Shown piece by piece: positions 1-42,707 of a stretch of DNA of 42,707 bases (position 1 is its first letter; each line of letters starts with the position of its first letter). Location of the stretch: positions 1 to 42,707 of the forward strand of contig NZ_AZFZ01000021.1 of assembly GCF_001435895.1 (NCBI RefSeq), given 5' to 3'. The notes under the pieces were generated by a model, which was not told the DNA's origin, ran no database searches, and saw only the letters and a list, made by a program, of their open reading frames with translations. Both the position numbers and the translations under genes were made by a program. The DNA comes from Lentilactobacillus parafarraginis DSM 18390 = JCM 14109. GTDB lineage: Bacteria > Bacillota > Bacilli > Lactobacillales > Lactobacillaceae.

Positions 1-34
1 CAATATTTCATAACTAGCACAACGCGTTAATTAC

Positions 35-67
35 AAAAAAGCTCCCTAGCAACTTCGCTGAGAGCTT
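35..67 (-). terminator. Rho-independent terminator of the 2570-155 gene group
   Basis: On the minus strand, AAGCTC and GAGCTT arms (39-44 and 62-67) with extra inner pairing are followed by a run of six T. It lies about 90 bases after the stop of the 49-residue peptide gene and is the first terminator on that strand. The rest of 68-154 shows nothing recognisable. Confidence 0.65.
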
Positions 68-154
68 CTTTAAGGCATGAGCTGCCATTATTTTGAAAGG
101 GAAAGAAGCCGGAAAATAACCCCGATTCAATATTGGCCCATTCAAACCCACCTA

Positions 155-304
155 TTAGATCCGATGGCGCTTTAGTTCTTTATACAAGAGAATCCCGATT
201 ATAACGATGCCGATCGCTCTGATGACCCATCCCACGAGCGCGGCTGTTAAGACGGTCGCAATCAAATGGGTGAGCAAGTCACTTTCGAGTCCTAAATGAG
301 TCAT
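155..304 (-). CDS. Small single-span membrane peptide, 49 residues
   Basis: This short gene starts with ATG at 304 behind a strong AAGGAGG (313-319, spacing 8). The ribosome-binding site overlaps the stop codon of the upstream oxidoreductase gene, so the two are almost certainly translated from one mRNA. The peptide has a polar N-terminus (MTHLGLESD), then a long hydrophobic stretch at about residues 13-41 that can span the membrane once, broken by one Arg, and a basic tail (YKELKRHRI). Size and layout recall small holin-like or Fst/Ldr-type membrane peptides, but I cannot assign it to a family and see no antisense RNA gene. Function unknown. The strong start signal and operon position make it likely to be real. 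Confidence 0.6.
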   Translation of the reverse strand: MTHLGLESDLLTHLIATVLTAALVGWVIRAIGIVIIGILLYKELKRHRI

Positions 305-317
305 CTAGAAAACCTCC

Positions 318-1247
318 TTAATGGTACGTCAGTAACATCCTGCCCTGCGAATGCTGGTCCTGCAGCGCGTGCTGGGCTTTTTTCACATCTTTAAAATAAT
401 ATTGATCCTGAATATAGGCGGTCAGCGTGCCATTTGCGAGGGCCGTTAACAGCTGATGGTAATCGTTAGGACCAATGCCGCCATTGCCAAAGGAAAATCG
501 CTGAATTGGTTTAGCCGGGCGATAGTCGGTTACTGAAAGCGAAAAGATTGTCAGTCCGTCGTAAAAGTTTGCCAGCTGATTTAACAGGTTGATTGATCCA
601 GCCGAATCGATGACTTTAGTAACGTTGGGAACTTGATTTAGTTGCGGAACCAGTGGTTGATCATAATCGATAACGTAATCTGCCCCAACTGACTGTAAAA
701 AGCCATGGCTGCTTGAATGTCCCACCGCGACGACTGTGACGCCTTGGCGAGCGAGAAGTTGAATGAGATAAGTTCCGACGCTGCCGGCTGCTCCCGTAAT
801 CAGCACGGTTTCATGAGTGGTGGCATTAATTTGTTGGGTTGCGTATAACGCGGCGTCGGCACCACCGATAATGGTTGTAGCCGCTGCAAGCGACACATTT
901 TCGGGGACTTGGAATAACAATGGCGGTATCGACGAATTGATGATTTCACTATTTGATCCGCCAAGATTGGCGCCAATCACATTTTGGCCAACTAGGTGAC
1001 TATCGCGTAACAAACCGACTTCCTTAACCTGGCCGCCAAATCCGTAGCCGACGATCATGGGCAGTTTTGTTGGCCGCAAGCCCTTCAGCTTTCCCTCTTC
1101 CGTTAGGATATCGTAAGGCAGCACCGGCGTGTATTGAGTTTTGATGATTGCCGAAACGGGACTTTTTTCCGGATTGGCAAGGTTTGCGATCTGCAGGCCG
1201 TCAATGCCATCATAATTTGCTTGAACGATTGCCTCCATGCTCCTCAT
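318..1247 (-). CDS. NAD(P)H:quinone oxidoreductase-like protein (zinc-free MDR family)
   Basis: Medium-chain dehydrogenase/reductase of the quinone-oxidoreductase type, expected to reduce quinones or enones with NADPH in the cytosol. The N-terminal half (to about residue 120) is the GroES-like fold, including the G-x-G-x-G-G pattern near residues 67-72. The Rossmann half begins near residue 147 with VLITGAAGSVG, the nucleotide-binding motif of this family. The catalytic and structural zinc ligands of true alcohol dehydrogenases are absent. Its ATG at 1247 overlaps the stop of the SRPBCC gene (ATGA), so translation is coupled. A second ATG at 1238 (MEAIVQ) has AAAGGA nine bases upstream and fits family N-termini better, so the true start may be there. 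Substrate unknown. Confidence 0.8.
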   Translation of the reverse strand: MRSMEAIVQANYDGIDGLQIANLANPEKSPVSAIIKTQYTPVLPYDILTEEGKLKGLRPTKLPMIVGYGFGGQVKEVGLLRDSHLVGQNVIGANLGGSNSEIINSSIPPLLFQVPENVSLAAATTIIGGADAALYATQQINATTHETVLITGAAGSVGTYLIQLLARQGVTVVAVGHSSSHGFLQSVGADYVIDYDQPLVPQLNQVPNVTKVIDSAGSINLLNQLANFYDGLTIFSLSVTDYRPAKPIQRFSFGNGGIGPNDYHQLLTALANGTLTAYIQDQYYFKDVKKAQHALQDQHSQGRMLLTYH

Positions 1248-1672
1248 TCCTTTCCTGACGCCATCGATTCAACGAGGGATCCGAGGTTGATCAGATTGGT
1301 GTGAAAAGCGTGCTTGGCAATCGGCGCTAATAATCTGACTGGCAGATGGCGGTCTGTATCATCGGGGATGTAGAAATCTTCTTGAATGACAGTTTGATTA
1401 TTTTCATTAGTCAGCGTAAATACCAATCGATATTCAAGGCGACCCTCGGTGCTCATGTAGGTTATCTGGTTATTTTCAGCCGTTACCCGAATGAGTTCTG
1501 TCTGATTTAATGCGGCTTCGTTGCGCTGGATTCGGAAACCATCCGGCTGTTCATCCACGATCGAAATTTCCGGGACCCATTGAGGCATGTTCTGTGGTTT
1601 CATTAAGACTTGCTTTACTCTGTCAGCGCCTGTCGTAACCATCACCATGTTTGTAAATAGTTTTGCTTCCAT
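1244..1672 (-). CDS. SRPBCC (START/polyketide cyclase-like) family protein
   Basis: A 142-residue protein with the features of the SRPBCC helix-grip fold. It has an N-terminal strand, a short helix containing MPQWVPEI (the common 'W..W/P-x' turn of polyketide cyclase/START proteins), alternating strands, and a long C-terminal amphipathic helix from about residue 110. Such proteins bind hydrophobic ligands in a central cavity; the ligand cannot be read from the sequence. A strong AGGAGG precedes ATG at 1672. It is the first gene of a coupled pair with the quinone-oxidoreductase-like gene and lies 76 bases downstream of the XRE regulator, which suggests the regulator controls this group. Confidence 0.7.
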   Translation of the reverse strand: MEAKLFTNMVMVTTGADRVKQVLMKPQNMPQWVPEISIVDEQPDGFRIQRNEAALNQTELIRVTAENNQITYMSTEGRLEYRLVFTLTNENNQTVIQEDFYIPDDTDRHLPVRLLAPIAKHAFHTNLINLGSLVESMASGKE

Positions 1673-1725
1673 AAAAAAAGACCTCCTTAATTGAATGGCC
1701 TTAATTTACTAAATATTGGGTTAAT

Positions 1726-1745
1726 TGAAAAATCAGAATACTGAT
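1726..1745 (-). terminator. Weak terminator-like hairpin after the XRE gene
   Basis: Minus-strand ATCAG-TATT-CTGAT followed by TTTTT just after the regulator's stop codon. The stem has only five pairs, so termination is probably partial and read-through into the SRPBCC gene is possible. Confidence 0.35.
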
Positions 1746-1748
1746 ATT

Positions 1749-2570
1749 TTAAAATTGATTATTAACGTGTTCGTGAAAAAGCTCGGTTAAAAACTTTTGG
1801 CGCTGCGTTGCTTCTAACTGGCGCTCACGATCGCCGGCATCAGCCGCAATTTGCGCAATCAGGCGGTAACAATTTGCCAGCATATAGTGGGAATTATGTT
1901 GGGTAATAAAGTCAATTGCTTGGTTAACGCGGCTAAGAGCCAGGGTGTTTTTCTGAAATTCGTAAGCGATGAACGCCGACAAATAGAAAAGAATGTTGAG
2001 ATTTTCTTCGTAGGTTGCCGTCTTGATGCCATCTAGAGATTGCTTAACCAGTTTATCAGTGCTGACTTGCTGACGATATTTGGCTTTAATGACGGCTAGG
2101 GAAATCAACCCCAACCGGGTCAGCGTTGATAAGCGGCCCTTTTCTTCCGCGCTGCTGATAGATAGGCGAAAGTTCGCTTGGGCGGCGTCTAAATTTTGAT
2201 CAGCTTGAAATTGGGCAACCCCCAGGTAATAGTAATAAGCCTGGGTTTGGGCAGCCGTTTCCACTTGGTTGGCGGTTGAAGGATCGAGCAAGAAAGTTTT
2301 TAGTTTGAGGTATTCATGCTGATTACATAGCGTTTCAACGATTTGATTGAATTTTGCGGCCGAACTAATATCGAAATTATCGGCAAGACTAAAACGATCT
2401 AAAGAAATGGAAAGGCGCTTGCACAGTTTAATCAGCAACGCCGCGTTGGGAACGTATTGGTCGTTCTCAACGGCTGAAAGCATCGATTGCGCACAAATCC
2501 CCTCGGAGACCTCTTTTTGCGATAGGTGTTGCTGCTTTCTAATTTTCTTTAAGGTGCTGCCAAGTTTCAT
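1749..2570 (-). CDS. XRE-family regulator with TPR-like C-terminal domain (RNPP/Rgg type)
   Basis: Residues 1-60 form a lambda-repressor-like helix-turn-helix (LKKIRKQQHLSQKEVSEGI, then the recognition helix and the ENDQYVPN turn). The remaining 210 residues are helical repeats of the tetratricopeptide type (for example YYYYLGVAQFQADQNLDAA), as in the Rgg, PlcR and MutR regulators that bind short peptides. It probably regulates transcription in the cytosol; a peptide ligand is inferred, not seen. ATG at 2570 has AAAGG seven bases upstream, and an extended -10 (TGGTATAAT) lies 50 bases upstream on the minus strand. Targets could include the SRPBCC/oxidoreductase genes just downstream. A second protein of the same design is encoded at 23448-24299. 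Confidence 0.8.
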   Translation of the reverse strand: MKLGSTLKKIRKQQHLSQKEVSEGICAQSMLSAVENDQYVPNAALLIKLCKRLSISLDRFSLADNFDISSAAKFNQIVETLCNQHEYLKLKTFLLDPSTANQVETAAQTQAYYYYLGVAQFQADQNLDAAQANFRLSISSAEEKGRLSTLTRLGLISLAVIKAKYRQQVSTDKLVKQSLDGIKTATYEENLNILFYLSAFIAYEFQKNTLALSRVNQAIDFITQHNSHYMLANCYRLIAQIAADAGDRERQLEATQRQKFLTELFHEHVNNQF

Positions 2571-2619
2571 AAGAAGGCCTTTCTGAAATATCTGGGAGTT
2601 TCGAACCGAAATTTAAGCC

Positions 2620-2628
2620 ATTATACCA
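2620..2628 (-). promoter_or_regulatory. Extended -10 promoter of the XRE regulator
   Basis: Minus-strand TGGTATAAT: a perfect -10 TATAAT (2620-2625) preceded by TGG. No good -35 lies 16-18 bases upstream, which is tolerable for an extended -10 promoter or may mean regulated activity. Confidence 0.5.
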
Positions 2629-2969
2629 CCGAATGGCCGGTTCTTGGGCGGGTTACCAAAAAAGCAGTCTTTAGACCAATCAATTTTACCAGCTGTTAAC
2701 AGAATCATAGATAGGGGGAGCGTCATTTACCTTAAGAAACCCTATCGAAGGTTATGGTTTGGTAAAGCGAGGTTTCTGGCGGGCCACTTTAAGCTTCGGT
2801 TAAGTTGGTTTCAGTAATCTAGGGCCATTCAATCGGAAAGGAAGTGACTCCCCGGTTAATGGCAGTCCGTGAGCTGCAACCGAAGATTGATTGTCAAAAA
2901 CAAAGCGAATCTCCTCCAATGATATGCTTTGCCACAAAAGGGATGAATCCATGAAAGGAATTTACAGAA

Positions 2970-3080
2970 ATGAAGTCTAAACACGTGCCGATTACAACCG
3001 GCCTCGTCGCGATGGTGACGGTGCTGGCGTTGGTTACCCAATATGTTGGTCGAAGACGCCGGAGTGTCCATGCCAGCTAG
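2970..3080 (+). CDS. Possible 36-residue hydrophobic peptide (uncertain)
   Basis: A short plus-strand frame with ATG at 2970 and AAAGGA eleven bases upstream. The product starts MKSKH, has a hydrophobic core of about 18 residues (roughly residues 7-25), and ends with a run of four Arg. It is oriented away from the XRE/TPR regulator and is followed by a terminator hairpin at 3104-3157 that works on the plus strand too. Short hydrophobic peptides near Rgg-type regulators are sometimes pheromone precursors, but nothing in the sequence proves that here. It could equally be a chance frame. Confidence 0.25.
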   Translation: MKSKHVPITTGLVAMVTVLALVTQYVGRRRRSVHAS

Positions 3081-3103
3081 GAAAGGTGACCATCCAAGAC
3101 AAC

Positions 3104-3157
3104 AAAAACCGCTGAGCTTCTGACCATATAAGGTCCAAGAAAGCTCGGCGGTTTTTT
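3104..3157. terminator. Bidirectional terminator downstream of metF
   Basis: Long imperfect hairpin: AAAACCGC and GCGGTTTT outer arms, GAGCTT/AAGCTC middle arms and a GACC/GGTC top. A-rich and T-rich flanks lie on both sides, so it can end minus-strand metEF transcripts and any plus-strand transcript from 2970-3080. Confidence 0.85.
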
Positions 3158-3178
3158 GCATCACGTTATGATTGGTGG

Positions 3179-4081
3179 TTAATGACTACTCGCGCGTTGC
3201 TGCTTTTTTGAATTTGCGGCGGCGAAGACCGACTTGGTGGCGTCCCAAATTCGTTCGGCAATGTCAGCCCGATTCATTGTATAGAGATGAATGCCGTCAA
3301 CGCCTTCAGAAACGAGGTCGATGATTTGATCAACGGCAAAGGCAATCCCGGCGTCACGCATGGCTTCCTTGCTATCTGCGTAACGGTCAAGGATGGCAAC
3401 AAATTTCTTTGGCAGCGGCACGCCAGTAATGGAAGCAATTCGTTCAATCTGCTTCTTATTGGTGCATGGCATAATGCCAGCTTCAATTGGAACGTGAATC
3501 CCAGCAATTTCTGTCTTTTCTTTAAAATCATAGAAGGATTGGTTATCAAAGAAGAGTTGGGAAATCAGATGGTCGGCGCCGGCATCTACTTTTTGGCGTA
3601 AGTGCGCAATGTCGTCAACGAAGCTGGCAGCCTCGGCATGGCAATCTGGATAACACGCACTGGCAATGCTGAAGTCGGGGCGCTTCTCGTGGACAAATGA
3701 GATTAATTCATTTGCGTGGTTGAAGACGCCAGCTGGTTCCTTTCCCGGAATGCGGTCACCCCGAAGCGCCAGGATGTTCTTCACGTTGTTTTCGGCCAGA
3801 TGATCCAGGAGGTTTAGAACCTGCTCCTTGGTTTGGTATAAGCCGGGCACGTGGGCGACCGCCGGAATGTTCAGCTGATTTTGAATGAGGTCGGTAATCT
3901 GAACCGTGCCGCTAGAATGGGTTGACCCACCAGCACCCAGGGTGACGGAAATGAAGTCCGGATTGATTGCCTGAAGCTGTTGGAGTGTGGGTAAAATTGC
4001 TTCTTTTGGTGAGTCTTTCTTAGGTGGAAAGACCTCCAGTGAAAAAACGGTTTTATCTTTAAATAACGCTGTTAGGCTCAT
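3179..4081 (-). CDS. metF: Methylenetetrahydrofolate reductase
   Basis: Cytosolic flavoprotein that reduces 5,10-methylene-THF to 5-methyl-THF, the methyl donor for MetE. The protein shows the family landmarks in order: FSLEVFPPK at the N-terminus (active-site Glu), FISVTLGAGGS, ILALRGD near residue 110, the CYPDCH strand, the QLFFDN segment in the barrel, and GIMPC. Length (about 300) is normal for bacterial MetF. The start is taken at ATG 4081; a GTG at 4090 is also in frame. Either start lies inside the 3' end of metE (which stops at 4059), so the two genes overlap and are probably translationally coupled. The bidirectional terminator follows. Confidence 0.95.
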   Translation of the reverse strand: MSLTALFKDKTVFSLEVFPPKKDSPKEAILPTLQQLQAINPDFISVTLGAGGSTHSSGTVQITDLIQNQLNIPAVAHVPGLYQTKEQVLNLLDHLAENNVKNILALRGDRIPGKEPAGVFNHANELISFVHEKRPDFSIASACYPDCHAEAASFVDDIAHLRQKVDAGADHLISQLFFDNQSFYDFKEKTEIAGIHVPIEAGIMPCTNKKQIERIASITGVPLPKKFVAILDRYADSKEAMRDAGIAFAVDQIIDLVSEGVDGIHLYTMNRADIAERIWDATKSVFAAANSKKQQRASSH

Positions 4082-6344
4082 TAATCTCACTTCTTACTTT
4101 CTTGGTTGCGTCAACGATGTTCTGAAGGCTTTCGAAGGACTCCTTTTCGGTTCGGGTCTTAAGGCCGCAGTCAGGGTTGATCCAAATTTTATCGATCGGC
4201 AGTTTGTGAATCAACTGTTTGATTAGATCTTCAACTTCTTGTTCGGAAGGAATTCGCGGTGAATGAATATCATAGACGCCGGGGCCAACTTCGGTTTGGA
4301 AGTTAGCGGCAACCAATTGATCGATTAAGGTGAAGTCTGCCCGGGATGCTTCAAACGAAATGACGTCGGCATCAAGAGCGTCAATCGCCTTGATGATATC
4401 GCCAAATTCACTGTAGCACATATGGGTGTGAATTTGAGTCGATGGTTGAACTTTGCTGTGAACCAGCCGGAATGCGGGAACCGCCCAGTCGAGATATTCT
4501 GAGTCCCAGTTGGACTTCCGGAGCGGCAGATTTTCACGGAGAGCCGGTTCGTCAATTTGGATGATTTTAATGTCGTGCTTTTCGAGATCCAACACTTCAT
4601 CTTGAAGGGCCAGGGCAATTTGAGTGACGGATTCCTTGGCAGAAACGTCTTCGCGAGGGAATGACCAGTTGAAGATGGTCACCGGTCCCGTCAGCATTCC
4701 CTTAATCAATTTGTCGGTATGGTTCTTGGCAAATACCGAAGCGGCAACGGTGATTGGCGCGGTTCTGGAAATATCTCCCCAGATGATTGGCGGCTTAACG
4801 CCCCGGGTTCCGTATGATTGGACCCAGCCGTTTTGCGTGAAGACAAAGCCGTCCAGCTTTTCACCGAAGTACTCAACCATGTCGTTTCGTTCGTATTCGC
4901 CATGAACCAGTACATCTAAGCCGATTTCTTCCTGTTTTCGAAGGATCCGAACGATCTTATCCTCATTGAACTTGTCATATTGTTCGCGGGTGATTTCACC
5001 CTTTCGTAATTTGGAACGATTTTGGCGGACATCCTTGGTTTGAGGGAATGACCCGATTGTCGTGGTTGGCAGAAGGGGTAGGTTGAATTCCTTCTTTTGG
5101 ATTTTTTCCCGATCGCTTCGTTTTGGTAAGCGGGTGTAATCAGAATCCGTTAAGCTGTCAATTCGCTGGTGAACAGTTGGGTTTGAGGGGTGCTTGATGT
5201 TTTTGAACAGATCATTGTTCTTAACGAGGGCGTCCTGACCGGCAGCTTCATCACGGTAAATGGTATCAAGTTCTTTAATTTCGGCTAATTTTTGAATGGC
5301 AAATGCTAAGTGTTGCTTAACGTCTGAAGGCAGTTTGGTTTCGTCTTCAGCGGTATACGGGACGTGAAGCAGGGAGGTTGAACTGCTCAGGACCACGTCG
5401 CCCTTTGTATTGAGCTGGTTTAAAAAGTTAATGGTGTTTTCGTAGTGGTTGCGCCAGATGTTTTTACCATTAACGACCCCGGCAAACAAAACTTTGTCAG
5501 CTGGGAAGCCATTGTCTTGGAGAAGATGGTTATTATATTTGCCTTCCACAAAATCCAAACCAATGCCATCGAAGTCCTTTGAAACGACATCGTTGTAAAT
5601 ATCACGGATGTCGCCAAAGTAGTTCTGCAGGAGAACTTTGGTGGTGTGCTTTTTGGCGAGAATGCCGTCGTATAGGTCGTCGAACAGCGATTTTTCAGCT
5701 GCGGTTACGTCAAAACTCAACGCCGGTTCGTCGATTTGGAGCCACTTGACGTTCTTTTCGCTTAATCGGGCAAGAACCTGCTGATAGGCGGTGATTAGCT
5801 GGTCAACGAAGTCCCGCGGCTTTGTGCCGTCAATAAATCGACTAAGCTTTAAGAGGGTGTATGGGCCAGTGATAACGGCCTTTGCATTGATTCCCAGTGC
5901 GAGGGCTTCGTTAATTTCGTTGAAGAGTTTGTTACCCACTAACTTCACGTTAATGTCCTTTGAAAATTCAGGAACAATGTAGTGATAGTTGGTGTTAAAC
6001 CACTTCTTCATTGGAAGAGCCTTTACAGTTTCACTGCCATTTTGATAGCCTCTGGCCTGCGCAAAGTACTCATCCAATTCGGAAAGGTTAAGCGCCTTGT
6101 AGCGAGCAGGGACGATGTTTAATAAGTTGGCGGTATCAAGCACCCCGTCAAAAAATGAGAAGTCGCCAACCGGGATAAGGTCGATACCGGCATCTTGTTG
6201 GGCTTGCCAATGGTTTTGACGAATTTGATAAGCGGTTTGCTGTAATTCTTCCTGATTAATTTTGTTTTTCCAGTAATGCTCGGTCGCAAATTTTAATTCT
6301 CGATGGTGGCCGATCCGTGGAAAGCCGATGATTGTTGTTGTCAT
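4059..6344 (-). CDS. metE: Cobalamin-independent methionine synthase
   Basis: Transfers the methyl group of 5-methyl-THF (polyglutamate) to homocysteine to make methionine, in the cytosol. At 761 residues it is the full two-barrel enzyme. The N-terminal copy starts with IIGFPRIG; the C-terminal catalytic copy starts near residue 430 (LPTTTIGSFPQT). Zinc and homocysteine-binding signatures are present: IQIDEPALRE, HTHMCYSEF (His and Cys ligands), and NPDCGLKTR (Cys ligand). ATG at 6344 has AGGAGG at good spacing. It overlaps metF. No T-box or convincing promoter is visible in the 168 bases upstream, unlike luxS and the MetE-core gene, so its control differs or depends on read-through past the luxS terminator. 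Confidence 0.97.
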   Translation of the reverse strand: MTTTIIGFPRIGHHRELKFATEHYWKNKINQEELQQTAYQIRQNHWQAQQDAGIDLIPVGDFSFFDGVLDTANLLNIVPARYKALNLSELDEYFAQARGYQNGSETVKALPMKKWFNTNYHYIVPEFSKDINVKLVGNKLFNEINEALALGINAKAVITGPYTLLKLSRFIDGTKPRDFVDQLITAYQQVLARLSEKNVKWLQIDEPALSFDVTAAEKSLFDDLYDGILAKKHTTKVLLQNYFGDIRDIYNDVVSKDFDGIGLDFVEGKYNNHLLQDNGFPADKVLFAGVVNGKNIWRNHYENTINFLNQLNTKGDVVLSSSTSLLHVPYTAEDETKLPSDVKQHLAFAIQKLAEIKELDTIYRDEAAGQDALVKNNDLFKNIKHPSNPTVHQRIDSLTDSDYTRLPKRSDREKIQKKEFNLPLLPTTTIGSFPQTKDVRQNRSKLRKGEITREQYDKFNEDKIVRILRKQEEIGLDVLVHGEYERNDMVEYFGEKLDGFVFTQNGWVQSYGTRGVKPPIIWGDISRTAPITVAASVFAKNHTDKLIKGMLTGPVTIFNWSFPREDVSAKESVTQIALALQDEVLDLEKHDIKIIQIDEPALRENLPLRKSNWDSEYLDWAVPAFRLVHSKVQPSTQIHTHMCYSEFGDIIKAIDALDADVISFEASRADFTLIDQLVAANFQTEVGPGVYDIHSPRIPSEQEVEDLIKQLIHKLPIDKIWINPDCGLKTRTEKESFESLQNIVDATKKVRSEINEPNSVI

Positions 6345-6440
6345 AAATGAATCCTCCTAGATTTTAAAATATTCCTGTTCCAATACTCCCTAACTGATGG
6401 TTCAAGTGGTTCATGACTAACCCGCGAAATAACCCTCTAA

Positions 6441-6482
6441 AGAAAAAGGGATGTTCTAATCTTTGTCAGATTAGAACATCCC
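6441..6482 (-). terminator. Terminator of luxS
   Basis: Perfect 15-base inverted repeat (6448-6462 and 6468-6482, five-base loop), followed on the minus strand by TTTTTCTTT. It lies 30 bases after the luxS stop and 97 bases before metE. Confidence 0.92.
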
Positions 6483-6512
6483 TGTTCATTTCGTAATGTG
6501 AGCCTTCAGAAA

Positions 6513-6986
6513 CTAGATAACGTGGCGTTCGAATGGCTTGTCGGAGATTCCCTGTGACAAGATCTCTTTGCTCCATTCCTTTGCGGAGAACAATGAGTGG
6601 TCACGGTAGTTACCGCAACTGTACTTGTCAGTACCCTGAACATCCTTCCATTCGATGTCATTGGCGATGGCTTCAAGAGAACTCTTCAAGGCTTTGGCAA
6701 CTTCAGTCGTGCTGTGTTCGCCCCAAGTGATCAGATGAAAGCCGGTTCGGCATCCGAATGGTGAGCAATCAATGACGCCGTCCATTCGGTCTCTCAGCAA
6801 TCCAGCCAAGAGATGTTCAATCGTATGCAAACCGGCGGTCGGAATGGCATTGGTGTTCGGTTGAACAAGTCGTAAGTCATAATTAGAAATGACGTCGCCT
6901 TTTTTACCAGTTTCTTCAGTGATGAGACGAACGTAAGGTGCCTTTACCTTTGTATGATCTAACGTAAAACTTTCAACTTTTGCCAT
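6513..6986 (-). CDS. luxS: S-ribosylhomocysteine lyase
   Basis: Cleaves S-ribosylhomocysteine to homocysteine and DPD, the precursor of autoinducer-2; it closes the activated-methyl cycle in the cytosol. The metal site HTIEH (His54, Glu57, His58) is intact, as are the third ligand Cys124 (YSCGNY) and the catalytic Cys79 in FGCRTG. Length of 157 is normal. It is transcribed from its own promoter through a T-box leader. Its product homocysteine feeds metE/metF next door and potentially the mccA/mccB genes at 20751-22888. Whether this strain uses AI-2 as a signal cannot be told from the sequence; the T-box points to a metabolic role. Confidence 0.97.
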
Positions 6987-7076
6987 AAATTATCAAATCT
7001 CCTTAAAATTATATTTACAGTTACTATCTTAACAGCCACGAGTAAATAATAAAGATATTTCGGAGGTACGGCAAGT

Positions 7077-7366
7077 AAAAAGACATTCGCCCACACATCA
7101 GAATAATCTGACGGAGGGGCGAATGTCTCGCTGTACCACCCTGAATTCGTGTTACTCTCGCAAGCAACACCTCTGAAGGTACCAAAAATAAGTGATCACT
7201 TACTTTTGAAACCCCGTGATGTAACGGTCACAGCCGGCAGTCAAGCGTTAACTTGACAACACTATTCAGAGTTCATATTCACTGACCGTTAAGGGATCCT
7301 TTCTCACCAACCGGATTCTCTGTGAACCTTATATCAAATCAGCTACTCTTCTCTTCAGAGTTTTAT
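7077..7366 (-). ncRNA. T-box riboswitch leader of luxS (probably Met)
   Basis: Read on the minus strand, Stem I begins near 7363 (AAGAGAAGAGTAG, K-turn and specifier-loop 5' side). It continues with the AGAGA bulge and GGTTGGTG distal loop, then the 3' side GTGAATATGAAC, in which ATG one base after the conserved GAA is the likely Met specifier. The T-box AGGGTGGTACAGCG (canonical except one C-to-A change) precedes a terminator with 12-base perfect arms (7081-7092, 7117-7128) and a T run. Uncharged tRNA-Met should pair with the specifier and the UGGU, favour the antiterminator and switch on luxS. The variable base U pairs with A73, as expected for tRNA-Met. Confidence 0.92.
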
Positions 7367-7399
7367 TTCGTTTCGGATTAGCATTAAAATTTAATGATA

Positions 7400-7428
7400 A
7401 TAATAGACGGGTCTTTAATGTTTGTCAA
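7400..7428 (-). promoter_or_regulatory. Promoter of the luxS T-box transcript
   Basis: Minus-strand TTGACA (7423-7428), 17-base spacer, TATTAT (7400-7405). Predicted start near 7393, just upstream of Stem I. Confidence 0.85.
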
Positions 7429-7469
7429 CAATAACTCCACAATTAAGTTGAGTGGGGACTGTCTGTGGC

Positions 7470-8585
7470 CTAGTGAGGCCAAACCTGCTTAGCGGTATCG
7501 ACCACTAATTTTATTTTTTGCCACTGCTCATTTTCCGTTAAGTGATTGCCCTCTTCGGTGGAGGCAAAACCACACTGAGGCGACAAGCAGAGGTCTTCTA
7601 ACGGGGCAAACTGACTTGCCAACTTAATCCGCCGTTTTAAATCAGATTGAGATTCCAGTTCTGGTTTCTTGGTGGTGACCAATCCTAACACAATCCGCTG
7701 ATCGCGGCCATTTTCCGCGATCTTCTTAAGCGGTTCGAACCCGCCGGAGCGCTCATCGTCATATTCTAAGAAGTAGCCGTCAATGTGGAGCTGGGCCAAA
7801 TAGTCGGCCACGGGATCATAGGCCCCGGCACCAGCCCAGTTGGAATCGTAATTTCCTCGGCAAATATGCATGGTAAGGACCAGATCATCCGGCTTGTTGT
7901 CGGCGATCGCGTTGATCGCTTTGACAGCTGCTTCACATAACGGCTTTAAGTCTGGATTAATGGTGCCCTTGGAGAAGGATGCCCACATTCCCCACGAGGT
8001 GTCATCAATTTGCAGGTAACGACAGCCAATGTCATAAAAGTGCCGAACGGTTTGCTGATAAGCCTTGATTTCATCTTCCAAAAAGGCGTTCAGATCGTTT
8101 TTATAATAGTCGTCGTAAATTTCGGCATCCTTGTTAGGGAAAAGCACGGATGGGCTTGGGATCGTTTGCTTTGCGGTGATGCCTTCCGGTACGACTCCAT
8201 TAAGGTAGGCAAAGTCGTCAAAGAAGGGGTGGTTGGGATTATAAGCGATCTTGTTGGTAATCTTGATACCGCCCCTTCTGGTTTCCTGGCCATTGAAGAT
8301 GAATCCGTGATCCGGGGTGAAGAAGTGGGCGCCGCTTAAACCGTCCAGGAAGTCCAGATGCCACCAGCTCCGCCGAAATTCACCTGAGGTCACGTCAGTC
8401 AGGCCCAGTTCGACCTCTTTTTTCACGAGCCGATTGATTTCACTGTTTTCAACCTGAGTAAGGGCGTCACGGGAAATCTGGTGGGCGTGATACGCGTCGC
8501 GGGCCCGCTTTAACTTCTCGGGCCGGAGAAAACTACCAACAATGTCATATCGATTAGGGTACTTAATTTTAGCTGCAACTGTCAT
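7470..8585 (-). CDS. MetE-core methyltransferase (YxjG/YxjH-like)
   Basis: A 371-residue single-barrel protein related to the C-terminal half of MetE, like Bacillus subtilis YxjG/YxjH. It starts with DIVGSFLRPEKL (MetE-type 'GSF' strand) and carries ligand-like motifs in order: YLQIDD, MHICRGN (His and Cys), FLEYDDERSG (Glu), and LSPQCGFAST (Cys). These match the zinc site of methionine synthases. It lacks the N-terminal barrel, so its methyl donor may not be the polyglutamyl folate used by full MetE. A Met-type T-box directly upstream supports a role in methionine supply. AAAGGAG precedes the ATG at 8585. Full-length metE lies 1.1 kb downstream, so the region encodes two different methionine synthase-type enzymes. 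Confidence 0.88.
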   Translation of the reverse strand: MTVAAKIKYPNRYDIVGSFLRPEKLKRARDAYHAHQISRDALTQVENSEINRLVKKEVELGLTDVTSGEFRRSWWHLDFLDGLSGAHFFTPDHGFIFNGQETRRGGIKITNKIAYNPNHPFFDDFAYLNGVVPEGITAKQTIPSPSVLFPNKDAEIYDDYYKNDLNAFLEDEIKAYQQTVRHFYDIGCRYLQIDDTSWGMWASFSKGTINPDLKPLCEAAVKAINAIADNKPDDLVLTMHICRGNYDSNWAGAGAYDPVADYLAQLHIDGYFLEYDDERSGGFEPLKKIAENGRDQRIVLGLVTTKKPELESQSDLKRRIKLASQFAPLEDLCLSPQCGFASTEEGNHLTENEQWQKIKLVVDTAKQVWPH

Positions 8586-8615
8586 TAAAAATCGCTCCTT
8601 TAGCTATTTAAGTCA

Positions 8616-8990
8616 ATAAAAAAATCCTTGGAAATCAAACTTCCAAGGACGATTATTCGCGGTGCCACCTTAATTTTTGACCAACTCACGCCGGCCAACT
8701 CAGGGAGTGAGAGTGAAACAAAAAGCGGTTAACATCCAGATGATTCGCTCATCCGGAAGGAATTGCTCTTAGTCGCCTGTTTTGTCAGTCCAAGATTCAG
8801 ATAGATAAGAACAAGTGATCCCTTTGTCTCAACCTCATTCCGGCGTGTTAATGGACGCCTGCCAGCGGAACTTTGCCGAAGCTTGATTCCGTTCTGCTCA
8901 AAGACCATCTTCACAGCGTTGCAGGCTCGCTTTCATCACCGCGAACTCTCTGGACTGCGCTACTGCTACTCATCTTCTCATTGCTTTCTA
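8616..8990 (-). ncRNA. T-box riboswitch leader of the MetE-core gene
   Basis: Minus-strand leader with Stem I (GAAGATGAGTAG near 8975), the AGAGA bulge, the GGTGATGAAAGC distal loop, and the specifier side GTGAAGATGGTC. It carries the T-box AAGGTGGCACCGCG and a terminator TCCTTGGAA/TTTCCAAGGA followed by seven T (8618-8624 on plus). ATG lies one base after the conserved GAA, as in the luxS leader, giving a Met specifier. One oddity: the variable T-box base is C (UGGC), which would pair with a G discriminator, whereas bacterial tRNA-Met normally has A73. Reading the specifier one base earlier would give GAT (Asp, G73 tRNA). Gene context favours Met. Confidence 0.9.
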
Positions 8991-9012
8991 ATTATTTCAT
9001 TCGATAACAAGC

Positions 9013-9041
9013 ATGTTAACTGGAAGCGGGCAGCTTGTCAA
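9013..9041 (-). promoter_or_regulatory. Promoter of the MetE-core T-box transcript
   Basis: Minus-strand TTGACA (9036-9041), 17-base spacer, TAACAT (9013-9018), placing the start just upstream of Stem I. Confidence 0.8.
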
Positions 9042-9191
9042 GATGAAGGCCACCCCGCCAACTATCGGATTGAGTCGTATTCAGTTGTGAAATTTAGTGT
9101 TAAGTAGCAATGAGAATTGAGCTAAAGATTTGAAAATTTCCAATCATAATTACATATATTTCCCGAAATGTCAACCAAATGCTTTTTAAAA

Positions 9192-9205
9192 AATAAACGC
9201 TTTCA
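9192..9205 (+). promoter_or_regulatory. cre-like CcpA site at the adh promoter
   Basis: AATAAACGCTTTCA matches the last 12 positions of the cre consensus TGWAARCGYTWNCW; only the first two bases differ. It overlaps the weak -35 (TTTCAT, 9201-9206), a position expected to block RNA polymerase when CcpA is bound. Confidence 0.6.
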
Positions 9206-9229
9206 TTGGCCTTAATAAAGTGATATAAT
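9201..9229 (+). promoter_or_regulatory. Promoter of the alcohol dehydrogenase gene
   Basis: A perfect -10 TATAAT (9224-9229) with a poor -35 (TTTCAT, 9201-9206) at 17 bases. The start should be near 9236, about 32 bases before the ATG. Confidence 0.65.
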
Positions 9230-9267
9230 TCACATGTAAATAAATTTAAGGAAAGTAGGCTAACACT

Positions 9268-10026
9268 ATGAGTAATCGTCTAAAGGGAAAGGTTGCAATT
9301 GTCACCGGCGGCACATTGGGAATTGGACTGGCAGTTGCCCACCGATTTGTTGATGAAGGGGCAAAGGTTGTCATTACCGGTCGTCACGCAGACATCGGTG
9401 AAAAAGCGGCCAAGTCAATTGGTGGCCCGGATGTCATTCGGTTTATGCGTCAAGATGCATCTGATGAAGATGGTTGGGTTGATACTTGGGACAAAACCGA
9501 AGAAGCATTTGGCCCGGTAACGACGGTTGTCAATAATGCTGGGATTGCCGTTAGCAAGAGTGTTGAAAACACCACGACTGAAGAGTGGCGTAACGTGCTT
9601 GCCGTTAACTTGGATGGCGTCTTCTTTGGGACTCGTCTGGGAATTCAACGGATGAAGAACAAGAATTTGGGCGCTTCAATTATTAACATGTCCTCAATCG
9701 AAGGCTTTGTGGGTGACCCAACATTAGGGGCCTACAACGCAACCAAAGGGGCTGTGCGGATTATGTCCAAGTCAGCTGCCGTTGACTGTGCTTTAAAGGA
9801 CTATGGCGTTCGGGTTAACACCGTTCACCCAGGGTATATCAAGACACCATTGGTTGATAATCTGGAAGGGGCCGAAGCAGCCATGTCTGCCCGCACCAAG
9901 ACCCCAATGGGCCACATTGGTGAACCTGATGATATCGCCTGGATCTGTGTTTACTTGGCATCCGACGAATCGAAATTTGCCACTGGTTCAGAATTCACCG
10001 TTGATGGTGGTTACACCGCTCAATAA
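9268..10026 (+). CDS. adh: R-specific NADP-dependent alcohol dehydrogenase (SDR family)
   Basis: Short-chain dehydrogenase of 252 residues that resembles, along its whole length, the R-specific alcohol dehydrogenases of L. kefiri and L. brevis (comparison from memory). These are homotetrameric, magnesium-dependent cytosolic enzymes that reduce ketones such as acetophenone with NADPH. Visible features are the cofactor motif TGGTLGIG (residues 13-20), TGRH at 37-40 whose Arg fits NADP preference, NNAG near 89-92, and the catalytic tetrad Asn114, Ser143, Tyr156 and Lys160. The C-terminus GGYTAQ matches the metal-binding end of this family. It is transcribed alone between its own promoter and terminator, with a cre site at the -35. 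Its natural substrate is not known from the sequence. Confidence 0.95.
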   Translation: MSNRLKGKVAIVTGGTLGIGLAVAHRFVDEGAKVVITGRHADIGEKAAKSIGGPDVIRFMRQDASDEDGWVDTWDKTEEAFGPVTTVVNNAGIAVSKSVENTTTEEWRNVLAVNLDGVFFGTRLGIQRMKNKNLGASIINMSSIEGFVGDPTLGAYNATKGAVRIMSKSAAVDCALKDYGVRVNTVHPGYIKTPLVDNLEGAEAAMSARTKTPMGHIGEPDDIAWICVYLASDESKFATGSEFTVDGGYTAQ

Positions 10027-10160
10027 ACGACTTCAAATTGCATTTTGATGCGGGCTCCCTTATAATTAAGGCTAGGAAAAATGTACTCCTTTAAATATAG
10101 CCCGGTGAGTCTGTCAAGGAATGCCATTAATGAATATTGTTTTCAGAAATATATCTGATA

Positions 10161-10200
10161 AGAGATGCCCAACTCATGGGGAGTTGGGCATCTCTTATTT
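10161..10200 (+). terminator. Terminator of adh
   Basis: Perfect 15-base arms AGAGATGCCCAACTC (10161-10175) and its complement (10181-10195) with a five-base loop, then TATTTT. Confidence 0.9.
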
Positions 10201-10262
10201 TCAATGGGCGTTAGTGTAAGTCACTGGCGCATAACCCAAAACGAGTGAGTAAGGAGACTGCC

Positions 10263-10862
10263 TTGACCCAAATTAAAAATCAATCCCTAAAATTTGATGA
10301 TATTGAACCAGACAACACTTATTTTAACTGCACGTTTGCGGTCTCCAACGCGCCCATTCGGGTAAGCGATGTGACGTTTGATCATTGTAAGTTTCTTCAG
10401 GATAACTTTGACCGCAGCGATTGGAATTTCGTGATTTTCAAAGGCTGTTCATTTTTGAATGCCAGCTTCCATGAAAGCTACCTGTCCAACAGCCAATTTA
10501 TTGGCGGCCAATTAATGGGTGCCGACTTTTCCGTCGGGACGCGGATTGTTAACTGTCAGTTCGTTGATTCGAACCTCCGCTATGCCAACCTTAGTGAAAC
10601 AAAGATGACGGTGGTTAAATTTACCAATTCTAATTTGACCGAATCAAGCTTTCAGGCGGTCACGTTCAAAAAACAGATCAGTTTTGACCAAAGTGAGTTA
10701 GATCAAATTGATTTTTTAGATACCAATTTAAAGGGCGTTGACTTATCAAAAGCCAAATTTGAGACATTGCTGGTCAATCCAGAGTTGATCAAAGGTTTAA
10801 AGATCAATTCGTGGCAGGCGAGCTTATTGATCGGATTATTAGGCGTTGAAGTGGTTGATTAG
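10263..10862 (+). CDS. Pentapeptide-repeat protein
   Basis: About 199 residues from a TTG start at 10263, chosen because AAGGAG (10251-10256) sits six bases upstream; a GTG at 10245 gives an 18-base longer frame without a ribosome-binding site. Most of the chain (about residues 20-165) shows five-residue periodicity with F, L or I at the centre and A, S, N or D before it (for example GCSFLNASFHESYLSNSQF and SNLRYANLSETKM). This predicts a right-handed square beta-helix. Some such proteins mimic DNA and protect gyrase (Qnr, MfpA), but most have no known role, and no signal peptide is seen. Function unknown. Confidence 0.8.
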   Translation: MTQIKNQSLKFDDIEPDNTYFNCTFAVSNAPIRVSDVTFDHCKFLQDNFDRSDWNFVIFKGCSFLNASFHESYLSNSQFIGGQLMGADFSVGTRIVNCQFVDSNLRYANLSETKMTVVKFTNSNLTESSFQAVTFKKQISFDQSELDQIDFLDTNLKGVDLSKAKFETLLVNPELIKGLKINSWQASLLIGLLGVEVVD

Positions 10863-11274
10863 TTGCCTAACGGAATGTGGTGACCGGCGTTCTCGGGACA
10901 AACAATTGAAATGGCATCCTGGCTGGTGGTAAACGATGACTTTACCCCAGCTTTTTTGGTGTTCCTAACATCCCTAAGTAAAAGCTGTTATTATACATAT
11001 TTATAGCTTTATTTGAAATATTTATTCATAACTAGCGAAATTATCTTGACAGTCTTTCAATTTTACGGCAAGATTAAGGTTACATGAAATTACCATTAGA
11101 TTAGAATGAGTTGCATACGATTTAATTGTTAAATGCTTTGAATGTTCGGATTATTGATTAATCACGCCGCCAATCATGGTGGCAATTTTGAACATTGACG
11201 GTCCCTTTATTTAACCCTGATATGTCACGGTAATTGGGCGATATCTCGTTAGATAAACGGCGATTTTTAGAAAG
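10863..11274 (+). promoter_or_regulatory. Intergenic region with candidate promoters for the acnA operon
   Basis: No credible gene in these 412 bases. Two promoter candidates face the aconitase gene. One is TTGACA (11046-11051) with a 17-base spacer and a weak CAAGAT. The other is TTGACG (11195-11200) with a 17-base spacer and TGATAT (11218-11223). The second would give a leader of about 50 bases, the first about 200. I found no GlnR box or good cre site here and no clear terminator for the pentapeptide gene. Confidence 0.35.
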
Positions 11275-13902
11275 ATGGTGGATCATTTTATGGATAAATC
11301 TTACCGGCAACAATTAAGCCTGGCTGACAGACAGTACCGGTTTTATGACATTGCGGCGTATTTGGCAGACCATGGTCAAGACGTCGAGACGGTTCCCTAT
11401 AGTGTTCGGGTTTTGCTGGAGGAGGCGCTCAGACATGCGGATAAAGATCCTGAACGACAGTCAGTCTTAACGGCGTTCAATGATTGGGATAATGCCCATG
11501 ATCAGGATATTCCCCACCAGCCTGAACGGGTGATCCTTCAAGACCTGACGGGGGTTCCGGCGCTGGTTGACCTTGCCGCAATGCGGGACGCGGTTGCCCA
11601 GCAGGGGGGCGATGTGAATAAAATCAACCCTGAAGTGCCCGTTCATTTGGTGATCGACCATTCTGTCCAAGTTGATCATTCCGGCAACGACGAAGCATTT
11701 TCCTATAATATCCAGCAGGAATTTAAGCGTAACCGTGAGCGGTACACATTTTTAAAATGGGCCCAAAACAGTTTTGAAAATTTGACGGTGATTCCACCTG
11801 ACACCGGGATTATTCACCAGGTGAACCTGGAACACTTAGCAGATGTCATCCATGCCAAGCAGCTTGACGACGGCTCGTACGAGGCCTTTCCTGATACGTT
11901 GGTTGGGACGGACTCCCACACGACGATGATCAATGGCTTGGGCGTGCTCGGCTGGGGTGTCGGCGGAATTGAAGCTGAATCCAGCATGCTGGGTGAAGCG
12001 ACTTACATGCCAATGCCCAAGGTAGTTGGCGTCAAGTTAACCGGCCAATTGAGTGAAGGCATTACCGCCACTGATTTGGCCTTAGCCTTAACCCATCTTT
12101 TACGGGAGCACGGGGTGGTTGGAAAGTTCGTCGAATTCTATGGCGATGGAGTTGAAACGTTGCCGTTAGCTTACCGGGCAACGATTGCCAACATGGCGCC
12201 TGAATATGGGGCAACCTGTGGTTTCTTCCCGATTGACGACCAGACAATTTCTTATTTGAAATTAACCAATCGCCCGGCTGAAACCATTGAATTGGTGACC
12301 GCATACGCGAAAGCCAACCACTTCTTCTACACGCCAAACGCTGACCGGCACTACAGTGAAACCGACAGCTTGGATCTTGGCAGCGTTCAAAGCAGTGTTG
12401 CCGGACCCAATCGGCCGCAAGATACGGTTTATTTAAAGGACATGCCCAAGCAATTTGATGATCGGCGTGATCTGCCGGATTACCCGGTGACCGTCGATCA
12501 ACACGACTTTAATATTCGGGTTGGTTCACTGGGAATTGCCGCCATTACGAGCTGTACAAACACGTCAAATCCTCAGGTTCTGCTGGCTGCGGGGTTAATT
12601 GCAAAAAAGGCGGTGGCATTGGGCCTAAAGGTGCCATCCTACGTTAAAACGTCGCTGGCTCCCGGTTCCCGGGTGGTCACGCAGTATCTTCAGGCATCGG
12701 GTCTGCAGCCTTATTTGGATCAACTGGGCTTTAACCTGGTTGGCTATGGATGTACAACCTGTATCGGAAACTCCGGTCAGCTCAAAGAAGACTTGCAGTC
12801 CCGCGTGAGTGCCGATCCTTATCCACTTGCCGCCGTTGAAAGTGGTAACCGGAATTTCGAAGGCCGGGTAAACCCACTGATTAAAGATACCTATTTGGCA
12901 TCGCCGCCACTAGTTGTGATCTACGCGTTAGCCGGAACCTGTGATATCGACCTGACTAGCCAACCGGTTGGGACCGCCAAAGACGGCCAGCCAGTTTACT
13001 TGAAGGATCTCTGGCCGAGCGATCAGGAAGTGGCCGACCTTAACGACAAATATTTAAAACCGGGTGAATTCCAGAAAAATTATGATTCAATTCTCAATCA
13101 AAACCAGACCTGGAACGACCTGCCGGCTCCCAAATCGGCCACCTACGATTGGGATGCCAACTCCACGTATATCGCCGCACCGCCATTTTTTGACGGGGTT
13201 GCTGGTGAAAAGCAACTCAGTGGTCTTCGGGTCCTTGCCAAACTGGGGGACTCAATTACAACCGATCATATCTCTCCAGCCGGATACATTGGCTCACAAA
13301 CCCCAGCTGGCCGCTATCTGAAACAGAAGGGAATTGCTGCCAAGGACTTCAACTCGTACGGTTCCCGACGCGGCAATCATGAAGTAATGATGCGCGGCAC
13401 CCTTGCCAATATTCGCTTGCGGAATCAATTAACACCCGATAAAACCGGTGGGTACACGCGGTACCTGCCGACTGGTGAAGAGATGGCGATTTTTGATGCC
13501 GCTCAAAAGTATCAAGCCGATGGAACCGGTTTAGTGGTTCTAGCCGGCAAAGATTACGGGATGGGCTCGTCCCGGGACTGGGCGGCAAAGGGCGTTAAGC
13601 TTCTTGGCGTAAAAGCCATTATTGCCCAGAGCTTTGAAAGAATCCATCGGGCCAACCTTGCAATGATGGGCGTGTTGCCGTTGCAATTTTTACCCGGCGA
13701 GAACGCTGATTCTTTGGGCCTGGACGGGACGGAAACTTTCAAAATTAACGTTGATGGGCAAACCGCTCACGTGGCTGCTGAAAAGGATGGCCACACAACG
13801 ACGTTTGACGCGACGGTCCGCTTTGATACTCCAGCTGATTGGACATACTACAAAGACGGTGGCATTATGCCGATGATCGTGACAAATAAAGTAACCCAAT
13901 AA
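11275..13902 (+). CDS. acnA: Aconitate hydratase (AcnA type)
   Basis: Isomerises citrate to isocitrate through cis-aconitate; cytosolic [4Fe-4S] enzyme. The 875-residue length fits the AcnA/IRP1 class. Cluster ligands are present: Cys427 in ITSCTNTSNP and Cys493/Cys496 in GYGCTTCIGNSG. Substrate-binding loops SRRGNHEVMMRG and GMGSSRDWAAKG lie in the mobile domain-4 half. First gene of a three-gene operon with citrate synthase (22-base gap) and isocitrate dehydrogenase. The listed start is the ATG at 11275; ATG 11290 (MDKSYRQ), seven bases after GGTGGA, is a likely alternative. Requires iron-sulfur cluster assembly, unusual for central metabolism in lactobacilli. Confidence 0.96.
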   Translation: MVDHFMDKSYRQQLSLADRQYRFYDIAAYLADHGQDVETVPYSVRVLLEEALRHADKDPERQSVLTAFNDWDNAHDQDIPHQPERVILQDLTGVPALVDLAAMRDAVAQQGGDVNKINPEVPVHLVIDHSVQVDHSGNDEAFSYNIQQEFKRNRERYTFLKWAQNSFENLTVIPPDTGIIHQVNLEHLADVIHAKQLDDGSYEAFPDTLVGTDSHTTMINGLGVLGWGVGGIEAESSMLGEATYMPMPKVVGVKLTGQLSEGITATDLALALTHLLREHGVVGKFVEFYGDGVETLPLAYRATIANMAPEYGATCGFFPIDDQTISYLKLTNRPAETIELVTAYAKANHFFYTPNADRHYSETDSLDLGSVQSSVAGPNRPQDTVYLKDMPKQFDDRRDLPDYPVTVDQHDFNIRVGSLGIAAITSCTNTSNPQVLLAAGLIAKKAVALGLKVPSYVKTSLAPGSRVVTQYLQASGLQPYLDQLGFNLVGYGCTTCIGNSGQLKEDLQSRVSADPYPLAAVESGNRNFEGRVNPLIKDTYLASPPLVVIYALAGTCDIDLTSQPVGTAKDGQPVYLKDLWPSDQEVADLNDKYLKPGEFQKNYDSILNQNQTWNDLPAPKSATYDWDANSTYIAAPPFFDGVAGEKQLSGLRVLAKLGDSITTDHISPAGYIGSQTPAGRYLKQKGIAAKDFNSYGSRRGNHEVMMRGTLANIRLRNQLTPDKTGGYTRYLPTGEEMAIFDAAQKYQADGTGLVVLAGKDYGMGSSRDWAAKGVKLLGVKAIIAQSFERIHRANLAMMGVLPLQFLPGENADSLGLDGTETFKINVDGQTAHVAAEKDGHTTTFDATVRFDTPADWTYYKDGGIMPMIVTNKVTQ

Positions 13903-13924
13903 AAAATTAACGCGGAGGTGCCCT

Positions 13925-15028
13925 ATGGCCCTATCAAAAGGACTGGCAGGTGTAATTGCGGATCAAACCAGAATCAGTTCAACGCATAACGCGATTCTGT
14001 CATACGCCGGTTACCCCATTAATGAGTTGAAGGATGCGCCGTTTGAGGAAATCGTTTATCTTCTCTGGCATGGCCAGCTGCCCAGCCGAGATGAGTTGGC
14101 TGCCTTTCGTTTTGAACTTGTTTCTCAAATGGCGTTACCCTACGAAACGGTTCAATTGATGGCAAGAATCGCCAGAGAACCTCAGCATCCCATGAGTATC
14201 CTAAGAACAACCGTGTCACTTCTGGGAACGACCAACGATGTGAAACGTGATGAGCCGCCGCGGATTTTAGGAAAGATGCTGGCGGCAATTGCGGCGATTA
14301 TTCGAATTCGCAATGACCAACCGATTAAGCATGCCCACCGGCAATGGGGCGTTGTCGAGAATTTTATTTACCTGTTCTCCGGCAAACGGCCCACTGCTAG
14401 TGAGGTGAAGATGTTGAACACGGTCATGATTTTACATGCCGATCATGAATTCAATGCATCAACCTTTACCGCCCGGGTGGTGGCGTCCACCCAATCAGAC
14501 TACTATTCGTGTTTGACAGCGGCAGTGTGCGCACTGAAGGGTCCCTTGCATGGGGGCGCGAATGAGCAGGTCTTTCATATGTTGGAGACGATTCATCACA
14601 ACCACCAGGATCCGGTTGAATTTGTGAACCAACGATTGGTCGCCGGTGATAAGATCATGGGATTCGGCCACCGGGTTTATAAAAATGGGGATCCCAGAGC
14701 TGTCATTTTGCGAGAAATTGCCAAGACATTAGCCCGGGATACTGATAACATGGCCTACTTTGACCTGCAGGAACAGATTTCTCAGGTGATGGCTGAAAAG
14801 ACCCACCTGCACCCTAACGTTGATTACTACACCGCACTGATTTATCATTGCTTTAACCTGGACGCCGAGACGTTCACGCCGATGTTTGCGGCTTGTCGAA
14901 CGGCTGGCTGGCTCGCCCACATTATTGAACAACAGGCAAGGGGATGCCTGATTCGCCCATCATCTGAGTATGTTGGGCAAACGAATCGGCATTACCCAAC
15001 TGGCAAGGAGGAAAACGCGATTGACTGA
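13925..15028 (+). CDS. citZ: Citrate synthase
   Basis: Condenses oxaloacetate and acetyl-CoA to citrate. At 367 residues it is the short Gram-positive dimeric type. Signature segments are LHADHEFNASTFTARV (His region), the GPLHGGANEQV loop and GFGHRVYKNGDPRA (catalytic His and phosphate-binding Arg), with the catalytic Asp region before the C-terminus. GGAGG precedes the ATG. It sits between acnA and icd, and its last 8 bases overlap the icd start, so the three are co-transcribed and probably co-regulated. With no 2-oxoglutarate dehydrogenase here, the likely purpose is making 2-oxoglutarate for glutamate. Confidence 0.96.
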   Translation: MALSKGLAGVIADQTRISSTHNAILSYAGYPINELKDAPFEEIVYLLWHGQLPSRDELAAFRFELVSQMALPYETVQLMARIAREPQHPMSILRTTVSLLGTTNDVKRDEPPRILGKMLAAIAAIIRIRNDQPIKHAHRQWGVVENFIYLFSGKRPTASEVKMLNTVMILHADHEFNASTFTARVVASTQSDYYSCLTAAVCALKGPLHGGANEQVFHMLETIHHNHQDPVEFVNQRLVAGDKIMGFGHRVYKNGDPRAVILREIAKTLARDTDNMAYFDLQEQISQVMAEKTHLHPNVDYYTALIYHCFNLDAETFTPMFAACRTAGWLAHIIEQQARGCLIRPSSEYVGQTNRHYPTGKEENAID

Positions 15029-16304
15029 ACAAAAAATTACCATGGCAAATGGCCACTTAAAGGTACCGGATAATCCGACCATTCCGTTTATTCAAGGAGA
15101 TGGCATTGGCCCGGAAATTTGGAAAGCGGCCAAGATTGTTTTTGATGCCGCCGTTTCAAAGGCGTACGATGGTCGGCGGCAAATTAATTGGCTGCCGCTT
15201 CTGGCTGGTGAGGCTGCTTTCCAAAAGACCGGCCAATGGCTGCCGGACGAAACGCTTCAGTCTTTGAAGGATTATCTGGTTGGCATTAAGGGGCCGTTAA
15301 CCACCCCGATCGGCGTTGGCCACCGCTCCATTAACGTCACCTTCAGACAGAAGCTGGATCTGTACGCCTGCTTTCGGCCGGTGACCTACTATCCAGGGAC
15401 GCCTTCGCCGGTTGTTCATCCTGAGAACGTCAACATTGACGTTTTTCGGGAAAATACCGAGGATATTTATGCCGGCATTGAGGCGGACGTCAACACCGCT
15501 GAAGCCGAAGAATGGAAGCAACTATTAAAGAAACAGGGTAAGCTTGATGAGGTCCGCTTCCCTGACACGGCCGCCTTTGGCATCAAGCCAATTTCCAAGC
15601 AGGGCTCAAATCGGCTTGTGAAAGCAGCGCTGGACTATGCGTTTGCCAATCATAAACACGTTTTAACCTTGGTTCATAAGGGCAATATCATGAAAAAGAC
15701 CGAGGGCAGCTTTAAAACTTGGGGTTACGAACTGGCCGAAAGTTACGGTGACCAAGTATTCACTTGGCATCAATACAATCAAATTAAGGATCAGAAGGGG
15801 GCTGCTGCAGCAGATGCTGCTTATAAGGCCGCCAAAGACGCCGGCAAATTGATTGTTAACGATGTGATTACCGATAACTTTTTCCAACAGGCACTCTTGT
15901 ACCCAGAACATTTTCAGGTCGTTGCCACGATGAATTTGAATGGTGACTATATTTCTGATGCGCTGGCCGCACAAGTTGGCGGTATTGGGATTGCTCCCGG
16001 CGGCAATATTAACTATGAAACCGGGCATGCCATTTTTGAAGCAACTCATGGCACTGCGCCTCAGTTTGCCGGCCAAAATAAACTGAATCCAACGTCGATC
16101 ATCCTATCCGGGGCGATGATGTTTGATTATCTCGGGTGGTCGGAAGTTGCCAAGCTCATTCGAACGGGCATTACCACGGCGATCGAATCACATCATGTAA
16201 CGGTTGACTTTGCCAAGACTCCGGATGCAACGGTGTTGAGCACGACTGGATTTGGTGAGTACGTGGCAGATTTAATTGGTAAAGGTTCCCTAGAAACAAT
16301 TTAG
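15021..16304 (+). CDS. icd: NADP-dependent isocitrate dehydrogenase
   Basis: Oxidatively decarboxylates isocitrate to 2-oxoglutarate, yielding NADPH. The start is the TTG at 15021, nine bases after AAGGAGG (15005-15011), giving 427 residues (MTEQKITMANGHLKVP), which matches Bacillus Icd N-termini; a longer frame from 14970 runs inside citZ and has no support. Visible landmarks are IPFIQGDGIGPEIW, the substrate loop RSINVTFRQKLDLYACFRPV, the phosphorylation-loop-like segment in that loop, FRENTEDIYAGIE, LVHKGNIMK and MNLNGDYISDALAAQVGGIG, followed by GHAIFEATHGTAP. It ends the acnA-citZ-icd operon, followed by a strong terminator. Confidence 0.96.
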   Translation: MTEQKITMANGHLKVPDNPTIPFIQGDGIGPEIWKAAKIVFDAAVSKAYDGRRQINWLPLLAGEAAFQKTGQWLPDETLQSLKDYLVGIKGPLTTPIGVGHRSINVTFRQKLDLYACFRPVTYYPGTPSPVVHPENVNIDVFRENTEDIYAGIEADVNTAEAEEWKQLLKKQGKLDEVRFPDTAAFGIKPISKQGSNRLVKAALDYAFANHKHVLTLVHKGNIMKKTEGSFKTWGYELAESYGDQVFTWHQYNQIKDQKGAAAADAAYKAAKDAGKLIVNDVITDNFFQQALLYPEHFQVVATMNLNGDYISDALAAQVGGIGIAPGGNINYETGHAIFEATHGTAPQFAGQNKLNPTSIILSGAMMFDYLGWSEVAKLIRTGITTAIESHHVTVDFAKTPDATVLSTTGFGEYVADLIGKGSLETI

Positions 16305-16336
16305 CCTGATTAACAACTTAATAAACCTGGTTAATG

Positions 16337-16379
16337 GCTGCCGTATTTTTCATTTTTGAAAAATGCGGCGGCTTTTTTT
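16337..16379 (+). terminator. Terminator of the acnA-citZ-icd operon
   Basis: Fifteen-pair stem (two G-U pairs) from GCTGCCGTATTTTTC to GAAAAATGCGGCGGC with a five-base loop, then seven T. Confidence 0.93.
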
Positions 16380-16567
16380 ATCTGAAAAATGATCCTTCAT
16401 ATTAACGGAGCTGCGTGGACCGGGCCGGTTCAAATGGTTGCTGTGCTCACTATTTATCGAAATTTTCAGGTGGTGATCAATCTCCGCTATAACGGGATAA
16501 TTGACTGAAATAGCCCGCCCCTTTTATGAGCCGTAACCCTTAAATTGTGAACAATTCAGCAAATACA
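16380..16567. other. Upstream spacer of the hexuronate operon
   Basis: Between the icd terminator and the operon promoter I see no gene, repeat or hairpin of note. Confidence 0.5.
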
Positions 16568-16595
16568 TTGACTTTTTCTTGGAAACGATTACAAT
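16568..16595 (+). promoter_or_regulatory. Promoter of the hexuronate operon, with overlapping cre-like site
   Basis: TTGACT (16568-16573), a 16-base spacer, and TACAAT (16590-16595). A cre-like 14-mer TGGAAACGATTACA (16580-16593) differs from the consensus at two positions and covers the spacer and -10, fitting catabolite repression of a sugar-acid operon. Confidence 0.7.
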
Positions 16596-16615
16596 ATTAA
16601 TATCTAAGATATACT

Positions 16616-16645
16616 AATATTCTAGTTGGCATCAACCAGAATATT
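16616..16645 (+). promoter_or_regulatory. Inverted-repeat operator upstream of the GPH transporter gene
   Basis: Arms AATATTCTAGTTG (16616-16628) and CAACCAGAATATT (16633-16645) are complementary at 12 of 13 positions around a four-base spacer. The repeat lies just after the predicted transcription start, where a repressor would block elongation. A second AT-rich dyad lies immediately before it (16593-16620). No regulator gene is adjacent; a GntR- or LacI-type uronate repressor encoded elsewhere is likely. Confidence 0.6.
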
Positions 16646-16674
16646 GTTACCGTTTTCATGAAAGGATGGACGAT

Positions 16675-18237
16675 ATGAATAATAATCGCTGGGTTTATAC
16701 CCCAAAGAAAATTGATGTGAAACGAGGAGTCGCCTATGGATTAACCGACTTGATGGGTGGCGGGTGGAACAATATTGTTTCAGGGGTTATTTTTGCCTAC
16801 CTGACTTTGTCGGTTGGACTTAATCCCGCTATGGCTGGGGCGATCACTGGGGTTGCCCGGATTTTTGATGCTATTTTTTCACTGCTTTTCGGAACCATTA
16901 CTGACGGCTTTTATAAAACAAAATTAGGCAAGAAGTATGGTCGCCGCCACTTTTGGATGTTTGTCGGATTAATTGGGTTTGCAATTTCATTCTTGGCGTT
17001 TTGGGTACCGGCAACCGCTATCTTTGGTCCCGGCCATGATTTTGTTTATTACCTTGTGGTTTATACGCTCACTGAATTATTTGTTGGGATGATCCTCATT
17101 CCGTGGGAAACATTGCCAACTGAAATGACCACTGATTACACGAAGCGAACGATTCTATCCGGTTCCAGAATGTTTATTTCCGCAACCGGAACGTCATTGG
17201 TATTCTTTATTTTAGCAATTCTTCAATCTCTGCCGAGTGCCGAGGCCAAAAAGAATGCCTACTTGTTCGCTGGCATTTTATGGACGATTCTCTTTGTTGT
17301 TGCAATCTATACATCTTATCGAATGACGTGGGAACGGCCTTTGACAAAGGAATTCATCGCAGAATTAGATGCCAGACCCAAGCTCACTGTTGGTCAGTAC
17401 ATTAAGGAAACGCTGCATGATTACGGCCAAACTTTCCGTAACTCAGCCTTCCGGAAACATTTAACAATCTACATTTTCTCCTTCACCGGCAAGGACTTCT
17501 ATGCCACCCTTCTTCCGACGTTCATCGTTGTTTGTATGGGAATGGCTTCGAACATTCCCTGGGTGCTGAACGCATTTGCCGTCTTCGGCATTTTATCCAC
17601 GCTGCTTGCCGCAAAACTGATGATCACCCACGGGCCGCGTTTCTTATATAGCATTTCGTACATTGGCATCATCGTGGCATTAATCGGTTATGGATTAACC
17701 TATTTCTTACACATTCACAACCCATTAACAATCTTGATCATCATCACGATTGTCTATCAATTATCTCGAGGAATCTTGGAATTCACACCATGGAACGTTT
17801 TCCCATTTATTCCCGATGTAGACCATATCATGACCCGGGACGATAAAGCCGGCACGTATGCGGCAGTGATGACCTTCTTCCGTAAATCCACGGGGGCTTT
17901 GGCAACCTGGCTTGCTGGGATTCTCTTGGAGGAGTTGGGATACGTTTCGACAGCGACTACCCAGACGGCTGGGGTTACTGATCGGGTTGCTTGGTTGTTT
18001 GTCGTTGCGCCGATTGTGCTTATTTTGATCGCCCTGCTCGTGTCATGGACCTTCCAATTGAACCGGCAGACACATAAGGTGCTGCAGCTGGAAATTAGCC
18101 GATTGGAAAATGGGGGTGCCAAGAAAGATGTCACGCCCGAAGCAAAGAAGGTTGCTGAAGAGCTGACCGGCCATCCGTACGATAAGCTCTGGCCGAGCGA
18201 AACTTACGAAGAGTCACAAACCAGTCACAATAAGTGA
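16675..18237 (+). CDS. GPH-family sugar/hexuronide:cation symporter
   Basis: A 520-residue membrane protein of the glycoside-pentoside-hexuronide family (MelB/UidB fold). It has about twelve hydrophobic segments, starts with the typical YGLTDLMGGGWNN, and has the family motif DAIFSLLFGTITDGFYKTKLGKKYGRR (in short pieces DGFYKTKLG and KYGRRHFW) between helices 2 and 3. It probably imports a uronic acid or uronide with a proton or sodium ion, because the operon ends with uronate isomerase. The start is ATG 16675, six bases after AAAGGA; the ATG at 16666 overlaps that ribosome-binding site. The C-terminal 60 residues are polar and cytosolic. Confidence 0.87.
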   Translation: MNNNRWVYTPKKIDVKRGVAYGLTDLMGGGWNNIVSGVIFAYLTLSVGLNPAMAGAITGVARIFDAIFSLLFGTITDGFYKTKLGKKYGRRHFWMFVGLIGFAISFLAFWVPATAIFGPGHDFVYYLVVYTLTELFVGMILIPWETLPTEMTTDYTKRTILSGSRMFISATGTSLVFFILAILQSLPSAEAKKNAYLFAGILWTILFVVAIYTSYRMTWERPLTKEFIAELDARPKLTVGQYIKETLHDYGQTFRNSAFRKHLTIYIFSFTGKDFYATLLPTFIVVCMGMASNIPWVLNAFAVFGILSTLLAAKLMITHGPRFLYSISYIGIIVALIGYGLTYFLHIHNPLTILIIITIVYQLSRGILEFTPWNVFPFIPDVDHIMTRDDKAGTYAAVMTFFRKSTGALATWLAGILLEELGYVSTATTQTAGVTDRVAWLFVVAPIVLILIALLVSWTFQLNRQTHKVLQLEISRLENGGAKKDVTPEAKKVAEELTGHPYDKLWPSETYEESQTSHNK

Positions 18238-18263
18238 TTTCACGAGAAAGGAATGTTTCTACC

Positions 18264-18635
18264 ATGTCTGAATCAATTATTATTTATAACCAACCGGAGC
18301 AAAAATTATTGAACTTATCACTAGCAGACCAGGATCTCACCCAAGTTGACCTGGCAACGATTGCTTTATCAGATTCCGTTGACGTCAGCCATTTGATGAC
18401 GCCAGAATCCTTTGCCCTGGTTTTTGATGGGAAAAGTTGGGCTAGTCAGACCTATATGCAGTGGGAGGACTTACGAATTAATGAAGCTTTGAAAGCCGTT
18501 AAGAATCAGTTTACCCAACCCACCCAGGCTATTTTGACGCACTTTGTTAGCAGTATGGACGTTAAATATCAGGGCAAGAAATCGTGGGTTGAACTGTTAG
18601 ATGAACTTGGCAAAGAAATCGAGGGTGATAAGTAA
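18264..18635 (+). CDS. Unknown 123-residue protein of the hexuronate operon
   Basis: I do not recognise this protein. From ATG 18264 (AAAGGA eleven bases upstream; an in-frame GTG at 18234 overlaps the transporter gene but lacks a good ribosome-binding site) it is 123 residues, acidic, without a signal peptide or membrane segment. The first 60 residues look like beta strands and loops (ESIIIYNQPEQKLLNLSL, VDLATIALSDSVDVSHLM); the rest is helical (YMQWEDLRINEALKAVKNQF, WVELLDELGKEIEG). Its stop overlaps the uxaC start (TAATG), so synthesis is coupled with the isomerase. That position suggests a role in uronate handling, perhaps as an accessory or partner of UxaC; this is inference only. Confidence 0.75.
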   Translation: MSESIIIYNQPEQKLLNLSLADQDLTQVDLATIALSDSVDVSHLMTPESFALVFDGKSWASQTYMQWEDLRINEALKAVKNQFTQPTQAILTHFVSSMDVKYQGKKSWVELLDELGKEIEGDK

Positions 18636-20047
18636 TGGGATTAATAAACGATGACTTTCTGTTGAAATCAGATGTGGCCCGGAAATTATTTCATGAATAT
18701 GCTGAAGATCAGCCAATCATTGATTATCACTGCCATCTTGAGCCAAAAGAGATTTATGAAAATAAAAATTATGCCAACATTTCCCAGATTTGGATTAATG
18801 AAGGCTTGTATGGCGATCATTATAAATGGCGGCTCGAACGTGATCACGGGGTTCCCGAGGACTTGATTACCGGTGACGCCGACGATTACGATAAGTTTGT
18901 TGCTTGGGCTGAAACAATTGATAATTCGTTGGGATCGCCATTATATGAATGGTCACATCTGGAACTGCGGCGCTTCTTCGGAATCAATAAGCGTTTGGAC
19001 GCTTCGACAGCTAAGGAAATCTGGGATGAAGCCAACCGGCAACTTGCAACGCCGGCTTTTACTCCCCGGGCCCTTATCTCGCGATCCAACGTTCAGGTGG
19101 TTGTTACTACCGACGCGCCAGAGTCTGATCTGAAGTACCATCAGCTGCTTGCCAAAGAGAACTTAGCGTTCAAGGTATTGCCAGGGATGCGTCCTGATGA
19201 TGCGTTCAATATCACTGCCGAAAACTATGGGGAGTATCTGAAACGATTGGGATCCGCAGCAGGGATTTCAATTAACAGCATCAAGGACCTCCAAGACGCA
19301 ATGGCACAGCGCGTGCAGTTCTTTTCAGACCACGGCGGCCGGATTGCCGATCTTGGCTTAAATTCATATTTCTATGCGGATGCAACTAACGATGAGTTGG
19401 AAGATATTTTCAAAAAAGGAATTGCGAATGACGGCTTAACGGCTCAAGAGATTAATCAATTTACAACCGCATTGGTTGAAACGATGATGAAGCTTGCGAA
19501 AACGCACGATTGGGTATTGCAGTATCACGTCAATGTTGCCCGTTCTCAAAATAAACCAATGTTTGATAAAATCGGCCCCAACACGGGATTTGATTCAGTT
19601 GGGACGCAGGCTGATTTAACTGAACAGATTCGCCGCCTCTTCTACAATGCCCAGGCGCACGAAATTTTGCCAAAGACAATCTTTTATTCATTAAATCCGA
19701 ATGATTGGATGGCTATTGCAACGCTTCTGGGTAATTTCCAAGAAGGTCGGGTTCAAAAGATGCATCTTGGCGCTGGCTGGTGGTTTAACGACACTCGGGA
19801 TGGCATGGAGAGTCAGATGAAGCTTTATGCCAACGTGGGGATGTTTCCGAACTTTCTTGGAATGTTGACGGATAGCCGATCATTTCTCTCGTATCCGCGG
19901 CACGAATATTTCCGACGGGTATTATGTGATGTGATCGCCCAATGGGTAAATGATGGCCAGGCACCAGATGATCTTGAGTACCTTGGCAAAATTGTGAAGC
20001 AAATTAGTTACAGTAATGCTCGTGATTACTTTGGATTTTTCGATTAA
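18635..20047 (+). CDS. uxaC: Glucuronate/galacturonate isomerase
   Basis: Interconverts D-glucuronate and D-fructuronate, or D-galacturonate and D-tagaturonate, the first step of hexuronate breakdown. The 470-residue length is normal. It has the amidohydrolase-type metal motif IIDYHCHLEPKEI (His32, His34), the family segments WINEGLYGDHYKWR, RRFFGI, LQYHVNVARSQN, and the C-terminal LGAGWWFNDTRDGM and LTDSRSFLSYPRHEYFRR. GAGGG precedes the ATG, which overlaps the previous gene's stop by one base. The later enzymes (uxuA/uxuB or uxaA/uxaB, kdgK, kdgA) are not in the window, so the pathway must be completed elsewhere or is partial. Confidence 0.96.
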   Translation: MGLINDDFLLKSDVARKLFHEYAEDQPIIDYHCHLEPKEIYENKNYANISQIWINEGLYGDHYKWRLERDHGVPEDLITGDADDYDKFVAWAETIDNSLGSPLYEWSHLELRRFFGINKRLDASTAKEIWDEANRQLATPAFTPRALISRSNVQVVVTTDAPESDLKYHQLLAKENLAFKVLPGMRPDDAFNITAENYGEYLKRLGSAAGISINSIKDLQDAMAQRVQFFSDHGGRIADLGLNSYFYADATNDELEDIFKKGIANDGLTAQEINQFTTALVETMMKLAKTHDWVLQYHVNVARSQNKPMFDKIGPNTGFDSVGTQADLTEQIRRLFYNAQAHEILPKTIFYSLNPNDWMAIATLLGNFQEGRVQKMHLGAGWWFNDTRDGMESQMKLYANVGMFPNFLGMLTDSRSFLSYPRHEYFRRVLCDVIAQWVNDGQAPDDLEYLGKIVKQISYSNARDYFGFFD

Positions 20048-20104
20048 TAACGAATTCGATTAACATGAAGTTCCTGCAGATGAGGGCTGATTGTGACAAA
20101 AAGT

Positions 20105-20143
20105 GGCTGAGACAAAAGAATATCTTGTCTCAGCCCTTTCTTA
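20105..20143 (+). terminator. Terminator of the hexuronate operon
   Basis: Perfect 11-base arms GGCTGAGACAA/TTGTCTCAGCC with a nine-base loop, then CTTTCTT. Confidence 0.85.
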
Positions 20144-20170
20144 TCTATCCGAATCTTATATTGACGACAG

Positions 20171-20218
20171 AGTGCGACAAAAAGCAGCTTCCAGAGTATA
20201 ACCGCTTTTTGTCGCACT
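20171..20218. repeat. Inverted repeat between convergent uxaC and cysE
   Basis: Perfect 15-base arms AGTGCGACAAAAAGC (20171-20185) and complement (20204-20218), 18-base loop. It is ten bases past the cysE stop on the minus strand, so it may serve as its terminator, although the minus-strand sequence after it (TCTGTCGTC) is not a T run. Partial copies of GACAAAAAG occur at 20094 and within the last codons of cysE, making the area repetitive. Confidence 0.7.
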
Positions 20219-20227
20219 TTGTCGTCT

Positions 20228-20785
20228 TTATCGTGATTTTGTCGCTTGGTAATTGAAGGAAACAGTTACGACTTTTGAAGCTGGGTGTGGCGCAATCGTC
20301 GCCGGATTGCCAACGACCGTCAAATGGCTGGGAACGTTTGTCAGCACAACGGCACCAGCGCCAACTTTGCTGTATTGCCCAATTTCGATTGGTCCGAGTA
20401 TCTGGGCATTGGCGCCAATGAAAGCTCCCTGCCTGACGTAAGGATGACGCCGGCCCTGATCCGTCATGCGCCGCGTCCCAAGGGTTACGCCATGAAGAAT
20501 GGTGACGTCGTCCTCAATGATGGCCGTTGCCCCAATAACCGTACCTACTCCATGATCAATGAAGACACGCTTACCAATGGTTGCTTCGGGCGCGATGGTA
20601 ATTCCGGTGATTTTAGCGGCGTGCTGACTCAGTAAAGTTGCGAGAACGTATTGATGCCAGCGGACGAGTTGGTGGGCAATCCGATACCAAAACAGTGCCC
20701 GGATTCCGGGGTACGTTAGAATCACTTGAAGCAGACTATGAGCCGCCGGATCACGCTTGAGAATGGACCTTGCTGTTTGAAACAT
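20228..20785 (-). CDS. cysE: Serine O-acetyltransferase
   Basis: Makes O-acetylserine from serine and acetyl-CoA, the carbon acceptor for cysteine synthesis. The 185-residue length is the short form. The N-terminal helical part has the DPAAHS segment and the PGIRALFWYRIAH helix. From residue 60 it shows the left-handed beta-helix hexapeptide repeats, with catalytic His in FIDHGVGTVIG and ILHGVTLG. GGGGAG precedes the ATG at 20785, which lies inside the last 35 bases of the upstream PLP-lyase gene. Third gene of the cysteine operon, so its expression should follow the Cys-leader control at 23098-23172. Confidence 0.94.
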   Translation of the reverse strand: MFQTARSILKRDPAAHSLLQVILTYPGIRALFWYRIAHQLVRWHQYVLATLLSQHAAKITGITIAPEATIGKRVFIDHGVGTVIGATAIIEDDVTILHGVTLGTRRMTDQGRRHPYVRQGAFIGANAQILGPIEIGQYSKVGAGAVVLTNVPSHLTVVGNPATIAPHPASKVVTVSFNYQATKSR

Positions 20786-21935
20786 CTTGATGACTCCCCT
20801 TTAGTTGATCGAATCCGCGTTCCAGGTCGGCTAATAAGTCCTTTTGATCTTCAACACCAACTGACAGGCGAATTAATTCGTCCTTGATGCCGTTCTTAAG
20901 TCGGATGTCACGGGGAATTGAACCGTGAGTCATCAAGGCTGGAATTTCGATGAGGCTTTCAAGCGCGCCCAAACTTTCAGCCAGGGTGATGACTTGGAGC
21001 TGTTCGACAAATTGTTTGGGATCAAGACCGTCTTGTAATTCAAACGAGATCATTGCGCCAAATCCATGCATCTGCTTCTTGGCAACCTCGTAATCTGGAT
21101 TATTAGGGTCGCCAGGATAGTAAATCTTGCTGACCAGCGGCTGATTTTCCAAGTAGTTGAAAATGGCTTCCGCGTTGGCTAAATGGGCCCGCATCCGAAG
21201 CGAGAGGGTCTTCATGCCGCGTTGCAATAACCAGCTCTCCTGCGGGGCCAAAATGCCGCCGATGGCATTTTGCAGGTAGCCAATTTTTTCACCAAGGGCC
21301 TGATCTTTCGTGACCACCAGGCCGGCAACCAGATCACTATGGCCGCCTAAATATTTAGAAGCACTGTGCAAAACGATATCGACACCAAGATCTAAGGGCC
21401 GTTGAATGTATGGCGATGAGAAAGTATTATCGATAATGCTCAGGATGCCATGGCTTTTCGCGATTTTAGCCACAGCGGCGATATCAGTCACCCGCAGCAG
21501 TGGATTGGTTGGCGTTTCCAGATAAATGGCTTTTGTGGCGGGGGTGATGGCGGCCTCAACTGCTTGAAGATCGCGGGTATCAACGACGGTAAACGTCATG
21601 CCGAAGCGTTTTAAAACCGCGTCAATCAAGCGGAAGGTTCCACCGTAGACATCATTACCAATGACGAAATGATCACCGGCAGAGAATAGTGAGAATACCG
21701 TATCGATGGCTGCCGAGCCAGAAGCAAACGCAAATCCAGCGGTCCCGTTTTCCAGGTCGGCAATCAATTTTTCAACCGCGTCTCGGGTTGGATTCCCTGA
21801 ACGAGAATATTCATATTCGTTTTCGCCAATCTTTTGTTGGTGAAAGGTGGATGCCATGTAAATTGGCACTGATGTTGCGCCCGTGTGCTTGTCTTCGCTG
21901 ATGCCGCCGTGAATTAATTTTGTATCGAATTCCAT
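20751..21935 (-). CDS. mccB: Cystathionine gamma-lyase/gamma-synthase family PLP enzyme
   Basis: Cys/Met-metabolism PLP enzyme of 394 residues. In this cluster it most likely splits cystathionine to cysteine (reverse transsulfuration). Visible: the YSRSGNPTRDAVEKLIADLE block, SGSAAIDTVFSL cofactor-phosphate region, DVYGGTFRL, ETPTNPLLRVTDI, the Asp in IIDNTFSSPY, and the PLP lysine in HSASKYLGGHSD. The start is ATG 21935 with GAGG ten bases upstream; the in-frame GTG at 21950 overlaps that site. It follows the mccA/cysK gene by 41 bases and overlaps cysE. Gamma-synthase activity or hydrogen sulfide-forming side activity cannot be excluded from the sequence. Confidence 0.9.
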   Translation of the reverse strand: MEFDTKLIHGGISEDKHTGATSVPIYMASTFHQQKIGENEYEYSRSGNPTRDAVEKLIADLENGTAGFAFASGSAAIDTVFSLFSAGDHFVIGNDVYGGTFRLIDAVLKRFGMTFTVVDTRDLQAVEAAITPATKAIYLETPTNPLLRVTDIAAVAKIAKSHGILSIIDNTFSSPYIQRPLDLGVDIVLHSASKYLGGHSDLVAGLVVTKDQALGEKIGYLQNAIGGILAPQESWLLQRGMKTLSLRMRAHLANAEAIFNYLENQPLVSKIYYPGDPNNPDYEVAKKQMHGFGAMISFELQDGLDPKQFVEQLQVITLAESLGALESLIEIPALMTHGSIPRDIRLKNGIKDELIRLSVGVEDQKDLLADLERGFDQLKGSHQDVSNSKVHSQA

Positions 21936-21976
21936 AATAATTGACCTCACTTTTTTAGTTGTTAGATTTAAGTTGA

Positions 21977-22888
21977 TTAGTTGTAAATATTTTCACTCAT
22001 GTAACGCTCACTGCTGTCTGGAAAGACCGTCACGATTGAACTGTTTTCCGGCAAATCATTGGCTACTTTGAGACTGGCTGCTAACGCGGCCCCGCTGGAA
22101 CTGCCAATGAAGAGTCCCTGCGTTTTGGCCATTTGTTTAACTTGATCGAACGCGTCACTGTCGGCAATGGTGAGGGTTTCGTCAATTTGGACGTCCTTGA
22201 AGAAGGGCGGGACAAATTCGACGCCAATCCCTTCCGTTTTGTGCGGATGGGCTGGCCCACCGTTTAGAATGGAACCCTCGGGTTCAACAACCACCGTTCG
22301 GGTTGCCGGATTCTGTTCCTTCAGATATCGGGCGACACCGGCAAATGTGCCGCCGCTGCCTGCGCCCGCAACGAACGCATCAATTTGGGCGGGGACGTCC
22401 GCTACCAGCTCAGGCGCCAGGGTGTTGTAATAAGTCGCCGGATTGGCTGGATTTTCAAACTGCATTGGCACAAAACTGTTTGGCGTCTTCGCTGCCAACT
22501 CGCGGGCTCTTTTAATGGCGCCCTTGATTCCCTGGTCGCTCGGGGTATTGATGAGGGTTGCCCCCAAAGCCTTCATCAGCTGCTGCTTTTCAAAACTGAA
22601 CTTTTCAGGAACAATGAGGATGGTTGGCAAGCGGTGTTCCTGAGCAGCGAGGGCGACGCCAATGCCGGTATTTCCGGCGGTTGGTTCAATAATGGTGGTC
22701 TCTCCTTCAGTTACTTTACCGCGGTCGATGGCGTCTTGAATCATGTATTGGCCCAGGCGGTCTTTAATACTGCCGCCGGGATTAAACATTTCTAACTTGG
22801 CGTAAATGTGACTGTGGTGGGGAATGTCAATTTGCAGGTCGATTATTGGCGTGTTGCCAATGAGTTGGGAAACGGATTGAATAAGCAT
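21977..22888 (-). CDS. mccA: Cysteine synthase/cystathionine beta-synthase family protein
   Basis: PLP-dependent beta-replacement enzyme, 303 residues. The PLP lysine is in [11 protein letters not shown], the substrate loop is [10 protein letters not shown] and the phosphate loop [18 protein letters not shown] rather than the E-T/A-S-GNTG of typical CysK points to the MccA/CBS side of the family, which uses O-acetylserine plus homocysteine; CysK-type use of sulfide is still possible. With mccB and cysE behind it, the operon can make cysteine from homocysteine (from LuxS) and O-acetylserine. AGAAAGGA lies seven bases before ATG 22888. The gene is preceded by an intrinsic terminator and a Cys-rich leader peptide. 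Confidence 0.9.
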
Positions 22889-22987
22889 GGTAAGATCCTT
22901 TCTGAATGAGTGCTGTGGCTGTTAGCTTGGGTTCAGGAAAGATGATCTTGATGAATCGTTGAACGGTCATTGGTTGGTAGAAAATAG

Positions 22988-23029
22988 AAAAAGGGCGCGA
23001 AACTCTGAAAAATCAGAATTTTCGCGCCC
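22988..23029 (-). terminator. Attenuator-type terminator upstream of the cysteine operon
   Basis: Minus-strand GGGCGCGAAA and TTTCGCGCCC arms (23020-23029 and 22993-23002) with inner CTGA/TCAG pairing, then TTTTTCT. It sits between the leader peptide and mccA on one transcript, so unless it is bypassed the operon is silent. A 7-base helix (23056-23062 with 23032-23038), extendable by CCTT/AAGG into the terminator's 5' arm, lies just upstream and is a candidate alternative structure. Confidence 0.9.
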
Positions 23030-23097
23030 TTAGTTCAACTCCAGCCAAGTGGACATTGAACTTCTTTAAGGTCATTATTCCTCAAAAAATGTCAATG

Positions 23098-23172
23098 CTA
23101 ACAGGCCGAACATCGCCAAAAACGCGTTGTTCGACAGCAACAATTAATCGCATTAAACATTGATTGAGTCAT
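23098..23172 (-). CDS. Cysteine-rich leader peptide of the cysteine operon
   Basis: A 24-residue frame, MTQSMFNAINCCCRTTRFWR then CSAC and a stop. Five of 24 residues are Cys, including three in a row (codons 11-13) and the last sense codon. It starts with ATG seven bases after a perfect GGAGG (23180-23184) and lies about 24 bases downstream of a near-consensus promoter. A strong terminator follows 68 bases after its stop, before mccA. This arrangement is that of ribosome-mediated attenuation: when Cys-tRNA is scarce the ribosome stalls at the Cys run and changes the folding of the RNA downstream. The peptide itself probably has no other role. The details of the alternative fold are not resolved by eye. 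Confidence 0.82.
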   Translation of the reverse strand: MTQSMFNAINCCCRTTRFWRCSAC

Positions 23173-23202
23173 AGTGACACCTCCGAATTTTCTGTTGCCA
23201 TA

Positions 23203-23231
23203 AATATACACAATCCCGGTGCAGGTGTCAA
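23203..23231 (-). promoter_or_regulatory. Promoter of the cysteine operon
   Basis: Minus-strand TTGACA (23226-23231), exactly 17 bases, TATATT (23203-23208). The start is expected near 23196, shortly before the leader-peptide ribosome-binding site. Confidence 0.9.
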
Positions 23232-23447
23232 GGATTTTTCGAAATAAAAATGAAATAATGGTGAGAAGATAATTAAAAAATGTTGAAAATGACCGTTTTG
23301 GGTGATGATTAAGCCATCATATAATTATATGAAGATCATCATGATTGTGAATTGCCGATTATCAATAATTTTGATATTCTGCGGTGGGTCAAGTAAAATA
23401 AGGGTAATTAGTAGATGCGTGATTAATACGGAAATGGGGCTTTTGGG

Positions 23448-24299
23448 GTGAATATTGAGAAATTTATCGCCAGACGAAAAGAATTGGGCTACTCTCAGAG
23501 TGAGTTGGCCAGGGGCATCTGTACCCAGGCAACCATTAGTAAATTTGAAAATGGCGGGAAGATGATTTCCACTAAGATTCTCACCCAGCTATGCCAGCGA
23601 TTAAACCTCTCATTAAGTGATATCTTCCCCGGCCCGGTTGATCACGATTCAAAGATGTTTGAGAAATTAGCCAGGGCAGAATTTGACCTAATTACCATGG
23701 AATATGATGAAGCCCTGGGCATCCTCGACGGCCTGGCTCTGGAAGAAATGGGCAATGACGATACAAAAATGGAATATCTGTTTATCAAGGGATATTTATT
23801 AGCGTTAAACAATCAGCCAAGTGATGCCGCCTTTTGTTTCGACCAGATTTTGGACGGCTACGATGAAACCCACCAAACAATCTATTCCCAGTTGGCCTAT
23901 GTTGGCTTGGGACTTTCATTTGAGCAACAGGAGAAGTTTGATCGTGCCGAATTCTACTTTGCCAAGATGCCCGCCTGGCTGAAGACAATTACGACTAATG
24001 ATGTTGAGACCACTTGGAAATCGCTGACGATGCTGTTTTATACGGGCGACTACTATTCGAAACGGGGCGAGACAGCCACCGGAACTATGCTGCTGGAATC
24101 ACTCGTTGACCTCAGCGCCGCCCAGCATGTCACCTTCTACGTTGCCCGGGCGAAGTTTCGTCTTGCCCAAAATTATTCCCGGCAGGGGGCCGACAGCCAG
24201 CAAATTCAGGATGCGGTCGACGAGGCATACGTGTTCGCGAAATTCAACGGCAATCAAAAGCTAATTGCCCGGATCAACGAATACCGATTGAAAAACTAA
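23448..24299 (+). CDS. XRE-family regulator with TPR-like C-terminal domain
   Basis: Residues 1-60 are an XRE helix-turn-helix (FIARRKELGYSQSELARGI, TQATISKFENG, TKILTQLCQRLNL). The remaining 220 residues are TPR-like helices (for example MEYLFIKGYLLALNNQPSDA). It is built like the regulator at 1749-2570 and belongs to the same RNPP/Rgg-like group, probably sensing a peptide or other small ligand. The start is GTG 23448 with only a weak GGGG upstream. It lies 90 bases before the CHRD-like gene in the same direction and is divergent from the cysteine operon; either could be a target. No terminator separates it from the following gene. Confidence 0.8.
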   Translation: MNIEKFIARRKELGYSQSELARGICTQATISKFENGGKMISTKILTQLCQRLNLSLSDIFPGPVDHDSKMFEKLARAEFDLITMEYDEALGILDGLALEEMGNDDTKMEYLFIKGYLLALNNQPSDAAFCFDQILDGYDETHQTIYSQLAYVGLGLSFEQQEKFDRAEFYFAKMPAWLKTITTNDVETTWKSLTMLFYTGDYYSKRGETATGTMLLESLVDLSAAQHVTFYVARAKFRLAQNYSRQGADSQQIQDAVDEAYVFAKFNGNQKLIARINEYRLKN

Positions 24300-24388
24300 A
24301 TTGTGCCCAGTCAAAGGGATCATGGTATATTTAAGTTGTAATCAATTGATACCGGTTACACAATTTTCGAATAAAGGGGATTTTTGAA

Positions 24389-24946
24389 ATGGCAACGAAA
24401 TATCAAGCAAAGATTACCGCATTGAATGGTGACAAATTGGGCTATCAGCCAACGGGGGAAGCTGACTTTACGATTGATGGCGATACCTTAACCGTTGAAA
24501 TTACGATGGATCATACATCACCAAATACTCAGCATTGGATGCATTTCCATGGCTTTCCGGATGGTCAGGATGCCCAACCGGCAACCGCTGCTCAGGACAC
24601 TAACTATGATGGTTACGTTGATTTACCAGAAACCGAACCAGTTTCGGGAACCACAATGGTGCCGTTTAACGACAAGCCCGAAGACATGAACATTCCAACT
24701 GATACCTACCCGACTTCGGATGCGAACGGTCATTTCCATTACGTAAAGAAAGTGCCGTTAGCTGATATTCAGAAGAAATTCAAAGAAACCTTTAACGATG
24801 ATGATCTCCGATTGGATAAACGGGTGATTTATATTCACGGCATCCCGGATTCCGTGGAGTTACCTGACACGGTGCAGGGCAGTGTGATGCACTATGATCC
24901 GCATACCACTTTACCAATTGCAACTGGAAAGATTGAACGGGCTTAG
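24389..24946 (+). CDS. CHRD-like protein with an EF-hand-type calcium loop
   Basis: A 185-residue protein without signal peptide or membrane segment. The first half looks like the CHRD/Cu-Zn superoxide dismutase-type beta fold: strand-rich, with a His cluster HWMHFHGFPDG (His49, His52, His54). Directly after it comes DTNYDGYVDLPE (residues 70-81), which fits the canonical EF-hand loop at every ligand position (D1, N3, D5, G6, V8, D9, E12). A second His-rich strand, GHFHYVKKVPLADIQKKF, lies near residue 120, and IYIHGIP near 150. Metal binding, perhaps calcium plus another ion at the histidines, is likely but unproven; a superoxide dismutase role is not supported. AAAGGGG precedes the ATG. Function unknown. 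Confidence 0.7.
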   Translation: MATKYQAKITALNGDKLGYQPTGEADFTIDGDTLTVEITMDHTSPNTQHWMHFHGFPDGQDAQPATAAQDTNYDGYVDLPETEPVSGTTMVPFNDKPEDMNIPTDTYPTSDANGHFHYVKKVPLADIQKKFKETFNDDDLRLDKRVIYIHGIPDSVELPDTVQGSVMHYDPHTTLPIATGKIERA

Positions 24947-25026
24947 CAAAAATGACGCTCAGAGATTCTAGAAGCGTCGGCCCCTTGATGCTTTTATGAT
25001 GTGAAAAATCAATGAAAATTAATCGC

Positions 25027-25067
25027 ACAATCGGTTAGTCCTTCTGAATTGGACAACCGATTTTTTA
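25027..25067 (+). terminator. Terminator of the CHRD-like gene
   Basis: AATCGGTTAGTCC (25027-25039) pairs with GGACAACCGATT (25049-25060) with one bulge, followed by TTTTATT. Confidence 0.85.
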
Positions 25068-25106
25068 TTGCCTGGTCAGGCGGTTAACAAAATCATCGCT
25101 AAATGA

Positions 25107-25134
25107 TTGACTTTTAAATCCCACTTGCTATAAT
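25107..25134 (+). promoter_or_regulatory. Promoter of the ABC exporter-MarR operon
   Basis: TTGACT (25107-25112), a 16-base spacer, and perfect TATAAT (25129-25134) preceded by TGC (extended -10). Confidence 0.88.
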
Positions 25135-25135
25135 G

Positions 25136-25149
25136 ATTAGCATGCTAAT
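25136..25149 (+). promoter_or_regulatory. Palindromic operator 1, probable MarR site
   Basis: ATTAGCATGCTAAT is a perfect 14-base palindrome beginning two bases after the -10, covering the transcription start. The same 12-mer recurs at 25198-25209. Confidence 0.75.
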
Positions 25150-25197
25150 TAAATGAAACAAAGCTGCTTGATTTTCAAAATACTTGAGCAATAAAGA

Positions 25198-25209
25198 TTA
25201 GCATGCTAA
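25198..25209 (+). promoter_or_regulatory. Palindromic operator 2, probable MarR site
   Basis: A second copy of TTAGCATGCTAA, centred 61 bases (about six helical turns) from operator 1, between the promoter and the ribosome-binding site of the first ABC gene. Confidence 0.75.
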
Positions 25210-25231
25210 CAAGTCGATTGGAGATGACGGA

Positions 25232-26998
25232 ATGTTCAAACTATTAAGACGCTTCAATAAGCGGGAATATTCAATGATTGTCATTAGCACCGTTTTCATT
25301 GCGGCGCAGGTGTGGCTTGAATTGAAAATTCCGGATTATATGACTCAGATTACCAACGCTCTGGGAACCCGGGGATCCACAACAATGGATATTTTAAAAC
25401 CCGGTAGTATTATGTTGGGCCTGTCAATTCTGAGTATGATTTCGGCGGTGATTGTGGGATACTTTGCCGCTAGGGTTGCCGCCGGCTTTAGTGCCCGGCT
25501 TCGGGGAAACGTCTTTAATCAGGTCATGGATTACTCGACTGAGGACATCAACCAATTTTCAATTCCTAGTTTACTGACGCGATCAACAAATGATATTACC
25601 CAGATTCAACAATTTATCGCTATGGGGCTTCAGGTCATTATCAAGGCGCCAATTATGGCAGTCTGGGCGATCACTAAGATTGCCAATAAGGGGTGGCAGT
25701 GGACCATGGCAACCGGGATTGCGGTTCTGTTGTTGGTTGTCATGCTGACATTCGTTCTGGTACTGGTTCAACCGCGATTCAAGATTGTCCAGCGCCTAAC
25801 AGATGCATTGAACCAAACCACCCGCGAAAACTTGAGCGGTCTACGAGTGGTTCACGCATTTAACGCCGAGAACTTCCAAAATAAGAAGTTTGATCAGGCC
25901 AACGATCGGTTAACCTCAACCAACCTGTTTGCTAATCGGGTGTTAGCCCTGATGAATCCAGTGATGACGTTAATTTCAAATGGATTGACGCTGGCCGTTT
26001 ATGCAATTGGCGCCATTCTAATTGAAAATGCCGCAATGGGCGTGGGCCGACTCACACTTTTCAGTAACATGATCGTATTTTCATCATATGCCATGCAGGT
26101 AATTCTCGCGTTCCTGCTGCTGTCAATCATCTTTGTGATCCTGCCAAGAGTAACGGTTTCTGCTGGTCGGGTTAACAACGTGTTGGCCGTGCGTCCCGGC
26201 ATCCACTACGAAACCAAGACCAAGGCCCCAATTCGCAGTAAGGGGACCGTGGAATTTCAGGATGTCTCCTTTAAGTTTAAGGATGCCGAGGCCAACGCGA
26301 TCGAGCACCTGTCGTTCAAGGCAGAACCGGGCCAAACCATTGCGTTTATTGGCTCTACTGGTAGCGGGAAGAGCACGGTGCTGAATTTGCTGGCACGGCA
26401 GGCCGACGTCACTTCAGGAAGGATTTTGGTCGATGGGGTTGATATTCGAGACTATTCCGAATCCGATTTGAATAATCTGATGGGATACATTCCGCAAAAG
26501 GCCGTTTTGTTCAGCGGGACCGTGCGATCAAACATTGATTTTGGTGAAAACGCCCGCGCTAAAAAGATGACCGATCAAACCATCTATGCGGCCTTGGACA
26601 TTGCTCAGGCCCGTGACTTCATTGATGCCGATGAGCGGGGCTTAGACGCGCCGGTTGCCCAACACGGGGATAATTTCTCCGGTGGTCAAAAACAACGACT
26701 CGCAATCGCTCGGGCAATTGCGCGGGATCCGGAAATCTTGATGTTTGATGATTCATTTTCAGCGCTGGATTATGCCACTGACCGTCAGTTGCGGGATGCG
26801 CTGAAAAAAGATCGTCGCCAGACAACCAAACTGATTGTTGCCCAGCGAATTAGCACGATTATGGATGCTGACCAGATTGTGGTGCTTGAAAATGGACGGG
26901 TTGCCGGTAAGGGAACCCATGAAGCCTTATTAAAGAATAATCAGGTTTACCAAGAAATTGCATATTCTCAATTATCAAAGGAGGAACTGGCCGAATGA
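25232..26998 (+). CDS. ABC exporter half-transporter, degenerate-site subunit
   Basis: Membrane domain with six helices (about residues 15-310) fused to an ATPase domain (about 335-588), the layout of multidrug half-transporters such as LmrC/BmrC. Walker A is GSTGSGKST (from 374) and the signature is an intact SGGQ (483-486). The Walker B reads LMFDD, with Asp507 in place of the catalytic Glu, and the switch residue is Gln538 instead of His (VAQR). These changes define the non-hydrolysing site of a heterodimeric exporter whose partner is the next gene; the two overlap by four bases. It probably exports a hydrophobic drug or lipid-like compound. Substrate unknown. Confidence 0.9.
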   Translation: MFKLLRRFNKREYSMIVISTVFIAAQVWLELKIPDYMTQITNALGTRGSTTMDILKPGSIMLGLSILSMISAVIVGYFAARVAAGFSARLRGNVFNQVMDYSTEDINQFSIPSLLTRSTNDITQIQQFIAMGLQVIIKAPIMAVWAITKIANKGWQWTMATGIAVLLLVVMLTFVLVLVQPRFKIVQRLTDALNQTTRENLSGLRVVHAFNAENFQNKKFDQANDRLTSTNLFANRVLALMNPVMTLISNGLTLAVYAIGAILIENAAMGVGRLTLFSNMIVFSSYAMQVILAFLLLSIIFVILPRVTVSAGRVNNVLAVRPGIHYETKTKAPIRSKGTVEFQDVSFKFKDAEANAIEHLSFKAEPGQTIAFIGSTGSGKSTVLNLLARQADVTSGRILVDGVDIRDYSESDLNNLMGYIPQKAVLFSGTVRSNIDFGENARAKKMTDQTIYAALDIAQARDFIDADERGLDAPVAQHGDNFSGGQKQRLAIARAIARDPEILMFDDSFSALDYATDRQLRDALKKDRRQTTKLIVAQRISTIMDADQIVVLENGRVAGKGTHEALLKNNQVYQEIAYSQLSKEELAE

Positions 26999-28746
26999 AG
27001 AAGAAAACAGGAATTCTTGCCGGAATTCGAAAGTATGGTCATTCGTATTTTCCCCAGCTGATTATTGCGATTGTTTTGGCCGCTTTAGGAAGTATCACGA
27101 CCATCATCGGCCCCAATCAGCTGAGTAAAATTACCAATTTGATTGCCAAAGGATTACGCGGCAGCGTGGATGTGAACCACGTCATGAAAATCGTCATCAT
27201 TTTAGCGATCATTTATGGTGCCGGCGCATTAATGTCGTATGGTCAGGGATTCTTAATGGCTAACGTATCGCAAAATTTCACCCGCGATTTACGGGCTAAG
27301 ATTAGTCAGAAAATCAACCACCTGCCAATTTCATACTATGACAAGCATGACGAAGGTGATACACTCAGTCGGGTCACAAACGATTTGGATACGTTTGGGC
27401 AGGCCCTGAACCAAAGTTTGGGGACCCTGATTTCGTCTGTAGTTCTGATTGTCGGGACGATCGTGATGATGTCAGTTACAAATTGGATCTTAAGTTTAAC
27501 GGCGATTGTTTCCGCGGTGATCGGAATGATTGGAACAATTTTGCTGATGCAGCATTCACAAAAGTACTTTAATCAGCAGCAGAATAATTTGGCAGCCGTT
27601 TCCGGGTACGTTGAAGAAACATACACCGGCCACCAAGTGGTTAAAACATACAATAACACCGAGAATGCCAGGAAAGAATTTTCGAACCGGAATGAAAAAT
27701 TGGCAACCAGCGTTTGGAAATCGCAGTTCATTTCCGGAATTATGCAGCCGCTGATGAACTTCATTGGCAATTTTGGGTACGTGGCCGTCAGCGTTGTTGG
27801 CGCCTTGTTGGTGTTAAACAACACGATCTCAATTGGGGTCGTTGTGGCGTTCATGGTTTACGTTCGGATCTTTACCCAGCCGCTCTCACAGGTGACTCAA
27901 GCGTTTGCGAGTCTTCAATCCGCTCAGGCCGGATTGTATCGGGTTCTCGAATTCCTTGAAGAACCGGAAGATACTGACAACGACCACGCCACAAATGAGC
28001 TGACCGATACGGGTGGCCGAATCGAATTTGACCACGTTTCGTTTGGCTATCAAAAGGACACCCCAATCATTAAGGACTTTAATGCGGTCGTTGAACCGGG
28101 TCAGAAGGTCGCGATTGTTGGCCCAACCGGTTCTGGGAAAACGACTTTAATCAGCCTGCTGATGGGCTTTTATCCGCTTAACAGCGGGGCAATTAAAATT
28201 GACGGCCAGGATATCCGAACCGTCACAAAAGAAAGCATCCGGGAGCAGTTTGACATGGTGCTTCAGGATGCGTGGTTATTTGAAGATACCGTGATGAATA
28301 ATTTAAAGTATAACCATCCAGAAATTGATGACCGGCGAGTGATCGAAGCGGCTCAAGCTGTCGGGATTGATCATTTTATTCGAACGCTGCCGCAGGGATA
28401 CAATACCGTCCTCGATGATTCTGTTACCCTTTCAGTTGGCCAAAAGCAGTTGATGACCATTGCCAGAGCGCTGGTTCGCAACCGGCCAATGCTGATTTTG
28501 GATGAGGCGACCAGTTCGGTGGACACGCGGACTGAGGAACAGCTTCAAAAGGCAATGGATATCCTCACGAAGGGCCGAACATCACTGGTTATTGCCCATC
28601 GTCTTTCGACCATTAAGAACGCTGATAAAATTATCGTTTTGAAGGATGGGCAAATCCTCGAAACCGGCAACCACGATGAACTAATGTCGCAAAACGGCTT
28701 TTATGCTAATCTATACAATAGTCAGTTTGAGAGCTTGACGGCATAG
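26995..28746 (+). CDS. ABC exporter half-transporter, catalytic subunit
   Basis: Partner of the preceding half-transporter (LmrD/BmrD-like), 583 residues with membrane helices to about residue 310 and an ATPase domain after 340. It has Walker A GPTGSGKTT (376-384), intact Walker B ILDEA with catalytic Glu504, and switch His535. Its signature is LSVGQ instead of LSGGQ (479-483). Because each composite site joins Walker motifs of one subunit to the signature of the other, the altered signature falls in the same site as the first subunit's Asp507, leaving one fully competent site. Co-regulated with the MarR gene 15 bases downstream. Confidence 0.92.
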   Translation: MKKKTGILAGIRKYGHSYFPQLIIAIVLAALGSITTIIGPNQLSKITNLIAKGLRGSVDVNHVMKIVIILAIIYGAGALMSYGQGFLMANVSQNFTRDLRAKISQKINHLPISYYDKHDEGDTLSRVTNDLDTFGQALNQSLGTLISSVVLIVGTIVMMSVTNWILSLTAIVSAVIGMIGTILLMQHSQKYFNQQQNNLAAVSGYVEETYTGHQVVKTYNNTENARKEFSNRNEKLATSVWKSQFISGIMQPLMNFIGNFGYVAVSVVGALLVLNNTISIGVVVAFMVYVRIFTQPLSQVTQAFASLQSAQAGLYRVLEFLEEPEDTDNDHATNELTDTGGRIEFDHVSFGYQKDTPIIKDFNAVVEPGQKVAIVGPTGSGKTTLISLLMGFYPLNSGAIKIDGQDIRTVTKESIREQFDMVLQDAWLFEDTVMNNLKYNHPEIDDRRVIEAAQAVGIDHFIRTLPQGYNTVLDDSVTLSVGQKQLMTIARALVRNRPMLILDEATSSVDTRTEEQLQKAMDILTKGRTSLVIAHRLSTIKNADKIIVLKDGQILETGNHDELMSQNGFYANLYNSQFESLTA

Positions 28747-28761
28747 AGAAGAGGTAGGTAA

Positions 28762-29211
28762 ATGGATAATGTCCAACTAGGGCCATTAATTAAAGCGGTT
28801 AATACGCTTTTTGAACGCGACATTGATAATCAGCTCACCAACAGTGAAGACGCACCCGGGCTAACGGGAACGCAGGCCCAGTTACTGGGATATCTGTTGC
28901 AGCAATCCGATCAGGAGATCTATCAGCGCGATCTAGAAAATGTTTTTAACCTGAGCCGCCCGACAATTAACGGCTTGGTGAAACGATTAAGGGAAGGCGG
29001 TTTCGTGGAAGTCATCCCTTCTCAAGAAGATAAACGTTTTAAGCAGGTCCGGTTATCTCCTAAAACCGAAGCGAAAATGCGCGAACACCAGCCTGAATTT
29101 GAAAGGGCCTTTATTGATTTGGAAGCCAAAATGACCAGGGGGATGTCAACGCAGGATGTTCGAACGTTGAAGACCCTGCTTAAAAGCTGCTTGGATAATT
29201 TAAAGGGCTAG
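28762..29211 (+). CDS. MarR-family transcriptional regulator
   Basis: A 149-residue winged-helix regulator. The helix-turn-helix is at about residues 52-75 (IYQRDLENVFNLSRPTINGL) and the wing at SQEDKRFKQVRLS, with flanking helices for dimerisation. MarR proteins usually repress a nearby exporter and release DNA when they bind its substrate. Here the gene closes the exporter operon, so it probably represses its own promoter through the two TTAGCATGCTAA palindromes. The ribosome-binding site GAAGAGGTAGG precedes ATG 28762. The ligand is unknown. Confidence 0.9.
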   Translation: MDNVQLGPLIKAVNTLFERDIDNQLTNSEDAPGLTGTQAQLLGYLLQQSDQEIYQRDLENVFNLSRPTINGLVKRLREGGFVEVIPSQEDKRFKQVRLSPKTEAKMREHQPEFERAFIDLEAKMTRGMSTQDVRTLKTLLKSCLDNLKG

Positions 29212-29341
29212 GGGCATTTTGCTTCTAAGGCAGTGATGATCCTGATGAGTGATTGACTGCCGCTTAAATAACGAAGGTATTCATATGGCCATGATGATCG
29301 CATAGATAAATTCAAATAGCTGTGCTTTCTTACCATAGTCC

Positions 29342-29392
29342 AATCCCTCTAACGTCTCTGAATTTTATGAGAAACGTTAGGGGGATTTTTTT
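29342..29392 (+). terminator. Terminator of the ABC-MarR operon
   Basis: ATCCCTCTAACGTCTC pairs imperfectly with GAGAAACGTTAGGGGGAT around a short loop, then seven T. The remaining bases of 29212-29544 hold no gene. Confidence 0.88.
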
Positions 29393-29461
29393 ACTATTCA
29401 GATAACCGCTTCCATTGCTGACCTACTGCAAATTCCATTTTTAACGCTTACAATTATTAAG

Positions 29462-29475
29462 TTAGGTATTCCTAA
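29462..29475 (+). promoter_or_regulatory. DtxR/MntR-type dyad upstream of mntH
   Basis: TTAGG-TATT-CCTAA is a perfect interrupted palindrome 70 bases before mntH. It resembles DtxR-family operators. For a manganese importer, repression by an MntR-like protein at high manganese is the obvious reading. No regulator gene is adjacent and the promoter elements around it are weak. Confidence 0.5.
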
Positions 29476-29537
29476 AATATGGTTTACTTACATTTAAATC
29501 ATGGTAACATTAGATTTGAAATTAAAAGGAGGTACTT

Positions 29538-29558
29538 ATGAACAATGGTAAAGAATAA
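29538..29558 (+). CDS. Six-codon frame overlapping the mntH start
   Basis: ATG at 29538 lies five bases after AAAGGAGG, ideal spacing, and encodes MNNGKE then TAA. The mntH ATG (29545) is seven bases further on in another frame, at a long spacing of twelve from the same ribosome-binding site. Either ribosomes choose between two starts, with the mini-frame tuning mntH translation, or the mini-frame is accidental. Confidence 0.3.
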
Positions 29559-31140
29559 GGCGCCAAAGAAGCAACATTTGATTCATTATGCTAACGGCCC
29601 TTCCTTGGAAGAAATTAACGGAACCATTTCCGTTCCAAAGGGGCGCGGGTTTTGGAAAACGTTATTTATGTATTCTGGACCGGGTGCGTTAGTTGCAGTA
29701 GGGTACATGGATCCCGGAAACTGGTCAACGTCAATCACCGGTGGTCAAAACTTTGAGTATCTATTAATGTCTGTTATCTTGATATCGAGTTTAATTGCGA
29801 TGTTGCTTCAGTACATGGCGGCTAAACTGGGGATTGTGTCTCAGATGGATTTGGCCCAAGCAATTCGGGCGCGAACCAGCAAAACCCTTGGGATCGTTTT
29901 ATGGATTTTGACCGAGTTTGCGATTATGGCGACGGATATTGCCGAAGTTATCGGGGCTGCGATTGCCCTTTATCTCTTGTTCCACATTCCGCTTGTGTAT
30001 GCCGTATTCATCACGGTATTTGATGTGCTGCTTTTGCTATTATTGACGAAGGTTGGGTTTCGAAAAATTGAAGCAATTGTTGTTTGTTTGATTCTTGTCA
30101 TTTTATTTGTATTTGTTTACGAAGTTGCTTTGTCCGAACCAAACTTCGCGGCGATGTTTAAGGGATTGATTCCAACTGGCCAAACATTCTCAGGTACCGA
30201 TCATGTCAATGGCGATACACCATTAACGGGTGCCTTGGGAATTATCGGGGCCACCGTAATGCCCCATAACCTGTATCTTCACTCGGCAATTTCGCAAACG
30301 CGAAAGGTTGATCATAATGACCAGGAAGATGTTGCTCGAACGGTTCGCTTTTCAACTTGGGATTCAAATATCCAGCTGTCATTTGCGTTCGTGATCAACT
30401 CACTGCTATTGATCATGGGAGTTGCCGTATTCAAGACCGGGGCCGTTAAAGACCCATCGTTCTTTGGGCTGTTTGATGCCTTATCGAATACATCAATGCT
30501 CAGCAACGGGATTTTGATTGCGGTTGCCAAGTCCGGGATCTTATCAATTCTGTTTGCCGTTGCGTTGCTGGCTTCAGGTCAAAATTCAACTATTACCGGA
30601 ACGTTAACCGGACAGGTTATCATGGAAGGCTTCATTCATATGAAGATGCCGCTGTGGCTTCGTCGTCTGGTTACGCGATTAATTTCAGTCATTCCGGTTT
30701 TAATTTGCGTGGCAATGACCAGCGGCCAATCGCCGATTCGGCAGCACGAGGCGTTGAACACATTGATGAATAATTCCCAGGTATTTCTGGCGTTTGCCCT
30801 GCCATTTTCAATGTTGCCGTTACTCATGATGACGGATAATTCAAAGGAAATGGGTGAGCGCTTTAAGAACACGCTATGGGTTAAGGTTCTGGGGTGGTTC
30901 TCCGTTTTAGCCCTCACATTTCTGAATATGAAGGGCTTGCCCGATAATATCGCCAGCTTCTTTGGCGATAACCCTTCGGCGAGTCAATTAACTTTCGCCC
31001 ATACCATCGCGTACGTCATTATTGTTGCCATTGTGCTCCTGCTCATTTGGACCGTTTACGACCTTTATCAAAGTCGCAATAAAATGCCGCAACGATTTGA
31101 AACAACGGCTGAACATTATGATGAAAGTGCGAATGATTAG
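29545..31140 (+). CDS. mntH: Nramp-family Mn2+/H+ symporter
   Basis: A 531-residue membrane protein with about eleven to twelve helices that imports manganese (and some iron or cadmium) with protons. Both Nramp metal-binding motifs are present: [12 protein letters not shown] in helix 1 and [10 protein letters not shown] in helix 6. Manganese accumulation is a major oxidative-stress defence in lactobacilli. The start is ATG 29545, since an in-frame stop lies just upstream; an out-of-frame ATG at 29538 is better placed for the ribosome-binding site. The universal stress protein gene follows after 35 bases, so the two are likely one transcript, and a DtxR-type dyad lies upstream. Confidence 0.95.
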
Positions 31141-31175
31141 CGTTATTATTTAATCAGAGGGAGGGACACAATTTA

Positions 31176-31625
31176 ATGGATAATAATGATATGCCACACA
31201 CAAAATTTAAACGAATTTTAGTTGGTGTTGATGACTCACCTGATGCACAGCTGGCCTTTCGGTACGCAATTTCCGAAGCCCGGATGTCAGACGCAGACCT
31301 TATCATTACCTCCGTATTGGAGCACGATGATATGAATGTTTACCAAGCACTCAGCAAAGACTACGTGCATGGCGAACGCGCTGAACTGGCGCAACATCTC
31401 AATCAGTATCGTGATTTGGCGCTGCGTGCCGGGGTTAAAAAGGTTGATACTGTCATTGACGAAGGCGATCCTGGTGAAGTGATCGTTAAGACGATTATTC
31501 CAGCAGTTAAGGCTGATTTGTTAATTGTTGGTTCGTTGTCAAAAACTGGGGTTCGCAAGTACTTTGGTTCCCAAGCTGCTTATATGGCAAAATATTCACC
31601 AATTTCAGTGATGGTTGTGCGATAA
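31176..31625 (+). CDS. Universal stress protein (UspA family)
   Basis: A 149-residue single-domain UspA protein. It starts the fold with FKRILVGVDDSPDAQLAF and carries the ATP-binding G-2x-G-9x-G(S/T) pattern near the C-terminus (VGSLSKTGVRKYFGSQAAYM), so it is probably the ATP-binding type. UspA proteins are cytosolic and help survival under stress by mechanisms still unclear. The gene follows mntH with AGGGAGG upstream; a shared transcript suggests a link to manganese or oxidative stress. A terminator follows. Confidence 0.92.
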   Translation: MDNNDMPHTKFKRILVGVDDSPDAQLAFRYAISEARMSDADLIITSVLEHDDMNVYQALSKDYVHGERAELAQHLNQYRDLALRAGVKKVDTVIDEGDPGEVIVKTIIPAVKADLLIVGSLSKTGVRKYFGSQAAYMAKYSPISVMVVR

Positions 31626-31658
31626 TTGAAATAGATAATTAAATCACAATTCAGCGAA

Positions 31659-31707
31659 AGGAGCAGGTACGATCACACCGTACTCGCTTCTTTTGCATTT
31701 TTTGGGG
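31659..31707 (+). terminator. Terminator of mntH-usp
   Basis: GAGCAGGTACG (31661-31671) pairs with CGTACTCGCTTC with one mismatch, followed by TTTTGCATTTTTT, just before the MFS gene. Confidence 0.78.
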
Positions 31708-31717
31708 GAAGATCAAA

Positions 31718-33079
31718 ATGGTGTTAACTGAAAAGAGTCGAAAGTGGTTTGTGGGAACACTGCTGTTAGGGACATTTACCATGTCGATTAGCCAGTCGTC
31801 ATTATCGACGGCGTACCCAACTTTTATGCGCTACTTTAATTTGCCGGCGAGCACGATCGCTTGGCTGACCACCGGGTTTATGCTGATTATGTCAGTGGTC
31901 ATGCCGTTATCCCCGTGGCTCATGGATAACTTTAGATTCAAGCCGCTGTACTTAACGCTGCTGATTAACTTTGTCGTCGGCACGTTAATCGTGATTTTTG
32001 CGCCCAACTTTTTGATTATGATGGTTGGCCGGCTGATGGAAGGCTTTAGTGTCGGGGTGCTTTTTCCTTCCTACCAGTCCATTATTCTGGAAATTACGCC
32101 TCAGGATAAACGGGGAACGGTTATGGGGACCGTTGGCTTGGTAATGGGGTCGGCGCTCGCCGTTGGACCAATTGTTTCCGGGGTCATTCTTCAAGTGATG
32201 AGCTGGCAGGCGATTTTTGGGTTCTTCCTGGTTGTTCTCTCGGCAGTATTTTTGCTTGCTTTGAAGACGGTTGTCAGTCCGTTGAAATTAAAAACGACAC
32301 ATTTCGATTTTATTTCCGTCTTTATGTCTTTAGGAATCATTGGATTACTTTACTTTATTAATGAAATTTCTCATATGACGGTTACCAATTACGTTAATTG
32401 GGGAATCCTGATTGTGTCGGTCATTCTGCTTTACTTATTTGTTCGTCGTCAGCTGAAGATGCCGATGCCGCTTCTGCGATTGGATATTTTGAAGATCGGG
32501 AACTTTGATTTGGGGGTTGCGTTAACATCACTCTCATATATGTCCCTGATTACGATTACCATCGTGATGCCGTTATACTACCAACAGGCCTTGGGACTGA
32601 GCCCGTTTTGGTCCGGGATGGCGCTGGTACCAGCCGCTGCCTTTCTATCATGGTTAAACCGGCGAAGCGGCCGTTTAGCCGACCGAATTGGTTTTAAACC
32701 GGTTATCGCCATTGGCTTTGGCTTATTCATCATTGGCTGGGGCGGTTTACTGCTGCTATCTGGGTTACGAAATATTTGGGTCGGGATTATCTGCACGATG
32801 ATTGTCGAAGCCGGCAACGCGTTTGCGATGATGCCGGCAACCACACTTGGTGCCAATTCATTGACCAATGATTTGATTCCCCACGGGTCATCCATTATTG
32901 CGACCTTCCGCCAAATCATGGGATCCACGGCGATTGTGCTGGCAACCGTGATTTTGGGGAACGGGAACTTTAACGCGGTGTTTGCGACCTTCTTGGTCAT
33001 GGAAATTGCCGCTTTGGGATTGGCATTTATGATCAAGGACACCACCGCGCAGCGCAGTGCATATGCCACCCAACGTTAA
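31718..33079 (+). CDS. MFS drug-exporter-like transporter
   Basis: A 453-residue membrane protein with twelve to fourteen helices. MFS landmarks are the GRLMEGFSVGVLFPSYQSI segment (motif-B-like Arg in helix 4), the cytosolic loop DKRGTVMG, and helix 5 GSALAVGPIVSGVI, the motif C of antiporter-type exporters. The overall pattern (helix 1 SLSTAYPTF, then ITWLTTG-like AWLTTGFMLIMSV) is that of the DHA2/EmrB-like drug:H+ antiporters, so efflux of a toxic compound is the likely role; substrate unknown. GGGGGAAG precedes ATG 31718. It has its own terminator, and the hairpin upstream suggests an independent or partial read-through transcript. Confidence 0.85.
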   Translation: MVLTEKSRKWFVGTLLLGTFTMSISQSSLSTAYPTFMRYFNLPASTIAWLTTGFMLIMSVVMPLSPWLMDNFRFKPLYLTLLINFVVGTLIVIFAPNFLIMMVGRLMEGFSVGVLFPSYQSIILEITPQDKRGTVMGTVGLVMGSALAVGPIVSGVILQVMSWQAIFGFFLVVLSAVFLLALKTVVSPLKLKTTHFDFISVFMSLGIIGLLYFINEISHMTVTNYVNWGILIVSVILLYLFVRRQLKMPMPLLRLDILKIGNFDLGVALTSLSYMSLITITIVMPLYYQQALGLSPFWSGMALVPAAAFLSWLNRRSGRLADRIGFKPVIAIGFGLFIIGWGGLLLLSGLRNIWVGIICTMIVEAGNAFAMMPATTLGANSLTNDLIPHGSSIIATFRQIMGSTAIVLATVILGNGNFNAVFATFLVMEIAALGLAFMIKDTTAQRSAYATQR

Positions 33080-33119
33080 TTTTTCCAAAGATATTACTTA
33101 TAAATAATGAATTTAATTT

Positions 33120-33147
33120 GGATGTATACGGTTTACATCCTTTTTTT
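33120..33147 (+). terminator. Terminator of the MFS gene
   Basis: GGATGTA (33120-33126) and TACATCC (33134-33140) flank a short loop, followed by seven T. Confidence 0.85.
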
Positions 33148-33243
33148 ATGCACTTTTTTATTGTGAATGAAAGTTATTTTCATCAATAGATTATGTCAGT
33201 AACGGTATAGTGAATGTGGTTTTGAAAATCACAAGGCAATTAA

Positions 33244-33272
33244 TTGTAACCATTTTCAGAATGTGCTATTCT
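33244..33272 (+). promoter_or_regulatory. Promoter of the succinate-semialdehyde dehydrogenase gene
   Basis: TTGTAA (33244-33249), exactly 17 bases, TATTCT (33267-33272) preceded by TGC (extended -10). This gives a leader of about 105 bases. Confidence 0.65.
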
Positions 33273-33289
33273 TCTAGTAGATGCTTAAA

Positions 33290-33350
33290 GATGTCTTCAT
33301 AAATTACATAGGTGGTCCATCGATTGGGACACCTCGGATGATAAGACGTC
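33290..33350 (+). promoter_or_regulatory. Large hairpin in the 5' leader of the dehydrogenase gene
   Basis: GATGTCTT (33290-33297) pairs with AAGACGTC (33343-33350) with one G-U pair, CAT/ATG extends it, and inside it GGTGGTCC faces GGGACACC around a seven-base loop. There is no T run after it, so it is not a terminator. It may stabilise the mRNA, bind a regulator or be a cis-element of an unlisted type. Confidence 0.45.
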
Positions 33351-33384
33351 GTTTAATTGAAAGTCATTTTTAGGAGGCTATAAC

Positions 33385-34812
33385 ATGGCATACAGAACTG
33401 TTAACCCTTACAACAACGAGGTTGTTAAGGAATATCCGTTCGCAACTGATGATCAATTACAAGATGCCCTGGCAACTGGGCATGATTTATATGAGACGAT
33501 GAAGAAACAGCCAATTGCGGATCGGGCCAAGATCCTGCATAACGTTGCCGCCAAATTACGGGAACACGAAGATGAATTAGCCCGTGCCTGTACCATTGAT
33601 ATGGGAAAGTTAATTGGCGAATCCCGTGGTGAAGTCGAATTAGTTGCGATTATTGCCGACTGGTTTGCCGATCATGGTGAAGAAATTCTGAAACCGGAAA
33701 AGATTGACACGATTGCCACTGGCGAAGCTGAAATTCAGCACCACGCAACCGGGGTCATCATGATGGTTGAACCTTGGAACTTCCCATACTACCAAATCAT
33801 GCGGGTATTTGCCCCTAACTTTATTGTTGGGAACCCGATGATTCTCAAACACGCTGCCAACACCCCAACTTCTGCTCAGATGTTTGCTGACGTGGTCGCT
33901 GAAGCTGGTGCTCCTAAGGGATCATTGACCAACTTATTCCTGTCATATGATCAGGTAACCGAAGCAATCGATGATCCACGGGTTCAAGGTGTCGCTCTGA
34001 CCGGTTCCGAACGTGGCGGGACTTCCGTTGCCGGGGCTGCCGGTAAGGCACTCAAGAAGAACACCATGGAACTTGGCGGCATGGACCCATTCGTTGTACT
34101 GGGAGATGCCAACATGGATGACGTGGCCGACATTGCATGGCGGGCACGGATTTACAACACTGGTCAAGTATGTACGTCATCGAAGCGTTTCATTGTGATG
34201 GATAATGTTTACGATCAGTTCGTTGATGTTTTGAAAGATAAATTCAGTCAGTTGAAACCAGGCGATCCGCTTGATCCAAACACAACTTTAGCCCCAATGA
34301 ATACTAAGAAGGCTAAGGAAAAATTACAGGGTCAACTGGATGATGCCATTGCGCATGGGGCAAAGGTTGTCTATGGTAACGAACCAATCGATCTGCCGGG
34401 ACAATTCTTCAAACCAACGATCCTGACTGACATTTCCAAAGACAATCCAGCCTACAAGACTGAATTATTTGGCCCAATCGCCTGCGTTTACAAGGTTCAC
34501 AGTGAAGAAGAAGCAATCGAAGTTGCCAATGACAACCCTTACGGCCTTGGCGGCATTGTCTTCGCCGGCGACGCTGACCACGGTGCCGAAGTGGCTTCCC
34601 AGATTGAAACCGGGATGGTCTTTGTCAACAACTTCATGTCAACCTTGCCAGAGTTACCATTCGGTGGGGTTAAGTTATCCGGTTACGGGCGTGAAATGAG
34701 TCACATTGGTGAGTTTGCTTTTGTTAACGAACAGTTAATTGTGAAGGCCGACAAACCTAACCTGAAGAATCCGGCCGGTGGCTTGGTAGCTTTCGGACCA
34801 GATGACCAGTAA
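33385..34812 (+). CDS. Succinate-semialdehyde dehydrogenase-type aldehyde dehydrogenase
   Basis: NAD(P)-dependent aldehyde dehydrogenase of 475 residues. Active-site elements are intact: the EPWNFPYYQIMR entry (oxyanion-hole Asn), the cofactor strand VALTGSERGG, the general base Glu229 in MELGGMDP and the nucleophile Cys263 in NTGQVCTSSKR. The C-terminal ELPFGGVKLSGYGRE is the usual closing motif. The overall pattern is that of the GabD-like succinate-semialdehyde dehydrogenases of lactobacilli, oxidising an aldehyde to its acid. No 4-aminobutyrate genes are nearby, so the true substrate is uncertain. AGGAGG precedes the ATG. It is transcribed alone, with a structured leader and a terminator. 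Confidence 0.88.
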   Translation: MAYRTVNPYNNEVVKEYPFATDDQLQDALATGHDLYETMKKQPIADRAKILHNVAAKLREHEDELARACTIDMGKLIGESRGEVELVAIIADWFADHGEEILKPEKIDTIATGEAEIQHHATGVIMMVEPWNFPYYQIMRVFAPNFIVGNPMILKHAANTPTSAQMFADVVAEAGAPKGSLTNLFLSYDQVTEAIDDPRVQGVALTGSERGGTSVAGAAGKALKKNTMELGGMDPFVVLGDANMDDVADIAWRARIYNTGQVCTSSKRFIVMDNVYDQFVDVLKDKFSQLKPGDPLDPNTTLAPMNTKKAKEKLQGQLDDAIAHGAKVVYGNEPIDLPGQFFKPTILTDISKDNPAYKTELFGPIACVYKVHSEEEAIEVANDNPYGLGGIVFAGDADHGAEVASQIETGMVFVNNFMSTLPELPFGGVKLSGYGREMSHIGEFAFVNEQLIVKADKPNLKNPAGGLVAFGPDDQ

Positions 34813-34956
34813 ATTTCGATAACCAATTCTATCAACTGTTTCATTGAGAGCAGCTCGTCGGTAACACTGGGCTCTCATATTCAAGGGTGACCACGAGGAC
34901 TCTTTACCAGTGTTGCGATACCAATCTTTACAAGTGATATTCTCATTCTCCTTAAC

Positions 34957-34997
34957 GAAAAATCGACTGACAGTTTAACCTGTTAGTCGATTTTTTC
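34957..34997. terminator. Bidirectional terminator between the dehydrogenase and lipid kinase genes
   Basis: GAAAAATCGACTGACAG and CTGTTAGTCGATTTTTTC arms around a short loop, with A/T runs on both sides, serving the convergent genes. Confidence 0.88.
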
Positions 34998-35037
34998 ATT
35001 TCTTGTGCTGATTCAAAGGCATGGCACGCAAAGAACC

Positions 35038-35928
35038 CTATGATTTTGGCAGGATGATCCTTAAGAAGTTTGGCTTCACCTTCACGGTAATCGGCAGTTT
35101 CATGGCGGGATCACCGTCAATGCGGGTTTCGACTTTTTGCGCCGACAAATTTTCAATCTGAATTTCGCGACACTTTAGATAAATAACGCCGCGGGCCCGT
35201 TTCAAATTACCCGTTAAAAAGAACGTCCCATACGTGATAATTTTTGGCAGGGTGAACCGCTTCAGGATGAAAACTTGCAGTAAGTCATCGTCGTAGGTGG
35301 CGTCGGGGTTAAAGGCAACGTTACCGCCCACCGAATTAGTGGTCGTGATTAATAGGATTTGTGCTTTTAGAACCCGCGTCTTGCCGTTTGCCGTTATTCG
35401 GAGTTTATAGGAGCGATCCTTAAACAGCGCTTTGACCCCCTTGAACAGGTAAATAATCGGTCCAAACCGGCGCTTTTCTGATTGTTTGACGTCCCGGGAA
35501 ATATCGGCCAGCTTTCCCAGAGTGAGGCTGCTGACCATGGGCTGGTCGCCCACCGTGGCTAAATCGACGAGTTTGGGCATGCCGGAAACCAGGTTATCAA
35601 TGGCCTGATCAACATTGAGGGGGATTTTAAGCGCCCTGGCAAAGTTATTGACCGTCCCGCCAGGAATAATTCCAAGGGGGATGGCTTTACCGGCCTGCAA
35701 AAAACCTGCACAGGCGGTGTTGATGGAGCCGTCTCCGCCGATTGTGATAAGGCGGTCGTATTGATCGGTTGCTGTCGCAGCCGCATGAATGGCGTCACTC
35801 TCCGAATCGGTTGCTTTAAGAACGGCGGTTTGGCCATGGCGTTCAAGGACGGCCTTGGCTTTCTTGGCAATTTCGTTGTTATCAGATTTACCAGCCTGGG
35901 CATTAAAGATAATCAGATTCTTTTCCAC
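35038..35928 (-). CDS. Diacylglycerol kinase-family lipid kinase (YegS/DgkB-like)
   Basis: Soluble, membrane-associated lipid kinase of 296 residues. It has the NAQAGK start strand, the ATP-binding GGDGSINTACAGFL loop and GGTVNNFARALKI, characteristic of the DAGK catalytic domain, then a beta-rich C-terminal domain (residues 130-290). It probably phosphorylates diacylglycerol or a related lipid, recycling the diacylglycerol released by lipoteichoic acid synthesis. The start is GTG 35928, eight bases after AAGGAGG; the upstream in-frame ATG at 35946 overlaps this ribosome-binding site and is unlikely. It lies 54 bases after the Nudix gene on the same strand, probably co-transcribed. Confidence 0.88.
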   Translation of the reverse strand: MEKNLIIFNAQAGKSDNNEIAKKAKAVLERHGQTAVLKATDSESDAIHAAATATDQYDRLITIGGDGSINTACAGFLQAGKAIPLGIIPGGTVNNFARALKIPLNVDQAIDNLVSGMPKLVDLATVGDQPMVSSLTLGKLADISRDVKQSEKRRFGPIIYLFKGVKALFKDRSYKLRITANGKTRVLKAQILLITTTNSVGGNVAFNPDATYDDDLLQVFILKRFTLPKIITYGTFFLTGNLKRARGVIYLKCREIQIENLSAQKVETRIDGDPAMKLPITVKVKPNFLRIILPKS

Positions 35929-35982
35929 ATGAATCGCCTCCTTCATCGAAGTGGTGCCTGTACCTATATTATAAGGTGAAAA

Positions 35983-36465
35983 TTACTTTGGCGCTTCCTT
36001 GGGGATTATGGTCAGTGATCCATTCATGACCGGCGATGTGGCATCAACGGCGTGGGGATCGGTAAAGATCCTGAGAAACTTCATGAAACTTTCGGCGGTA
36101 TTCTGTTCATTTAGATCAGCCAGCGGCATCCAGTAAATCTTGCCTTCGTCGCTCTGCTTGAGGGCTCCGGAATACGTAGACGTCCGGTAAAGAAACCCTA
36201 ATCGGCGATACAGGGGGTCCTGGTTGAACCATTCAACGGTTCCGCAAGATTCTAGGTGACTGACGTGCAAGCCGGTTTCTTCATACACTTCGCGGACCAT
36301 CGCGTCATAGAGCCCCTCGTTTTTCTCGATATGGCCGCCAGGAAAGGTGTGGCCAAATTTCCAAGCGACATCGGTTTTATCTTCGACCAGAACTTCTTTG
36401 GTCGTCGGGTTATAAATCATGCACATATTCACCATTTCAACGTGTTCTGAACGTGAATAGGTCAT
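35983..36465 (-). CDS. Nudix hydrolase
   Basis: A 160-residue Nudix enzyme. The box G-x5-E-x7-RE-V-x-EE-x-G-L is complete at about residues 43-65 (GGHIEKNEG through AMVREVYEETGL), with the metal-binding Glu residues present. It resembles small 8-oxo-dGTP-type (MutT/YjhB-like) hydrolases, so it likely cleaves a nucleoside diphosphate derivative; the substrate cannot be stated. The start is ATG 36465 with GAGG eight bases upstream; a GTG at 36474 overlaps that site. It precedes the lipid kinase gene, and a terminator isolates it from the ammonium transporter upstream. Confidence 0.88.
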   Translation of the reverse strand: MTYSRSEHVEMVNMCMIYNPTTKEVLVEDKTDVAWKFGHTFPGGHIEKNEGLYDAMVREVYEETGLHVSHLESCGTVEWFNQDPLYRRLGFLYRTSTYSGALKQSDEGKIYWMPLADLNEQNTAESFMKFLRIFTDPHAVDATSPVMNGSLTIIPKEAPK

Positions 36466-36490
36466 CTCGATCACCTCATTTTAAAATTAA

Positions 36491-36535
36491 AACTGCCTCT
36501 GAAGTCAGTATAGCAAACTTCAGAGGCAGTTTTGA
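36491..36535. terminator. Terminator of the ammonium transporter gene
   Basis: Perfect 15-base arms AAACTGCCTCTGAAG (36492-36506) and complement (36520-36534); minus-strand CAGTTTTAATTTT follows. Confidence 0.9.
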
Positions 36536-36568
36536 TGTGGTTACTTTGACGATACTATTGAATGTGTG

Positions 36569-37915
36569 TTAATGAGGGTTATTTCCAGGATCATGCGGCG
36601 ACTGCAAACTTCCCAGCTGCCCCCGGAACTCCTTGGAATAGAGATTCAAGTCAGATTGGTAAGCAGCAACATCGTTACTCATATCAACGGTGTAGTCAGC
36701 TTCCTCACCGTGTTCCCCTTTATCCAATCCAAGTTCCTCTTCCTTACGGTCAACCCGCATTGGCATTACGAGGCCGAGGAGCTTGATAATAATGGATGCC
36801 GCAATTGAAACGAAGATAATGGTGGCAAGGGTGGCGATGATCTGAACCCCTAACTGGTGGAAGCCGCCGCCATAGAAGAGACCGTTGTGGGTGACGATGG
36901 GGTTAACAGCTTTAGTAGCGAACAGGCCGGTGAAAATACTTCCGACAATCCCACTGACACCGTGACAGCCAAAGGCATCCAAAGCGTCATCAACCCCGAT
37001 TCGATCTTTGAGGTAGTTAACGAAGAAGTAACTGGCGAATGTTGAGAACATGCCGATCCAAAACGAGCCGGCGATGGTGACAAAGCCACAGGCAGGGGTA
37101 ATCCCAACCAGGCCACACAATGTCCCGGTACATACCCCAACCAAAGTTGGTTTACCTGAGATAATCATGTCCAAAATCATCCAGGTAACCATTGCGGTCC
37201 CAGTTGACATGGTTGTGGTGATGGTTGCCTGAGCGGCAATGTTGTTAACGGCCAGGGCGGACCCGGCGTTAAACCCATACCAGCCAATCCAAAGAATGGT
37301 GGCCCCTAACAGAACCCATGGCAGGTTGTAGTGGGTGTGTGGCTTATCGCCAAACTTGATTCGCTTACCTAAGAAGGCGGACAAGACAAACGCGGTAATC
37401 CCGGCGTTAATATGGACAACCGTTCCACCGGCGAAGTCCAGCGTGCCCAGGCCAGCTAAGAGACCGTGGGCGCTCCAAACCAAGTGGACCATTGGGTAGT
37501 AGATTAAGATTGACCAGAGGATTAAGAAGACCAACAGAAAGTTGAACTTGATCCGGCCAACAACCGCGCCGACGAACAGGGCCGGGGTAATAATGGCGAA
37601 CATCATTTCAAATATCGAATAGATCCCGGTCGGAATCTTGGTGGCGGTTAACGCTCCTAATTTGACACCGTTCATGAAGAAGTTGTGGAGGGTCCCGACA
37701 ATTCCGTGAATGTCGCCCTCAAAGGAGAGACTGTAGCCAACCATGACCCAGAGGACAATGGCGACGCCGGTCATGACGAATACCGATAACATGGTATTGA
37801 CAACGTTGCGCTTCGACACCAAGCCCCCGTAGAAGAAGGCCAGCCCCGGTGTCATGAATAGGACGAGGATACTGGATAAAATAATAAAAGATGTGTTTGC
37901 AGCATTCAATAGCAT
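36569..37915 (-). CDS. amtB: Ammonium transporter (Amt/MEP family)
   Basis: A 448-residue membrane protein with eleven helices, conducting ammonium or ammonia into the cell. Family features: PGLAFFYGGLVSKRNVVN in helix 1, DFAGGTVVHINAG (the Asp and the first pore His), and DDALDAFGCHGVSGIVG (the second pore His) near residue 310, plus a cytosolic polar tail of about 60 residues. The usual partner gene glnK is not next to it. Two perfect GlnR boxes lie upstream, so expression should respond to nitrogen supply. AAAGGG precedes the ATG. Confidence 0.95.
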   Translation of the reverse strand: MLLNAANTSFIILSSILVLFMTPGLAFFYGGLVSKRNVVNTMLSVFVMTGVAIVLWVMVGYSLSFEGDIHGIVGTLHNFFMNGVKLGALTATKIPTGIYSIFEMMFAIITPALFVGAVVGRIKFNFLLVFLILWSILIYYPMVHLVWSAHGLLAGLGTLDFAGGTVVHINAGITAFVLSAFLGKRIKFGDKPHTHYNLPWVLLGATILWIGWYGFNAGSALAVNNIAAQATITTTMSTGTAMVTWMILDMIISGKPTLVGVCTGTLCGLVGITPACGFVTIAGSFWIGMFSTFASYFFVNYLKDRIGVDDALDAFGCHGVSGIVGSIFTGLFATKAVNPIVTHNGLFYGGGFHQLGVQIIATLATIIFVSIAASIIIKLLGLVMPMRVDRKEEELGLDKGEHGEEADYTVDMSNDVAAYQSDLNLYSKEFRGQLGSLQSPHDPGNNPH

Positions 37916-37934
37916 CGCTTCCCTTTTTCTTTAA

Positions 37935-37951
37935 TGTCATAAATTCTAACA
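37935..37951 (-). promoter_or_regulatory. GlnR box 1 upstream of amtB
   Basis: TGTCA-TAAATTC-TAACA fits the GlnR/TnrA consensus TGTNA-N7-TNACA at every fixed position. It is 20 bases upstream of the amtB start codon, downstream of a possible -10 TATACT, a repressing position. Confidence 0.8.
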
Positions 37952-38100
37952 TCATCATTGGGGCTCGTCCAGACTTTGTTAGAAACGTTCTTAGTATATT
38001 TTAAGAGTTGAAAAAATGGAAACGATGCCAAAAGCTTTAAAATTAAATCATTGATCTTTGAGTCATCAATTAAAAAATATTTTTACCGCTAACCGGTAGA

Positions 38101-38117
38101 TGTTAGAACTCCTGACA
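38101..38117 (-). promoter_or_regulatory. GlnR box 2 upstream of amtB
   Basis: TGTTA-GAACTCC-TGACA also fits TGTNA-N7-TNACA perfectly, 166 bases upstream of box 1 (centre to centre). Two boxes at this distance could allow looping or separate promoters. Confidence 0.75.
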
Positions 38118-38125
38118 AATATAAC

Positions 38126-38160
38126 AAAAAGCGATTATCCAACGTAATTTGGATAACTGC
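38126..38160 (-). terminator. Terminator of the NAD(P)-binding protein gene
   Basis: GTTATCCA and TGGATAAT arms with flanking GC pairs, then TTTTTGTTAT on the minus strand, eight bases after the stop codon. Confidence 0.82.
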
Positions 38161-38168
38161 TTGATTAA

Positions 38169-38810
38169 CTATTTAACTTCAGCGACTGCATCATCAATTG
38201 GGCTTTCGCCATCGCTCATTTCAATGATTTTGCCGATTGTGTTGTTGGATACCGTAATCTTAGCCAGCACCGCTGCAACGTTTTCGATGCTGTTTTCCGA
38301 GTTGGTAAATTCACCCAGCGAAACTTTGCCCGATCCTGGTTTTTCAACTAAAGCAGTGGGTTGCAGGATTGTGTAATCCAGCGACGTGTTCTTAATCAGC
38401 CAGAGGTCGGCGAAATGCTTGGCAATCAGATAGTTAGCCAGTGGTGACGGATTGGCGCCGCTAAATGAATCCGGCGTTAGTGAATCCCGGGAACTCAGCA
38501 TGACGAAGCGATCGATGCCGCGTTTGGCAGCTTCAATCATCACTTTCACAGCGCCGTTTAAGTCAACTTGAAGGAGATCCTTGCCGCCTGACCCGGCGGT
38601 GAAGACAATCGCATCAGCTTCTGGCAGTGCCTTCAGAATGTCATCCTTAGTGTCATACAGATCAAGCTTAAATGGTTTCACGTTTGATGGTGCATGGATG
38701 TTTTCCGGCTTGCGGGCGCCGGCAAAAATTAGGTTATCCTTGTCGGCAGCGAGTTTGGTGACAACTTGGGAACCAACCCGACCGGTTGCACCAATAACGA
38801 TAATTTTCAT
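38169..38810 (-). CDS. NAD(P)-binding atypical SDR (YwnB/YhfK-like)
   Basis: A 213-residue single Rossmann domain. It starts with IIVIGATGRVGSQVV, the GxTGxxG motif of atypical short-chain dehydrogenases, followed by FAGARKP (cofactor-selecting loop) and VMLSSRDSL in place of the classical catalytic serine strand; a YLIAK pattern (NYLIAKHFAD) stands where YxxxK is expected. Members act as NAD(P)H-binding reductases, epimerases or redox sensors. AAGGAGG precedes ATG 38810. It is divergent from the ATPase cassette, 167 bases apart, so the FNR-type box in between could influence both. Substrate unknown. Confidence 0.8.
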   Translation of the reverse strand: MKIIVIGATGRVGSQVVTKLAADKDNLIFAGARKPENIHAPSNVKPFKLDLYDTKDDILKALPEADAIVFTAGSGGKDLLQVDLNGAVKVMIEAAKRGIDRFVMLSSRDSLTPDSFSGANPSPLANYLIAKHFADLWLIKNTSLDYTILQPTALVEKPGSGKVSLGEFTNSENSIENVAAVLAKITVSNNTIGKIIEMSDGESPIDDAVAEVK

Positions 38811-38841
38811 GGTATTCCTCCTTGTGAGTATTCTAAATCTA

Positions 38842-38871
38842 AGTATATCGGTTCTTCCCCATTAAATGAAA
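38842..38871 (-). promoter_or_regulatory. Promoter of the NAD(P)-binding protein gene
   Basis: Minus-strand TATACT (38842-38847) with TTTCAT (38866-38871) 18 bases upstream; moderate match. Confidence 0.5.
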
Positions 38872-38901
38872 GGAAAAGTTTTTGAAATCATGACGGTTTT
38901 C

Positions 38902-38915
38902 TTGATATCGATCAA
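38902..38915 (+). promoter_or_regulatory. FNR/FLP-type box upstream of the P-type ATPase gene
   Basis: TTGAT-ATCG-ATCAA is a perfect match to the classical FNR consensus. Its centre (38908.5) is 41.5 bases before the start predicted from the -10 (about 38950), the standard class II activation distance for CRP/FNR proteins, and the normal -35 is poor. Lactobacilli encode FNR-like FLP proteins, so activation by such a protein is likely. Confidence 0.65.
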
Positions 38916-38937
38916 TTATTTCTTGGTGGATCTTTCC

Positions 38938-38943
38938 TATACT
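38938..38943 (+). promoter_or_regulatory. -10 element of the metal ATPase cassette
   Basis: TATACT with no good -35 at 16-18 bases, consistent with an activator-dependent promoter. Confidence 0.6.
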
Positions 38944-38977
38944 AGAGTCATCATCAAGAGATAGGAGTAAACCAATC

Positions 38978-40888
38978 ATGAAATTCCAAAAATTCATTAA
39001 TCAACATCTCAATCAAATTACGTTGGCTACCGCCATTTTAATCGGCGTGGGCTTTGCCGGCAAGCTAATTGGCTCAAATATCATCTACACGGTCAGTTTC
39101 ATCGTCGCGTCGGTAATCTCAGCGGTGCCAATCATGATGCGGGCTTTCTCAGCCCTGCGATTTAGGACCATCAGTATTGAACTGCTGGTGAGTATCGCCG
39201 TTATTGGGGCCTTTCTGATTGGCGAATATAATGAGTCGGCAATCGTTACCTTTCTGTTTCTCTTCGGAACGTTTTTGGAAGACAAAACGTTGGCTAAGAC
39301 CCGCCACGCCATTAAGGATTTAACGGAAATGGCCCCCACAACGGCTGATGTTGTTCAAGACGACGGGTCGACTGAAGAAACCGACGTGGACTTTGTCGAT
39401 GTTGGCGACGTCGTTTTAGTCAAGACCGGGGCTCAAGTTCCGGTTGATGGTGAAATTGTTTCCGGATCCGGTCATTTGAACGAAGCCAGCATTAATGGTG
39501 AATCGAAGCTCGCTGCCAAAACAACTGGGGATCCGGTATACGCCGGGACCATGCTGGACAACGGAACCGTTCAAGTTCGGGCTACTAAAGTTGGCGATGA
39601 CACCACGTTTGGCAAGATCGTTGAGCTGGTTGAAGATGCTCAGGATACCAAGTCACCGGCAGAAAAGTTTATTGATAAATTTGCAACTTACTATACACCG
39701 GCTGTATTAGTCATTGCCTTACTCGTTGGCCTAATCTTTCAAGACTTTCGCTTAGCGATCACCGTTCTGGTTCTTGGATGCCCAGGGGCCTTGGTGATTG
39801 GGGCGCCGGTCTCCAACGTTGCCGGAATTGGCAATGGGGCGAAGAACGGGGTCCTGATTAAGGGCGGCGACGTTATGAATACGTTGAGCAAAGTTGATAC
39901 GATTGTCTTTGATAAGACGGGAACCCTCACGGAAGGCAAAACCGCCGTTACCCATTTCAAGAACAGTTCTGATAACGATGGCGTATTAGCCTATGCCGCC
40001 GCCGTTGAAAAGGAATCTGATCACCCGTTGGCAAAGGCGGTTGTGGCATATGCCAAAACCCACGGTAGTGATTTTGATCAGCTTGAAGTGACCGCTAGTG
40101 ATACCATTAAGGGCCGCGGGATTTTAGCTCAGGTTAATGGGCAGGATGTGTTAATCGGCAATCGTCAGTTGATGACTGACCATCAAATTGAGTTAACCGC
40201 AACCCAAAGTAGTGATTTACAGGAAATTCAACACCAGGGAAGTTCGTCAGTCATTATTGCGATTGCCGGCAAGGTTCAGGCGATTATCGGAATTTCGGAC
40301 GTGATTCGCCCAGGCGTCAAGGAAAGTCTTCAGTTATTGAAGAAGGCCGGCGTCAAGAAAACGGTGATGCTAACGGGGGATAACCAGCTCACGGCGCAGT
40401 CAGTTGCTGGTCAGCTCGGAATCGATGAGGTTCACGCTGAATTGATGCCTGAAGACAAGGTTAATTTTGTAAAGGATTTCCAGAAGAGCGGTCACACGGT
40501 TGCGTTTGTTGGTGACGGGATTAACGATAGTCCGTCGCTGGCAACTGCCAATATTGGGATTGCCATGGGCAGCGGGACCGACGTTGCGGTTGAAACTTCT
40601 GATGTGGTGCTGATGTCCTCCGGATTTGACGAATTGGTTCATGCGTTTGGATTGGCCCGCAAGACGGTTTTGAACACCAAGGAAAATATCGTGATCGCCG
40701 TTGGAACGGTGGCCTTCCTGTTACTTGGCTTGCTAGTCGGCGTTATCTACATGGCCAGCGGGATGTTTGTCCACGAAGCCAGCATCCTGGTCGTTATTTT
40801 CAATGCCATGCGATTGATCAAATTTAGAATTAAAACCCCAAAACTTGATTCAGATCAATTATCCGCAACTGAAGTTAAGTTATCCTAA
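38978..40888 (+). CDS. P1B-type heavy-metal ATPase with atypical CPG motif
   Basis: A 636-residue metal-efflux P-type ATPase without an N-terminal metal-binding domain. The phosphorylation motif is DKTGTLTEG with Asp312, the P1B hallmark HP pair is His349-Pro350 (ESDHPLAK), and the hinge reads GDGINDSPSLA. The A-domain motif reads NGES (173-176) rather than TGES. The membrane metal site reads CPG (268-270, LGCPGALVIG) instead of the usual CPC, SPC or CPH, and the last helix has VHEASILVV, recalling the HEGG/HEGS of P1B-4 pumps. Transition-metal export is expected but the metal cannot be named. It heads a cassette with a CxxC metallochaperone and a Dps-like protein. Confidence 0.9.
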   Translation: MKFQKFINQHLNQITLATAILIGVGFAGKLIGSNIIYTVSFIVASVISAVPIMMRAFSALRFRTISIELLVSIAVIGAFLIGEYNESAIVTFLFLFGTFLEDKTLAKTRHAIKDLTEMAPTTADVVQDDGSTEETDVDFVDVGDVVLVKTGAQVPVDGEIVSGSGHLNEASINGESKLAAKTTGDPVYAGTMLDNGTVQVRATKVGDDTTFGKIVELVEDAQDTKSPAEKFIDKFATYYTPAVLVIALLVGLIFQDFRLAITVLVLGCPGALVIGAPVSNVAGIGNGAKNGVLIKGGDVMNTLSKVDTIVFDKTGTLTEGKTAVTHFKNSSDNDGVLAYAAAVEKESDHPLAKAVVAYAKTHGSDFDQLEVTASDTIKGRGILAQVNGQDVLIGNRQLMTDHQIELTATQSSDLQEIQHQGSSSVIIAIAGKVQAIIGISDVIRPGVKESLQLLKKAGVKKTVMLTGDNQLTAQSVAGQLGIDEVHAELMPEDKVNFVKDFQKSGHTVAFVGDGINDSPSLATANIGIAMGSGTDVAVETSDVVLMSSGFDELVHAFGLARKTVLNTKENIVIAVGTVAFLLLGLLVGVIYMASGMFVHEASILVVIFNAMRLIKFRIKTPKLDSDQLSATEVKLS

Positions 40889-40928
40889 TAAGTGAAGTTA
40901 AGGAACTTAGAAATTGGAGGAATTCAAT

Positions 40929-41153
40929 ATGAGTAAAGCAATCTTACAACTGGATGCATTGTCCTGCCCGTCATGCATGCAAAAAATTCAGGGCGCACTG
41001 GAAAAACAAGCCGGTGTTGATACCGTCAAGGTTCTCTTTAACGCCGCAAAGGTTAAAACCGAATTCGATGCCGATCAGGTCTCAGCAGACCAGTTATCAA
41101 ATGTGGTTAGCGATCTTGGATACGAAGTTAAGTCAGTCAAAGTTAAATCATAA
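40929..41153 (+). CDS. Heavy-metal-associated (HMA) domain metallochaperone, CopZ-like
   Basis: A 74-residue single HMA domain with the beta-alpha-beta-beta-alpha-beta pattern. The metal-binding motif is CPSC (Cys13, Cys16 in LSCPSCMQKI), and VSDLGYEV closes the fold as in CopZ. Thr or Met normally precedes the first Cys (MTC), here Ser (LSC). It probably shuttles a soft metal ion, such as copper(I) or zinc, to the ATPase encoded 40 bases upstream, which lacks its own HMA domain. The start is ATG 40929 with GGAGG at good spacing; a TTG at 40914 overlaps this site. The Dps-like gene follows after 12 bases. Confidence 0.9.
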   Translation: MSKAILQLDALSCPSCMQKIQGALEKQAGVDTVKVLFNAAKVKTEFDADQVSADQLSNVVSDLGYEVKSVKVKS

Positions 41154-41165
41154 CGGGGTGGAAAA

Positions 41166-41717
41166 ATGACAACAGCAACGCCAGAAAAATTATTCGCAGC
41201 AGAAGTTAAGCAAGCCGATATCGATCACCACACACCAACAGCTGGGGCCATGACCGGCCACATTGTCTCAAACTTGGTAGTCCTAGCAGATAAACTGCAG
41301 CAGGCTAAGTGGTACGTGAAGGGCATAAACGCCATTAGTTTGAAGCGTTACTTTGGCGACTTGCTAACCAAAGCCCAGCAGCAGCGGGATGCTTTGGGAC
41401 AGGTCTTAGTGGATGAGAACCTGATCACGCCGTCGACGCAAAAAGAGTTTGGCGAATACGCAATGCTCCAGGAAAACGGCCAGAATAAGTACGAAGACGC
41501 TGAATGGCTGATTAATGATTTCGCGCACGATTACGACACGGACAATATGTTCGTGACCCGGGCAATCAAGTTGGCCGAAAAGGAAGACCGACCAGTGTTG
41601 GCCACCTACCTGACGACTTTGCTTGCCAGTAACAACCATGAAATCGCCACCCTCCAGGGACTTCTCGGCAAGACGCCGCGGGAAGGACTGGATGAAGATG
41701 AGGACGAGGATGACTAA
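41166..41717 (+). CDS. Dps/ferritin-like protein with a degenerate ferroxidase site and acidic tail
   Basis: A 183-residue four-helix protein. The segment KWYVKG (48-53) followed by a helix matches the HWY-x-x-G region of Dps, and LLGKTP near the end matches the Dps C-terminus LGKxP. Aligned without gaps to Listeria innocua Dps (sequence from memory), the ferroxidase ligands His31, His43, Asp47, Asp58 and Glu62 become Lys48, Lys60, Gly64, Asp75 and Gln79, so four of five are lost and iron oxidation in the usual site is unlikely. The protein ends in an acidic tail (DEDEDEDD). GGGGTGG precedes the ATG. It is the third gene of the metal cassette; metal buffering or a structural role is possible, function unknown. 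Confidence 0.75.
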   Translation: MTTATPEKLFAAEVKQADIDHHTPTAGAMTGHIVSNLVVLADKLQQAKWYVKGINAISLKRYFGDLLTKAQQQRDALGQVLVDENLITPSTQKEFGEYAMLQENGQNKYEDAEWLINDFAHDYDTDNMFVTRAIKLAEKEDRPVLATYLTTLLASNNHEIATLQGLLGKTPREGLDEDEDEDD

Positions 41718-41758
41718 GATTTTTCTAAGGATAACTGAATCTCTGTAAGCGGAAAATT

Positions 41759-41811
41759 AAAGCAAGTTTCATGATCACTATGCTAACGATCATGAGGCTT
41801 GCTTTATGTTT
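41759..41811 (+). terminator. Terminator of the metal ATPase cassette
   Basis: AAAGCAAG and CATGATC arms pair with GATCATG and CTTGCTTT around a short loop, then ATGTTTTTATT. Confidence 0.88.
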
Positions 41812-41847
41812 TTATTGACTGTTTGAAATGGAAACGATGGCATTAAC

Positions 41848-41896
41848 AAATAAGGATAATTGACAACCCTAGGTGGATTGCCAATTATCCTTATTT
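41848..41896. terminator. Terminator of the aldo-keto reductase gene (bidirectional shape)
   Basis: Perfect 15-base arms AAATAAGGATAATTG (41848-41862) and complement (41882-41896), 19-base loop, T-rich on the minus side. Confidence 0.82.
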
Positions 41897-41910
41897 TGAT
41901 AGATCTTAAA

Positions 41911-42707
41911 CTACCACAAATATTCAACCGGATTCTTAATGTACTTATCGTAAACATCGCGAACAATATCCAGTTGTTCATCAGTTAATGCTGGCAAGTC
42001 GGCAGCCGTGGTGTTGCGATCGATTTGGGTTGGGTTGCTGGCACCGGGGATGACGGCAGAAACGGCGTCGTACATGAGGATGAAGCGCAGCGCCATGGCG
42101 GCGAGGTTATCGGTGCCCAAGCGGCGTTTGAGTTCATCAGCCGCCTTAACGCCGGTTAAATAATCCACTCCGGAGAAGGTTTCACCCTTATCGAAGAGCT
42201 GACCATTTCGGTTGGTTGTCCGGTGATCTTCCGGCGCAAATTTGGTGTCCTTGGTGTACTTACCGGTCAACAGACCACTTGCTAGCGGTACCCGGGCCAA
42301 AATGCCAACGTTGGCATGCTTTGCCAGGTTGAAAAAGAGATCGGCAGGGCGTAGCCGGAACATATTGAAGATAATCTCAACGGCAGAAATGTCGTATGAG
42401 AGGGCCTTGATGCCTTCTTCAACTCGTTCAACGCTGACACCATAGTTTTTAATTTTACCTTCCTTTTTGAGTTTATCCATTGTAAAGAAGGTTTCGGGCA
42501 TGTAGTAGGTTGGCATCGGCGGGCAGTGCAGCAGCACCATGTCCAAAGCATCAACCTGCATGTTCTTAAGCGATTCTTCAACGTAGCGGGTCAGATTGGC
42601 AGGATTGAAGTGTTCAATGGAGAGAGGTTCTTCTTTCCGACCGATCTTAGTGGTGAAATGAACGTCGGGATGGGATCTAAGAAACTGTTTGAGATCTAAA
42701 TTGAGTT
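41911..42707 (-). CDS. Aldo/keto reductase, 5' end outside the window
   Basis: NADPH-dependent aldo/keto reductase of the YhdN/Tas-like type. The frame stays open to the window edge, adding a region upstream of the first internal ATG (42561) that reads DVHFTTKIGRK, the second-strand Lys motif of the family, so the gene is longer than the 265 residues visible here. Other landmarks are VDALDMVLLHCPP (catalytic His strand), KIKNYGVSVERVE, ILARVPLASGLLTGKYTKDT and AVSAVIPGASNPTQIDRN (the NADP-phosphate binding loop). It probably reduces small aldehydes or ketones in the cytosol. The N-terminal catalytic Asp and Tyr lie outside the window and could not be checked. Confidence 0.85.
   Translation of the reverse strand, partial: LNLDLKQFLRSHPDVHFTTKIGRKEEPLSIEHFNPANLTRYVEESLKNMQVDALDMVLLHCPPMPTYYMPETFFTMDKLKKEGKIKNYGVSVERVEEGIKALSYDISAVEIIFNMFRLRPADLFFNLAKHANVGILARVPLASGLLTGKYTKDTKFAPEDHRTTNRNGQLFDKGETFSGVDYLTGVKAADELKRRLGTDNLAAMALRFILMYDAVSAVIPGASNPTQIDRNTTAADLPALTDEQLDIVRDVYDKYIKNPVEYLW

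Follow-up and report, generated by a model that had tools for sequence, protein, structure and literature searches.

The mccA-mccB-cysE operon of the window (the whole stretch of 42,707 nt analysed here) is preceded by a short Cys-rich reading frame and an intrinsic terminator which, judged by analogy with known systems, very probably act together in ribosome-mediated transcription attenuation, with charged Cys-tRNA as the signal that is sensed. The reading frame, its Cys codons and the terminator are conserved, and the alternative helices covary. The ribosome-stalling attenuator proposed in an earlier note, which was made from the letters of the window alone, is thus supported by the conserved Cys codons and by the covarying competing fold. 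The mechanism is of a known kind and apparently undescribed in this setting: among the best matches in the open-licence literature, we found no earlier description of a Cys leader in Lactobacillales.

The elements of the locus, all on the minus strand, are collected in Table 1. The promoter, the GGAGG motif, the 24-codon frame with five Cys codons and the terminator ahead of the operon, which the earlier note had read from the sequence, are all present. Besides codons 11-13, codons 21 and 24 of the frame specify Cys, codon 24 being the final sense codon. The predicted promoter matches the consensus at 11 of 12 positions; however, the scan returned seven promoter-like sites in 600 bases, compared with 1.8 in shuffles, and another site also reached 11 of 12. 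Because such further sites lie nearby, the promoter is plausible rather than proven. A similar promoter layout was seen, by eye, above most of the leaders inspected. The terminator precedes mccA by 102 nt; a simple terminator scan of the leader region returned none, whereas a separate search for a hairpin followed by a U run does detect the hairpin. When NCBIfam HMMs were searched with five leaders at E up to 1, no family matched. At the level of the sequence, a translatable frame with a ribosome-binding site lies between promoter and operon, its codons match the amino acid of the operon's enzymes, and an intrinsic terminator separates the frame from the first gene, as in an attenuator.

Table 1. 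Features of the leader locus and the operon in the window
Feature	Position	Strand	Basis
Sigma-70-type promoter TTGACA-17-TATATT (predicted); TTGACA 23231-23226, 17 nt spacer, TATATT 23208-23203	23203..23231	-	sequence scan
Perfect Shine-Dalgarno GGAGG of the leader ORF	23176..23184	-	sequence
Leader ORF MTQSMFNAINCCCRTTRFWRCSAC, 24 codons + TAG; ATG at 23172, TAG at 23100-23098	23098..23172	-	sequence; no NCBIfam match
Cys codons 11-13 (TGT TGC TGT), proposed stall site	23134..23142	-	conservation
Leader (protector) hairpin, CGAACA 23133-23128 with TGTTCG 23112-23107	23107..23133	-	pair counts in alignment A1; equivalent in A2
Antiterminator 5' strand CGCGTTTTTGGCGATGTTCGGCC, within the leader ORF	23104..23126	-	duplex, swap test, fold, pair counts
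Spacer hairpin in the antiterminator loop, predicted stalled state	23052..23098	-	predicted fold; z -4.43 for the region 23131-23033
Antiterminator 3' strand GGCTGGAGTTGAACTAAGGGCGCG, overlaps the terminator 5' arm	23023..23046	-	swap test, fold, pair counts
Competing hairpin AGTTCAATGTCCA...TGGAGTTGAACT, ribosome-at-stop state	23032..23062	-	predicted fold
Intrinsic terminator AAGGGCGCGAAA...TTTCGCGCCCTT + U-rich tract; stem 23031-22991	22980..23031	-	dG -30.1 with flanks; z -8.91
mccA (cystathionine beta-synthase / cysteine synthase family)	21977..22888	-	best model cysKM, below cut-off
mccB (cystathionine gamma-lyase type, Cys/Met PLP enzyme)	20751..21950	-	best models below cut-offs
cysE/epsC serine O-acetyltransferase	20228..20785	-	EpsC model above cut-off

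In the mechanism that we propose, a ribosome would, when cysteine is plentiful, pass the three Cys codons, reach the stop codon and cover the 5' strand of the antiterminator; the competing hairpin and the terminator would then form, and transcription would stop before mccA. When cysteine is short, the ribosome would stall at codons 11-13 and cover the 5' arm of the leader hairpin, leaving CGCGTTTTTGGCGATGTTCGGCC free to pair with GGCTGGAGTTGAACTAAGGGCGCG. This pairing would capture the 5' arm of the terminator, and RNA polymerase would enter mccA-mccB-cysE. What we infer is that the ribosome stalls, that Cys-tRNA is sensed and that the outcome is a kinetic one.

A protein search of 397 genomes of the Lactobacillaceae located mccA in 107 genomes, at 108 places and in 15 of 40 genera (E up to 1e-75); 107 of these places were analysed, that of G005, where the match starts at residue 96, being omitted. 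With the looser rule, a leader ORF with adjacent Cys codons was found upstream of mccA at 106 of the 107 loci, and in the one exception (L194) the contig breaks off 112 nt upstream of the gene. At all 106 loci with a leader, a hairpin followed by a U run lies between leader and gene (dG -7.4 to -30.1). A fixed rule (CC within an ORF of 12-45 amino acids and a Shine-Dalgarno word of at least 4) selected 104 of the 107 loci, but only one when the 107 sequences were reverse-complemented and, on average, 3.7 per 107 in ten dinucleotide shuffles. Three consecutive Cys codons occur in 65 of the 96 distinct leaders and two in the remaining 31, with 201 TGT and 56 TGC codons; since the finder demanded CC, the presence of two Cys in every leader follows in part from the search itself, and it is the controls that carry the point. 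Named Lactobacillaceae records gave a Cys leader at 18 of 18 loci, from Lentilactobacillus, Secundilactobacillus, Lactiplantibacillus, Periweissella, Paucilactobacillus, Loigolactobacillus, Oenococcus, Companilactobacillus, Limosilactobacillus and a Lactobacillus sp. MAG. More distant homologues outside the family (L019-L080) passed the fixed rule at 7 of 62 loci. The conservation of the Cys codons in relatives, on which the stalling proposal had been made to depend, therefore holds, at 106 of 107 family loci and with both synonymous codons in use.

Immediately downstream of the Cys codons lies a stretch complementary to the 5' arm of the terminator. In one clade, the codons TCG CGT CTT ATG CGA pair with TCGTATAAGACGC, and in the window CGCGUUUUUGGCGAUGUUCGGCC pairs with GGCUGGAGUUGAACUAAGGGCGCG. 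When terminator arms were swapped among genera, the leader strand reached a mean of -26.5 kcal/mol with its own arm, compared with -16.7 kcal/mol with the arms of other genera. The own duplex was more stable than the mean of the cross pairings in 93 of 96 cases and within the best 5% in 61 of them, and with one representative per genus none of 2,000 derangements was as good as the real pairing. Compared with mononucleotide shuffles, the duplex was significant at the 0.05 level in 76 of 106 cases and not in the other 30.

Pairs were counted in two alignments, A1 with 34 of the 39 members of its clade and A2 with 27 rows, that is, 26 of 29 clade members plus L193, the dropped members being mostly duplicates; neither alignment takes in the 13 sequences of a third clade or the 24 of a mixed rest. 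The antiterminator helix is paired in 92.0% of the cells in A2 and 81.0% in A1, compared with 28.8-52.4% and 28.3-48.9%, respectively, in slid versions, although the derivation of the structures from one member per alignment favours them over the slid versions. Double-change cells numbered 24 in A2 and 23 in A1, against 6.7 and 10.6 in shuffles, comparisons that are not to be read as probabilities, and the pairs changed on both sides (4 and 5 in the two alignments) were not above the shuffles. Several antiterminator pairs are often broken in A1, one of them in 22 of the 34 sequences. Because MAFFT loses the pairing register in some Secundilactobacillus-like arms, the counts from A1 are blurred, and the register-free swap test was therefore given more weight. 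The leader hairpin after the Cys codons presents a similar picture of covariation in both alignments. In A2, column 112 of the arm pairs with leader column 17 (GC in 20 sequences, AU in 7) as well as with column 152 of the terminator 3' arm (CG in 20, UA in 7), and the three columns change in the same seven sequences. This is a three-strand covariation, as required of a three-strand switch. Thus, the competing fold that the earlier note had asked about exists, is formed by the codons after the Cys codons and the terminator 5' arm, and covaries, so that an attenuator's alternative antiterminator is present.

To the palindrome GGGCGCGAAA...TTTCGCGCCC, which we read as a terminator, a different role could be assigned, namely that of an operator for a DNA-binding regulator, with the short ORF being incidental. 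A published motif search by Liu et al., as cited in the available text of PMC6004538, had indeed proposed a palindromic motif in this role. However, some 170 nt separate the palindrome from the predicted promoter upstream of it, the palindrome ends in a U tract, its sequence differs among genera while the complementarity to the leader is kept, and an ORF with Cys codons precedes it at 106 of 107 loci. An operator is therefore extremely improbable, and we reinterpret the reported motif as the terminator of the proposed attenuator.

Ribosome positions were simulated by folding only the RNA ahead of the ribosome, before the 3' arm of the terminator is made, and the pairing of the arm was scored on its lowest 10 nt; the whole-arm measure saturated near 0.5. 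With the A site on the first Cys codon, the value for upstream pairing of the arm base was 0.80; it was 0.70 for the second and 0.55 for the last Cys codon, compared with 0.34 for a ribosome at the stop codon and 0.56 without a ribosome. Stalling at the first Cys codon gave a higher value than the stop codon in 99 of 101 sequences, stalling at the second in 95, and the genus means agreed in 15 of 15 genera. Both strict cut-offs (at least 0.6 when stalled, below 0.4 at the stop) were reached by 59 of the 101 sequences. For shuffled leaders the stall value was 0.57, and 102 of 808 shuffles equalled or exceeded the real value. In the window, folds with a parked ribosome, as suggested in the earlier note, differ in the expected direction before the terminator is complete (0.89 stalled, 0.30 at the stop), but not in the full-length equilibrium fold, where the terminator scores 0.83 and 0.80, respectively, i.e., there is no switch. 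Across the sequences, too, the terminator dominates the full-length equilibrium in all states, with a mean of 0.84 when stalled and 0.92 at the stop, so that the decision must be kinetic. Kinetic decisions are the usual case for attenuators. Since the arm is already paired upstream at 0.56 without a ribosome, strong termination is not what these folds predict for RNA that is not translated.

The N-termini of the leaders are variable, and the tails are of different types (RTTRFWRCSAC, GSRLMRPTSWCA, STTRFRCCTAC, LIPRVSVDE...), each of which fits its own terminator arm. In L010, the frame is two sense codons longer, yet the RNA surrounding the former stop codon is conserved. For these two reasons the tail looks constrained as RNA; its conservation is suggested to reflect base pairing rather than peptide function, and the leader peptide as such is probably functionless. 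If, alternatively, the Cys-rich nascent chain itself arrested the ribosome, perhaps in response to free cysteine or redox state rather than to hungry codons, the good conservation of the tail RxxRCSAC in one clade would be explained. Base pairing accounts for it as well, however, and the variable N-termini, the tails that differ by clade (GSRLMRPT, RTTRFWRCSAC, LIPRVSVDE) while their encoded RNA keeps pairing, and the lengthened frame of L010 make such an arrest highly improbable.

Expression data are available for a closely similar, plasmid-borne operon, cysK2-ctl1-cysE2 of L. paracasei. In strain FAM18149, according to the available text of PMC6004538 (Wuthrich et al. 2018), RNA-seq found this operon higher in cysteine-deficient than in methionine-deficient medium (log2 2.9-3.2), a 7-9-fold difference in mRNA in the direction that an attenuator predicts. 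The same text reports high coverage of the 5'UTR, a rho-independent terminator and an antisense RNA; its authors state that they were unable to identify S-box and T-box regulons, and they also put forward an antisense RNA. The terms attenuation and antitermination are absent from that text. Fragmentation by RNase III, which it invokes for T-boxes, could inflate the coverage of structured leaders, and the 5'UTR pile-up in FAM18149 may partly come from it. Plasmid pFAM18149.25 carries MMSQSMFNAINCCCRTTRFWRCSAC and the same kind of terminator, with no entry for the leader in the feature table consulted. The leader offers the missing mechanism for the unexplained cysteine response and the apparent premature termination of cysK2-ctl1-cysE2.

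It is also conceivable that another RNA switch (a T-box, SAM or unknown aptamer) or the antisense RNA of L. paracasei controls the operon and that the Cys ORF only tunes it. T-boxes serve sulphur genes both in the window and in L. paracasei, and an antisense RNA is reported at the 3' end of the operon (PMC6004538, available text). Yet no Rfam family matched over the window leader at E up to 1 and none reached gathering level over the leader in L207, L235 or L202, and in several genera only about 25-45 nt separate the leader stop from the terminator, which leaves little room for an aptamer. Known RNAs such as a T-box or SAM element were dropped as candidates for the leader for want of an Rfam match, and control by another RNA is very improbable. 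Attenuation at the Cys codons remains the preferred reading.

The operon also resides on plasmids. In PLSDB, 32 plasmids, all from Lacticaseibacillus, contain DNA that is 90-99% identical to the 301 nt of the leader element, in 14 of them over at least 80% of its length; the leader itself was read in one of the 32 (L202). The mobility of the operon has been published (PMC6200037), and the available text of that paper does not contain the words UTR, untranslated, promoter or upstream. In G261, an mccA gene 94% identical to that of the window, with a leader, apparently sits on a Lacticaseibacillus plasmid. This copy apparently is a recent transfer of the operon together with its attenuator.

Leaders of this type are not confined to mccA. 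The covariance models R1 and R2, built from the two alignments, match 74 and 83 of the 397 family genomes at E up to 0.01, with the weakest matches including chance ones and antisense matches to the palindromic terminator ignored. We analysed 56 model-matched places away from mccA, a set that does not take in every weak match, and 46 of them have a leader in which two or more Cys codons lie close together; the other 10 (L307, L311-L319), without a credible leader, were discarded as matches that arose by chance or through the terminator alone. The additional leaders include CCCC, CFC and CLC/CPC forms. Downstream genes are in view for 44 of the 46, L271 and L304 having none in the analysed DNA. 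Among the first three ORFs per locus, 31 proteins are cystathionine-lyase-type enzymes, and transport is represented by 14 ABC ATPases, 13 ABC permeases and 7 SBP_bac_3 binding proteins as well as by 5 OppA-like SBP_bac_5 proteins at 4 loci, the clusters being named via Pfam from one representative each, with the exception of the permease cluster. An HTS-domain protein is followed by cysteine synthase at two loci, and other ORFs further downstream have no evident sulphur link. With the substrates of the transporters and co-transcription being as assumed here, the Cys codons would match the amino acid of the transported compounds, too, and the additional leaders and their genes likely form a cysteine regulon. 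The scope, which the earlier note had supposed to be narrower, looks like that of a family-wide regulon.

Individual loci have arrangements of their own. At L272-L275, leaders with four consecutive Cys codons lie ahead of OppA-like binding proteins, which suggests the import of Cys-containing peptides. Leaders with Cys-Phe-Cys instead of Cys-Cys-Cys precede a lone cystathionine-lyase-type gene at L264-L269, and in G155 and G389 the Cys-Phe-Cys leader is a second copy besides the mccA leader.

In a sample of 395 genomes of the order, mccA-like genes were also found in other families of Lactobacillales, and 38 of the 60 places outside the family (E up to 1e-100) were examined (L325-L330, L335, L341-L343, L345-L372). 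A Cys-rich leader precedes mccA at 35 of these 38 loci, in forms such as FSYSCCQTSRCGD, CCCLCC, ECCCTC and CCCCMV, and all 35 leaders are accompanied by a hairpin and U run. The three loci without a credible leader (L343, L355, L356) belong to one genus group and may use another regulator. The swap test is weak here, with -16.1 for the own arm and -12.4 for the cross pairing and the own arm better in 27 of 37 cases, the spurious L355 and L356 included. Covariance model R1 matched 10 of 365 genomes of the order, all of them Lactobacillaceae, and likeness in sequence to the leader of the window was seen, by eye, only in genus group g83. Outside the order, Cys-rich ORFs of another type, e.g., MMCCDMCCERRVCFAIPI, were observed about 190-300 nt upstream of cysK-like genes in Oscillospiraceae and Ruminococcaceae MAGs (L039, L048, L051, L063), followed, by eye, by a GC-rich hairpin and U run in the first three. 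These ORFs possibly represent an independent cysteine attenuator in Clostridia.

With attenuators of the trp/his/leu type, the leader shares a short ORF rich in codons for the regulated amino acid and the mutual exclusion of antiterminator and terminator; it differs from them in the amino acid, cysteine, and in its occurrence in Lactobacillales. Compared with the layout in E. coli, the 5' strand of the antiterminator here lies inside the leader ORF, right after the regulatory codons. Runs of Cys codons upstream of cysteine operons are also known from the leaderless polycysteine ORFs of mycobacteria (Canestrari 2020, via the available text of PMC13236596) and from actinobacterial cys leader peptides, including one at cbs of Bifidobacterium longum, for which, according to the available text of PMC1262725, no conserved terminators were found. 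The mycobacterial ORFs are, however, described as acting by translation attenuation (PMC13236596, available text), whereas the present leader has a Shine-Dalgarno motif, a terminator and a covarying antiterminator. Given this Shine-Dalgarno motif and a distance of about 30 nt between the predicted promoter and the ATG, the leader of the window was rejected as a leaderless ORF of the mycobacterial type. The uORFC-8-2 motif, likewise with two tandem Cys codons in a uORF, a U run and a proposed ribosome-mediated attenuation, is in the available text of PMC8632094 reported only ahead of cysS in Rhodobacterales and is set apart by gene and lineage. Histidine leader peptides before hisS/hisZ in bacilli are, like the Cys leader, a case in which Firmicutes use leader-peptide attenuation instead of T-boxes, for another amino acid and other genes; the available text of PMC2965389 considers such attenuation rare in this phylum.

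A T-box(Cys), such as the one before an amino-acid ABC transporter in L. paracasei (PMC6004538, available text), also causes antitermination on uncharged tRNA(Cys), but its RNA binds the tRNA directly, and the window leader has no T-box match. The two T-boxes serving methionine genes that had been noticed in the same window were recovered on the minus strand at 8990-8642 and 7367-7112, with E values of 1e-15 to 1e-17, below the Rfam gathering score. They are followed by a 371-aa ORF and by 157-aa and 761-aa ORFs, respectively, which we take to be MetE/YxjH-like, LuxS and MetE. Since the T-boxes precede methionine-synthase- and luxS-like ORFs, methionine and cysteine genes within a single stretch of 42 kb seem to be controlled differently, the former by T-box and the latter by leader peptide. 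On the plus strand, the window has in addition a PyrR binding site at 10084-10199 (Rfam RF00515), just above the gathering score.

To the few cases of attenuation by leader peptides considered to exist in Firmicutes, the Cys leader adds a probably regulon-sized one. On balance, we lean towards the view that Cys-leader attenuation is an old, shared way of controlling cysteine genes in Lactobacillales, in place of T-boxes or LysR regulators, and that its reach takes in mccA-mccB-cysE, cystathionine lyase, transporters of the cystine type and of peptides, and cysE/cysK; it would also travel, within the operon on plasmids, as a self-contained and protein-free regulator for which the ribosome and the Cys-tRNA of the host suffice. 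The genes concerned underlie the sulphur flavour produced by food bacteria as well as their supply of cysteine.
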